A stretch of 64,000 bases of DNA from Hyaloscypha bicolor E (taxonomy: Eukaryota > Ascomycota > Leotiomycetes > Helotiales > Hyaloscyphaceae), in assembly GCF_002865645.1 (NCBI RefSeq), contig NW_020194620.1, positions 1,805,353 to 1,869,352 of the forward strand, in the 5' to 3' direction. Both the position numbers and the translations under genes were made by a program. The notes beneath the pieces are model-generated. The model had not been told where the DNA came from and searched no databases. It saw only the letters and a program-made list of their open reading frames with translations. Positions 1-64,000 of the stretch are shown here, in pieces (within the stretch, counting starts at the first letter, position 1; each line of letters begins with the position of its first letter).

Positions 1-188
1 AGGAGGTGGATGTAGAACAAGATGCTCGTATATACAGCAGAGAAGGGGACACGCCTATAAGTGGAACAAGCGGAGGACCGATCCATCATCTCCCATAAAC
101 AGGAGGTGCTCACGGATCACCACAAACCCAAATTCCGCGCCAGGAACGCACTCAGAACCCCGAACCCGGGGTCCGCGAAACCTAAAAC

Positions 189-1272
189 CTAGACGGGACC
201 GATAGCAGGCAGTCCGAGAGGAGGAAACACATTCTTCCCAAACGACCCAATGTAATTCCCTAACCCCCCGCATCCAACCATCAGCCAAACCCCCACTTCT
301 CCAAAGGTTTCACCCCCACAAGACACACACAGGACAGGGGAGGGAGGAAGGGGGGGAAGCGTACCAGGAGCAACATAATTACACACCGTAAACCAACTCT
401 CGACCCCAGCGAAAACCGTCCCCGCCGCACAGAACCGGCTCGCACACCCCACCGTCGCGCTGCCGCTCCACACGACCTGCGTGAAGTGCCCATAGCCCGC
501 GAACTTCGCCAGGTCCGGGGTCGGCAGGCCGTAATACGACGGCAGGAAGTTGTTGACCTCGCCGTAGTACCACTGGGTCGAGATGGATTTGGCGAGCATG
601 AGCGCCGGGGAGAAGGTCGAGACCGGGCCGGAGGAGCCGTAGGCCGCGAGGTTCTGGCCGTAGCCGCCGCCGGCGACGGTCCTGTGAGCGCGACGGGGTT
701 AGTACAATTGGGGCGTCAGGGAGGGGTCGAGGGAGGGAGGGTGCGTACATGTTGTGTGCGAATTTGCAGCTGGAGGCTATTTGGGCCGCGATGGCGGCTT
801 GGGTGGGGTTCCATGTCATGATAGGGGCGGAGTGGTTAAGACGGTGCTTGTTGTGGTAGTACAGTCCAGTGCTTTGGTAGACTTGTGCTGCTGGGAGGGC
901 GGGGCCGTTTCTTGACGAGATCTTGGTGTTGAAGGATGAGGAGCTCGAGCTCGACGACTTGGAGGACGCCGCACTTGAGCTGGTGCTTGCCTTCGTCGAA
1001 GTTGAGCTCTTAGCCGGGCTCGTGAACGTTGCTGAAGATATCGAGGTCGAAGTTGAGCTTTTCGAGGTGCTTTTGGAGCTTGCTGAGGATTGTAACGTGG
1101 ATAGAATAACAAATGAAGAGATTATTGACATTGAGAGTGTTTGAGTCGTGGGAGGGCCTATTTGACCTTGTGTAGAAATCACATATAAGGTTTCTAGCGT
1201 AGTGAAGACATTGACTGTTTGACAGCTAACAAGTCCCGCCAAAAGTGCGGTAGAAAGTATAGAAGGCTTCAT
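189..1272 (-). CDS. Secreted CAP/PR-1-like (SCP/TAPS) protein
   Basis: Spliced model complement(189..259, 365..681, 749..1272), 303 aa. Introns 260-364 and 682-748 have GT/AG ends and keep frame. I start at the ATG at 1272 because it gives a clean signal peptide (MKPSILSTALLAGLVSCQT); the in-frame ATG at 1290 adds six residues. A long Ser/Thr/Lys-rich linker (about residues 60-125) follows, likely O-glycosylated. The C-terminal half is a CAP domain: YYHNKHRLNHSAP at the start of the fold, then AGGGYGQNLA, GHFTQVVW and VCNYVAPGNYIG after splicing. The two His-containing segments and the Glu of YGEVNNF fit the family's metal-binding cavity. CAP proteins are secreted and several fungal members bind sterols; the substrate here is unknown. 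Family call is firm; intron borders were read by eye. Confidence 0.9.
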
Positions 1273-2486
1273 TTCGAGAGTGTATATCATAGAAATGTTG
1301 GGGGAAAGAGCAATTCTTTCTTCAAAGGGAGGGCTTGCGCGCCTTTATAACGATCCCTTTCAACATCTCAGACCATTTCTTGGCTCCTGGCCCAACCACT
1401 TTTACAAGAACCCCTCAAAAGACAGCTCTAAAACTTAACTGATTTACCGTAGCGTGTACGTTACCTAGTCACAAACCCGAGTTGAAACAGTTTATTCTAG
1501 TATCATGAAATGAGAATGCGCTACGCCGAGAACTACTCGAAGTGCTAAAAAAAATCAATACTTCGATACAATGGCCAGTGATCTCGATCAAACACAGAAA
1601 GAACGTTCCTCAATTGACATTCTCGGAAAGAGTGGCAAAGTCATAAAATATCACGAACTTGGCCTCGATGGGGGAAAACGCTGACTTAAAATCCCCCATC
1701 GGAATGCATAACACCTATCTTGCATACAGAAGGAGACAAGATCAGCAATACGAACAAAGACAATTTTGGTTTCGAAAAACTTCCAGTGACCCCACTAGGT
1801 ACGTCATGAGAAGAGCACTCGTCAGCTCACTGAACTTTCAAGGAATGCGCAAACAAAGTCTCTTCATCGAAGATCCCAAGAACATCAATTGAGAGCCTAA
1901 GGGTGCTACATATAAGTCTAGATTTTGCCTTCCGTCTAAGGGCGTCAAAGAGGCTCTGAGCGGTACTGGACCCTTTCTGGGATCGTGTTCACGAGTTTGT
2001 ATACCCATGAATCCTTGACTGGTATCGCTCCCCGGACCTAGAAGTGAGTGAGAACTTCGCTCGACATCTGAAAATTCGTGATCAGCCATTGAAGGAAATT
2101 TGCATAATTTTAGCAATATTCCAGGGCGACCTCTCTGGGATGAAGCTGAATGCAGTGGGCTCGGTCAAGGTCGTCTTTGCTAACTCCTTTAAAATGTGCT
2201 GAATTGCTGAGTGTGAAATAAAACAAGGTCCTGTGAGCTGTGAGTACAAAATAGACGTAACTCGCCGCCAATAGGTCGGCTTTTATCAAGTCTGTGAGTT
2301 TTTTTAGTTGAGATATGCTTCAAGGTTGAAATTAAGTCTTACCAATGCCAGGCATCGGAGTAGACTCTATACGTTGGTCTTCGACGTCCTGCGTGAGGCC
2401 CGAGATATCTGTGATCCTTCTTCCACATTTCGGCGGTTAATGGTTCTAGCTGTAGATTCCTGGATGACTACGCTTGCCATGTCGGA
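1273..2486. other. Intergenic, no gene seen
   Basis: About 1.2 kb between the CAP gene and the HeLo remnant. It must contain the CAP promoter at its left end. Only short open frames are present and none resembles a known protein. Confidence 0.5.
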
Positions 2487-3221
2487 TCAAGACTGGTAAT
2501 TGGCTTCGGGGTAAGCTGACTGTACCAAGCGGAGTTTTGATAGATCAAAAATCGAACAAATATCGCCTCATATGATTTGATCCTGCGACTCTTTCCTGCT
2601 AGGTACCACATCGTGCAGCCTATCGATGAAGTCTTTCGAGCAGACTTGCAGGTCTTCGAATTTCCCCTTGTTGTGGATCGCCCACTTAGTTTTCGAGATA
2701 AGGCTGTGCTTTCCGGACGATGCAGCATTTCGATCCCAGAAGCGCTTATTGGAGGTCCTGGAGATATTCATACTATTTCGACTCAAAGGGTCGACGTCTG
2801 CGCCGCGGTTTCTCCCACAGGTGTGGAAGGTTTGAGGCCATATCCCTTCTCCAGTCTGTCTGTATCTAAAAGCAACACTTTAATATGCTCGAGACATTTC
2901 ATGATCACTTCCACCTTGGTAGGATCTCGAATATCTGGCGCTCGTTCCGAATCATCGATTTTGAGGATGCCGAAAGCATTGCCCCAGATAAGTAGGCGTG
3001 TCTTCTCAATGTCGAGCTTGACAAGAAGGATCTTGAGGTCCTCCGCGAGGCTCTGGGGTGCTTTGAAGTAGCCGAAACACTTCCATGGCTTCCTATCTGA
3101 TGCCAGGACTTCTGGCAAGGACGATTGGCTTCGACATCAGACAAAGAACGTCAGGGAAGATGCAGGCGCTGAAGAGGCTCGCGATACCGATCGTGAGGCT
3201 TATTGGCTTTACTGGCACCAT
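2487..3221 (-). pseudogene. Decayed HeLo-domain (prion-inhibition/HET-S-like) gene
   Basis: Reading the minus strand from an ATG at 3221, pieces of a HeLo domain appear in order but in different frames. The piece ending LTIGIASLFSACI (about 3160-3221) is followed in another frame by CFGYF and LVKLDIEKTRLLIWGNAFG (about 2960-3070) and LLLDTDRLEKGYGL (about 2860). That frame stops at 2783. The next frame carries KRFWDRNAASS and ISKTKWAIHNKGKFEDL (about 2610-2750), then a TGA at 2568-2570. Past it, the same frame resumes with SIFDLSKLRLVQSAY up to a stop at 2487. HeLo domains are N-terminal membrane-active effector domains in fungal incompatibility proteins such as HET-S. No single reading frame covers the domain. 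The first junction could hide an intron, but the later frame change and the TGA look like lesions. No intact C-terminal prion-forming or other region was seen. Confidence 0.75.
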
Positions 3222-5954
3222 CTTGAACATAGCAAACGCTCACCGAAGTATTATATGACAGTTGCGTGATGAATTGAAATTGTTAGTGAGAAGAGCTGTC
3301 GCCCAGCTGAGCCGATGTTCTTCGAGGCTGGAAAAAGCAAGGCTTGCACATGTGTCTTGCATTGCCACCACAACACTGGTGTTGGGCTTTTGGGCAAAGC
3401 TGTCAGAGGAAGACCTACCAATTTTGACAACCCTCGCGGTGGACAAAAAAAAGCGACCCCAAATTTTCAATGTCCCAATTCAAGTTGGACCATCCCAGGT
3501 GCTTTCCCTTCGAGTATGCCGTCGATAAATGGCACATTTAAAGTCTACTTCCTCCGAGTGTCCCCGAGCTTTTAGACCACTTGAATACTGTCTCCCCCCA
3601 ATGTTCAACATTGGCTGGAGACATTGATTAGTGCGCTTTTTTCGTCCACCACGAGCAACCATAAGAGCACCTTGTGAAGATAGAAATAAGAAATAGCAAG
3701 CGGTAAAGACGTATGAAACTCGAGAATAACCTAGTAGCGATCGTGACTCTAAAACGGCCATGTCGACCTTGAAGAGTTATGAGGCACTTCACAATCTCAC
3801 GGCTTGGTATATGCAGCCTGAAATGATACCGAAGGTATTGAAATTTGGGGCGACGAAGAGAAAACCAAAAGGAAGGAAGGAAGGGCTCGGTGAAATTGTC
3901 AATAGCCCAAGGACGAGTAAAAGGAGGAGTCGCAATCGAAGTCCAGCTGCGACTTCAGTTGTCAGCTCTGAGTTGAGACTTGCATCATAATCGCGCACTG
4001 TTACACAACTGCCTTTGCTGAACTGGAGTACATGGTACATTATGGAACGATGAATGTAGTGAAGAATAAAAAAATGATAACCCGAAATTGCCACCTCGCA
4101 TGGGAATAGCCCGAGACCGCGGAGATGCTATCCTGTCCAAGTGAACACACTCGTACCATGCCATTGAATTACCCTTCCGGCGATCATAGACTAAAGCTTT
4201 ATGCATATAAAGTTGTTGGCCGCTGCAACGGGAAGACGCAGTTCGAGTCAATATCTGCAAGCCAAATCATTGCAAGTCAAGCAATCAGGATGACTTCGCC
4301 TCGTCATTATCGATGAAACGTAGTAGACGGGCTGACGGCGCGGTGACCGAGATTCGCCCCTGAGCCAAGACAGACCTCAGCTACACAAAATGTTGCTCAG
4401 CATAACGCATTCGTTGAGCAGCTCGAGTTATTACGAGTTCATTCTCCACTACCCCCTCCTTCAACAAATCTGCGGATTGCCCAAAGCGGCAGTCCGGCGG
4501 CGTGGTCAGGAAAAGCCTCACTGCAAGGACTTTCCAAAACAGGAGGTGGATGACACCCTACGTACATATAATAGCACTCATTCCAGGGGTGAAGAGACAG
4601 ACTTTCACATGCAATTCAAGTTGCAACAATGCTAGGACACGGACAGCCTTCTGGTCCGCTGTCGTCGGGCTCGTGCCGTTGACACGGCGGGTAAAAGCTC
4701 TTTGCCCCCGTGCACGCAAGGCTACTGATAGAGAATAAATGAATGTAGTTTTTCTATTTAGCGGCGGCAACTGAAGGAAGTTCCCTACCAGCTGGCATAT
4801 GGAGCCGTGGCAATCAAATGTCGTCCCGACCCTGGCCGATTGTGGATCTCCGTTCCCTCCGGAACCAGGCCAGTACCCGAAACGAAATGTCGTGCAGGAG
4901 CTACCCCCTCCTTGAAAATTTCAAAGCATGTGCAAACAACTCTGATAGATCCTCAAGAACGATTGACAGAAAGAGAAGGGCGCGTATACGACCCAATTTT
5001 CGTGCCGTGTTATTCCCCGAAGGCTGGAGCTGAGCTGCTCTCGTTGAACCACTTGAGACACTGATAGGTCGACTACCTTGCCATTGCTTGGCCTTCCAAT
5101 TCTTATCCGCATCTCTAAGATGTTGAATTGGCTGATTTGATCCATCTCCTGTTGCGTCGGCCCTGTGGATACGAACGAAGCGAGCGATGCAATTATGTTG
5201 TTCGTAAAAATCCTTCATTTGGAGCGGCCCCGCGAGAGAGATGTCGTTGCGAGCAATCAATAGATCTTCATCTCGGTACCCCCCTCTAGCAAGCCCATTT
5301 CGACGTGTCATATTTGGGCTGAACCGACCACAGGGGAACTTCGAACGGGCTGCCCGGCGATCTGGTCGCTTGGCCGCGCCCCCGTATATGCTGGGATGGT
5401 CTGATATCATCTCTCGATGAAGAGGGGTAAAGTGGGGATGTTGAGCTCTTCACTGGATGAACAGCAACACAGCATTTGTTCGATGTGGAAGCACGTTGCT
5501 TGATGTGTGCAGAAGCAATTGGATGTGATAGAGTAGTGTTGAAACGCACATATATGGCGTCGATAGGTGAGAGTGGAGGCAGCCCGGTTGTAGCCGCAGC
5601 GCACGGTGCGTTTGATGTACCTAGTACTTCCAAACAAGGGAGACAGCCCGCAATTTACTAAGTACACGGGAGATCGTCGGAGCTCCCCGCATAGCCATTC
5701 GGGAATTTTTGAGGCCGCAAGGGAAAGTCACGATCGTTCGGTGGGTTGGCGGAAACGCTTTCATGAGTCCTGAGTCCTGATGCCGGCACTGCGGCAGTGG
5801 AAAACACGAGATGGCATTTGGTGGGGCTTGGCCTGCAGCTTTCCTTGCAGAGCATGGTCTGCAACCGTGGTCCGTTGGAGCGACAGCGCAGAAAGAATAG
5901 GGTGGGTGAGGGTAGGGTATGATATGGCTTCCAGGATCAAAATAACCGCACATT

Positions 5955-6022
5955 GCTGAGTGCTGAGTGCTGCACTGCTAGATGCTAAGTGCTAAGTGCT
6001 AAGTGCTAAGTGCTGGGTGCTG
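5955..6022. repeat. 7-bp tandem repeat (GCTAAGT)n
   Basis: Imperfect array whose core is four consecutive GCTAAGT units near 5983-6012, flanked by GCTGAGT and GCTGGGT variants. Non-coding simple repeat. Confidence 0.8.
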
Positions 6023-8812
6023 GCAAGACCTGGAAGAGAAGGCTTCGTAGATAAGGCAACTTGGTGGGTCGCACATCCCGCAGCCTGACTGCAACACCAG
6101 CTTCTTATCTCGGGTTACAGCCTGACTGCTGAGAGAACAATGCGAGGGCCATTCCACGCTGGACTGCCTTTCAGCTGCCGGTGTCATCTGACTGTCGAGG
6201 GAAAGCGATAAGCGATAAGAACCCCCCGGATACTCCAGGCCCTGGCGTATGCAAGAAAGGCCGTACACAACGGCTTCTGCCAATAACGATTACGTTGTGT
6301 GAAAAAGTGGGGGTGGGATATCGCGAGGTTTCTTTGAAAGTGGTGGCTGCTCACTGCCCAGAATCCTCTTCTGCCTAGCACCACTCCCGCAGCGCCAAGG
6401 GGTTTCGTTGATTTGAATTATTTGTGGTGTCATGCAGCCCAAATACAACCTCCAAGGGTTCCGAAAGCAGGTTTATTTGGCGGGAAAGCCGGCAGCTGCT
6501 TCCCCGAAGCGGTTCCGCATCCTAAGGGGCTAATGTAAATTGTGGCTGGAGCCTGTGCAGGCCTCTCGTGCAGGCATCTGAGGTATCGAGAAGTACTAAA
6601 GTCCCAAATTCCCATAGCTGACCCTGCAACTGTTGTTATGCAACCCCTCAGGCTTGTCAGGTTACATCCCGAGCCCTTCAATAACGCCTCGCAGCAACCT
6701 GACTGATATGGAAGAAGCTGGCTCCGAATCCAGTCAGTTGTCGTGATAGAAGGATCCTAGTATCGCAGCTGAGCAGTTCACCTCGAGAGTCCAAGATGAC
6801 TGACAGGGTTGGCATTCAACAAGCCGGGGCGATTTGTTCAGAGCCAATTGAGGATGCTATGCATTTCTGATAGGGTCGGCCAGGGGCCTGCTCGAGGCTT
6901 GCGCTCAACAGTCCTCCATCCCTGGACGAGATTCAAGGAGCTTTCCTCCATCGCCTTCGATTGGTATTGATTGCAATAAGTGCTCTTTGTGCGTCAAAGA
7001 AGTGGAGAACCTTATCAAGATGGTTGATTCAGCTTCTCAATCTTCTCCACTAGAGACCTGAGTCTCCATACACGTAGCATCATTAAGGTATCCACACTTA
7101 GCCGCCCCTAGGCATAGAATAAATCTTCCCCCGGTTTGAACGAGCGGAAGAGCATAGAGGGCTCCTCGAAAAGACAGAGAGACATAAACCTTCTTCAGAG
7201 TTGGCGGCTGGCCAATTTCGGACGTCTCATCACAATAAATGGTGTGAACTATGATTCTCGGTCAACATTAACATCTACCAAGTTGGCAAGATCGAGAATT
7301 GTGTCTGCCGATCATTTCTCTTACTGGGTCTAGATTGTGCCTCCAACAGAGTTCACAGCTCAAAAACAGTTGTGGATGCCGTGCACTAATTCGGGCATGA
7401 GATGCGGAGTCCAGCGAGGCTCACAGCTGCAGAACAGTTCAGAAACGCGGTACATAGAGCATAACCAACCAAACACCTGCACATCCACGAAAGACAGGTC
7501 TGTTAATCTGTAGAAGGCTACACAGCCTTGGACACAAGCATTGGTCAGACCCACGATCGGCCTCGTTCACCAGGGAACAACCCGGCTTCAAGTAGTGTCA
7601 TCGGCTCTCGAAGAAAGGTTGGACTAGTCTTCCAGTTGTCTCTTAACATAGATCGGAGTTGCATGACAGCGTCCTGCCTTCTAGAAAGATTGAACAGTCT
7701 TGCTCAGGATAGAATGACTTCCTAGGACACCACAATTAGGAAGAGCTAATCTTGGAGACGCGCCAATCTCCCGTAGGCCCGCTGTCTTTCCCGATCCTAT
7801 TTCGGGACACTCAGTAGCATGATGGCTTCTGCAAGAGTAGAAGAGAAGCGCCGAGTATTGGGCCAGGACGCTGGCCTCGGTGTCCACTCTGCTCTGCCGA
7901 AAATAGCAATTGAAAATGAAATTTCGAATTTGAATTTGGGAAAGACCAAGGAAAAGGGCCATGCGAGATAGACGCTTGTGAGTAAATTATTGCGCCATCA
8001 GGAACAGTACCCCGTGCAACATAAGAATTACTGTACATCCTGTGTTTATCGCTTGTCGTCTCAAGGCTGCCAGGACAGCTGGCTCGATGTCATTTCCAAG
8101 AGCTAGGAGATTTGGAAGTCTCCGAGATCTGCTAATTATGATATCTGGTTCTAGCTCAGCGCAATTTATTCCCTCACCCCAGGCTGGGCCTTCACTTGAG
8201 AGATGGTTGGCGGACGACGCACCAGCTGTGGCGGCGGTGCCTTCGAGAAAAGTTTTCGCGTCTGAGCCGTCCCAAAACCTTGCTCGCCCGTGACGTGCGG
8301 TACCCAGTGAACGTGGACTGTGGCTCGTAGAATCGCTCGCCGTTTTGCTTGGTGCAAGTTATTACGTGTTGCGAAGCTCAGACCGCTGAGCTCCTTCAGG
8401 CTCCTTTTTCGACAGCAAGAACGACAGCGATTTTAATATGAGGCTGATTGTTGGACCGTGATTCGATGAATTACCCAACGTGTGGTGAGGCGCCCCCACG
8501 GCCGACCCAGGTTTCTGAGGCCCGGTGAAACCTGCCGTGGAGAAGTGGCTTGAGAGCGTTTGTGTGTGACAACCCCCACACTCGGTTGTTCGGGTGAGAT
8601 CGCTGGGCCAAGGTGACGCCACACAGTTTTTTGGCCAGACCGTCGTAGCGGGCAGTTTTTGTGGGGACCGTTTCGGTAGTGAAGGGGCCTTGCGTACTGT
8701 GAGGGGATTCCCTCGCCATCCATCATCCATGCAGCCTGGATTCCTGGAAGGCTGGAAGGAGTGATCTTCTTCGTTTGCGGCACTGCAGACCTGCCCCCCG
8801 GTGGATGATGCT

Positions 8813-8858
8813 GGCAGCGAGGGCAGCGAGGGCAGCGAGGGCAGTGAGGGCAGGGAAG
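8813..8858. repeat. 9-bp tandem repeat (GGCAGCGAG)n
   Basis: Three exact GGCAGCGAG units followed by a GGCAGTGAG variant and a partial unit. On the minus strand it reads as repeated CTCGCTGCC. No gene is attached to it. Confidence 0.8.
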
Positions 8859-10035
8859 GCCCATTCGACTGACACTACTGTACCGCAGCAGCATCATGCA
8901 GTCTGCACAGCAGCCTGCAGGCCTGCAGCAATGGGGAGACGTCGAGTTCTGCAGGTCTATCGAGATTCGAGCAGCTGGCGGTGGAGTCCCAAGCCATCTT
9001 CCAAGTTCCAAGGCTCGCGCCCTCTTCGATGGCGAAATATACCTGGACCTCATAATTCGTGTGTCATTTATATGCACCGTGTGAGGTTGCCGCAGCGTGC
9101 GAATCAGAGGCTGCAGGTGGCCTCACCCCCAACAACGTCTCTCGTTTGACGCTCAAGAGTCAAACCGTCTTGGCAGGCGTTCTCCGCAATTTGGCAGATG
9201 CGGTGCGAGTCCAGCTGGCTCGGCTTGCCTTCGGCCAGGGCGGTGGCCATGGACGTTGCTGCTGGTGCTGATACAGGCCGGCCCCCCGCGATTGCTGATG
9301 GAAGAATGGAAAAGCCGTCCGTCGAATAATGCCAGAACACAATCAACGACGAGATGGAAACGATACGGGTCGAGCATAGATTGGGTTGTTCGTCCGATCG
9401 GCCAGCAGATGTTACGTAGACAAATGTAGCAAGTGAAGTGAATAATAGGCGAGAGTTTCGCGATCCCCAGATGTAAAATTCTGGGTCCTGGTCTGAAGCT
9501 GCTCTGCCCTCCGTCGAGAAAATCGGCTCGGCTGGAGGGGCTTTGCCTCCCGCAAGTGATGCCCATTCGCCAGTCCCGCCGCAACCCCAACCATGTGGTG
9601 CATACCACCAAATCCTCCCAAGCGTCGAGACTCTTTTCCCTTTCCTCTCCCTCCTCCTCTTCCTCCCCCCCACAAACACCCGCAGCTCTCGATCACGGCG
9701 GCGACCTCGACCTTCGCATCTGCCACTTCCGTGTAATCCAATACTCGCATCCGTGTGGAGGACTCCAAGGCATTGCATTGCCCTTGTCTTCCCCGTCACC
9801 GCTCAGTCGCCCCTCCCGACTCCACGCGTTTTCATACCTCGAAATTGTCTTGATGACAGAGCGGATAGGAGAATTCGACCGCTGGGAAGGAGTGTGTGTA
9901 GGAGAATCTGGGCCAGCAACGTCGTTGTATCATACATAGAAGGAAGGAAGGAAAGCAGCTTGGCACCTCGGTCCCCAGAGACCTTAAATCTCGCGCCTGC
10001 CTGACACCTTCGACTCCCTCATACCTTCCACCAGA

Positions 10036-11911
10036 ATGGCCGTAGTGCTCAATTCTGAGGAGAACAGCTACTTCTCGTCAGGTCCACTGCGACGGTCCCA
10101 TTCCCAGCCCAAGTTTGTGGCACAACCGTCATATTCGAAATCGCCGTCAAGATCACAGAGCCATAGTGCTTTCAACACCCGAACTTCCCCCCCCAATTCA
10201 ACTTCTTCTTCCGCGGTATCCTCCCCAAGAACCTTACACGCCGACTCCACAGCTCCGTCGTTTTCATCGACTCCCGCCAGCAGCCTCTCGCTCGACGCGA
10301 GTTGCGAGGACCAAGACGAGGAGGATCAAATCGTATTTCCTTCCTACGACGACGTTGGTTATTACGGACAAGTTGAAGACCTGGAGCCGCCACCAAGCCC
10401 TCGTACGGGTGATTCCTACACCGTTTCACCAACCTCAAACAGCACTTCGACGAATGTATCCCGACCCGAGTCTCCGGATCGATTTGAACACGCAGAAGAC
10501 GATACCGCTGTTAGAAACCAACCTTCCAGGCATGTAGATTACCTATCCCACAACTGGAAGGAAGAGGATATTTGGAACTCATGGAAGCATATCGTTTCGA
10601 AGCGAAAAGCGTACAATAATAGTGCTCGGCTGGAGAATGCATCATGGCGGACGTGGGCAAAATCAAAAAACAAGTTGAGAACTGTGTCTCCAGAGACGCT
10701 CAATTGGTGGGTTCAGGACAAATTCTAATGGTAGCATTGGCTGGGAAGGTGCTAACATCTATCAGGCTCAAGGATTGCGATGTCACTTGGCTTTATGGCC
10801 CATTACAGACAGGATCCGGTAAGTCGTTACATCAAACTTCTACCTCGCCATCGAGTAGTAGCCGGATATCAAAGTCAAATTCCTTTTTGAACAAGAAGCC
10901 TATTTTGAAGAAGCGAAGCATGTCAGAAATCATGTTGCAAAGATCACTGTCGTCATCATCACTTCTCAAACAAGCTGCTGCAGCCGTACAAGCACAGCAA
11001 TCCGAAGCCTATGGCGGACTTGGTCGTCCAATTATGGGCCGAGCAACTTCAGATTATACTTATCCCCTCTCATCGAGACGACTGAGCCGAGAGAACACGA
11101 GCATGCTCTCTTCAATCTCTTCGTCTGGGCTACAATCTCCTGGAGAAAAGAAGCACATCCATTTCAACGAGCAGGTAGAGCAGTGTATAGCATTGGAGAT
11201 GAAGGGGGATGACGACGATGAGGCAGAGGCATATGCTGTCCACGGCTATGACGACAGCGACTCTGACGATGGAGGCATTATGATGAAGAGGAGTAATTCG
11301 AAGCGGAAATTGCCTCCGCTCCATAAGAAGAGGACAACTCCTCGTCAAAGTTTCAGTACCGAGAGCAAGACGATTGCAATGCTGCCGTCAACTACATTAA
11401 AATACAGAGCAGATACCCCCGAACCCCCGGAAACGGCGATGAAGCACAGCAATGGATTCTGGAATGGAAGCAAGTTGTCTCCTTCTCCTTCCCAGGAAAC
11501 CCTGAGACCATCAAAACAATCGACGAGGATGCTTCTTGGTGATGATGAGGAAGATGATGATATGGACTGGCAACCGCCAAGCGCGTTCAATAACCGCAAG
11601 GACAGTGTGGCAGTAACTCAAGAGCGTTTTCAGAGCATACACACGTCTGGATCCTCGTCGAGCCTCACAGGCGAACCGTCGGGTATGAGAAGAACTCCAT
11701 CAGGGATGTTCATGCCATATGAGGAAGATGAAGACGATGGTAGGTAGAGAAGCCCCTTTCCCATGTCTCCTGAAAAGACCTTTATTGAGCAATTGCTGAC
11801 TCTCCGCCAGCTGTTAGTGAGGGCCTCTTCGGCAAGATCACAGATACTGTAAACACAGCAAAGGACATTGCACATGTTATCTGGAATGTGGGTTGGCGAT
11901 CTGGAAGATAA
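10036..11911 (+). CDS. Reg1-like regulatory subunit of protein phosphatase 1 (DUF1752 family)
   Basis: Model join(10036..10706, 10766..11739, 11811..11911), 581 aa; both introns have GT/AG ends and the first has a GCTAAC branch site. The N-terminal third is Ser/Pro-rich and disordered. Around residue 167 begins the diagnostic block YLSHNWKEEDIWNSWKHIV, continuing over intron 1 into NWLKDCDVTWLYGPLQ; this is the DUF1752 signature of Reg1/Reg2 proteins. Near residue 351, KKHIHFNEQVEQC carries an RVxF-type PP1 docking motif (K-H-I-H-F). The last exon ends TAKDIAHVIWNVGWRSG, conserved in filamentous fungal members. In yeast, Reg1 targets the PP1 catalytic subunit Glc7 to Snf1 kinase in glucose repression; the same role here is inferred from homology. 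Acidic and Ser-rich stretches between the motifs are typical. Confidence 0.88.
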
Positions 11912-14900
11912 CCTTTGTGAGGAACAGAGCTACTGTATGGAGGACTCAATGTTCATCATCTTCATTTGGACCGAGATCAACGGCCTCGATCATCCCAAGG
12001 ATTGCATATACGGCTGGAGTACATAAGGCGACCTCTTGCATTATACCGACAATATTCGGAATGGAGTGGGCGATTGGCGTTCAGGTTTCAATTTTCGTGC
12101 TCGGTTGGCGGCTGGATTGTGTAATTTTCAAGCAAAGAGTCAGGAAAGGAAAGGGTTTAGGAATGGTTTTTAAATGGCCGAGTTGCTCGCTGGATCATGG
12201 GACTGTCTATGGGGTTTAGACACGAAGTCTACCCTGAGTGAAGCAGGACTCCATGAATTTACGACTGGACTGGGTGGATCGTGCTTGGATTTGGGACAGT
12301 ACACGTTTAGACGTACTTCGATTGAGAGACCCCAGATGGCGACAAAAGTGTATAGACCAATGCCGTCACTTCAAACCCTGCTCTCCAATAATGTGCTTGC
12401 TTAATGATTCAGACACATATCTGCATTTCAGTAGTCTTGATGATCTACTTCTTGAGGCGCCTGCCAACCCCGCAATCACAGGAGCACGGCATACGCCGCC
12501 ATCAGCCTGGATACCACTTAGATGCCACAAACCGCCCTCGTATTTCGCACCTCAGGTCCACAGCATCTCCCCGCATCAGAAAACCTACACTTACCACACC
12601 ACTCTGCCTAACTGAGCGGCTTGCCTTGCCATGCCTTGCCATGCCTTGCCATGCCTTTCCCCCTCAATCCTCTTCAAGCTGCCTACATACGGCACGGGTA
12701 AATCTCACAAACTCGCATGCAAGCCCACGACCGAGCCGAGCTGTCTCGGCCCACCGATGGGTAGATGGATAGCATGTGTGGTTTCCGAGGTTGTGATTGG
12801 GGATCCTGAGGGTTTTTGCAGGTGTTGTTGTGTTGGGTGTATTGAGGCAAGCCGGGAATTTCCGAGAGGGCGGACTCGGAAGGATGGCAGTGCAGGGACG
12901 CAGGAAGGGGGGTGCGCCAACGAGGAATCTACGGGGCCCAGACCGCGCCGGGGCCCGGCAGCATTTGCCTTTCTGGGATACAGGGACCTAGTTAGTTAGT
13001 AGAAAGTAGGAGGGAAGGAAATACCGGTAGATATTGGGGTGTTATCACAATAGGGAAGGAGGGAGCTAGTTAAAAGTCACCGCTTTTATGCTCGGTAAGG
13101 TTGTGTCTGGCTGCATTACTTTGCTAGTAAGTGCGTTTATACACTTTCTGAAAGCCTGTTTTTGAACGGATCCTTATACCTTGTTTAGTCATCTTAGTCT
13201 GTGAGTGGTCGTTTCCAGCGGTGCTTGTATTGTGGAGTTCCAGTAATCACTTGAATCCCATGCCAGTTTGATCCACTTCAGGCCTTTTGTACCTGCTTTG
13301 CGAGGCAGGAAATATGCTGATGTGCAACAGAACTTCTGGGCTCCCTCTGCTTATCTCTATCTACAAGTTCCATTCCCTTGGGGGAGGAAGTTGCGAGGAA
13401 AAGTTGGAGGAAGCGTGAAGTTGGGATAAACTGAAGGAAGCAGGGCTCGTGGTTCGGTTCGAGTGAAGTGTAGAAGGTGGAGGGGTGACGGGAGAGTGGC
13501 TGATATTTGAAGAGCCCGGTAGAATTGGAGGAGCTAGTTGGAGTTGTTTGGAGTTGTTTGAGTCAGTTAAAGCTTGGTACGTGCAGACTTGGTGACGGGA
13601 CGGAACGGGCTGTTAGGTAGGAAAGAGGATTCCGTCCATGGCCGATGAGGTGCAGAGCTGGTAGGTGCTAACTGAATGGGAAGGTTTCGAGGACCTGGTA
13701 GGTCGAATACACATTTTTGGCTCTCCACTTGGTAAGAAGGCACTCCAGCAAGTGCATATCTTAAACAGCTTCCATAGGTGTATTTAAAGGACATTCAAGA
13801 GATGGGTTATCCAGTCTGATCTTACTTGAACGAAGCTCCAAGGAGAAATGCGCAAGTTATCACAGTTTGGTATTCTGGTAATTAGAAAGCGCGCCGGTCT
13901 CGTCCTCTCTACTTCTGCTTTGGAAAATAGTCTAGCTTACCAGATTTAAACAGGAGGAAGCGAGCTTCATTGACTCCCTTTCGAACAGCCCCTTTTATAG
14001 AGAGTTAAACAAGTGGCCGCTAGTAACATAACCTCCTGTCAAAGTTTGAGAAGGCCAATCCCCCTTCCCCGGACATTGCCGTCTTGCGTGGACTTTCGCA
14101 TTGGAATTACCAAACGAGGGTGTCCTCGCAAGTCACGGATGCTTTTTCTGTTTCTTGATGTGATCATTTTACTCCACTGTCCCCCTCAGCTTCGGTCGTT
14201 GCTCTTGCTGGAGTGTCCTGCCTGTAAGCCTCCAAAGATAGATCATAAGTAGGAGATCGCAGAATCCAGCAAGATAATCTGCGACGAGGTTTACTGCCAA
14301 CCACGGCTTGTTGAATGTCGACCGAGTGCTTTCGAAGGCGTCAGATCGGATGATTGCCAATGGGATGACCTTATCAACTCGGAATAGTTGGCGGTACCTT
14401 TAGAGGTGACAAGCTTCTTGGCCTCTGGCAAATTGTCAACTGGAGGTCCATAACCACCCCAGCAAAATGGGTGATGAACCAAATCTTTCAATTGATATGG
14501 AGTCCTCTGTAACTTCTTTAGGTCGAACTGCCATGTTTGAAATCCCGAGGCATGAAATTCTGTGCATTGGATTGTGTAGAAGCTGTCGCTCACCCGCTAA
14601 CGGTCCACGGCACGCAGCTGGGGTCAATAGTAATTGGCTTTGCTAAACGAGCTACAGATATCCTACCAAGACATACGTCAGCTACCTACTTCTGAGGCCT
14701 GATTGAGGTTCGGCAACTTACATTACATGTTTGTGGAACGTGGCCATGAATACTTTCATTCGATTCAGCCGTTTACTCCACTTGCCCATATGATTGCGTT
14801 CGTTCTCAGCCCCACCTCCTTCAAGAGCATCATTACCTTCTGTGTCCTCGCCACTCCTTGGTTATGCTCATCAAGCTCTTGGTGAACGAGAGCTACGGGA

Positions 14901-16556
14901 GATAATCGGATCACTATAAGGTTGAGATGATTTTTGATTCTGTTTGTGCTTCAACGCAGGCTCCTCTCGACCGGTAAGCAGGGTTCGAATTGTTAAAGCA
15001 AAGACTCTAGAAATAAAAAATACCTTGCTATCAACATCACCGCGTCCATACTTTCGTGTACTCCTAGCCTGACCACCAGAACATTCATCGTCATTTCCAG
15101 AGCCAACAAAACTTTGAAACTTAGCAACGCTTTTGAAAATATTTGGCAGACTGGGAAGTCGAATCCCGAGTTGCCGGTCAAGTTCGAGAGAAGTATCGCA
15201 GGGTTGGAAGCCAGCAACTTCGGCAAATACTGATGGGAGGACTCCCGGCTGCATAAAACCCGCAGAAGTATGGGTGGATTAGGACTAGTAACTTTGGCAG
15301 ACTGATACGAAGGCACATGTATAGAATTGATAGAGGCCTGGCTAGCTTGGACATCTATATCTATAGCAAGATTTGTGAAATGGAAGACATACTGTCTATT
15401 ATCGATGATGTTTGGTCGCAGGAGAAGAGAAAGGAGGTCGAGTGACAACAAAGTCTCGTCAAAGATCATTTAGAAAAACAAAAGCCAAGCGTCCACCAAT
15501 GAGTAGAAACCATCGCCCACCTCGCAATTTCAGTGCAGGGACTAGTAGAAGTCTCCATAGCGCGAGCTTATTACTTATGTAAACCTTGTCGCTCGAATTA
15601 GGCTCTTTACCTCGCAGGGACGGAGGGAAGTATGGGAAGGGAGCATGACTGAGTATTTGAATTTTGAGGGGGCGAGGCTGTTTATGATCTGCAGCATGAG
15701 GACGGGGGTGAAGGTGGTTGAAATTCTGATGAAGAGAAGAAGAGAAGCGAGAGGGGTCTCGAGAAGAAACAGGTGGGAAATTAGCGGGGAAGTTCTGGAT
15801 TGTGGGGGAGTCGCAATGCTTCGTCTTAATGGAAGGTGGTGGTGGCAGGGGTAGGGGGAAAGAGCGATAACAACTCAATCACTGTTTATCGACGGCCCAG
15901 CCCCCTTTAAGAGAAGAGCGATAGGAGGTTGGCGAGGAATGGCTTGTGTTTGGGTATACACGCTGTTGCATCAGAGAGGATAGCGTACTCTTCCACAACA
16001 GAACATTTGTACGAGACGATGTCCGAATTCCCGGGATATTATGCTATGAAAGGGGGCTTAATTCGGTTGAATGGCATTGGGATGAGGCTTATGGCTTTAC
16101 AAAACCTTGTGCCGTCGGCGAAGGGGGAGCGCTATCGCTGTCCGGGCCTGCCCAGGTACAACCAAGCTGGTGATGAGGGTAAAGAGAGAAAATGGAGTCT
16201 GCTTTGGAACTGCATAGTGATTTGATGAGATATTGAACAACTGAATGCATAGAAAGAGTGCGATGTGCACTTTAAACACGTTGACTTTTCGTTCGAGCTC
16301 AGTTGGGAAGTGAAAGGAAGTGACTGAGGTTCAATAGTTTCTACATAAACGGGAAACTTGCAACAAAACCTTTAGCCTTTGGGCTGAAGGGGAAAACTGA
16401 GAGGATGAGAGCACTGCAAGACATGAGTCAACAGTGCCAAATGTTCAGACAAAATGAGAATAAGGGTGATGATCAATGATCATGGTGGTATATTGCTCCT
16501 CTCTAAACCACCCAAATCCCTTACTATGTCCCGTACAATGCCAAAAGCAATTTCCT
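11912..16556. other. Gene-poor region of about 4.6 kb
   Basis: No recognisable gene. The left few hundred bases should contain the Reg1 3' UTR. Two overlapping minus-strand frames at 14871-15469 start from an ATG at 15469 and look slightly protein-like, but they change frame and match no family I know. Confidence 0.4.
12621..12658. repeat. 10-bp tandem repeat (TTGCCATGCC)n
   Basis: Three to four copies of a TTGCCATGCC unit in a pyrimidine-rich stretch. Non-coding simple repeat. Confidence 0.75.
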
Positions 16557-18290
16557 TCAAAGCTCCTCCGCATCGTTCCTGCCCCAAAGCTTGACCGTAC
16601 GATCATAACCTCCACTACAAATCCATTTAGCATCTCTCGTGACGTCCACGCTGTGCACGTTCCCCGTATGCCCACTTAAACTCTGCACCAAACTCCAATC
16701 ATCCGCTGAAAACACATTGACGTTCTTATCGAACCCACCAGACACGAAAAATGTACCCGCTTTCTTCGGTCTTCTCGCCCCCTGCTCATCAAGTTCGGGA
16801 ACTATTCCTTCCGCAGGATCATCGATTCCTTTGTACCATCTCAGGTCAGAGACGACGCTCTTATGTGCTCCTATCCCACCAGCTGGTGCGACTTTCCGTA
16901 CATCCCAGCACTTGATCCAACCGTCTCCTGAACCCGAGAGGACACGATGACCATCGACGCCCCAGTCTAGGGCGTAGATAGGTCGGATGTGCCCCTCGAG
17001 AATCATAACAGTTCTTCCGGTTCGGAGATCCCAGATACGGCCGATACTGTCCATTCCTGCACTTGCTAATAGAGAGCCGTCTGTGTTGAAAGCTAGAGCA
17101 AAAACTCCGCGAGAATGGCCTTCCTGTAGGAGAAGCTCGGTGGTCGTGTTGACGTCCCAGAGGCGCCAGGTCGTATCTTCGGATGCTGAGGCGAGGTAGC
17201 GTCCTGAAGGGTGGAATTCGACCCGGCAGACGCGCTGGTTATGGCCTGCCAAGGTAGAGATGGGTGTATCTTGGTTCAGAGACCAGAGATGGATATTGCC
17301 TTCTGCGCCGCCCGATGCTAGGTTGACCGAATCTGGAGAGACAGTTGTCCCTGGCAGCGTTGCGTCTGGAAACCAAGATATACCACCTATTCGATCCGTG
17401 TGTCCTCGTAAAGTCCGGATTTCGTCCATGACGGGAACGTTCAGTAGCTTAATACCTCCTCCCCAGTTTCCAGCAGCAATGATCTCCCCATTTGGCGAGA
17501 ACCTTGTCATGCTGACCGGTCTCTCACCAGCTGTCTGACTGCCCTGAAGCTCGAATCCTCCCAAGCGCTCCTTGATCCCTTTCCTAAACTTGACATGCGT
17601 CCGCAATTGTATCGCGGACTCGATCTTCTGACTCGCCAATCTCCTCTTTGCCCTTGGCAGCGAATATCTTGCGATGTCCTTCCTCGCCTCGACCAACTCT
17701 TGTATGCCCTTGGTATAAAACTCCTCTTCCTGCTCGTTCTCACCTTGCTCAGCCGCATCATGCATCCGAGCATCTCCTTCCTCATCTTCCGCTGCATCAA
17801 TCTCGGCTTGAATCGCGAGCAACTCTCTCAACCTGTCTCTGCGATCGCCAGGCCCTTCCCCGAACAACGTAACCGGCTCTCCCATCTCCCGCAATCGAGC
17901 ACGCACCCGTCCGTCATCAGTCGGCACCGCTATCGCCGCAGCCTTCCTCTTCCTATCAAACTGCGAAAGAATCGCGCTCGCACGCTCGGGGGCAATGCCC
18001 GCTGTCGCAGAAGGCATGTCATAGTCGCGGTCGAGGGCTAGTCTTTGTTTAGCAGATGCAAGGCTGGAGGGGTTCTTGCGGGAAGAACTTACGCACGTTT
18101 GCCAGGTCAATGCCGATGTCCTGAAAGTGTCACCAGATCCATCAGCTGCCAGGTTCCTGTTTGAGAAGGACGCGACGCCTCTGGGATTATATGAATACTG
18201 GTTGAGAGTACGGGGTGAGGGTGAAGGGGAAGGGGGAAGGCTTACCTCAGGCTCTGCCTCCTCTACGTAGGCTTGTCGTGAGGGATGCAT
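16557..18290 (-). CDS. PRP4: U4/U6 small nuclear ribonucleoprotein Prp4 (WD40)
   Basis: Model complement(16557..18037, 18093..18120, 18246..18290), 517 aa. Exon 1 encodes [15 protein letters not shown], the 28-nt exon 2 gives DIGIDLANV, and exon 3 the rest; the two introns (18038-18092 and 18121-18245) restore one frame. The N-terminal region has the PRP4/SFM block [19 protein letters not shown] followed by [17 protein letters not shown], then a basic helix. Seven WD40 repeats follow, with clear GH...WD spacing such as [30 protein letters not shown] and [13 protein letters not shown]. Prp4 is a core protein of the U4/U6 particle that assembles with Prp3 in the spliceosome (known family role). 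Length and domain order match fungal orthologues. The reading frame also stays open through the introns, so a prediction without splicing would insert false residues near the N-terminus. Confidence 0.93.
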
Positions 18291-18942
18291 GATGGCGGTT
18301 GTGTGATTATGCCGTGAGAAGAATGATCTTTCAAGAGAAGGATTTCAGCTTTTTGTCATAGTTGGTTGTGCATGTTCAGATTGATATCACGCTGCCAAAT
18401 TATTTTTCAAGTCTGACGTTCGGCTCGCTTAACCTTACAACGGAACTCTATTTCGACTTCTCAGCTTCACCAATTTTCAACCTCTCAACAACCTTTTCTT
18501 AGACTCATGTCTTCGTCATCGCAGGTATTGAATCAAGTATCTTACTCCGTTGAGCTTCCGGACGGTCTCTGCAGCATTCCCGAGTCCTACAGGTCATCCG
18601 CGGCCAGTCTTACTCGCAAAAAAACAACAGGCATCAGCATCGTCTAGTCTTCGGATGAACAAGCATCCTCATTGGCTTCTGGTGCATTATATTTCCCGTC
18701 ATCCCTCTTCTGGGAAGCGTCATGCTTCCTAACCCCAAACTGGAACTTCCGCAGCCTAGATGTCTTAGCTTCTTACGTCAATCGCAAGTAGCGATTGGAC
18801 TATTGACAGAAGATGGATTCTGGTTTCTCTGTCTCCTCATTATAGAGGGACTCATTTTATGACTCTTTCTTTGTTGTCTTGTTTTCTTGATTCTATAATA
18901 CTCACATAACTCTTACCTCTCCAACCGAGTGCTCATGTCACC
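18291..18942. other. Intergenic, no gene seen
   Basis: Shared upstream region between Prp4 (minus) and the hydrolase remnant (plus). It holds pyrimidine-rich, promoter-like stretches near 18440-18500 but no supportable coding sequence. Confidence 0.45.
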
Positions 18943-19576
18943 ATGTTGGCGCCAGTGAGGCCACCCTTTGATCCCGAGCTTGATGAAACGCTCAAGCAAT
19001 TCCCAGGAATTTCCCTTTTCAGCAGAGGGAACCTTCAAGAAGTCCGGGAAATGCTGAGCAACAAGAACCCAACCAAGGATATACTCAGTGATTCGGAGCT
19101 CGATCACAAAGATATCACCATTCCCGACGGCCGATCTCATATTGACACTCTTCCGTTCCCAAAATTCTTCTGGAAGCCCTCGCCCAGCGATGTATTTCAT
19201 GCATGGAGGCGGCATGGTATTTGGTGACCGGTTTACGACCATGGCTTGGTGTTTTGCTTGGGTCAAACAATTGGATGTTGTGCTCATCTCCATTGAGCTT
19301 ACGAAGGCACTTGAAAATACCGTCCCAAAGGTCGAAGGATGCATGGCAGGTCCCAAGTGTGTGGCCGAACATCATTCTGAAATTGGCGTTGATCCAGAAA
19401 GGATCGTTGTAACTGGAGCTTGGGTGGAGCTCCATGGGTGGCCTGGAGCATGGTACGTATTTGATGTCTTGCTCCAGCTCGGCGTTGGGGAAGTGTGCCA
19501 TGAGACGCGGTTGGCTTGGATGAAGGATGCTTGCTCAGCACTAGACTCAAGGCTTTCTATTGCCGTGCTACACTGA
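18943..19576 (+). pseudogene. Broken alpha/beta hydrolase (fold-3, lipase-like) gene
   Basis: The ATG at 18943 opens a frame beginning MLAPVRPPFDPELDETLKQF and reaching about 19190. It then diverges and stops at 19227. The adjacent frame, open to 19576, takes over with YFMHGGGMVFGDRF, the HGGG oxyanion-hole motif of the hormone-sensitive-lipase-like family, then VVLISIEL and IGVDPERIVVTGA. Two hallmarks are damaged. The family's conserved segment after the ISIE strand (normally of the form YRLAPE) is altered, and the expected GxSxG nucleophile elbow after VVTGA is missing. The rest of the catalytic domain is absent. A carboxylesterase-type ancestor is likely. An intron cannot be excluded at the frame change, but the missing nucleophile argues for loss of function. 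Confidence 0.7.
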
Positions 19577-20692
19577 AAAGTCATATGCAATATTCTTTTC
19601 AGGTGGGCCCGATAGGATCAGCAACAACAACCACATTCTGGATTTTACTGCCAGGGCTCACAAGGAGGAGGAGTACTCTGCACATCGAAAGCTCTTCTAA
19701 CCGTCTCTGCTCATGGAAACACCAACCTCCATTCCAATTCACTTGATTCCAAATTCCCCAAATTCCCAACATTAAGACGTGATTTCTTTTTTGGTCCGTC
19801 TCGGCTGGGAGATGCCAGCGTCCACTGACCGGCCACACGGGAGAGACATCTCCAATCAGGAAAGCATCGGCATGTGGGGACCCCGCTTCTGGAAGCATTC
19901 TGAGATGCTTCCATGGAACCCGGGCTTCAATCTGACATGGTTGTCACAGCCTTCGACCTCGCCCACACGGGACAGACATCTTGGCTTCACATCTCTTGAC
20001 CCCGCGAAAGGAAACGGAACTGACGCTATCTTCTCCTTTGATTTTGGGACGGCAAAAATCTTCTTGTATATTCGCCCCACCTGCTGAACTCCTCAGATCT
20101 CGGTCCAGTTCATCTGATTCTATTCCTGTCTCCAGTAGATGGATCTAGTAGATGGAAGGTGGAAGGTCAAAGTGTTCGCAGGGTCAAGCCTGTCTTCACG
20201 TTGTTGTCGTCGCTTTCTTGGTCATGCAAGGCACTAGCTTGCCGCTGCTAAACTATCCCCCACAATGCCACATGCTAAGAGGAAGTAGTGGCTCGGTCTG
20301 AGATGAACAACTCCACAGCTGGACACAACGCCGCCCATTTCCTGTACTTCTACAAGAGGCAAATAATTGATATTCTAAACACATCCCCCATGGGTCGGCT
20401 TGCAGTCTGCCACCTTCCCCTATTTCTGTGCGCTCGGACGAAGGGCAGGGGGTCCGAGCACAAGCAGTTGCGCTGATCTCCAGGACCGACCGACCCTGAC
20501 AAAGCGGGCACGGCGGGTTTGCTCATGGGTCAAACACCTGTCGTCCTCGCAGACTCGTGGTGGTCACCGCCTGAAGCCAACCACCGTACCTCAATCAGCT
20601 TCGCCGCAACCCCAATTAACGGTCGATGCATTGAAATTAACATCTTGGATCTTGATCGTGGTACCAAATTGTAAAAGCTGACTATCGATCCA
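19577..20692. other. Intergenic, no gene seen
   Basis: Contains the upstream region of the Zn2Cys6 regulator. Short frames only. CCACACGGGAGAGACATC near 19835 and CCACACGGGACAGACATC near 19963 are near-identical 18-mers 128 bp apart. Confidence 0.45.
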
Positions 20693-22325
20693 ATGGTAGC
20701 GAAAGCGCGTCTACGCACAAAGTTAGGTTGTCTAACGTGTAAGTACGACACGGGCGGCTAGGTGTTCCAGTCGCTGGCGTAGCTAATCATATCGCAACAG
20801 GCCGCCAGCGAAAGAAGAAATGCGACGAGCTGAGGCCCGTATGTTCTGGGTGCAGTAGTCGCAAGTCACTCGAGTGCAAATGGCCAACGGAACACGATAA
20901 TGCGCAGGATCGTCGGCTGCGAAAGGTCACTATTCGTACGACATCTCTCTGCACCGAGAACATCGAGACCAGCACTGAGGGTACTTCGGATACATCGGAC
21001 AGCGGATATGCCTCGACCCCGGAGGAGCAGATGACGGAGAGCCAGGTGATGGTTCTGCATAAGCAGTCGCCGTCACCAAAGCAATGGTCAGAGAAGGACA
21101 GTCCGGATGTTACGGTTGGATTTGGGTGGAATAACGAGCCAGTGATGTTAGCTTTCTACTTCAAGCAGATGTTGCCGGGCTTTATTCACGAGCGATCGCA
21201 CCCCCGCTTCATGGAGTGCCATTACATGTGCAACCTGGTGCAGGACTCACAGCCTCTGAGGGATACAGCCTTAGCTTGTGCTGCGATGACGATGTCATGG
21301 AAGCCATCTGCTGATCCCCGTTGGGGGATCAAGATGAGACGACAAGCGCTCTCGTACAAGACCTCGGCACTGGCATCACTCCAGGACCAGATCGCGAATG
21401 GGTCCGTGACGGGGACTGAGGACTGGCTCCTTGCTACGGCAAACCAGCTTACACTTCTTGATGTAAGTAGACCTGATTGTCAGTTGACATGCCCGATTCC
21501 AAAGCTGACATCGATTTCCAGAACCGAGACCACAATACCTTTGCCTCCACTTCCAACACCCATATCCGTGCTATGTTGAACTTGATCAAATTGAGAACTA
21601 CGGCAAACCTCGCTCTCTTGAAAGCCGGTCTCCCACTTCCTGAGAAGTGCCTCTCCGCGCATGCTTTCGAGCGTGTGTGTTATGAAGCCGTCCTCTATCA
21701 CGGGGCAACTATGATGCTGTTTGATCGAGAGTTCGACATGCTTAACGGGTCAGCCGAATGGCAAATGCTCGAAGATTACTTCCGAGATTCGCCAGTGCCT
21801 TCCGGCGCTAACGAGGAAAATTGGCCTGTTCTTGGTATGCCTTTCGATGTATTCCGTCTTGTCGTGATCGCCTCGAGACTCAGTCGTATTGCCATCCTTA
21901 CAACTGAGAAGCTTGAAATCGCCGCAGCTGTCCTAGCAGAGCTTTCCAGCTGGTACGAGGTTATTCCAGCCACTGGTAAATTCACGAGTGGGCACTCTTA
22001 CCTCGTGGCTGCAAACGCTCTGTTACGAACTCTCGTTGCTCAACAACCCAACGGAGGCCTTCTTCTGGATGACAAACATCCAGCTGACCTTGAGGTCGCT
22101 GCTGTTGTCTCCACGATTGAAATTGGTCATCAGTTCAACAAGTATCCGCTCTGGCCACTTACTGTTTTTTATCGTCTTTCTTCAGCCCCACGTGAAAGAA
22201 AGATTTTGGAGCATGCTATCTCGGCAGCTTTGCAGAACACTGATGGAGACATCGCTCGATTCGCACCTCGAGAGACGATCAACATGTTTCTCATGGCGCC
22301 AGGCCTGCGATCGATGCTGATGTAG
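20693..22325 (+). CDS. Zn2Cys6 fungal transcription factor
   Basis: Model join(20693..20738, 20801..21462, 21522..22325), 503 aa. The first intron splits the fourth residue of the CLTC motif, as is common in this family. After splicing, the binuclear cluster reads CX2CX6CX6CX2CX7C at residues 13, 16, 23, 30, 33 and 41, followed by a basic and then Ser/Thr-rich linker. The middle and C-terminal parts (about residues 100-500) resemble the fungal-specific transcription factor region (DUF3468-like), with FYFKQMLPGF near its start and helical segments such as AHAFERVCYEAVLYHGATMM. It should bind CGG-type DNA elements in the nucleus. Its target is unknown; the nearest upstream gene is the decayed hydrolase, so an old regulator-target pair is possible but unproven. 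Confidence 0.88.
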
Positions 22326-25300
22326 TAACATCAGAGATGGCGGTGTGCCAATTCAAGGAGAGGGGATCGGCTGTGCTGACTCCAGTAACAAGACTTTGCC
22401 AGCACAGGTGATCTCTTCGACGTATTTTGAAAGGACGACTTCGGAACATCCCTTTTGAGGGGGTTCGACATCAACTTTTGTAGAGCTTCAGAGGGTCACT
22501 TCCCAGATTCACGGGATATCTCAACTGATATATCACTGTGGCTGCCGTATCACAAACGCGCCACCGGGTCCGGCCCTCCTCGCCGCGGTGAGACGTTACC
22601 GAGATAGGATCGGAAACTTCCATCCTACTCAGTGTAACGTCGTTGAGGGGCACGTCATGCCTTGCAAGACAAATCCTCTGCCACTGGTAAAGACGAGAAT
22701 CAGAGCTGGACTTCACAGCAGTCTAGAAATTCACAGCACAATTTGCAAATTACATTGGGGACTTCCCACCCTTAAAGAATTCAGAACATTTCGCTTCCAG
22801 AAAACTTTCATTCCCACGTTCAACGAGTCAGTGTCAATTACGCCTGCCCAAGGCCCTCAAATCTGAGCTATCACAAAGGTCCCATCCCATTCCTCACCTA
22901 CGGCACTTGGCTAGCAAATCGCATCCACTCCATGCCGAGACCTCTGAGCGATGTGGATTCGTTTATCCTTTGGTGCACTTTCAGGGTCGTATTTTTATGG
23001 CGTTTCAGGCGCAAAATGCATTGATTGGGGGAGTGTTAGCTTTCCCGCCGTATTGAAGGGGCAACTTTTCGTTTTTTTGGGTTCACTGGGGGGTACGTTG
23101 GTTTGTGGCTTGGCCAATCGTCTGTTTTTCCGAGACTGGCCCCTTGCGCTCTTTCTGCACGTTTATTTTTGTTCTGATAGGGTTTGACAACAGAATATTT
23201 TGCATAATGAAGCCGTGGAGTAAATATTTATATGAATGAAGATGAATTTGAATTTGAATTTATGGTTTGGTATTATCGTGTTTGGGTGGATTTGTTGGGA
23301 ATTTTCTGCAAGTTTTTGCTTAGTGGTTTGGTTGCTTGCTTGGGATGGGAATTGCATTATTGTAATTGTAGTCTGGAAGTACCGGTATGAAACTGAACGC
23401 AAATTCGATAGCCCCGGAGTGCACTGACAGCACTGTGCCCTGTGATCACGGAGAGTTTGCTAGGAATTCCATTGAATCCTGGCCGAGTGACGTACGTAGG
23501 GATGGCTTAATTAAGGATTTAGCTTGACCATTATTATATAATTAAATATAATGGTATTGACCATTGAGTACCTTATTATATTAAAGTGGGCCAGTGGCGC
23601 AAGGGCTTCCTAAATATGTAAGCCCGAAACTTGAATGATTCTTGGGATTTTCTACATAACTCGAGAATTTCTTTTAGAATTATCCTATATTTGTATTAGC
23701 CTGGTATAATTCTAGTACAAAGGTAGTATAAAATTCTGCATATAATATTTGGCTTGACCATTATTATTTAATTAAATCATTAAATTTAGCGCGTCCCTAG
23801 ACGCACGGAATCCCTCCTTGAGGCTGGTGTTTGACTCAAGTGGCTTCCTGTTCGCTTACGAAACATTAGCAAAGAAAGTATGAACTGGACGTGGTGCATG
23901 AGGTTACCTTCAAATCGAGGGAATTGAGAAGGCTGTCTTGCTTGAGAGCAGGGAAACATGAGAGGCGCGCAGAATGATAGGAAAGAGAAGATGACAGATC
24001 AAGACACCGCACAAGCTTTCTCAGCATTTTGTAAAGGGCATCGGGTCAGGAGATCACAATTGATGACTTGCAGCGCAACTCTTCAGCAACCTGTCTCTTG
24101 GCAATGTTACAAAGCGGTGTATGCATCTCACCACGGAGTCCAAGTGTACCAAGGCTTCAAACAAGGAAGGCCCGTGGGGGAAGACTGAAAATATTCGACG
24201 ACAGTTGAGAGAAAGCCCCCTCTTTCCCTTGAGATCTGGAGAGCTTCACCCCCTCCTTGGGTAGCAATTCAACCTGCTCCACTGTGCTGCGTTCAGAGTC
24301 ACACTGCATCAGAAGTCTCAGTTGCACTCTCCGGTTTTAGGAGAAGCTGCGCCGTTCGTGACCGCCACAGAATACGTCACTCTGCAAGTCTGGCAAAGGC
24401 CTCTCATCCCAACTCCCCGCCCCTCTCCTGCTGAGACAAATTCTCATCCCGTAATTCCATCTCTTCTTTTGAATCAGTCAGACATTGACAAGTAAGAGAT
24501 TCCTGACAGCAGGAAGAGTATCAGCATTAGAGTACGAATCCGATTCTCTTTCATAGCCTCCCCCTCTCCGGATCAAGGGCCACCGAATCTTGGTAGGTTC
24601 GAGTCTCGACACCAGGAAACAAAGAACGCGGTTGGGTGCCAAAGGCTCTCCCATGAGCTTGAAGCAGTTGGTAGAATGTGCTTGATGTTACTGAGATGTC
24701 TGCGGGACGACAATAAATACTTGATCCGACGGTACTGGTGCTTGTATCGTCCCAATTCGGAAGTCATGTTCGCGCTACTATGGGACAGTGAATTATTATT
24801 GTCTTCCAAGCACTTTTTCTCCTTCCTGAATTCGTCTCTTATGGATACTAGGTCTAATGGCACTAATTCTAGTACCGCCTTTATTCGTAAGTCATTTTCG
24901 CATGCCTATGAGACGGTGGCGGGTCACGCTGTGTTCTTGCAAACACCTTCCCATCTCTCCTTCCATTTTCTGTTTCCTTGATGAGCGAGAAACAAAGTGT
25001 CCCTCAACTTCGGGTCCAAATGGGGAAACTGCCCTGTCTGAGTTACGTGCATTGTCCACCACATGATATTAACTAGCTGCTAGTGACAATGATCAAAGGC
25101 CTGAAGGAAAATTTTGACAACGCCGAATACGACATATACAGGGCTGCCTGGTCATTTCTTCAACAAGCAAGTTCAGCCGAATCCAGCAGCTGTATGAACA
25201 CACAGAGGGTAGCTTGGAAGTCCCGCCAACTTTTGTTGACAACCTGTTGCATTATTTTCGGGGTTTCCACTCCCACGAACGGCCATTACAAGCTGCAAAT

Positions 25301-26372
25301 CTACATTTCTCAGGTGACTTGGAATTGGAGATTAGACGGATCGGAGAATAAATTTGACAGCAAAGGGGAGTTGACAACAATTGCGTAACTTTGGTGAGCG
25401 GATGAAAGGTGCGCCAAGATGAAAGACCCATCAATGTACGAATACTGTCCAGGACTATGGATGACGATCTGGACTCCTAATTGTTCACAACCTGCTATGT
25501 ACAATGCAACTTGGTCAAATTTCATTGTCCCACACAACTTGGGACATTCGTCTGATGTTCTTAACTCTCTTAAGCATCAAAGATTTTAAATGCAGCCAGC
25601 ACATTTCTCAAAGAAGTGGACTAAGCCTGGAGATACTTATTCGTCTAAGTAATTTAGCCCACGACAAACACCACCTTGCTAAAAGAGCGGACAAACGGTC
25701 TAGACAGCAGCGACACTATATTACGAAGATTGGAATTTCACTATAGAAGCAGTCGATCTTTGACAGGTTTCGATTCCCAAGGAGAGTTTCAGAAAAGAGA
25801 TAAATGTAATCATTAGCCCAGAACTATCTTCACCTCCAAGTTCCGAGTTACTTGTGCAGTATCATTGCTTTTCCTCATCGATCTCAACAAAATCCTCCGA
25901 ACAGACTGGTCTTTTACCCTTTGCCCAAGCAGCGAGGTATGTGACAAGCCAGTGTTGATCATGATACGCTGGAGACGAGCATGGGATGTGTTGTCACTTG
26001 ACAGGAACCAAATTTATAGAAGTTATGTAATGTTAGGTCAGGGGGTGAAGGACTTCCTGAGGGTTAGAGGAGCGAATTTTGGCGTGAGAAGAATCTTGAT
26101 ATTGTCATCAGATGATACATACATATTAGCGCAATCTATGCTTCTCTCACTCAGACGCCTAACGTGCCATGCAATGCGATGTAACGTAAACACCACAAAC
26201 CAACATGTTGAAGGAGAAGAAGAAAATGCAAAGCACCAGGCTGATCTATGCGCGGATGAAGAGGACGGACAGAAAGTATGTAACAGGAAGGTACAATGGG
26301 TATCGCAGATACGGAATTCCACAACGACGATCAACCCCGAGTCTTGAAAGCTGCGACGAGCGGCGAAGGGCT
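22326..26372. other. Gene-poor region of about 4 kb
   Basis: No convincing gene. Base composition becomes AT-rich between about 23.2 and 23.8 kb, where an element with terminal direct repeats sits (separate entry). Other open frames are short and unlike any family I know. Confidence 0.4.
23522..23777. repeat. AT-rich element with about 26-bp terminal direct repeats
   Basis: GCTTGACCATTATTAT followed by A or T and then TAATTAAAT occurs at 23522-23547 and again at 23752-23777, differing at one base. The first copy continues into a near-palindrome, CCATTATTATATAATTAAATATAATGG in structure, centred near 23540. Between the copies is AT-rich DNA plus a GC-richer patch (23587-23632) containing TGGCGCAAGGG, which resembles a Pol III A box, with a weak B-box-like ACTTGAATGATTC about 30 nt later. 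It may be a decayed short transposable element (MITE- or SINE-like). No coding capacity. Confidence 0.5.
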
Positions 26373-28145
26373 TCAGATTTTGATCTTCTGCCCTGTGATC
26401 TTGAACCAGATGAGCGCCACAAGATCCTCTTTGAACCTCTCCCACCACGTGCGATTTAAGTAATTGCTCAGTTCCCTGAAATTATACATCTCACCCCAAC
26501 AATCGCGTCCCCACTCACACCCCGCCATATTAACCACAAAATCCCGATCTTTCTCGCTGTAATGAATTTGAGTGTCATTTCCATTTTCAGAGCATGCTCC
26601 TTCGGGGAAGCTGTTGATTTTGCGTTGTGGGATGAATGCGGTGTGGGGTCGGATCCACGGTTGGTTGATGTAGAGGAATTCGAGGGCGTCCTGCTCTTTG
26701 TGCTCCCATTCCATGTGCTTTTGCTCGTACCCAACCGGGTCCCACCATACGTCAAGTAGGCGGTCCGTCCAGGCGCCGCGCTTGATGAAAAAGGAGCCCA
26801 AGTTGAAACCGCCGCAGTCTTGGGGGACTATGAGGTTGATGGACGAGGCTTTGCCGTCGCCGACCGGGCTGCGTGCCTCGGGGTCGAGGTGGTCGGAGGG
26901 GAAGGGGTGAGATATGTTTAACGGATTGTACTCGTTGATGTCGCGGTACGTATTTTTCGCGAGGTCATTGAAGACATGGGATTGAAGGGAGTAGGATGGC
27001 TCCATTATGAAGGTATTGAGATCCATCCACCAGAACCTGCACTCAATTAGCTTTATTCTTTCCGGACAGTGCACAAAATCCCTACCATTCAGCATCGGGG
27101 TATTTTCGCAAGCAATTCCGGATCGTGTCTACCTTTTCCCAGCTCTCCCTCCATTCATGTGCGTATCGTTTCTTCGTGCTCATATCCACGATTTCCAGAT
27201 CGTATCCCCATCTATTGATGTATTTTTTCTTGTTCTTCACACTATCCCGCTCGATCGCCCATTCCCGCGGTCCTTTCCACTCCATAACACCACCCCCTTG
27301 ATTCGCTGCGAGTATAATGACGAACTTTTTGCCGCCCCCAAAGATTTTTGATCTGCGCCACCAGTAATGTAAAGCTAAATTTGTCAATAGTGTTCCTTGC
27401 TGGCAGGGGGAACCTTACGTGTCATGTAGAAAAGAATGGTCATGAAAATGAAGGCCGTGACAATAAGAAACCGTATCTTCGCTTTCCTGCTAGTCTTCAA
27501 TATAAGAATCCTCAACTTTGCAAGCTTGGTCCCCTCTCTTAGCATCCACCGTCCTCTCCCGAGCTTCTCCTTCTCTGCATAGCTCTTTTCTGCCCCAATA
27601 TTGAACCGTGGTAAACTAGCGGATAAGTTTCGCATATGTTGTTTGATGAAGCCCTTGCCTTGCGTCGAGAACGATGGGTAGCCATTGACTCCGTTGCTCT
27701 TGGCCTTGGCTGATTCCCAGGTCACAGTATTTGGTCCACCATTAACGCCATATGTCTTCGTAGGACTCGACCGACCACTGACCGTGGCGTATGGGTTGGT
27801 AAGTCCAGGACTCGACCATCCGCCCCCAGGCCTTGGCGAGGGGCTGCGCGAGAGTGACATAGAATTGTTCGGGCTCCCTGCGTTCGGAGTTCCTGGAATT
27901 GGAGGGAGGGGTTGCGCGCTGCGCGAGGTTGGGGATCTATACGAATCACTGTCTGCTCCTTGCAGAGACAGGTTCTGCGGTACGTTTGAAGTTGAAGATC
28001 GTCGCCGGCGATGGGAAAACGACTGGCCTATAGAAGAAGAAGAAGATGCTGAAGTGGGAGTTAAGGACGCCAGGTCGATGGTGTTGGGCCAGAAGGTACC
28101 TCGACCGTTCTGGCGATTCCGAATTGGATAAATACTCCACGGCAC
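26373..28145 (-). CDS. GT34 glycosyltransferase (MNN10/GMA12 family)
   Basis: Model complement(26373..27036, 27086..27374, 27419..28145), 559 aa; the two introns are 44 and 49 nt with GT/AG ends. The N-terminus is cytosolic and Ser/Pro-rich (SRSPSPRPGGGWSSPGL), followed by basic residues and one membrane anchor (RFLIVTAFIFMTILFYMTR, about residues 223-242), a type II topology for a Golgi enzyme. The catalytic domain begins KFVIILAANQGGGVMEWKG and includes WWMDLNTFIMEP (metal/nucleotide-sugar site), PQDCGGFNLGSFFIKR and WEHKEQDALEF, all characteristic of GT34. Yeast members Mnn10/Mnn11 extend the alpha-1,6-mannan backbone and fission yeast Gma12 adds galactose; which sugar is used here cannot be told. 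The start at 28145 is the longest supported ATG; a shorter start is possible. Confidence 0.88.
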
Positions 28146-29991
28146 CGGACCGCTGCCTCGTATGGGATCTGGCGATTCTCACTCCAGCAGCATCGTCGTA
28201 GGTCGGCGTATTGGTGCGATTCGTATGGGGAAGGAAGGCCAAGGGAGTCTAGGATATTTGCGACCACGAAAGCGGAGGCTGTGAGGAGCAGATGTGGCTA
28301 AATGTTCTTGATGTGGCTAAGCGCATTCGTATTGATAAGGCTTTCGCAGCGGTCCTGAATGATCTGACTGCACCACACGCGCAGCTGACCAGATTTGACC
28401 TGATGTGAGTACGATGCAAGAGTTTTCAACGGTCGAGGAGCGTCTGGCGTGCGAGGATACTTTTGCTGAGATCTTTGGCTTGGCGGTCTCGGACATTTAA
28501 GTCAAAGTAATTTCAAATGTGAGCACTGAGCAGCTACCGACCGCGCCTTATCAGCTTCCCAAACGCTAAATTGTCTGGCAGTTGGTCACTGTTTCGAGCA
28601 AGGAGAAAGGGGGATCTCGACCACAAAATCTATTCCGCTTGTGTCATGGTCTGTAGGACATGAATGTTGCCTGTACTTGTACTTGTACTTGTACTCTGAA
28701 TATCTGCAGCGGGTGTAACGGCTGAGATTCTTACCTCCAACGGTCCGCTTCAGATGCGTGGATCTGAAGCTCGTTCAAGTCAGAGAAATGATCTGTAATA
28801 TGGTCCCCACGCTATAGTAGGGCTTTCCGAGCTAAGCACACATCTCATCTCAGAAAAAGATACGCTCGATACGGATGAAATGAAGAACCCCATCTTTTCA
28901 TAGCACGAGCAGAGACTTCGAGGATCTACAGACCCCAGACCGTGATTAGTAACGGCGGCAAAATAAGATGAGTACGGAAGGCACAGAAATACTATTCCGA
29001 TTAATTTACAGCCGTCATAATTGATGACCTTCCATCGGCAAATGGTTTCGTCCATTCACAACCCCCACTGTACCCCTTTTCGAGGCTCCAAGCAGGCGGT
29101 GAGTGTTATTCTGCCAACCTTCGACATATCCACTCACCCCATCAGCAAACAAAGAAGTTAATCAAAGCCGCGATGAGCAGCCCTATTGACTCTCCAATTA
29201 TGCGCCTCGATGCTCTTCCTTCGGCTTGTCGCGGATCCAGCGACTACTCCATCTCACACCCCCGGGATGATTGGCCTTCGTTGCATCGAAGCGCCTGCCA
29301 ATCCAATGACCCACTTCCTGACGGCGGGCGGTTACGGCGATGCTTTGGACGAACCACGACCACCACAGCCAAGAATAGAGCGTCAAGTGTCTCCAGCTGC
29401 GACTGTAGTCGAATGAGATGGTTCCATCTTATTTTGAGTATGTTAGAAAGTTAGAAGGCCCCGCCAGCCTCCAGGGCCCAGGCTCACGCGAGTGTCGTGA
29501 CCTCAATTTCCTCTGGCCACGACCCAACAGCCATGAATCTTCTGTTTCATTCATTGTTATCCTTTTCCTACGTGTATGATATTTCGTAATCATTGTCGCA
29601 GAATCTCGGCTTTTTTGTGCCCCGTTCACGATCGTTACCCTTTTTCTCGGGGCTTCCTATTGTTGAGTCGTCGAAAGCTCATTGTTACTGTTTCCCTATT
29701 GTCCCCAACACACATTTAGAACTGCGACAATAGTTATTTCTTTGTTGAATCACGATAATGCGGTCCCATCACTTGCAAAATTAGACTCAGTCATGCTCTC
29801 GAGTCTCCCGGTCATTCCTTCCGCAGACAGCAAACCTTCCACCCCAAAACACCAACGAACGCACCTCGCAGAACCCTACCATCGTTTCCCCTCATCTCAG
29901 ACTTCGGCACCCAGCGAAATATTCTTCACTCTCTTGAGACAGATACAATTTCTCTCTTTCAACAGACGATTTCGATTTCAAACCCTCCGGC
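28146..29991. other. Intergenic, no gene seen
   Basis: Divergent upstream region shared by the GT34 gene (minus) and the large membrane-protein gene (plus). It includes a small (CTTGTA)n repeat at 28671-28695 and a pyrimidine-rich leader near 29.9 kb. Confidence 0.45.
28671..28695. repeat. 6-bp tandem repeat (CTTGTA)n
   Basis: About four exact hexamer copies in non-coding DNA. Confidence 0.75.
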
Positions 29992-32900
29992 ATGTCTACA
30001 AAAATACCCGTGGCACAAGAGCCACGCCATTCGAAAAACAATCCTTCGACAGAACGAGCCGATAATCCATTCGACACTATCTTCGATGGCGATGGCGATG
30101 ATGCTGAGGATGAATGGTGGGAGGAAGAGGATACGGTTACATCGAGCCCACCAAAAGCAACATCAAACGTGCGAATTACACAACGGCCCACACCTCCAGA
30201 AGGTGTTGGTCTTGGTTTGAGTACGAAACCATTAAATCGGACCAGCACTCGAAAACCAGCGAAGAGATACTCGGTTCAGAAGCCAACACGAGACAAATCT
30301 AAAGGTCGACAAAGGAGGCAGAATGCGAAGGCTGGGATAAAGGTGGTGACAAACTTCTCAAAACACCAAGCAGCGGCTCCACCAGTACAAATGCAGCCAT
30401 CGCGGACTGCTCCACAGATAGGATGCTTTGTGGACTTGGCAGCTCTCCAAGCACTTAACGGCGATATCACACAAACCTCGACGGGATTTTGGAAGTCGAA
30501 AAAGGGCAGAGAGCTGTTCGGTGCTGTGAATACCGCGCCAGCTGTCACAAAGGGTGTCTCAGAGACCTCTGTCGGCAAAGCCTCACACAAAGCCTCCAAA
30601 ATTCCGACGCCATCAGAATTGGACACGACAAATACCCTTGCACCTTCGCCTCTCAAGTCAAGCGGCGATCTTTCACCAGATGATCGGCCTATTGTCATTG
30701 GGATTAGCATTCCCTCACGTGATGTCCAGGAACATACTTTCAGCCCACAAACTGCTTTATCTGAGACGACAAAGATAGTTCGAAGCTATGAGAACCACAG
30801 TTCAATGCCACCGGAAACTCCTACAATCATCATTACGCCTGCCAAGGAAGTATCTTGTTGGTCCCCCGATACGATGAGTGCCTCGACCGATCCTCGACGA
30901 GCTTCCAGCATCTATTCACAGGCCGCCCAGCAGGACAGGCATCATTCCCATAGGGATGCTCCCCCGGTTCCTCAGATGCCTGCTTCCTTTCTTGAAGATG
31001 AAAGACAAAGACTTGCTGCACAGAGAAGCTATTTTTCGCCGGACTCAGATGATGTTACCACGTGGGGCGAAGAAGACAACATGGATCATAGCGCATCAAA
31101 GTCTCGTGTTGTTTCGACTTGCACGGTATTTGAAGAGGATGACAGCCCAATCATGGCGAGATCAGCACGCTCTGCATCGATCTCGGCAGATTCTAGAGTA
31201 GGCAGGCATGCGAGCATCAGTACAGTAGCCACACGCCCACGTTCCAAGGGCTGGTGGAATTATATAACTACACCATTCCTGACAAGGTCGAATACTTTTG
31301 CGAACCGAGATATCGAGAACGAGCCACCTCCAGCTTTACCCAATCTGGCGATCGCGGCTGCAAAAGCACTGGAAGCCGAAAGAGACGCAAGATCATGGGA
31401 GAAGGAGTTCTCGCCTATGACACCTGAAACATCAGCTACGACTATAGCTTCAGATCCCTGGTGGGATTTAGACAGCAAGAAGCGGGATCCAGACGACAAG
31501 TCTCCAGTCCTTCGCGAAACAAGACATAAGGTTCAGACTTCTACCGAAGGGCTTCCAATCATCCATTCTGAAACTGCGGGTTTTGGACCTGCTGCCACGA
31601 TGATTACAATGGCATCAAAGGATATTTCTCAACTTAGCCGAGACCCCACATTTACAACATTGAAATCGGCTTCTGAAGTTAGCAACAATGATCGGGAAGT
31701 GCCAGTGCTGATGGATGCTCCTCTTACTCGGCGGTCTCAGAACAACAATCCTTTTGTTCAACCTCGACTGGGCGATTTTGATGATCCTCCAAGCAACACT
31801 CAAGCGACGAGAAGACATGTAGCAGAACCAGTCCGGGCTGCTAATCCTCCGTCATCCGCTCCGGCCACCAACTCGCCTGGGGCCCCTCCGCCATATTCTC
31901 CATCGCCAGCTCGCGTGCGATATCGAGCAGTCTTTCCTCCTGGGCACGCTCTAGCTAACCAATATCCTATGTCTCCTGGTCCTGTATCTCCCGGTCTGGC
32001 TGCAACGATGTCTTCACAAGGTGCGATTCCTATGTCAGAGGTGCCTTTGACACCACCAGCTCGACGGCCAATAAATTTAAATTCCGGGTATCCACAATTA
32101 CCAGCCAGACAGGCAGGATTACCTTTCACAGCCGAGGACCTTCAGGCACCTTCAAAGAAAGCTAAGAAGGCCGAAGCGAAACGTCGAAGACAAGAGAAGG
32201 AGGATGCCATGGCCCACAAAGCTGGAGGATTGTGGCGGGGGCGCGGTTGTATCCCTGACAGCGGATGCTATGGGCGCAAAGGTGCAGAAGGTCGTAAGAA
32301 ACGTCGCTGTTACTTGGGTCTCATTGTCGGCTTCTTGTTCATGATTATTCTTGTTGTGGTTCTTGCCACGACTCTTCATCGAAAATCAAATACCGATATT
32401 GGACCTTCTCAGTGGTTGAACCTCACTGGATTTCCGCCAATCTTCCTCGGCCTTTCGACAGTAATCGCTCCTGCCAACATTCAGATCATTACTGGATGTG
32501 TGCTTCCAACCACCCAATGGAGCTGCTCTCTTCCTAAGGAGCTTCACACGTCAGTCTCACCGAATCAGCCGAATCAACCAAACTTTTTTCTAGACATCCA
32601 GTGGGACAATAGCAGCTCTACAAATGCTACATTTGCCAACGTTACCGGTAACCCGAACCTGGGAACTCGTGCAGTGGGGAATCCTGTTTCTGCTGGGCAA
32701 TTCATCAGAACCATAATTCTCAAAGCAAGACAAGCTGTTACCTTTATTCCGATTCCAGCCCCTCCATCTTTCGCAGATGAGTTATTTCTCGGAAACACAA
32801 CAGACAAGATCGCCTCAAACAATAAAGCTGGAGAGCCAACACCGTTCTATATATCATTCCTCTCAAAGCTGCCTACTAGATTTAAGCGAGAGCTCTTGGT

Positions 32901-33582
32901 CGAACAGAGAGCTTCGGATCCTTTCCCAAATATCACTGACTCCATCCCACCCCCAAGTCTCAATTCCGACGGCACAGCAGCGCCTGCAAATCTCCTCCCA
33001 TTCCCCACCCAACAACCTATCAGACTCTACGATCGTGGTCTTCCAACAGAACACTACGGCTTCTACACCTACTTCGACCGCTCAATCTTCCTCAAATCAT
33101 TAGACACCATCAACTCGACAAATACAGGGGATGTGCCTGATGACCAGAATGGAGGCGCAACAGAAGCAGAAGCAGCGTTTAGATGTACCTGGACACAAAC
33201 ACGGTTTCTTGTCCAAATGTGGACTCGAATGAGCGGCACTGCGCAACTGTTCAATTCCACTTCTCACTCCTCCTCGACAAATCAAACATATCTCACGCAG
33301 CCAGGTTCCTTCCCGTACCCAATTACCATCACCACAGATCGCCATGGCGGCAACCCTGCACAGAAACTGATCTACTGCTACTCGATGGACACTAGAGACG
33401 GTATTGTGGCAGGCAGTGGGAAGGTCAATGAAGAACTTAGAGGCTTTGGAGGCACGATCATCAATCCTGCCCCAAGCGTGTTCTCGAATAATTCGGATCC
33501 GAGCTTAGGTGGTTTCGATGGCGGGTCAGGGGGGTGTAGCTGTCAGTGGAGTAATTTCCAGACTGTTGTACATAGTACTTAG
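29992..33582 (+). CDS. Large single-pass membrane protein of unknown function
   Basis: One uninterrupted frame of 1196 aa from the ATG at 29992. Residues 1 to about 765 are hydrophilic, rich in Ser, Pro, Thr and charged residues, and probably disordered and cytosolic; an acidic patch (DDAEDEWWEEED) lies near residue 38. A basic run (KKAKKAEAKRRRQEKED, about residues 720-740) and a Cys-containing stretch (RGRGCIPDSGCYGRKG) precede one strong membrane segment, YLGLIVGFLFMIILVVVLAT, near residues 773-795. The C-terminal 400 residues carry several N-glycosylation sequons (NNSSS, NATF, NVTG, NTTD) and paired cysteines (ITGCVLPTTQWSC, GGCSCQW), so they are probably luminal or extracellular. I recognise the layout as shared by conserved but uncharacterised fungal proteins and assign no function. 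Absence of introns over 3.6 kb is unusual for this window. Confidence 0.8.
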   Translation: MSTKIPVAQEPRHSKNNPSTERADNPFDTIFDGDGDDAEDEWWEEEDTVTSSPPKATSNVRITQRPTPPEGVGLGLSTKPLNRTSTRKPAKRYSVQKPTRDKSKGRQRRQNAKAGIKVVTNFSKHQAAAPPVQMQPSRTAPQIGCFVDLAALQALNGDITQTSTGFWKSKKGRELFGAVNTAPAVTKGVSETSVGKASHKASKIPTPSELDTTNTLAPSPLKSSGDLSPDDRPIVIGISIPSRDVQEHTFSPQTALSETTKIVRSYENHSSMPPETPTIIITPAKEVSCWSPDTMSASTDPRRASSIYSQAAQQDRHHSHRDAPPVPQMPASFLEDERQRLAAQRSYFSPDSDDVTTWGEEDNMDHSASKSRVVSTCTVFEEDDSPIMARSARSASISADSRVGRHASISTVATRPRSKGWWNYITTPFLTRSNTFANRDIENEPPPALPNLAIAAAKALEAERDARSWEKEFSPMTPETSATTIASDPWWDLDSKKRDPDDKSPVLRETRHKVQTSTEGLPIIHSETAGFGPAATMITMASKDISQLSRDPTFTTLKSASEVSNNDREVPVLMDAPLTRRSQNNNPFVQPRLGDFDDPPSNTQATRRHVAEPVRAANPPSSAPATNSPGAPPPYSPSPARVRYRAVFPPGHALANQYPMSPGPVSPGLAATMSSQGAIPMSEVPLTPPARRPINLNSGYPQLPARQAGLPFTAEDLQAPSKKAKKAEAKRRRQEKEDAMAHKAGGLWRGRGCIPDSGCYGRKGAEGRKKRRCYLGLIVGFLFMIILVVVLATTLHRKSNTDIGPSQWLNLTGFPPIFLGLSTVIAPANIQIITGCVLPTTQWSCSLPKELHTSVSPNQPNQPNFFLDIQWDNSSSTNATFANVTGNPNLGTRAVGNPVSAGQFIRTIILKARQAVTFIPIPAPPSFADELFLGNTTDKIASNNKAGEPTPFYISFLSKLPTRFKRELLVEQRASDPFPNITDSIPPPSLNSDGTAAPANLLPFPTQQPIRLYDRGLPTEHYGFYTYFDRSIFLKSLDTINSTNTGDVPDDQNGGATEAEAAFRCTWTQTRFLVQMWTRMSGTAQLFNSTSHSSSTNQTYLTQPGSFPYPITITTDRHGGNPAQKLIYCYSMDTRDGIVAGSGKVNEELRGFGGTIINPAPSVFSNNSDPSLGGFDGGSGGCSCQWSNFQTVVHST

Positions 33583-34364
33583 AGTCTTCAGGCTCTCTGA
33601 CTTCCTTTTTATGCATTTACATAGCCAGCATAGCGAGCATAGCATGGGTGAGGAGGGTGGTTTGGACACAATCTTCATTTTAGGACGAACGACGGCACAT
33701 AGTTAGATTATGGTAATGAGTAATTGAATACATGATTTCAGCATCAATGTCTTCAACGAAACGTGAAGACCGTTGTAAAAGGGGTAAAACAGCTAGAGTG
33801 GATGCTTGCCTAGCGCGCGGCTCTAGCCGACGCCCTCGAGGTGAACCTCGTTGGGTCCAGCTACAATCAACATTTCATTCAACAACCAACCACCTACTGG
33901 ACCAGGCCTCGATCCAAAGATTTACTGCGCCTCCCGCTGTGCGAAATATTTTGGTGGTCGTTCGCTTCTGAGGTATTCCTCTGACGATTGGATTGAATTG
34001 CAAGGGAAGGGAATAAAATTACGAAGGCGCGAACGGAACAACAAGGCGAAGAATGCCCCCGATCTCGAAATTGACTGAACTCCGATACCGAGGACCGCTT
34101 CCAAGTTCCAAACTTTTCCAGCCTTTCTTGAGATCCACGGGGGTTCTGGGATTGTAGCCGAGAAGGACGTCGACGACCGAGGGACAGAGGAGGACCGGAT
34201 CCACAGCGATACTCAAGATGCCGTCCATCTCCCAAACAACGATATCTCCGGCGAGCAGCAAGAAGCGGAGGAGAGATGATGACGCTGCTCAAGTACAAGT
34301 CAAGAATTCAAGGTAATTCCCCTTGCCTTCTCTCTGCCCATATGCACAAAGGGTCCATGTTGAT
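33583..34364. other. Intergenic, no gene seen
   Basis: Terminator side of the membrane-protein gene and promoter side of the Cys-rich gene. Short frames only; I looked for a tRNA around 33790-33860 and did not find a convincing cloverleaf. Confidence 0.45.
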
Positions 34365-35000
34365 ATGGATTCTAGCCCCCGCCACGCCCTCCACGACTCC
34401 CTCTTCAACAATGCAGCGAATAGAGATGACTTCCTACACCTGAATCCCGAACGAAATAAAATTATCCCGAGAAGGAGATTGCATGAACAGAAGAGACAGC
34501 GGATTGAGGTCCGGGACGAGCACACTCATTCATTGCTACCCCATGAAGTTACGGGTGCGGGTCTGGCCGGGGAGAAGGGAGTGGCCAGACCGAAGATCGA
34601 CCTCAGTCCGTGCCATGTATGCTGGCGAAAACCGACGGATAAGTCACAGCTGGATTCATATGCTTATTGTGAGGGGTGTGGGGAGAGGACATGTTTTGTT
34701 TGTATGAGGGTTTGTGAAGGGGTTGGGGGTTTGGAGAGTAGGCGGATGGGGATTATAGTTGGGGATGGGGCGTTTAGTTTTGAGTTGGATAACCCCGTGG
34801 CAGTGGATAGGCAGGACTGGCAGACATGCAGTGGTGGGAGTGGTGAAGAAGGCAGGGAGGAAGAAGGAAGAAGAGCCTGGTACAAGGATATGATAGAGGG
34901 TCATAGAGGTCGGATATGCAGTCGGTGTTGTGTGGAACGAGGCGCGGAGGGTGATGTTTGGTGCTTGGGGTGCTTGAGAACTGAAGAGGGAATGAGTTGA
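34365..35000 (+). CDS. Cys-rich (zinc-binding type) protein of unknown function
   Basis: 211 aa from the first in-frame ATG at 34365 (MDSSPRHALHDSLFN). After a basic region (RRRLHEQKRQRIE) comes CHVCWRKPTDKSQLDSYAYC, then CEGCGERTCFVC and, after an acidic Gly/Glu-rich insert, ICSRCCVERGAEGDVWCLGC. The CxxC knuckles are arranged so they could bind two zinc ions. The basic segment suggests nuclear location. I recall similar short proteins with the CHxC-KPTxKSxLD motif across filamentous ascomycetes, but know of no demonstrated function. No intron is needed. The C-terminal third is G-rich at the DNA level. Confidence 0.75.
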   Translation: MDSSPRHALHDSLFNNAANRDDFLHLNPERNKIIPRRRLHEQKRQRIEVRDEHTHSLLPHEVTGAGLAGEKGVARPKIDLSPCHVCWRKPTDKSQLDSYAYCEGCGERTCFVCMRVCEGVGGLESRRMGIIVGDGAFSFELDNPVAVDRQDWQTCSGGSGEEGREEEGRRAWYKDMIEGHRGRICSRCCVERGAEGDVWCLGCLRTEEGMS

Positions 35001-36485
35001 GATGGCGATCGAGGTATACTTCACCACTTGCGCAAGACTAGGGCCCGGCGTCCGGATATGGGACATGGAGCAAGGAGTACTGGCGTCTTGGAGGATCAAT
35101 GCCTAGATATCTCTATACCTATCGGTTTTCGACTAAGAGGACGAAGCAGGGAACACCGATACTTCGTGGAGGCGCTATTGTATCTTGCACGCACAACACT
35201 ACTGCGATTTTTGAAAGTTTCAAATGACCTCACACCTGGTTGAATACCTGTCATTCTCTGCTTTTCCAGCCCAAACACTTCTGCAAGGCCAGAACAGTCT
35301 TCACAAACAAGTGTATGAGAACCCACGCCACCTTCTATCACATTGCACCAGCTCAACACCTCCCCCTTCTCATGATAACGATAGTCAACGTCCACCTTTT
35401 GTTTATTTTCACCCTAGGCACAATAAGTAGGGCAAGCAAGGAACTTTAATTATCCCGCCCATCCGATTAAGGTTATTCCTGGAAAGGTCGTATTTAGCCT
35501 CAACTTCCTCCGTCAGACTCCTCCCACGCTCATCCCATCTCCAAGGTTATAAATTAAAATAAGCCTCCCCGATTCCAGCCTCTTCTTAGAACGTCACACA
35601 CGAAGGAGGTTGATGAGGTCGGGATGTTGATTTCTCGAAAGAGTGTTGGCCGGTCGGGAGGAGGGGCAGGGACGGAACGGAAGGAAGACGGCTAAGCTTG
35701 CTTCAGATTGAGTTGTTCTGAGTTTGAAACTCACTGGAGAATGGAGATGGAACATTCTTTCCGTGCTTCTTCATTTTCGAGACCTCTGCCACAGTTCTCT
35801 CAGATCGAGCACTCAGGTGTTGAACATTCGTTTAGCCTCAGAGAACGGATAGCAGGATCTCTCACTCACAACTTCAATCCTCGGTGGCTGAAAGCTTCAG
35901 TTTCAACCCCCAACCTCCATTTCCACGAAAGCTTTCTTAAGATAAACCGTTCCTCTGATGTGATCTTGTCCGTCTCACATCTAAGCATGGCCCTCCGTCC
36001 ACGTTCCTCTCGTCTCCATAAACGGTATCAACCTCATATCCTTTCCCACTCGTCTCCAAAAAGAGATTTCAGGCATCGCAAACGCCCTGGAGATCGACTC
36101 AGCCTCGCGTGTTAACTTAGCCGTACGATCCCGAGATCTATTTCTGAGGCTCTTGGCATCATACTTGTAAGGCTGGAGGCGGATTTGGAAGCGATGCCTC
36201 GATCAGCCAACTGAGAGTATGCCGTGAGGGACGAATGAGAAGCGGTGATTTGACGGTTTGGTACGCGGTGCAGTGACGTGTGGATGGAGTCGGCTAGGAC
36301 GGATGTAAGGTATAATATGTTAATCAACATATAAAGGGGTTGAGAGTCCTCTGCAAGAAGTTTCTTCTGTACAGCACAACACAACACATTTTCAAAGCCT
36401 TCCATCTTATTCCTAGCCAACTCTATACCCAATCAATTGACCAATCAATCAAATTTCTTAATCATCACCCAATATTACCATCGAT
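35001..36485. other. Intergenic, no gene seen
   Basis: No supportable coding sequence; an open frame at 35708-36115 has no homology I recognise. The right end holds the promoter of the small secreted protein, including a TATA motif. Confidence 0.4.
36330..36337 (+). promoter_or_regulatory. TATA-box-like element upstream of the small secreted protein
   Basis: TATAAAGG about 150 bp upstream of the ATG at 36486, with a pyrimidine/A-rich leader between. The spacing allows a leader of about 120 nt. Confidence 0.4.
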
Positions 36486-36818
36486 ATGCAACTCACACTT
36501 CTCACCCCAATCATCCTCCACCTCGCCTCAGTCCATGCCCTTCCAACTCCAGTCCAAGCCACAAGCTCCAGCAACTCCACCGACTCCAGTACAAACAACA
36601 CAGGCCATTACCCCCACGCAGCTCAAAATCACGTCGTTGCAATCGTCGACCTCTGTGGTAAAGGTGGCTGCCAACCCAAAGTATGCAACCATAATTTTCT
36701 AATCAATTTAAATGGGTATTCAGCTGTAACGGAGGGTTGTAGTACAAGTGTAAAGATTACGACGGGGAGCGGTAATTCCTACTGTGAGTTTCCTTTCTTG
36801 TTCTATCCTGGCTTATGA
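36486..36818 (+). CDS. Small secreted cysteine-containing protein (effector-like candidate)
   Basis: The ATG at 36486 opens with a good signal peptide (MQLTLLTPIILHLASVHA, predicted cut near Ala18), then an Asn/Ser/Thr-rich stretch with NST and NNT sequons. A Cys-containing part follows (DLCGKGGCQPKVCNHNF, EGCSTSVKITTG). The uninterrupted frame gives 110 aa. A GTGAGT at 36783 right after NSY suggests the true 3' end lies in another exon, because the residues after it (EFPFLFYPGL) look like intron read-through. A Cys-rich readout (TCCGADCC then stop) sits about 70 nt downstream in another frame, but I could not fix the junction. No family assignment. Small size, a signal peptide and cysteines fit secreted effector-like or antimicrobial-like proteins in general. 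Confidence 0.55.
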   Translation: MQLTLLTPIILHLASVHALPTPVQATSSSNSTDSSTNNTGHYPHAAQNHVVAIVDLCGKGGCQPKVCNHNFLINLNGYSAVTEGCSTSVKITTGSGNSYCEFPFLFYPGL

Positions 36819-37096
36819 ATTTCGAATTGGTGCCCGTCGACTTAGACAGACATGTTGCGGAGCTGACTGCTGTTAACCTCGGAGTAGGTGATAAACGCCA
36901 TGCTTTGTCTACACCGGTTCTGCCTCCTATGTTTTTAGAACAGCTGGAATCTTTGGTCTCGACTTCCTGGATTGGCAAAAAAAACCTCTACAAGCTGCTG
37001 TCAACGGCTTCAAAGATGCAACTCATGTGCTGGAATGGTCATGGCCCAGCTATTTTTGGGACACATTTCAAAAGCGGCCGCCTCCATTGGACTTGA

Positions 37097-38836
37097 AGGA
37101 ATTCCCACTATGGCAAGCACAAATCAGATCCTTCATGCTTTCGATGGTCATTTCCGAGGGTCTCTACGCATTCCCTACCACTTATTTATCCTCTCTTCCT
37201 CCATAATGAGCCCCGTTTCAAATCTCATTACCAGAAGTCAATATATAGAAGTTGTCAGAAACGGTCATGAAATATCTTAAGTTGACCAAGCACAATCCAA
37301 GAAGATTTAGAGTGGATATGAAGTGGTTGAGGAGATCATGAGACATATAGAATTTATAGATGATATGGAGTTCATGGAGGATATAGAATTGTCCTAAGGA
37401 GGAAATGGGGCGAGAGATCAGCCAAGATGGAGGAGTTTGCTTTTGCATGGCTGCCTATGAACTCGAGTAGCAAAATGGGCCGATCACGAAAGGAGGTAAC
37501 AATGTTTGATCACGTGACGAGTGGTAGAATCATCCCCTGTCTCTCTCACTCTCCTTACGGCTAGTTGACAGACGTCGAGTAGAACATAAAAATCAAACGA
37601 GAACAGCCCAACACAATGGGCTAGGAACAAATACCCAAGTCTCGACTCTCAGCTGACCGAGTGTCAGCGCTCAAAGAACCAGATGAACTCGAAACATGTT
37701 TGCATGAATCGGTGTCTGCATGCTATCGATAGGAAGATCTTCCTCCGCACAGATCGTATGCCCCGTGGTGGATCCTTCTTTTCTTCCACCAAGTCCAGAC
37801 CTTGTCAGGGGGGTGGATATCAAGTGTATTAAGAACTTTAGGTGTGGCTGAAAATATGGTTGATTGGCGAACAGACAGTGCATCCGTATCATGGAGCGGC
37901 ACGTGCGGAGATCCAAGAGGTCCCTTCACAAGTTTCATAACTGCGGGTGATATGGCGGTTGTGCAGCCTACGTGGGAGAGAGGAGAGAGGTTTTGCTTCG
38001 ATCCTATGGGGTTGTTTCAAGTCCGAGGCCCCCTGGCTAGCTTGCCTGAAAAGGAGCACCAAGCGAGACACTAAGAGGCAGATCTGGGACCAACCACAAC
38101 CTCACAGCTTCTCGCCGTTTAAGTCTTGTCAAACACGCATTCGAATGGCCTACCCGCACTCAAGAAACAGGTCGTCCTACTGGCCGAGCACTCATCCACC
38201 TTTCACAAAGATCAGACGCACGAAATGTCCGACGAAGCGGGCGCGGGCTAGTTAGTTCTCTAGCATCTGCTACCACTCGTCTAGCTAAACCCGCGAAACA
38301 TTTCCTTCGGCTCCTCAAGGCCAACACCTTTCAACGAGTGTTGTACCTCGACACGTACTCCCATATTCACAGATAATCACGCTGGGGTGCCTTGTCAGCG
38401 CTCGAGTGGAGCCACAAAGCTTGTCCCTATGTCGCAAACCGACTGGGGGGCAACAGGGAGGCACACGGTCCCCGAATCTGCCACCGAGCTCAGATGCTCA
38501 AGAAGGCTTGAGTATTATATGACTTCCACATTTCCCCTTCCGGAAGAGTCAGAAGTACTTTCCCCTTGTTTGTCGTACAACTGTCACTCCTTAAGCTGTT
38601 ATTCACTTCTTTCTTGTTCTTTACAATAGGAAGGACATTGATTGTTCCACCTGGGCTTTGTCAGAACAATACTTTCTTGACTTCTATTCAAAGAACAAAG
38701 ACTTCCACATTCATTGAATTATTCCCTACCTTTCTATATATTCGATTCGAAACCTTTTGCCTCGATCTTTCTACAAAGCTTCTGCAAATAATTCCCGCGA
38801 TACATTGCAAAACCTTCAAAGAAACAACCTTTCAAT
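37097..38836. other. Intergenic, no gene seen
   Basis: Short frames on both strands around 37.7-38.1 kb match nothing I know. The last 250 bases are pyrimidine-rich and form the leader of the GH16 gene. Confidence 0.4.
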
Positions 38837-39838
38837 ATGCATTCCTCACAACTTCTCATACGCCTCGGCGCCTCTCTTCTTTGCGCTGCTGGCATCGCAA
38901 ATGCAAATTACGCAATCACAGACAACTACGATCATACCAACTTCTTCCAACAGTACGACTTCTTCAACGGTGCGGACCCAACACACGGATTCGTCAAGTT
39001 CGCTGCCTCCGCTGCTATCGCCAATACAAGTGGTCTAGCCGGACTCAGCAACAATGCAATTTATTTGGGCGTAGACTCAACTACTGTCAATCCTGCTGGT
39101 GGTCGGGGTGCTCTCCGCGTGTCGTCGAAGAAAGCCTACACCCACGGCCTCATCATCGCGGACATTGTTCACATGCCGGGTGGAATTTGCGGCGTATGGC
39201 CCGCATTTTGGACTTTTGGGCCAAACTGGCCTGCTTCTGGTGAAATCGACATCATAGAAGGGGTCAACGACCAGACTACCGATTCGGTCACCCTCCACAC
39301 CACACCTGGATGCTCCATGAGTGCTGCTGGCTCTCTCGCGGGTACCACACTTGCAAATCCTGACTGCAGCGGTGACACCGGCTGCAGCGCGAGCACAACA
39401 AACACTCAAGGCTATGGCAAGGGCTTCAACTCGATCGGCGGTGGAGTATACGCAACACAGTGGGAGAGTACCGGAATTTACGTTTGGTTCTTCCCTCGCA
39501 ATGCCATTCCGTCAGATATCACTTCTGGATCTCCCAACCCATCAGCATGGGGAACACCCACAACCATGTTTGCTTCCGGCAGCGGCTGCAATGTCGACCA
39601 GCATTTCATGAATCACCAGATCGTGTTCGATACCACGTTTTGCGGCGACTGGGCGGGAGCAAGCAACATTTGGGGAGAATCTTGTCAAAAATCGACCGGA
39701 GCCGCTACATGTCAAGGCTTTGTGGCAGCAAATCCTTCAGCTTTCAATGAAGCCTACTGGTTGATCAACTCAGTCAAGGTCTATTCCATTGGTGCTGCTA
39801 AGAGAAATGCGGTCGTGCCAACGCCGTTCGTTGCTTAG
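38837..39838 (+). CDS. Secreted GH16 endo-beta-1,3(4)-glucanase
   Basis: Single exon, 333 aa. The signal peptide is MHSSQLLIRLGASLLCAAG, with cleavage near ANANYA. The GH16 fold is evident: SSKKAYTHGLIIADIVHMP, then GVWPAFWTFGPNWPASGEID, and the catalytic ExDxxE in GEIDIIEG at about residues 135-142, which supplies the nucleophile and acid/base. Family tail motifs such as NHQIVFDTTFCGDWAG and a set of paired cysteines are present. The length and motif order are those of fungal laminarinase/mixed-linkage glucanase-type GH16 enzymes that cut beta-1,3(4)-glucans in fungal or plant walls. No GPI signal or carbohydrate-binding module is visible; the C-terminus ends shortly after the catalytic domain. 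Confidence 0.93.
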   Translation: MHSSQLLIRLGASLLCAAGIANANYAITDNYDHTNFFQQYDFFNGADPTHGFVKFAASAAIANTSGLAGLSNNAIYLGVDSTTVNPAGGRGALRVSSKKAYTHGLIIADIVHMPGGICGVWPAFWTFGPNWPASGEIDIIEGVNDQTTDSVTLHTTPGCSMSAAGSLAGTTLANPDCSGDTGCSASTTNTQGYGKGFNSIGGGVYATQWESTGIYVWFFPRNAIPSDITSGSPNPSAWGTPTTMFASGSGCNVDQHFMNHQIVFDTTFCGDWAGASNIWGESCQKSTGAATCQGFVAANPSAFNEAYWLINSVKVYSIGAAKRNAVVPTPFVA

Positions 39839-40112
39839 AGAATGTCAGCCGAGCCGGACTCGAAATTTTCGCTTCTTTGAAAATACTTTTAGATTTGGAG
39901 CTTTAGCGTTGATACCTTTGTTTTTTTTTTTTTTGGCGACATGGCGTTGTAAAGAATGGGTGTCAGCGCTTGGTGGCGAGTTATGCGTACATATGACTAC
40001 CTTTCTTGTCTAAAACATGAACTGCTTAGATTCATACAATTCTTTGTTTGTGGAAATGTGAATAATGCTTTTGATTGTAATGTCTTTGTACCCCCAGAAT
40101 AACAGACCACGC

Positions 40113-40569
40113 TTACTTGCAGTCATGCAAATCCCAAGCGCGAGGTTCTTCCCGGACAACAGAATCCTTGAAATAATTCTTCCATCTCTCGAAGTCAAAA
40201 GTCCCATCCTCTAGCTCTTACTCATTGGGTCACCTCTCCAAACGAAAATTCTTCCCTCCAATGCCTCTCCACTTTCAAGCTTGATATCACGTTTGCACCA
40301 AGTATATGAAGCTGTCTCATAATCTTTTGACATCCCCCATTGCTATTATCTGTTCCAATACTAACTATCGTGCCTGAAATAGGAAGTGGAGAGACAGCAG
40401 ATGGAACTAGTGCGGGACAGATACCCCGCAACTTGAGCATGAAGTCAGAGACGGTACCACGTAAGAGAGATGGAGGCTCGCTTAGGCAGGGGAGAGTCTG
40501 CAGGACCTGAGGGTCCATAAGAGTCCCATAAGTGAAGAGGGGACAGGGCGAGAATGAAGCTGAAGGCAA
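40113..40569 (-). pseudogene. Frame-broken AIG2/gamma-glutamylcyclotransferase-like gene
   Basis: The minus strand reads the GGCT-like fold in order, with three small defects. It opens LPSASFSPCPLFTYGTLMDP at 40569, where a TTG stands where Met is expected and a TAG precedes it in frame. The frame continues to SGTIVSIGTD. Near 40340 it must shift by one base to give YETASYTWCKRDIKLESGE and GRIFVWRGDPMSK. Near 40215 a second one-base shift is needed to reach ELEDGTFDFERWKNYF, ending at 40113. Both shifts are equivalent to single-base deletions. The YGTLM substrate-loop motif and the C-terminal FERW block are otherwise intact, so the gene died recently or the assembly has indel errors. Family members act on gamma-glutamyl compounds; function here is presumed lost. 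Confidence 0.78.
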
Positions 40570-41057
40570 CTAATCTTCGACGTCACTGATTGGTGCTTTG
40601 GGAGATGGGAGGTTTGAGCAAGTGGAGGTGGGCTCGATTTGGATACTGGGCCAAGGGGAGGCGGTGGTGAAGGCAAGGTTGTAAGAGATATCTGGTGATG
40701 GAAAGACCTTGCTTCTGCTTTGACATTCGTCGCATGGAACTATTTTGTCCACTTTGGAAACACTGTGGAGATTTCTAGCGTTCTAGATAGTTCGTGAAGT
40801 TTTATAGAGTTGGGATTAAAATGAGGAAATTCGCTGAGCCTGAGGGTATTTTTGTGCATGAATTGCGGCCTCGGAGACGACGTCACTTCGGGAAATTCTG
40901 AGAAACACTCGGTGATTTGAAGGGTCTTCCCAACCGCCTCTTTCACGACTACACCACGGAATCGCCAGTCACAATTTACACGAGGATAGCTTGCCGGATA
41001 TCCAAATCGCCATTCCCTTTAAAAAGCGCATCTCCAGGAGAGACCAGTCCCTCAAAT

Positions 41058-41834
41058 ATGCGGTCCTCAATCCTACGACGAAATCAACAAGTCCTCCGCA
41101 CTTGCGAAGCTTCTACCCGCCGAACCATCACAACGAACTCTTCACGAACCTCGAAAGCCCCGTTACCAATTTGCCAAGCATGCAGTAAAAAGCTTCTTCA
41201 ACATCCAGCGCAAAGGCAGTCCCAAAGACGTTTCCAAAGCTCCGCCGCCACCCAAACCAACCCCTCCTCAAACGACTCAGTACGAACTAACCCAATTCCC
41301 CAAACACACTATGAATTCTTCCCCAAGACGCTGCCTCAAGGTCCCCCACCCTCTGGACTTTTCCATATCGACATCCGGGAACTGCGACGAGAGTTCCTGC
41401 AGCTGCAAGCGGTAGCACATCCTGATCGACATCCACATAACCTGAAGACACGAGCAGAAGCGACATCTGCACGGATCAATGAAGCGTACAAGACATTACA
41501 AAACCCTTTATTACGAGCACAATACCTGTTAAGTTTGCGGGGCATAGATGTCGCCGAGGACGAGACAGCGAAGGTGGAAGATCCGGAATTATTAATGGAG
41601 GTACTGGATGCGAGAGAAGAGATTGAGAATGCGAGGGAAGAAGAGGAGTTGGAGGAGATGAAGAGGATTAACGAGGAGAGGATCGAGAGGAGTGAGGCGA
41701 TATTGGATGCGGCGTTTAAGAGGGATGATATTGAAGGGGCGAAGGGGGAGGCGGTTCGGTTGAGGTATTGGGTTAATATTAAGGAGAGCTTGGATGCTTG
41801 GGAGAGGGGGAAGCCGATTGTGCTTGTGCATTAA
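41058..41834 (+). CDS. JAC1: Mitochondrial Fe-S cluster J-protein co-chaperone (HscB/Jac1)
   Basis: 258 aa, no intron. I start at the ATG at 41058; the frame is open upstream but has no earlier ATG. The first 65 residues are rich in Arg, Ser and Thr and lack acidic residues, a typical mitochondrial presequence (MRSSILRRNQQVLRTCEAST), and include a CxxC pair (PICQAC). The J domain begins at HYEFFPKTLPQG and contains the HPD motif in AHPDRHPHNLKTR near residue 119, needed to stimulate the Hsp70 partner. The C-terminal HscB oligomerisation/Isu-binding helical bundle follows (EDPELLMEVLDAREEIE, then long charged helices). Jac1 with Ssq1-type Hsp70 transfers Fe-S clusters from the Isu scaffold in the matrix (known role). 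It is divergently placed against the AIG2-like remnant. Confidence 0.92.
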   Translation: MRSSILRRNQQVLRTCEASTRRTITTNSSRTSKAPLPICQACSKKLLQHPAQRQSQRRFQSSAATQTNPSSNDSVRTNPIPQTHYEFFPKTLPQGPPPSGLFHIDIRELRREFLQLQAVAHPDRHPHNLKTRAEATSARINEAYKTLQNPLLRAQYLLSLRGIDVAEDETAKVEDPELLMEVLDAREEIENAREEEELEEMKRINEERIERSEAILDAAFKRDDIEGAKGEAVRLRYWVNIKESLDAWERGKPIVLVH

Positions 41835-42114
41835 GGTGGGAAGGATGGGAATGAAGGTATTGGATATGGAGAACTTTGCTAGGGAGCACGTAGATCTGAG
41901 TGCTCGAGCCACATATTAGATCGAGATACCCAGTGTGTAAAATAGGGCATATCTTCACTCTAGATTTGGAGACGAAGAAAGATCAATCTCTAAAGATATT
42001 TCGGGGGTATTATGTACAGGCCCAAAAACTGCCGGGTCTATCTCCATAAGACGCCTCACTGCTCCAAGCCACCCACTGACCTATATGCACATATGCTTCC
42101 GCTTCTCATCCATG

Positions 42115-42744
42115 CTATGAGTAAGTGCCATAAGCAGCATAATCTTGTTCAGGCCGGCCGTAAATCCTAAGCAGATCGACAGCATTCTGATCAGATAGTG
42201 TTGACGCATATGGACTGCTATATGTCGTCCTATTCTCAGCTCCCAACGCTTCGAATATTGTCCCAGCCTGCTGCCTCTCCACGGATTCTGCCTCCGGTCC
42301 AGGTTTCCTCCTTCTCCTTGGCCCTGGCCTGCCCCTACCACCATTCCCCTTCGGCCCCCCTTTCCCCCCAATAAAAGGAATACCTCTCGCCTTGATAAAC
42401 CGAGACATCGTAGTCGTCCCTAGCTCCACCCCGGTTCTCTCCTTCACAGCCCTCACCACCTCCTTCAACTCCATCTCCGCATTGCTCTCCACCACCGCCC
42501 TTACACTCCGCTCAATCTCATCCTGATCCGCCCCTCTTAGCGCTTTCGGGCCTGGTTTCTTCTTAATATAAGTGCCAGTAGCGTTGATAGTCCTTATGCG
42601 GCAGTGGATGAAGCGCACGGATTCGTAGGTGGTGTTGAAGATTGCGGCGATGGCTTTGAGGTCTGGGCGCTTGCCTTGGGAATTTGCTGTATTGATTGCG
42701 AGCTCGATAGCTGCGACGACTTCCTTGGGGAGTTGCGGAGCCAT
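42115..42744 (-). CDS. Helix-turn-helix protein, transposase-N-terminus-like
   Basis: 209 aa from a true ATG at 42744. Residues 1-60 (LPKEVVAAIELAI, then RPDLKAIAAIFNTTYESVRFIHCRI) look like a helix-turn-helix. A second winged-helix-like unit follows after KKKPGPKALRG (KEVVRAVKERTGVELGTTTMSRFIKARGI). This double-HTH layout is that of the DNA-binding half of Tc1/mariner-type transposases and of related stand-alone fungal proteins. A basic Gly/Arg-rich AT-hook-like segment (GGRGRPGPRRRRKPGPEAE) replaces any DDE catalytic domain. The C-terminus is Tyr-rich. It is likely a nuclear DNA-binding protein; whether it is domesticated from a transposon is inference. No terminal inverted repeats are visible around it. 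Confidence 0.7.
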   Translation of the reverse strand: MAPQLPKEVVAAIELAINTANSQGKRPDLKAIAAIFNTTYESVRFIHCRIRTINATGTYIKKKPGPKALRGADQDEIERSVRAVVESNAEMELKEVVRAVKERTGVELGTTTMSRFIKARGIPFIGGKGGPKGNGGRGRPGPRRRRKPGPEAESVERQQAGTIFEALGAENRTTYSSPYASTLSDQNAVDLLRIYGRPEQDYAAYGTYS

Positions 42745-43000
42745 TGTACTGCTGCTTGACCTGAAGTGATGTCGAATGTACGAGGCTGGAGGGGACGACA
42801 GGGGTAATCCTCGGATGACGATTTCTAAAGCTTATTTTCCAATGGCCCGATCTTCGCAAACTTCACCACCGAGCAGTCTCTGGACTCTGGGAACCGTTCT
42901 TGAGACAGAAATGTAATTACACTATGGCACTTCTGAACATTCGTTTCTGTATCAATTGATTGCGAGCCCGCGGGGCTTCGCTCTCGAGTGGCTCAGAGGG

Positions 43001-44242
43001 ATGGCTTCTATTTTCCGAACGGTTTCTTTCACGGCTTGCAGGACGGATGCTTTGCTCAGTAGAAGGATATATGCAAGTCGAATATCTATTACAGGAGCTG
43101 CTGCTTTTCACACAGCTCTACAATTGACCTCACGACATACGCAGCGACCGTCTCAACAAAACCGGGCACACCCATCACAGACATCCTCGAGACCCATCCA
43201 CACCTCACAGCCTCTGCAATCAAATTCAAAGTTCTCCTACGGCATAGCAGCCTCCTTCTCCGCAAAAGATGAGCGCTACAACCCAGACGCAAACGTCTTC
43301 AACTTCAACCCCTACAATCGGATCCTCGCTCGTCGAAAAGACACACGGACACGCCCCCGCTCAGGCCAAGATGCCTTCTTCATCTCCCGAGTCAATAATA
43401 CACCAGACGTTGCGTTTGGGATCGCAGATGGTGTAGGAGGGTGGGCAGATTCTGGTGTGGACCCAGCAGACTTTGCTCATGGATTTTGCGATTATATGGC
43501 GCATGCGGCGTATACATATAAAGCAGCAGAATGGAATGGTGGGATGGGAGCTAGAGCCTTGATGCAAAGGGGATATGAGGATATCTGTCGGGATGACAAT
43601 GTGCTTGCTGGTGGGAGTACTGCCTGCGTTGGTATTGCGAGAGGAGATGGCGGATTGGAGGTGGCGAATCTGGGGGATTCGGGGTATGTGCAGTTGAGGT
43701 TGAATGCGATTCACAGTGCTTCGGAACCGCAGACTCATGCGTTCAACACCCCGTACCAGTTGTCGATTGTCCCGGAGAAGGTGCTGGCTCAAGCAGCAGC
43801 GTTTGGGGGCGGACAGCTCAGGGACTTCCCGAAGGATGCGAATGTTAGCCACCATGAGTTGAGACATGGGGATGTGATTGTCTTTGCTAGTGATGGAGTC
43901 TGGGACAATCTTTCAAGTCAGGAGATCTTAAAGGTTGTGAGCAGGATTATGATTGGTGTTGGGGCTTGGGAACATACAGAGGATGGGGTCAATGTTGGGA
44001 GAAGCTTGAATCAGTTTATACTTGCTGATGATGGGAAGAGTGGCGCGGAGGAGATACCCAGCTTGCAGAGCTTCTTGGCTGTGGGGATTACGGGGGAGGC
44101 AAAGGCTGCGAGTGTGAATACGAAGAAAGACGGCCCGTTTGCCAGGCAGGTACAGAAATACTACCCGTATGAGAACTGGAGGGGCGGGAAGATGGATGAT
44201 ATTTGCGTGGTTGTTGCTGTTGTATGCGAGGAGGGGAAATAA
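43001..44242 (+). CDS. PTC7: Mitochondrial PP2C-type protein phosphatase, Ptc7-like
   Basis: 413 aa from the ATG at 43001; upstream in-frame codons have no ATG. The N-terminal 90 residues are rich in Arg, Ser and Thr (MASIFRTVSFTACRTDALLS), fitting a mitochondrial presequence. The PPM/PP2C domain has the metal-binding motifs in order: SGQDAFFISR, AFGIADGVGGWADSG (about residue 142), AGGSTACVGIAR, VANLGDSGYV, VIVFASDGVWDNLS and KMDDICVVVAVV. The short PP2C type with DGVGGW is diagnostic of the Ptc7/SpoIIE-like branch. In yeast, Ptc7 controls coenzyme Q synthesis in mitochondria (known); the same role is inferred. The gene is intronless and lies divergent from the HTH gene with about 250 bp between starts. 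Confidence 0.92.
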   Translation: MASIFRTVSFTACRTDALLSRRIYASRISITGAAAFHTALQLTSRHTQRPSQQNRAHPSQTSSRPIHTSQPLQSNSKFSYGIAASFSAKDERYNPDANVFNFNPYNRILARRKDTRTRPRSGQDAFFISRVNNTPDVAFGIADGVGGWADSGVDPADFAHGFCDYMAHAAYTYKAAEWNGGMGARALMQRGYEDICRDDNVLAGGSTACVGIARGDGGLEVANLGDSGYVQLRLNAIHSASEPQTHAFNTPYQLSIVPEKVLAQAAAFGGGQLRDFPKDANVSHHELRHGDVIVFASDGVWDNLSSQEILKVVSRIMIGVGAWEHTEDGVNVGRSLNQFILADDGKSGAEEIPSLQSFLAVGITGEAKAASVNTKKDGPFARQVQKYYPYENWRGGKMDDICVVVAVVCEEGK

Positions 44243-44738
44243 GACTTCATGGAAAGTGAAGTATAGGTTGTAGGATATTGCATATCTGCCAGGTAGCAGA
44301 CTTTGTATCACTATCATATGCTATAGAATAGGAAGCTGCAATAGTAACTCAAATGGAGCGTGGAGCGACATTGGCCGGAAGTCAGCTGCAGACTAGACAG
44401 TCAAATGGGAGAGTGGTTGATTCAGCTAGGCCTGCGTTTAGCAGTCTCCAGCCTACAAGTGTTGGAACCTCTATTCAAGGCACTTTTCCTTCTACAAATC
44501 GTTCATGAGATGCTCTTGCCTCAAATGAGGTACCGACGGAGTGTGTACTAATTAAGAAACCTCATTTTGCCATGCCGCAACAGGCTAAATTTCTTCCACA
44601 CCAGGCTGCAGAAAATTTGCTTAGTTTTGATAAACCTCGCCGTAGACACCATAAACCTACCCCTCTTAACTACGTTATACATTCTTCTCTAAATACGAAA
44701 ATGATTTTGGCAAATCTGGCGGAGTCAAGTGCTAGTAG
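44243..44738. other. Intergenic, no gene seen
   Basis: 3' side of the phosphatase gene. One 63-codon frame at 44572-44763 begins with an ATG but shows no signal peptide, domain or splice context. Confidence 0.4.
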
Positions 44739-44746
44739 TATAAATA
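44739..44746 (+). promoter_or_regulatory. TATA box of the decayed secreted-protein gene
   Basis: TATAAATA followed by GAGG, about 100 bp upstream of the hydrophobic leader-like frame at 44841. A consensus TATA placed here supports the idea that a real gene once started near 44770. Confidence 0.45.
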
Positions 44747-44840
44747 GAGGTCCCCTTCAGTAGCACAAGCTGCCACAACTTTCACCCTGAGCACTACAGA
44801 AGAACATATTATATTCTTCAAATTAATTTTCTAAAGTTCA

Positions 44841-45300
44841 GTAACAACCAGCATCACGACAAGCCTTACCACCTTGATTCTCGCCTCCTCATTTGTTTAG
44901 CAGCAACCAGCACCTTCAACCCCCATCCACATCCAAATTGCCACTCCCCCCACCGGAAACCGAACACTCACCATCACCGACGACGACTCTCCTTCAAAAG
45001 GGCTTGATAATCAATGCAACGTGGACTTGAGGACAACCTGCGGAGGCGACTTATCATAAGGGACCTGTCTCCCTCTGGTACGGAGAGGAGGGAGACACAT
45101 TGCACCTTGTGTGTACGCTGTATACCGGCCGAGCAAATTTTGTGCAGAGCTGCCCTTTGACGGACAGCAGTTGTAGTGGGAATTTTGCGTTGAATCGTTA
45201 TGCGTTCCTTGGTAGAGATTGGGCAGAAGCATTGAGAAACTTGGGGCTCGTATTTGACCAATTCTTTAGCATTAAAACCCTCGATTGTCTCCGCACATGA
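44841..45300 (+). pseudogene. Possible remnant of a small secreted Cys-containing protein gene
   Basis: In the frame of 44841 the DNA reads a leader-like stretch, SITTSLTTLILASSFV, ended by TAG at 44898. Past that stop the frame continues with TPPTGNRTLTITDDDSPSKG and NQCNVDLRTTCGGD to a TAA near 45055. The adjacent frame then takes over with GPVSLWYGEEGDTLHLVCTL and FVQSCPLTDSSCSGNF. There is no ATG for the leader. The order leader, Thr/Asp-rich part, Cys-rich tail is that of fungal small secreted proteins, here with a lost start, a stop and a frame change. Some breaks could be introns. No known family is matched, so the call rests on pattern alone. Confidence 0.4.
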
Positions 45301-45885
45301 GATATCAAAAATTGCTTTAGAAAGAGTATCTGTCACTAATCTATTCCGTACTTATTCTCAAGGTATCAAAACATTTCATCCAATATTCTGATGAATATAT
45401 TCCGAGGGATTGGCGATCAGGAGTTGGAGGGACCTTGTTCTATAACTTTCGGTGCCTAACCAGCTCGCGGTTCTATGTTGCCAACCCCTTAAGACAAAAG
45501 TCGTCCAGGCCTTTATTCGCTCGAGTTCCCAAGCGGCCTCTGAGACTCGAGTGTTTTGCTATTCTGGATCTTGCTGTAGCTAACTTTTAATATAGTGTTG
45601 AGTACTTTCGGGCCATTATAACTTTTTTTTGGCGACGTTTTTAAACGCCGAGGCGGTTTGAGAATCGTAGCCTCGCATTCTCAGCCTCGTATCACGACCC
45701 AGCAGGATGGATCCATCAATCAAAAGCTTCCATTCACGAAGTGGGTGCCAAGGATTGCACCAGCCACCAATCCTGATCATATTTTACCCCTGAGCCGACG
45801 AATAAGGCTAAATGTCTCTTATATCAACACTCACTTCTCCTTTCCATTCCAGTCTGTCCTTATTCTCTCGATCATCAATCTTACG

Positions 45886-47067
45886 ATGATACCGACAAAA
45901 CGCACCTCCCTCCCTCTCCTCCTCCTTCTCGCAATCCGACACCGATGGCGCCGAGTCCTCATCCTGCTCTCCCTCCTGTACCTGCTCAATGCATATAACA
46001 ACCAAAAACATCCCTTCACAACCAAACCACATACCATCACCTCTCTGTCTCTCGAATACGAACGCGCACACCTTTCCCCAAGCTCGTCTCATCGCCAACT
46101 CCTCCCCCTGTCCGAAGCATCCGCCCTCTGCTCAGCACACAACTGGCGCCCATGGCCACACCGAGGGAATGGGGGACGAAAAGTCTACGACCTATTCATG
46201 CTAAACGATGAGTTAGACTGGCTTGAAATCCGACTCCATACATTAGCACCATACGTTGATTACTTTGTTATTTTGGAGAGCGCTGTGACGTTCACGAAGC
46301 AGGAGAAGAAGTTAGTGCTGAAAGAGAATTGGGACAGGTTTAAAGAGTGGCATGGCATGATTATCTATAAAGAAGTTACCGGGATGCCTGTCGATGCGCG
46401 GCGGACGTGGGATTTAGAGGATTTCCAGAGGAACGCAATGGTGCTGCAGGGATTGGGGAGTGTAGAGGGGACGGAGAAGGCGGCCAAAAAGGGAGATGTG
46501 TTGATCGTTAGTGATGTTGATGAGATTCCGCGGCCAGTTAGTGTGGTGTTGTTGAGGGAGTGCAGGACGCAGAAGAGGGTGACAATTAGAAGTGTGTTCT
46601 ATTATTATGGGTTTCAGTATCGGCATAAAGGGAAGCAGTGGAGCCATCCGCAGGCTACGGTTTATGCGGAGAGAAGGACGATCTTGCCGGTGGATTTGAG
46701 GAATGGGGAGGATAGCAAGATTTATTTTTTCTGGACGTGGTGGGATAAAGCGGAGTTGTGGAATGGAGGGTGGCATTGTAGTACTTGCTTTAAGACCGTG
46801 GAGGAGGTGTTGAGCAAGATGAGGAGCTTTAGTCATGTCGCGTTGAATCAAGAGCCATTTAGGGATCGGGCGAGGATTGTGGATAGGGTGCGGAAGGGGC
46901 TCGATTTGTGGGATCGGAAGGGGGAGGTATATGATGAGATTTATGGGAATGTGGATATCCCCGAGTATTTGAAGGAGGATAGGGAGAGGTGGGAGTTCTT
47001 ACTGGACCGGAGTGGGAGCAATGCCGCTTTCCAAGATTATGATCCCAGTGCGACTGCTGGCGATTGA
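45886..47067 (+). CDS. GT17 family N-acetylglucosaminyltransferase-like protein
   Basis: 393 aa from the ATG at 45886; the frame is open further upstream but without an ATG. A short basic N-terminus is followed by a signal-anchor (RVLILLSLLYLLNAY, about residues 23-37), giving type II topology. The GT17 domain is clear: KVYDLFMLNDELDWLEIRLH, then YFVILESAVTFTKQEKKL, DLEDFQRNAM, the DxD-containing VLIVSDVDEIPRP, and WHCSTCFKTVEEVLSKMRSF with the conserved paired Cys. GT17 is named for the animal bisecting beta-1,4-GlcNAc transferase, but fungal members are widespread and their acceptor is unknown, so activity is only inferred. Membership and start are well supported; no introns are needed. Confidence 0.9.
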   Translation: MIPTKRTSLPLLLLLAIRHRWRRVLILLSLLYLLNAYNNQKHPFTTKPHTITSLSLEYERAHLSPSSSHRQLLPLSEASALCSAHNWRPWPHRGNGGRKVYDLFMLNDELDWLEIRLHTLAPYVDYFVILESAVTFTKQEKKLVLKENWDRFKEWHGMIIYKEVTGMPVDARRTWDLEDFQRNAMVLQGLGSVEGTEKAAKKGDVLIVSDVDEIPRPVSVVLLRECRTQKRVTIRSVFYYYGFQYRHKGKQWSHPQATVYAERRTILPVDLRNGEDSKIYFFWTWWDKAELWNGGWHCSTCFKTVEEVLSKMRSFSHVALNQEPFRDRARIVDRVRKGLDLWDRKGEVYDEIYGNVDIPEYLKEDRERWEFLLDRSGSNAAFQDYDPSATAGD

Positions 47068-50000
47068 GCGCTGGGAGACAGACAATCGATCAAGAAACTT
47101 GGAGTCTGTGATCACAGCACGTGAAAGCGGCTGCTACCGTGGAGACCCTTGGGTAGATCTGCTACCAGTGATCCGGGCCCTATGTAAGACAAGACCACAA
47201 GCCCCATGGCACACTTGTGATTAGTCCTCAGGAAACGTTTCATGTATAAAATCTCCCCCTGGTAAGATCGAGGGATGATCTATCCCTAGATTCAGTAGAC
47301 TTGGTAGACTTTGTCCAAGCATCAGTCATGTCAGACAAGATTGTACGAAAGACATGAATCCCTCTCACACAACATTATCCCGGGCGCTCAGTTGTATGAA
47401 CTATTTTCCTTGTTGAGATGGCTAGAAACTCTTATAGACAACGCATTCAACGCAAATTTGTGTTTCAACAGTGCAGAATGCAGCAGACGCGAACCATAGT
47501 GTGACGAAATAATCAGGACAGAAATCCTGGGTTACCTTGGTAATTCATCTGATACTGTAACACCAGGCAGTGGCAGTTCTTCTCCGCGCAGTGGAATACG
47601 GCTACACACATATTCCGTGATGCCTCGGTGAGTTTGTCGGCGATTTGCACCGATCACTGCTTTCTTGGAGGTTCTTCGGTGGGAGGAGAGAGGATATATA
47701 TGGCAGGGGTAGGGAGCGATTTGTGGTGGCTTCGAGGAGACGTCCGTAACCTTCAGGGAGTAGGGCCGTATCTTGCATGGTGGAGGATTTGCCTTGCAGA
47801 TAGCCCGTTGCAACGGGCGGGAGGCAGAAAAGTTCGAGGCCCAAAAGTACAATTGCTGGTCGATAGCCTACATCGTTAGGAAATTCCAGGACGACTTTCT
47901 TCTCCTCCGAGGACCATTTCGAAATCTATATTGGTGAACGAGGTGGCAATTTTGTGCTCCATGAGGTGTTTGCCTACTGGTATATCTGGTCGGGCTTCAC
48001 CCACAGCGTTACAGATTCGGGGAACCGAGAATTGGTACTCGTCAGGTCTCTTCGGTGTGCCTCGAGGGAAACAGCACCGCGCAGCTTTGAATTCTCATTG
48101 CAGCGAATAGCCGCCATATCCCGGCCCGACGTCTGGAAATGTCTGGGTCTCGGCTCTGGGCGTTGGTTGATGACATGAGAAGCGTTTAAAACCAAAAAGC
48201 AAATCCGCGAATGGCGACTCTACCTTGGAAACGGACGCAATGACCCGTTCTTGACATCCAGTGGGACTGACAACGGGATGGTCCTCGGGGCTGATTTGAT
48301 ATCCTCCAATCAATAAAATGCAAGGAAAGCAAACATTTGAATTATAGTTTGTGATAGAAGTGCAAATGTGAGCCGTCTCTAAGCTTTCATTTGGTGGACT
48401 TGCTGATCTTCCTCGGAGCGTAATTGTATGTATATGGAGATCCGAAAAGGTAGACATGGTCTCTCCGGAGTGGTCGCCACCGCTGGTCTCGTGTGACATC
48501 TTCCGGGTGTCGAGTCGAATCGATGTGCTCAATGCAGCTTTCCTGATCTCCTCTGCGCCCCTTTCGATTGATTGGATCAAAATCTTCCCACCCCATGTCA
48601 AGAAGCATGAAACTCTAACCTGATCCGGAGGGCTGGGTCGGCTCGACGGCTGCGATTATGCGGGGATCCATCAACCTCACGTCTTCTCTCGAGCACGCTG
48701 GAGAAAGTATCACGAGCAACCCAACGAATCCTATCAACTTCTAGACCAAGGCTGCATGTGAGACCTCGGCGGCGAGATGGCAGAGGCCAGACACCAAAGG
48801 ATGCCGAATACGTGGTGTTGTGGGCGGATCTTTCTGATCCGGAAAGAAGCAAGGAATGCTTTCTTTTGCAGCGCGTCATCCGGACTTTTTTCGCAGCCTT
48901 CTGGTGTGAGGTCTATTGCTTTTGAGTTGAGTGACACCGGCGGAGGGCAAATTGAGACCAACGGAGCCTTTTTGGTGGCCCAGGAAAGCGCCATTGGACT
49001 GTATTCGTAGGTGCCGGCGCCTCATCCTCTCTCCAGCCTCCTGTACACCATCTCGCCGTTTGAAAGCACCAATCGAGGAGCTTCGAGGCCCCTGAACCCC
49101 GCTCCCGATGGATTGACTCAAAAGCACGTAAACATCCCAAGGCTGTTCTGGGTGTGTGGAGGCGCCACGCTTGTCAGCTCGCAGCACATGCACAGCACGC
49201 TGCGCTCTATATGACAGGTGCATGACCCTTCATAACACGAATACTCAAGCTCTAGTTGAACACTAGAACCTCGAGATCTCCAGCCCTTGCCTCACCTACA
49301 ACCCAGCGGCAGTGACACAGCGTCTGCAGTAGCTCGCGGCTGACAACTCCTACCAACGACACTGCATAGCTCGGCCTAGCGGCGCAAGAGGCGGGAGCAC
49401 AGACAGTTGAGGCACCTTGACCAAATCAAGCTGGTTGTCCTTTGGAATTTTCTTTGCGAGTGGCAATTTCTGCTTGTTGTGTTGGCTGTGTTGCGCTGTG
49501 TTGTGTGGCCACGCTTCATGAGGCCCTCGAGTTCCTTCCCTCCTCAATACAGACATCGCCAAAGGAAAACACGTCTGGGAGGGCAAACATTGGCCCAAAC
49601 CTCGCTCCGCGTTCTCTTCACTTCCTCCGCACCACACTCCTGCTCCACCTTTGCATTTCAACCCCTCCACAGCAGCATTCTCATTCTCAAGGTAGATTCT
49701 GCTTTCAGGCGAAGAGCCGTCCCGCATCCTGACATCAGCTCCGCTTGGAGGCTTTCGTCTTGTCCGGCCTCCCATTACAGAAGAAGCGCACCGGCCCCTG
49801 CCGCATTCTTCCTCAACGCGGACCCAAAGCCGGAAGGTACATAGTCCCCTTTCTCTTTCGTGATTTTCTTTCCTATCGAGTTTGATAACTTATATCGTGT
49901 TGTAAACTCCCAAATCATGAAGGTTTACGCTAACAGCCGTGGTTAGGTTGACTGTTGAACTCGAAAGAAATAGCCACAAGTACCTCTATGGGTCCAGCCC

Positions 50001-50729
50001 TACGTCAGCATTGAGGGAATCGACGGTCATTCATTGGGCTCTCTCCTTTGTTTTTGCTCCGGCAACAGAGGCTATACTGTGACTCTGCACCTCTTGCAGT
50101 AGCATATCTGAGTGGACCCAGGGTGAGCGAGCGTCTTTGACAAGCCCCGGTCCTAACTGAATTCACCGCGCCGATCATCGGCTGAAAGACGTGGCCTCTT
50201 GAAGGCGAACGGTTTTGGTCCTTTCAAGCTTGAGCACTAGCCGACCTCGCAACGGCATTATCATCCAGTAGGTATCCCCATCCGATCACACCTCCGTCTT
50301 CAACCACTTTCACCCCGTACCCTTTTCCCACAACTCCATCTCCTCCACCCCTTATGTTTTCCCCTTCATCATAGAACAACCGAAACCTTTTCCCAGGCTA
50401 TTACCGCCTGGAATAACCGTTTGTCTCTTGTTGATTGCAAGAAAGGCCTACGCACCGCGATCTAACCTTTTGACAGGCACCAAAGCGCGCGTCATCCGAT
50501 CTTTCGAGCCTTCTCCGGGGCGAACCAATTGATCTCACTAATGAGAACTACTGTAAACTGAACGGTAAGCTCTTGACAACCTATTTCCAGCAGATGTCGA
50601 TGTCGCGTGTAGCTAATGTACATCTCCTTCAAGGTGAACGAAAACCGGCGGGGCCTTTTTTCAGACTCTTCCAAGGATTTCAATCTCCAGTAGTAGATCT
50701 CTAAATCTCATCATCATTGAACTTTCAGG
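47068..50729. other. Gene-poor region of about 3.7 kb
   Basis: Overlapping short frames on both strands with no recognisable domain. The last kilobase is pyrimidine-rich, and an AG directly before the GAF-gene ATG (CTTTCAGG at 50723-50730) hints at a 5' UTR intron. Confidence 0.4.
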
Positions 50730-53700
50730 ATGGCGTTTTCTCAAGATATTGAAGACTCTGGCCGTCCAAAGAAGCTTCATAATAAAGCCTCAGTTCCCTC
50801 CATAGAGAGGAAGCAACCAGGCACAAACTTCATGGGCAAGTTATTTGGCAAGCAGCCAGAGAACAAAGGCAGACAGGAAGACTCTTTGGGACCGGAGATC
50901 GGCGATATTAGCCGAATGGCATACTTGGGCAACCTGAAGCCTGCTGTGTTCGTCCGGCCAAATGACCCATCACACCAAGGCTCTCAAATGCAACCTCGTA
51001 GAGAAGAAGGCCTTCCTCCCCGGGGAGCACGCTCGGAAGACGGATCAGATTCGTTTGTGTCTCCTATTACTCGAGCACGTAACCGTGCGGAGACGGATGC
51101 AATCCTAACCGGCCGCGTCTCAGAAGAGGACCCAGAGTTCGCTGCGGAGGAAGATACTTTCGATAATAGTGCCGAACATGCCGAACAAGAAAATTTTGAT
51201 AACAATTTCGAACATCCCGAGCGAGAAGGTTTCAACAGCAATTTCGAATATGCCGAGCGAGACGCTTTCAACATTGACGAGAGTGACAATGTCAATGATG
51301 TTTGCGGATCCTCTGAGGAATGCACTGTCGAGTGTGTTTCTTTGCAACGTGATACGCCTCGTGCAGACACTCCCGATCTCAATACTAAGCAGCAAATCGA
51401 GTACGTCGCCGTCATCAACGGGCAAGGCCGCGCGGGAGCTGAGCAGTGGAAGCACTACCTCGAGTGCTATACGAATGTATGTGCTTTGGCCCTGTTTCCC
51501 TTTTCCCGTAATACTTGATGCTGATGCTGATTGCTTCCAGGGCCAATTCAGCTTAATCAGACCCCCGCCTCCACCTCAGTACAGCCGCAACTTTAGATTC
51601 CTCAGCGCAGTCTACCCTCCGAACGAGGCTGAGAGGCTGTCACTGTGCGCCAAGTATGATATTGTATGGGCCCACGGATCTGAATGTGAGAAGCTCGGTC
51701 TACTGGTTGCTCAAACCATCAAGAGATTTGGCGCGCTCTCCGGATGCGTCAGCTTCTTCGATGAGCAGAATGAGGTGGTCAAGATTGAGAGCGGATACCA
51801 GCGATCGCTGATTGACCGTAATACCAGCATTGCAGCTCATGTTCTGTACGCTTCGGACGTCATGGTTGTGTTGGATACAAAACAGGTTTGTGCGACCACT
51901 TCTTCGTATATTTCTTGATGCTGATGGTATAGGACTGGCGATTTGAAAACAATCCGCTCGTGGACTTCAAGCCAAGGATCCGATTCTTTGCTGGAGCACC
52001 ATTACTGTCTACTGGAGGTGAGGTGGTCGGCGTTCTCTCAGTATTTGGAAAGGAGCCTCGAATTGCCTTCACCCCTCAGCAGCGTAGTGAGCTTGCAGAG
52101 TTCGGCAAGGATGTCATGAAGGAGCTCAACTTTCTAGCCGACACTTTGACGGACCCCGATTTAAGAACTACCCCACTTCTTGAACGGGACTCTATCATAA
52201 ATGGTGTCTACAAGCCTCGAAACTTAAGGTCACCACTAAGACTATACAGTACAGAAGATGTAGAGCCGAACCTTATGCCATCTGCACTTCAATGCCAAAT
52301 GAAGTCTCCGATGACAAACTCTCGACCCTTTATCAACAGCCAGAACAACTTTGGTCCTCATGGCGACCCAACGCCTCCTTCGTCTTCAGAGTCACACAAC
52401 AACAGCTTCTTCAACAAGCCACAAAGCTTCGGCAAGAACTATGAGCAACTCTGCGAGGATCCGGTGCTCAACGGCCAGGCAACCTCGGGTTCTGGAAACC
52501 GTCGTGTTTCAACTCCCCGCCCATTCTCCTCTTCTGACCTTACCTCTATCCACCCGCATCCCCCGAATACTCCAGACCGTTCCCTCATGGAGGAGGACCT
52601 GTCCCAACAGACGCTGTTCGACTTGACTGTTGAAGGTTTTTTCCATCTTTCAGATGATGATTGTGCGGAGCAATCACGATTCGAGCAACCGAAGCAACAA
52701 GTTGACTACATCGACAGAGTAATTAGCGCACATCAGACGCAGACGCCTCGAAGCATTCCAGCCGATGGCACTGAGAGAGGCAGCCACAAGAGACCTGTCG
52801 CCAACGCCAAAGCGCGAAGTGCCGAACTAAACAATCCTTTTGTCGGACAATCCATGGGAGAAATGGACAGCAACCACCCGTCAAGTTCGACGGCACTCGC
52901 CCGAATTCCCCCTCCTCCGATGAAGACCCCTCCGAGCATGGCATCTTCGTCGGCAAACGAAATCCCTCAAAAGAAGAACAAAGACCGAGATATGGGTCAG
53001 GCGTGCAGTGACTTCGCTAATTTGTATGACTACGATCTGATTTATTGTGTTGTTCTCAAGGAAGACCTACATGTCGAAACTGGATTGCGGATGCGACCTC
53101 TGCTTGCCTATGGCCAACATGGCACTAAAGCGCTACCTGAGCTAACACCTGAGATCCACCTCCGTGCCCTTCGCTCCAAGGACTGCGTGGAGTGGCACAA
53201 CATGCAATGCGAGTACAAAGCCGGCGACTACGCTATAGGCTACATGCTTCCTGTCCATCCAGAAGATGTCGAAAGTGGAACTGGTGTTGTCTTGGGAGCG
53301 TTCCGACTACCAAGAGCTCATGGGTATGAGGAGAGACACCCTGACCAGGAGAGACAAACCCTTATCGACTTTGCCAAGAAATTTTCCACTATGTGTCTAC
53401 CCAAATCACGCCTGCCGACTGAGAGATGGGAGACCGAATGGTCCACGCAAGGCTTTAAAGGCCAACCTACGATCAAGAGATCCCACACCGACCATGTCGC
53501 CTCTAGTGCCTTTCCAGCAAATGAGGCTGTCGAGGTCACGTTTGGTGACGAGGCTTCCTACAAGTACTCGACAAATGTTAGTCATTCCGCGTTCACACCC
53601 AGCCCCTTTCCCGGAAGTGAGGCCACGGAAGCTTCCTTTGATGAAGAGCGTGTCTACCAAGCCTCCAGAAATGCCGTACCCAATCCCGTCTGGAATCCAT

Positions 53701-54017
53701 TTAACCCGGTCGCGCAAAATCCATATAACCCGGTCGCCCAAGGTCCATTCAGTCCGATGATCCAAAATCCATTCAACCCGGTTGCCTATGGCCGATTCAA
53801 TCCGGTCACGCATGATCCATTCAACCCGGTCGAACATGCTCCTCTTAGCGAAGAGGATTCTCACGGGTCCACGACAGAGGCAAGCCATGCCGACGTCTAC
53901 CCACGCAAGATGGAAGTTGTACAGGCTAAAACCAGCAACGGCCGCAAGTTTTCAAAAACTGTTAAGCGATTCGGAGCCGAAATGGTTCAACAAATGGGTC
54001 GTGGAGGCTTTGCTTAG
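50730..54017 (+). CDS. GAF-domain protein with internal repeats
   Basis: Model join(50730..51476, 51541..51885, 51933..54017), 1058 aa; both introns are in phase 0. Residues 1-235 are disordered and acidic, with three copies of a 12-residue repeat (FDNSAEHAEQEN, FDNNFEHPEREG, FNSNFEYAERDA) at 51159-51266. From about residue 260 comes a GAF domain: RFLSAVYPPNEAERLSLCAK, LVAQTIKRFGALSGCVSFFD, and FFAGAPLLSTGGEVVGVLSV. The order is that of GAF modules at the N-terminus of fungal hybrid histidine kinases, but no kinase or receiver domain follows. Near residues 735-860 a second compact region (DLIYCVVLKEDLHVETGLRM) may be a divergent sensor domain. The C-terminus holds six 8-residue repeats of the NPFNPVAQ type. 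Probably a signalling or scaffold protein; function not known. Confidence 0.82.
51159..51266 (+). repeat. 36-bp coding tandem repeat, three copies
   Basis: Encodes three diverged 12-residue acidic units inside the GAF-protein N-terminus. The reading frame is preserved. Confidence 0.8.
53694..53837 (+). repeat. 24-bp coding tandem repeat, six copies
   Basis: Encodes six units of the form N-P-F/Y-N/S-P-V/M-x-x near the C-terminus of the GAF protein. Units differ mainly by substitutions that keep the NPF/NPV core. Confidence 0.85.
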
Positions 54018-56628
54018 AAGCAGACACACAGTTAGGCTTATTCAACCCAAGGTCATCGAACAGGACCTCTTCCACCTTGAAAAATCTCCTGGCTCTCAAT
54101 TGATCCAGTGCGTTGACGGCATCTGTGCAGCTCCATCCTATAATATAAGGACTCATCGAAGGCATAAAAATCTTTCACACTATTGAGTCCTTTTTCAGTT
54201 CTTGTCGCTGGCATGATCGACGATGTCAACAGCTACTCGGCCAATGTCATCCACATTCGTTCCATGATTCTTCCTTCTATTCTCGGAAATAATTGAAAAT
54301 GTCGGCCTTCTCAACAGCAAGCTGTGGGATTAGATTTCCACTGTTTTCACGAAAATGCTTGCATGCCTCTGTCCTTTTGTCAATGATTATAAGCACCAAG
54401 ATACCCTTGCTTTACACTCAGTTATTGCTCAGCTGCTGTTTCTCTTTTCCATCTCAGGGAAGGAATGAGAGGGTGGATTAATGAAAAGAAGGGTGGCTTT
54501 TATGTACTTACCTTGCGCAATCCTTCCTGTCAGTATCAGCTGACGTTGGAAGCGGTCACTTCATCAACTCGCTTTTATCGTGTAAAGCTTTGTTGCTTGG
54601 AACTTAAGAGAATGGCGTTCTTGCTTCCTGTCAGTTCTAGCTGACGTTAGAGGTGGTCGCTTCTTCATTTCTCTTTCACCGTGTGCAGGCTGCCGCTTTG
54701 CTCTCTTTTCTTTGCTCTTTGGGGAACGACGCGCCTTTGTTTACTAAGCGAGAAAATAAACAGCCATAAAACGATCTGCCTGTGCCTTTTTGTGACCTGC
54801 TTTCGTGACTGTATTGGAGGTTGTGAAGTTGGATTCTGCATGACCCTTTCCTTCCTTATGCACTTTATCCTTTCTTTCTGCCAGTTACAGGAGTCTGCAG
54901 CTCTGACCGCAAGTCGAGCAGCTCACATCTCTATAGTGTGGTTCTTCTAAACATACAAGAGCGTATTATTTTTCTGCGTTCGGGAAGACGAAACAATGAT
55001 CTGGCGATAATGAGACTTGAAGATTAGACATTGCATCTTCCTCATCCCAGCAATCAAGCAACCGGAGAGGTTTATAAAAGGTCTTGAGTCACGCTTCCAC
55101 ATAAGACAATCCAATTGTCTCAATAGACATCACCATGTGCTATGGGTATCGTGGAAATCACGCCTCCTCCGAAGATCCACAATAAATGTTTCGCTGTCTC
55201 GGTTCGATGGTTCCTGTTGCTGCTCGAGTTCCTGCTGCTCTATGTGTAGAGGTAGCAGCATTTGTGGTCGACAGGCAAAGGAGGGACAAAGCGTTGTCAT
55301 GATATCGCAGTTGTCTGTCTTTGTTTTGGCACGGACGAGAGGGGAGGTGATGAGCGGAAAGAAGATAGAAACGGCGGACAAGAGAAGAAGATTGGCGGAA
55401 AGGTGGAAGGGTCGGAGGACATCGGGGAAAGGAGGGTCGAAAATGGAAATGTAGATTAGACTGCGAGCTTTCCTTGACAACAAACAGAAGTTGATACCAG
55501 TGTGTCACTATGGCGCAGGGTACTGGATATATTGTGATTTTGCTGGAAGGCTAAAGGTCAGAGAGTTGGTCACTTGCGTGTGAATAAGAAGAAAGCCCGC
55601 CCCCGGCGTTGGCGAGATTGTTGGGGTTGTTAAAAGAAAGAAGGGAGGGAGGCTGCACTCAGCAGCGAGTAAAGAGGAGGGGTCTTTACAGGGCGGGTCT
55701 GAGCACTGCACTTGGAATTACATCAGGGACAGGAGCTTGATTGATTGATCGATTGATTGGCGGGAATCAGGCTCCCGATTGTTTAGTCGGCGCGTTTCCA
55801 GCAGCTGAGTTGAGCAAGAGAAGAACCTCCAAACCTTCACATTGCAAGGCGCACCTTAAGGGTGTCCTGTGAAGTGGGTCTAAGGAAAGGAAAAAGAGCC
55901 TGGGACTCGCCCTAGGACCCCACTGTGTGGGTGACCAAGTCGGGCAGTATCTAACTAATAAGGACAGCTATGTACAGGAAGTGGTGCGGGGCACCAGGGC
56001 AAGGTGGGTGGGTCGAAAAGTGCCTTGAAGTGAGAGAGAAAGTGCTTGAGCAAGAGAGGAGAGCAGAGAAGGGGCCAGAGGCCCATTATATGCTCTTCCT
56101 CGCTGGCGCTCAGACCTCTTCTGCTCTTCAAATGGGATGAGACTGCTTTAGTTGTTAGTCGCCATCGGTCAAAAGACAGCCTGTACGTAGCTGACGAAGT
56201 ACGTTCTCAGAGTTGGACTAGCTGAGGCAGCTTCATTGCAAGGGGCAATTGTACAATATAACTGTTAGGGGAACGATTTCAAGAGCGCAACATTCGGTCT
56301 GTAAAAGAATCAAGTCTTTGAAGCCTGCACGGAGTGTAAAAGGTGGGGCGGCTCTCTGTGGTCAACAAAATCAACGGACCTTACACTTGAGGTTTTCTGG
56401 AAAAGAAGCAAGAGTGTGGAGGCAATTTCACAAGCAGCAGATCACCCAAGGACAAAGAAAGAGCTCAATATTCCGGAAGAATCGACGTCATCTATTTTAC
56501 AGCCTCACCATCTATCAACCTTCCATCGTCTCGACTCTTCCCCCTCAATACACTTCTTTCCACCCACCACAATGCCAGAACAAAGAGAAAGATAGATGGA
56601 GCAGCATTCGAATTGGCAGACTTTTAGT
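54018..56628. other. Gene-poor region of about 2.6 kb
   Basis: Between the converging GAF gene and ATP1. It contains a diverged direct duplication (54523-54691) and a short GATT repeat near 55738-55760. No supportable coding sequence. Confidence 0.45.
54523..54691. repeat. Diverged direct repeat of about 68 bp, 101-bp offset
   Basis: Copy 1 (54523-54590) and copy 2 (54624-54691) share CTTCCTGTCAG, then AGCTGACGTT, GGTC, CTTC and GTGTA/GTGTG blocks at the same spacing. It is an old local duplication in non-coding DNA. Confidence 0.65.
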
Positions 56629-59600
56629 TTAGTTGAAAGCCTTGGTGAAGGTTGTGACAACGTCCTTCAATCTCGCCTCGAGGTCCTTGCTTAACGCCCC
56701 CTCCTTGTCAATTGTAGCCAGAAGATCCGACTCGTTAGTCTTCAAGTGTGCAATGAAGTCGGCTTCCCATTGCAGGATCTTATTGACTGGAACACTATCG
56801 AGGTGACCATTGACACCGGCATAGATGAGGGGAACCATTTCGTTGACGGCCATAGGAGAGTATTGCTTTTGCTTGAGGAGTTCGGTCAACTGCAAGGAGA
56901 TGCTATTAGTTACATTTCTTACTTAAAAATTCAGGAAAATATAACTTACTCGTTCGCCACGGTTCAGGGTTTGCTTGGTAGCGGCATCCAAATCTGAACC
57001 GAATTGAGCGAAAGCAGCAACTTCACGGTATTGGGCCAAGAAAAGCTTCAATGAACCGGCAACTTGCTTCATGGCCTTAAGTTGGGCAGCGGAACCGACA
57101 CGAGATACGGAAAGACCGACGTTAATGGCAGGTCGAACACCCTTGTAGAAAAGCTCGGCCTCCAAGAAGATTTGACCATCGGTAATTGAAATGACGTTGG
57201 TTGGGATATAGGCAGACACATCACCACCTTGGGTCTCGATAATGGGAAGAGCAGTCAAGGATCCACCACCGTGTTTGTCGCTCATCTTGGCGGCACGCTC
57301 GAGGAGACGAGAGTGGAGGTAGAAAACGTCACCGGGGTAAGCCTCACGTCCAGGAGGACGACGGAGAAGGAGAGACATTTGACGGTATGCAACTGATCAT
57401 GACATTAGTTTGTGAGATCTCTTCAAGGGCGGAGAATTACTGACCAGCCTGCTTGGAAAGGTCATCAAATATAATGACAGCGTGCTTTCCGTTGTCTCTG
57501 TTCAAGGAGTCAGTAGGTGATCAATGAGATTGGAATGGAGGAGTATCTTACCGGAACCACTCGCCCATGGAACAACCTTTATCAAAATGAGTTAGCAGGA
57601 TAAACAAGGTAATGATGTATTAATGATAAGTCGACAACAGAATGAAAGGTTAAGTTGAAGAATTGGCCGCCAGTGCAGCCTTCTTCAGATGACGTTTGGA
57701 AGTCTTGTGGACGGAAAGCGCTGCTGGTGAGGCGAGACTCAACCCATACACTGAGCAATGGTTCTTCTTTGCCTTCCTTGCTTTGTCGGCACATCTGCGC
57801 AAAGCAAGTGTACCAGCTTTGATCAGAGAATGGACGCCGTCGATTACGGCAAGTTGACGGGCATGCGCAGCAGTCTTGGGATGTTTCGCCAATGCCCCAG
57901 GAGAATCGAAGGGCATTTGGCAGTCATCGCAATTGTGGCGCTTCTCTTTCTTGACTTTGCTCCTGGTTTTCTTTCGGATAGCAACGATTTTCTCGGGATT
58001 GTTATGAGCCCATCTCTTTGATTGTTCACGGGCACGAGACAGATAGCCTTCAAGGTCTTCTTCACGTTCGCGGTCGAACCTTGCCTTGTTGCATTTGTTG
58101 ATGGATTGTCGGATTTTGGCCTTGCGAATCTTCTCCATGGCTTCAAGCTGTTGTGGTGTGAGGTTGAGTTCGTCACCGACGCCTTCAGACGGTAGAAGGT
58201 GGGAACATAGCGGACCCCAAGTGACTGAGTCTCGAGTCCAAGGCATGAAACCGCTCCAGATAGGCTCCATGATGGATTTGAAGCAGGCATAGAAAACTGC
58301 GGTGAAGAAAGCTTCGAGACAGAGGAAGAGTAGTCGTCCCAGTGGGACGCGTACAGCGCCTGGCAGAGGAGCCCAGCACAACATTCCGATGTGTAGAAGT
58401 TCGTAGTCTCGTTCATAAGCAAGACGAACAAAGCGAGGAAGTTGAGGGTGTGTTCTGTCTTTGTAATGGACAGTTCGACAAGTTACCCCATATGTTGCAT
58501 TGGTGCCACAGCCAATGTATAGGTGGTAGTTGTTTTCGAGGTCGACGAAGACAAGAGTATAAACGCCCCATGTTCTCTTCTTTGGTGCCGGCAGACCGAG
58601 AAAGAAGTCAATTGATGGAAGAGTATCAGAGGATAGCATAGCAAGCAAGCCCTCGGGGAAGAGAAGTTGCAATGTGAGCCACAGTTGATTGATGATTGGC
58701 TCGAGAACCACCTTGTAGACTGGATTGAGGTACCATTCGGCGGCGCCGATGTTGATCAACTTCAAACAGTAGGCAATGATGACCTGATGCAGTCTTGTAG
58801 CCATGGTGACCTATCATATATTAGCACAAGCTTGATCACGGAAGGATCTGGACTTACTGCTGGGGCACGTATGCTCAATGTCTTGCAGCTGCTGAGTACC
58901 TGGGAATCGACGGTGGTGATTTGGACGCTGTCCAGACTAATTCTGACGCTGTCTGACAGGAGGTGTGCAGATATGGCACCGACACCCTGAATTCCTCCAG
59001 GCAGTGTAGTATCGAAGACAATATAGTACAGGAGACACAACTGAAGGGTGCTCGTTGAGGAGGTGGGGAGGTTGTCGTGAGGTTGTCCAGGAGAAGAGCA
59101 GAAGACGACGAGCAGAGGTTATAACCTCTGCCTCTGCCTCTGCAAAGGCAAGAGCATCCAGGGCAGTTGCCATCATCTGAAGGTTGATGGGGAAGGTGCA
59201 CCCACGCCTTGCGTGGGTGCTGGCACGTTGTACCACAAATGAAGAAAGAGAGAAGAGAAAATGGGGGGAACTTACCAGTAAACGGGGCAATGTACTGCAG
59301 GGGCTTTGAGGTCATGGAATTAGTATGGACTTTTTCTTAACGTCTGAGGATCGAAGGACGGAGACAACTTACTGCGGCTTCTGAGGCGGTAGCGGCAACG
59401 ATAATCGAGTACTTCATAGCATCGTTCTCCTCGAGGGTCTTGACAAGCTGGGCAACGGTAGATCGCTTTTGTCCAACGGCAACGTACACGCAGTAAAGCT
59501 TCTTGGTCTCGTCGTTTCCGTCGTTCCATCGCTTTTGATTGAGCATGGCATCGAGGGCAACGGCAGTCTTTCCGGTTTGACGGTCGCCGATAATCAATTC

Positions 59601-60612
59601 ACGCTGACCACGTCCAATGGGCACCATGGCATCAACTGACTTGAGACCAGTCTGTACAGGCTGGTTGACAGATCGTCGGGGAAGAATACCGGGAGCCTTC
59701 AGCTGGGCACGACGCTTTTCAGTGGTCTTGATAGGTCCCTTGCCATCGATTGGGTTGCCGAGAGCATCAACGACACGACCAAGCATCTCAATCCCGACTG
59801 GAACATCGACCTGTACATTGTGAGCTATGTTCCGAGTTCTTCCCGTATATCAAATACTTACAATTTCTCCGGTACGCTTGACGGTCTCGCCTTCCTTGAC
59901 CAAACGATCAGAACCGAAGAGCACAACACCGACCTGGCCAGCTTCCAAATTCATGCACATGCCCTTGACACCTGAGGCGAACCTATGTTTTATGAGTTGC
60001 TGAGGGATTTTCGTCTGAAGCTGTGGACTTACTCGACAAGCTCCTCAGCTTGGACGTTGGCCATACCGTGGACACGAGCGATACCATCACTATTGTAAAT
60101 ACAAGTTAGCACCCAATTCCATGACCCGTCATCATTGTAGGGTATGCGTGGTCGATGAAGATTGTTTCGCACTGTTGCAACGTACCCTACAGACAAGACA
60201 CGACCAGTCTCAGCAAGACTGGCCTCCTCTTGCACGCCTCTGATTCGCTGCTCGAGAATGGATGAGACCTCGGTCGGCGAAGCCTTTGCATCTGCAGCAT
60301 AATATCGTTTTGCTGCGTTGAAAGCAGCTGGGGCAGCGGCCGGTCGTCCCTGGGAGAAAACGTCAGTTAGCCGAAGCCCGAAAAACATGAACCGGAGCTG
60401 CTGGAGCTGTGTTGAGCTCTCCCAACCATCAACACGCATCGGTCTCCTGGGTGGGTTGAGCTCAATTGAGCTTGCAGAAGCAGCGCGAGCTCATCAGAAG
60501 GTTTGATTGCAGCTTGGAAGTCGGCAATCGAGGCGGTTGGGGTACTCACGGCGGATCTGGCAGAGATTGCTCCCACCGTCCGGGACGACTGGCGCAGGGC
60601 GTTTCTGAACAT
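56629..60612 (-). CDS. ATP1: Mitochondrial ATP synthase F1 subunit alpha
   Basis: Ten-exon model complement(56629..56889, 56950..57392, 57445..57497, 57552..57576, 59276..59303, 59373..59810, 59862..59982, 60033..60089, 60186..60349, 60550..60612). The exons sum to 1653 nt, 550 aa, the usual length for fungal alpha subunits, with every junction in phase. The N-terminus [20 protein letters not shown] is a mitochondrial presequence. Landmarks include [48 protein letters not shown], the Walker [26 protein letters not shown] joined to [33 protein letters not shown] and [20 protein letters not shown]. The protein forms the alpha3beta3 hexamer of F1 in the matrix. Oddity: the intron between the 28-nt and 25-nt exons is about 1.7 kb and carries its own ORF, while the other introns are about 50-200 nt. 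Confidence 0.96.
57650..58804 (-). CDS. GIY-YIG-type nuclease with zinc fingers, nested in ATP1 intron
   Basis: 384-aa frame from the ATG at 58804, same strand as ATP1. Around residues 80-110, [20 protein letters not shown] carries GVY and YIG in the GIY-YIG arrangement. An Arg follows (VTCRTVHY), then [11 protein letters not shown] with a Glu at the place of the metal-binding Glu. After about residue 215 comes a highly basic helical region, then a C2H2-like finger ([18 protein letters not shown], then TAAH). A second finger-like repeat, [18 protein letters not shown], has Tyr in place of its second Cys. The frame probably starts further upstream. A perfect 47-nt intron (58811-58857, GTAAGT...GCTAAT...ATAG) joins in phase to a frame containing [20 protein letters not shown]. 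An ATG at 59176 could begin a first exon ([18 protein letters not shown]), though the next junction is ambiguous. Function as a homing endonuclease is inferred. Confidence 0.72.
   Translation of the reverse strand: MATRLHQVIIAYCLKLINIGAAEWYLNPVYKVVLEPIINQLWLTLQLLFPEGLLAMLSSDTLPSIDFFLGLPAPKKRTWGVYTLVFVDLENNYHLYIGCGTNATYGVTCRTVHYKDRTHPQLPRFVRLAYERDYELLHIGMLCWAPLPGAVRVPLGRLLFLCLEAFFTAVFYACFKSIMEPIWSGFMPWTRDSVTWGPLCSHLLPSEGVGDELNLTPQQLEAMEKIRKAKIRQSINKCNKARFDREREEDLEGYLSRAREQSKRWAHNNPEKIVAIRKKTRSKVKKEKRHNCDDCQMPFDSPGALAKHPKTAAHARQLAVIDGVHSLIKAGTLALRRCADKARKAKKNHCSVYGLSLASPAALSVHKTSKRHLKKAALAANSST
59112..59131. repeat. Perfect 20-bp palindrome in the ATP1 intron
   Basis: GCAGAGGTTATAACCTCTGC reads identically on both strands. 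It is followed directly by two further CTCTGC units, so the right arm is part of a short CTCTGC repeat. It lies about 145 nt inside the intron's 5' end. Confidence 0.9.
59198..59220. repeat. Perfect hairpin, 10-bp stem and 3-nt loop
   Basis: GCACCCACGC, loop CTT, GCGTGGGTGC. It is about 55 nt from the 5' splice site of the long ATP1 intron and would form a very stable stem in the pre-mRNA. Confidence 0.9.
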
Positions 60613-62889
60613 GATGAGCGGGTCTATGGATTAAAGGAAAGGTAGTAGAGGCCAATTGACCAAGCAATTGAGGAGAGGAGATGGGTTGGATCGTGGTGGT
60701 CGAACCTTCACTACTCGAGGTGAAGAAAGAGTTCATGCGAGAACTGGCAGATGAGAAAAGCGCTAGTTGGCTATAATCACGTGATGATCCAACTTTCGCC
60801 GATAATTTCGGCGGCCAATGAGATGAAACGTCGACCTCTTTCTTGTAACTTGTATCTTGTATCTTGTATCTCGCGCAACATGCTTCACTCCTGAACCACG
60901 TAGTGATGGCGACGGATTGAGAGTGAGCAGTGCTCAGCGCTTCGGGACAGATCTCTTCGTCCTGTGATTTGCACTACTTGGCCCTCCCTGCTTACACTGT
61001 TTGTCTCGAGTCCGAGCGATGCATCCTTACTGTTTCTTGCTCTGTGTTGTCTACTTGTCCCGCTGGTAGCATTTCCACTTGAACAGAGCCTCCCCCGAGT
61101 GCTCCGGCGTGCACCCGGCCGCCAAGTCATGGTGGATGGCATCATCAAGCCCTGTTCTGGTTGGTAACTTGTGGCTGAAGATATGGCCGCGACCAATGGG
61201 TGAAGACACCCGTTGGATTCCCACCGCCATATGGTCGTTGAGTCGCCGTTGTTGTCTAATATCCAACACTGCAGCCGTAACTCCGTGTGCGGTCGTTTCG
61301 TGCTCTCTCACTTGAGATGTTCAGGTCGAACAGCCCACGGCCAAGGGCGATGACGGGGGACCCACCACGGCGCGAACTTCGCCCCATGGTCATTCAATCC
61401 AACTTTAGACAGATTTGCCGCGACCCCGCAGTTGCCCTTTGTGTTCGCTCTTGCATCGTACCAGATGGGCGGGCCAATGTCATCGACGACCCACGAGGTT
61501 TGGTTTCTGGCTCTGTTTGCAGCATGCTTGATTCCACCTGGCGTTCAACGAGATTCATGGTCGAATAGAACAAATTCCTTCCATCTGAGCGCCTCAAGCA
61601 TCCAGACATATGAGGCTCCTGAGATCGCGAGACCGTTGTACTTTGATATCTCGCGAGTCCAGATCTATCGTTTGCGAGAGATTTTCAACAACCCGATTCA
61701 GAAGTTCGTGCAGATGCTAATCCCTGGGGTTGCATCCAACAGCCTCGCTCCACATTCTATCGGTCAACGCCAGGCTAAGGCTGATGACTGATGCATCAGC
61801 TTATCCGTTTCCTATCTCCAACAATAGAGTCAAGTTTTTCTTATTTATGCTGAAGTTTCGAGGTTTCATTGCCAAATATCACCGCCGCATCTCAGTTCTC
61901 GAACCGAACGGTGACAGCCTAGCAAGATGGACCCAGCCGGAGAGTGATCACCACAAGAGCTGCGAATTTCGAAGAGGGACTATACATGAATGTCACTAAT
62001 CGACTCGCCCCCAATACCCTTGCATCAGAGTTGAGTCCTAGGTCAACCTGATTTTCCCGAACCACGCTGTTTGGAGATCACTTATTGGATCGTAGAGTTA
62101 CACACAACTTACGAGGTTGCCAATGAGAGATTCTCAGCCTTGCGCCCCTTTCCCCTTATTTGTTACCGGATGCATGGTCCTGCCTCCTGACAGCACAGGT
62201 GGTGCAGTGTTTTGAGCGCAATTCCAAAACAACTTTACAATTCGATTTGGCTGCTATTTCTCGCCAATAGCCCACACGGCCCGACCAACAAAACCAACGC
62301 ATCAAGTGCAGATTAACGTTTCCGGGACTGATTAAAGCCAACTTCGAGGGATAACCGGGTCGGTGAGTCGATTGTGGGGTCGGAGTTGGACAGCAAGCTA
62401 CACAAAGTGACAAGAATGTGCCGAATCCTTGGATTCCTGTTCATGGTCTGGACATCGTCATCTGGTTTCCACTGCCAATAGACTGCTATTGCCCCTGAAA
62501 TTCTTCCTCCCACACGAGGCTGCCACACTTTACTTACCACTTATATCTGCCATTTCGTCCATGTTCCTTAGCTTCTCACCATCCTCCATGCTCCGCAGAG
62601 ACTTCCAGCCACCACCTTAGAGATCATTGGAGGAGTCCTTGGCCGCTGTAAGTGTCCTTTGGGAGATCATACCACGTTTCGAGCTGAAGTTCCATGTCGA
62701 TATCTAACCTGCTAGACGACTTACTTACATCATTTGCAGTGCTGGCAAACTTCGGTCTTCTGGCCCAACCACAACCCGCAAGCTGAAATACGCCCGTTCC
62801 CTCTGGTGAAAAGCCTCCCTTGTGTTCAATCTTACGGGCTGGTCCACTGCCCATCTCCCTAAACTCCAGGTCTTTCAACTTCAGACAAC
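60613..62889. other. Intergenic, no certain gene
   Basis: Divergent upstream region of ATP1 and the aminomutase-like gene. A (TCTTGTA)n run lies near 60841-60875. Plus-strand frames at 61287-61791 (for example ARPLYFDISRVQIYRLREIF) look faintly protein-like and may be debris of a gene, but no family can be named. Confidence 0.4.
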
Positions 62890-64000
62890 ATGTGTTCCCT
62901 CCTTACATACTCGAAGCTTAGCGGAGCTATTAACCATGGCTTGGTTTTACACCGCATTCGCTCAGCAACGAAGTTAAGTAGCAGTGTCTTTCCCGCCACC
63001 CAAAGCAGCTTGTTTCGGTCAGCTGCCCAGAAACAGAGCCAGGCTGGACTTGCTAGAGCTCCAGAGCCAGTGTACTTTCCAGAGCACATCATTCAAGGCC
63101 TTCCTCAAAATATCACACATCCACCAGTCACCTCAAAAGCCTCAGCTCAGACTGTTGACGATACTCTAAAGAAGAGTGGCGCAGTGAAATTGCAGGAGAT
63201 CACAAAGCCCGTGATTGAAACCACTTCGTCCGAGTCTGCCATTGACACTGCCAATGTTCCTGCTTACCACCGTGACTCCAAGTATGACCGGGTTCCATAC
63301 TGGCAAAAGATTGGACGCTGGAAGGATATTACCGAGAAGCAATTTCTGTCTTACAGATGGGGTGTAAGTCAAATCCACACTCCCGGCCAAGTCAGAAGTA
63401 GTTGTTAACAATTCAACAGACTGCGAATGACATTCAAGGCAAGATGAAGCTCCATGATTTCCTCAGGGAAGCCTTACCAGAGAACATTCCCCAAACTGAA
63501 GAGCATCAACACATCCGTACCCGTGATGATTTCATCAAGGATGTCATGGATGGTATCGACAGAGCCCCGATGTCAATTCGTATACCTCCACATATCGTCA
63601 GCTCCATCGACTGGACAAAGCCTATCGAAGACCCTCTTCGTCGCCAGTTCATTCCTATGATGTCCGGTTTCCAGCCTGACCACCCGAAGTTAACTCTGGA
63701 CTCGTTGCATGAGGCTGAGGATTCGCCTGTTGAGGGCTTGGTCCATCGATACCACGACAAATGTCTCTTCCTTGGTACGTTATCTCTCCAACCCCTCTCA
63801 CTGTTTCTCTCCACCGAGCTGACAAGTATACCTACCACAGCATCATCCCACTGCCCACTCTACTGCCGCTTCTGCACACGTTCCTACGCTGTCGGAGCTA
63901 ACACCTCAACCGTCACTAAGTCCTCCCTCAAGCCTCAACTCCGCCGTTGGGAAGCCATGCTCCAATACATCGCCTCCAACCCCGTCATCAATGATGTCGT
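62890..64000 (+). CDS. Lysine 2,3-aminomutase-like radical SAM protein (3' end outside window)
   Basis: Partial model join(62890..63363, 63420..63774, 63841..>64000). The introns 63364-63419 and 63775-63840 have GT/AG ends and preserve phase. The N-terminus is long and rich in Ser, Gln and Ala with a possible mitochondrial presequence (MCSLLTYSKLSGAINHGLVL). The family core starts at RVPYWQKIGRWKDITEKQFL, then RWGTANDIQGKMKLHDFL after splicing, RIPPHIVSSIDWTKPIEDPL, and HRYHDKCLFLASSHCPLYCR, leading into the radical-SAM cluster motif CPLYCRFC (CxxxCxxC), which binds the 4Fe-4S cluster. Bacterial KamA interconverts lysine and beta-lysine using SAM and PLP. The PLP lysine would lie beyond the window, so full activity cannot be judged. 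The fungal role is unknown. Confidence 0.9.

Follow-up and report, generated by a model that had tools for sequence, protein, structure and literature searches.

How spliceosomal introns arise is a long-standing question, as is why some of them occupy the codons that essential genes conserve most, and both are raised directly by the nuclear ATP1 gene of Hyaloscypha bicolor E. In the 64,000-nt stretch of DNA analyzed here (the window), one intron of this gene encloses a same-strand open reading frame (ORF) that resembles a homing endonuclease gene. Is this a selfish element whose removal from RNA is left to the spliceosome of its host? The host gene and the intron are arranged as follows (window coordinates).

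56629..60612, minus strand: ATP1 host gene (mitochondrial ATP synthase alpha), start to stop, from the frames read and the alpha-chain alignment around the junction
59276..59303, minus strand: ATP1 exon ahead of the insertion, 28 nt
57577..59275, minus strand: spliceosomal-type intron with the endonuclease gene, 1,699 nt, GTAAGT...AAAG
59270..59275, minus strand: 5′ splice site GTAAGT
57591..57595, minus strand: branch-site-like CTAAC, starting 19 nt before the intron end
57552..57576, minus strand: ATP1 exon behind the insertion, 25 nt, CSMGEWFR

The initial annotation had proposed that ATP1 can be spliced across 57577..59275 to give back the alpha subunit, and this was confirmed in the sequence: with the interval removed, the predicted protein aligned without gaps along 114 junction-spanning residues of a solved ATP synthase alpha chain. 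Three further measured ATP1 introns are only 69, 54, and 52 nt long. Rfam searches for a self-splicing intron structure covered the window, ten 10-kb loci, and, at E values up to 1, the interval 57400-59450, and none gave a match. A group I or group II intron was rejected because no match appeared at any range searched; with no ribozyme found, splicing would have to come from the spliceosome.

58804..57650, minus strand (57650..58804): GIY-YIG/C2H2 ORF including the stop, 384 amino acids
58184..58582, minus strand: predicted GIY-YIG nuclease domain, residues about 75-207 (AlphaFold2, I-TevI structural match, conserved residues, and a weak profile match)
57857..57937, minus strand: first C2H2 finger, residues 290-316
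57689..57763, minus strand: second finger, degenerate in the ATP1 copy (Tyr for Cys at residue 353), from the alignment
58811..58857, minus strand: intron-like 47 nt, GTAAGT...CTAAT...TAG, just upstream of the ORF start, from the sequence pattern only

The ORF runs on the host strand from 58804 to 57653, with its stop at 57652..57650. Its stop-free frame of 386 codons compares with a maximum of 306 and a mean of 126 in 1,000 first-order Markov simulations of the ATP1 intron. The GVY...YIG motif, Arg, and Glu pointed out in the initial annotation are kept in 39 to 40 rows of a 41-row alignment; scored over non-gap rows, Y82, Y96, and G98 were each conserved in 39/39, R110 in 39/40, and E164 in 40/40, and the first Gly of GIY was replaced by Ala in 30/39. 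A structural match to GIY-YIG domains had been set beforehand as a test of the assignment and was obtained with the AlphaFold2 model, for which I-TevI ranked first (1mk0/1ln0) and whose predicted domain folds like I-TevI, UvrC, and Slx1. Catalytic residues and predicted fold together place the putative product in the GIY-YIG nuclease superfamily. The nuclease call rests on these two lines, since neither Pfam nor NCBIfam scans named the domain and a PF01541 search of the genome gave no match. In a sequence-profile search of the PDB, the best 60 of 281 matches (E value up to 10) covered only the finger region (family profile positions 244 onward) and none fell in the nuclease part.

The C2H2-like finger noted earlier has C292, C295, H308, and H314 as its ligands, and a second, degenerate finger follows it, in which position 353 is Cys in 32 of 33 non-gap rows and Tyr in the ATP1 copy. 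This substitution, within 57689-57763, is possibly the start of decay. The 47-nt element could be an intron in the ORF's own leader, which would hint at a separate ORF transcript. Public data hold 44 related proteins, among them P0001, which is 86% identical to the ATP1-intron ORF across the whole query.

Seven protein queries against the 82-Mb genome, when pooled, identified at least 12 family places, comprising 11 introns of 10 conserved genes, namely, ATP1, VMA1 (V-ATPase A), MSH2, ACO1, GRS1, DED1, GCN1, SF3B1, CHC1 (two introns), and SSD1, and one stray fragment. The count is a lower bound: no single query listed all 12 places outright, CHC1 was found by four of the seven queries and SSD1 by one, the last query added none, and two finger-only matches (C46:1151444-1151701 and C56:690922-691176) are left out. 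The initial annotation had suggested looking for the same ORF family in introns of other conserved genes, and had held that a stand-alone gene elsewhere would speak against it; introns of conserved genes account for 11 of the 12 places. The only stray, on C16 (L016, about 4,783-5,121), is broken, 71 to 82% identical to P0002 over two short pieces, and has no recognizable intron around it. The hosts are fungal housekeeping genes on contigs of 1.5 to 6.5 million bases.

All 11 introns lie on the host strand, have GT-AG ends, and measure 572 to 1,904 nt, with CTAAC or CTAAT starting 14 to 23 nt ahead of the 3′ end. Junctions were compared with solved proteins for nine (VMA1, MSH2, ACO1, GRS1, SF3B1, GCN1, CHC1a, CHC1b, and ATP1), MSH2 showing a 2-residue gap, and the DED1 junction was checked against public DED1 models; the host identity and junction of SSD1 are as we presume them to be. 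With ends, branch site, and a restored host protein, each of the 11 has the predicted anatomy of a spliceosomal intron. The ACO1 intron sits inside ANACGPC/IGQW (here and below, an unspaced slash marks the insertion point). CHC1b is assigned tentatively, from a short match to the finger and from flanks that resemble those of CHC1a, and the SSD1 copy was detected by one genome query (E value, 0.0036) and a local search. One host is taken to be GCN1, and its best solved chain, 8i9x_LR (2,898 residues), matches that identity; this PDB chain carries the label "Ribosomal protein L19."

The copies range from intact to barely recognizable. Open full-length ORFs were found in ATP1, VMA1, ACO1, and the second MSH2 copy, and these four are mutually 29 to 42% identical. 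Those in DED1, GRS1, GCN1, and SF3B1 are frameshifted, interrupted, or shortened, and those in CHC1a, CHC1b, and SSD1 are relics (the last two weak), so that 7 of the 11 introns hold decayed copies. The broken DED1 copy is 90 to 93% identical over 255 to 283 residues to an intact public protein of 414 amino acids (P0005). The classical homing cycle consists of invasion, fixation, and decay, and a spread from intact to relic is what such a cycle would predict. The MSH2 intron (L014, 3,827-5,453) contains two tandem family copies, of which the first is partial; over 90 residues the two are 79% identical. Their dN/dS values (0.092/0.118 over 72 codons) are uninformative because one copy is partial and broken.

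The ATP1 and VMA1 introns interrupt the homologous nucleotide, in phase 1 of the same Gly codon (VMA1, Y-T-G/I-T-V-A-E-Y-F-R-D), of paralogues whose divergence is very ancient. In a tree of 51 tips, the VMA1 ORF is placed, with 0.99 support, as sister to a clade made up of the ATP1 ORF and its relatives in public data. For other species, sites were read at the protein level from automatic gene models, and a protein search aimed at fused models gave seven proteins, all from named fungi. At DED1 site 1 (QIER/GCDLLVATPGR), Lachnellula arida carries the ORF as in H. bicolor E, with both sides visible; in L. willkommii only the upstream side is visible, and in Cadophora gregata only the downstream side, in a model without the upstream exon. 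The models of Fusarium nematophilum and Pseudogymnoascus sp. VKM F-4515 are uninterrupted at site 1 and have the ORF at site 2, ATAVAA(R)/GLDIPNV. As to the presence/absence differences on which the initial annotation relied, occupancy by the ORF differs between species at the level of protein models, and for DED1 rather than the ATP1 site: H. bicolor E, Lachnellula, and Cadophora have the ORF at this site and F. nematophilum and Pseudogymnoascus do not, although an ordinary intron may be present there in the latter two. In Elasticomyces elasticus, the ORF lies in a different DEAD-box helicase at a motif (VASDVAA / GMDFPNV) matching DED1 site 2, and a Glarea lozoyensis model has it fused to the DED1 C terminus.

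The four ORFs at site 1 group in a single clade (support, 1.00) that also includes four proteins of unplaced site, and the site-2 ORFs form no clade of their own. ORF phylogeny thus agrees with insertion site at site 1 only, where vertical descent could also produce the clustering. Three species among the carriers of fused models belong to the Leotiomycetes, Sordariomycetes, and Dothideomycetes. A comparison of host and ORF divergence as a test for horizontal transfer was rejected, as a 180-residue DED1 core is 99.4% identical to that of H. bicolor E in three species. The public models P0041 and P0045-P0050, which are DEAD-box helicases plus one "C2H2 and C2HC zinc finger" entry, appear to be chimeras of host exons and an intron-borne endonuclease.

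Whether the intron itself moves, or the ORF alone, was approached through the noncoding flanks. ORFs and 30 to 35 nt at each intron end were stripped (ORF edges are approximate for decayed copies), and 11 of 55 intron pairs shared flanks at ≥26 bits; in 100 dinucleotide shuffles, the number of such pairs averaged 0.22 and never exceeded 2. The ACO1 and SF3B1 flanks are alike over 196 nt at 70%, and those of CHC1a and CHC1b over 81 nt at 80%; genome-wide at an E value of 0.01, SF3B1 was the only other place matched by the ACO1 flank, and CHC1b the only other one matched by the CHC1a flank. The other 44 pairs were below 26 bits, with ATP1/VMA1 at 22.9, within the shuffle range. As some flanks are common to introns of different host genes, the intron, and not the ORF alone, may be the mobile unit.

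Short introns next to, or in place of, ORF-bearing ones were also seen. In VMA1 (L013, 4,100-4,330), a predicted 6-nt microexon, GAATAA, separates the ORF-bearing intron from a second intron of 86 nt, whose ends by eye resemble those of its larger neighbor. A plain two-exon splice was rejected since it loses two residues of the conserved YTGIT stretch; reading the microexon would give back YTGITVAEYF exactly. The DED1 gene of H. bicolor E itself has, at the second site (L018, about 6,350-6,480), two similar short ORF-less introns around a predicted 2-nt microexon (GC), a reading that would likewise give back the host protein exactly, and these tandem introns are perhaps a footprint left after decay.

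These observations bear on the rival explanations. The endonuclease gene could have invaded pre-existing spliceosomal introns, each a harmless landing site and itself immobile. The bare DED1 introns at site 2, where the Fusarium and Pseudogymnoascus models hold the ORF, agree with such an origin, as does the chance-level likeness of the ATP1 and VMA1 flanks (22.9 bits); bare introns at an ORF site are, however, equally explained as products of ORF loss. Given also that some introns of unrelated genes share sequence outside the ORF, and that homologous positions are occupied in paralogues (ATP1/VMA1 and DED1/a second DEAD-box gene), which points to a target in conserved exon sequence, this explanation, the main rival, is considered unlikely.

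Another alternative is a DNA transposon or introner-like element with ends that by chance serve as splice sites and a GIY-YIG protein that works like a transposase, without site-specific homing. It would fit the many host genes within one genome, and the tandem similar introns with microexons of 6 nt (VMA1) and 2 nt (DED1) could represent small target duplications. It is less easily reconciled with a DED1 site shared by the models of three other species with their ORFs in one clade, with two paralogue pairs struck at homologous sites, or with at least 12 places in which the four full-length copies are just 29 to 42% identical and form no near-identical burst, and is regarded as improbable. Ordinary nested host genes, that is, a fungal GIY-YIG/zinc-finger family with a cellular job lying in introns by chance, would be compatible with the intact copies, the possible leader intron of the ATP1 copy, and the 44 public relatives, but are very hard to square with introns of conserved genes at 11 of 12 places, all on the same strand, decay in 7 of 11 copies, and an occupied site that varies between species.

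The reading preferred here, to which a probability of roughly 0.8 is given, is that ATP1, a nuclear housekeeping gene, carries a homing intron of the spliceosomal kind. Sequence and structure prediction support it through the fold, the intron anatomy, the 11 introns in 10 genes, the partly shared flanks, the recurrence of sites in gene models, and the range of decay; from these we infer RNA splicing, ORF expression, cutting of an intron-minus allele, and biased copying by repair. Of the three outcomes that the initial annotation had named as refuting it, none was observed, with the presence/absence comparison made on DED1 protein models. The host spliceosome would remove the intron from the ATP1 transcript, so that ATP1 would be unharmed. 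The GIY-YIG/C2H2 endonuclease would most likely recognize the uninterrupted exon sequence around the insertion point and cut alleles that lack the intron, or similar sites in related genes; recombinational repair would then copy the whole intron into the cut allele. Since the targeted codons belong to essential genes and evolve slowly, intronless alleles would stay recognizable and any loss of the intron would have to be exact. A broader statement is favored with less assurance, namely, that nuclei of the Pezizomycotina host self-propagating spliceosomal introns, each with a GIY-YIG/C2H2 homing endonuclease gene (HEG), that the whole intron is mobile and jumps between ancient duplicates (ATP1/VMA1 and DED1/another DEAD-box helicase gene) by way of conserved motif DNA, and that an ordinary intron is left once the nuclease has decayed. 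If true, this would be a general route for new spliceosomal introns into the most conserved genes.

Several known systems share parts of this arrangement. I-TevI and other GIY-YIG homing endonucleases of group I introns in phage and fungal mitochondria have the same catalytic fold and residues, an ORF inside the intron of a conserved gene, and, as in the fungal family, a zinc finger in the linker; the fungal family, unlike these, is nuclear, has tandem C2H2 fingers, and is accompanied by no ribozyme that could be found. Inteins with a homing endonuclease, such as that of yeast VMA1, likewise invade conserved motifs of essential genes and vary in presence among species, but they are removed at the protein rather than the RNA level, belong to another nuclease family, and occupy another VMA1 site. 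Introners and other mobile spliceosomal introns, which are mostly short, noncoding, and dispersed, also represent intron gain by DNA mobility, whereas the fungal introns bring a nuclease gene of their own and are found repeatedly at the same sites. In nuclear rDNA, group I introns are known whose HEGs are split by spliceosomal introns (PMC9548176); the likeness is a HEG in nuclear DNA alongside spliceosomal introns, and the difference is the carrier, a group I intron in rDNA there and spliceosomal-type introns of protein genes here.

The closest known system is that of the mirusvirus "shintrons" described in 2025, GT-AG spliceosomal introns that lack the signatures of group I and group II and carry genes for HNH, GIY-YIG, and other endonucleases (PMC12768974). 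In that report, shintrons show target-gene specificity, homing is inferred rather than shown, 64.1% lie in virion morphogenesis genes, and spread is expected in co-infection (PMC12768974). The GT-AG ends and the lack of an Rfam match agree with the spliceosomal nature of the host intron stated in the initial annotation, but endonuclease-bearing introns of spliceosomal type are, given the mirusvirus cases, not wholly new. A spliceosomal intron with a homing-type endonuclease gene is the common element; the H. bicolor E family differs in residing in fungal nuclear housekeeping genes and not in a mirusvirus genome, in its GIY-YIG plus C2H2 architecture, and in that its spread would be between alleles. 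The principle is that of the shintrons, but the host domain, the genes, the nuclease architecture, and the setting of inheritance differ. A single pattern-based scan, run with the family profile over viral contigs from a collection that may lack mirusvirus genomes, turned up no relative; thus, the data do not support a viral source. In the open-access literature, judged mainly by titles and abstract openings and with subscription journals mostly outside that scope, no HEG was found described for a spliceosomal intron of a cellular nuclear gene.

Selfish introns relying on the cell's own splicing machinery therefore appear to exist in nuclear genomes. Homing, if true, would offer a direct and testable route to intron gain: the nuclease would have a defined target, the host would supply the splicing, and copies at every stage between intact and relic can be seen. 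It would also move the mirusvirus proposal of 2025 from environmental viral genomes into fungi, many of which can be crossed and transformed, imply that several published fungal gene models are chimeric, joining a helicase to a selfish nuclease, and provide new natural GIY-YIG/zinc-finger enzymes aimed at defined gene sequences.

The 5′ parts of the ACO1 and SF3B1 introns (L015 and L020) have in common a segment resembling a leader intron, GTAAGTA...GGAACCAATGGCTTACA...CTAG, and is perhaps part of the ORF's own transcription unit.
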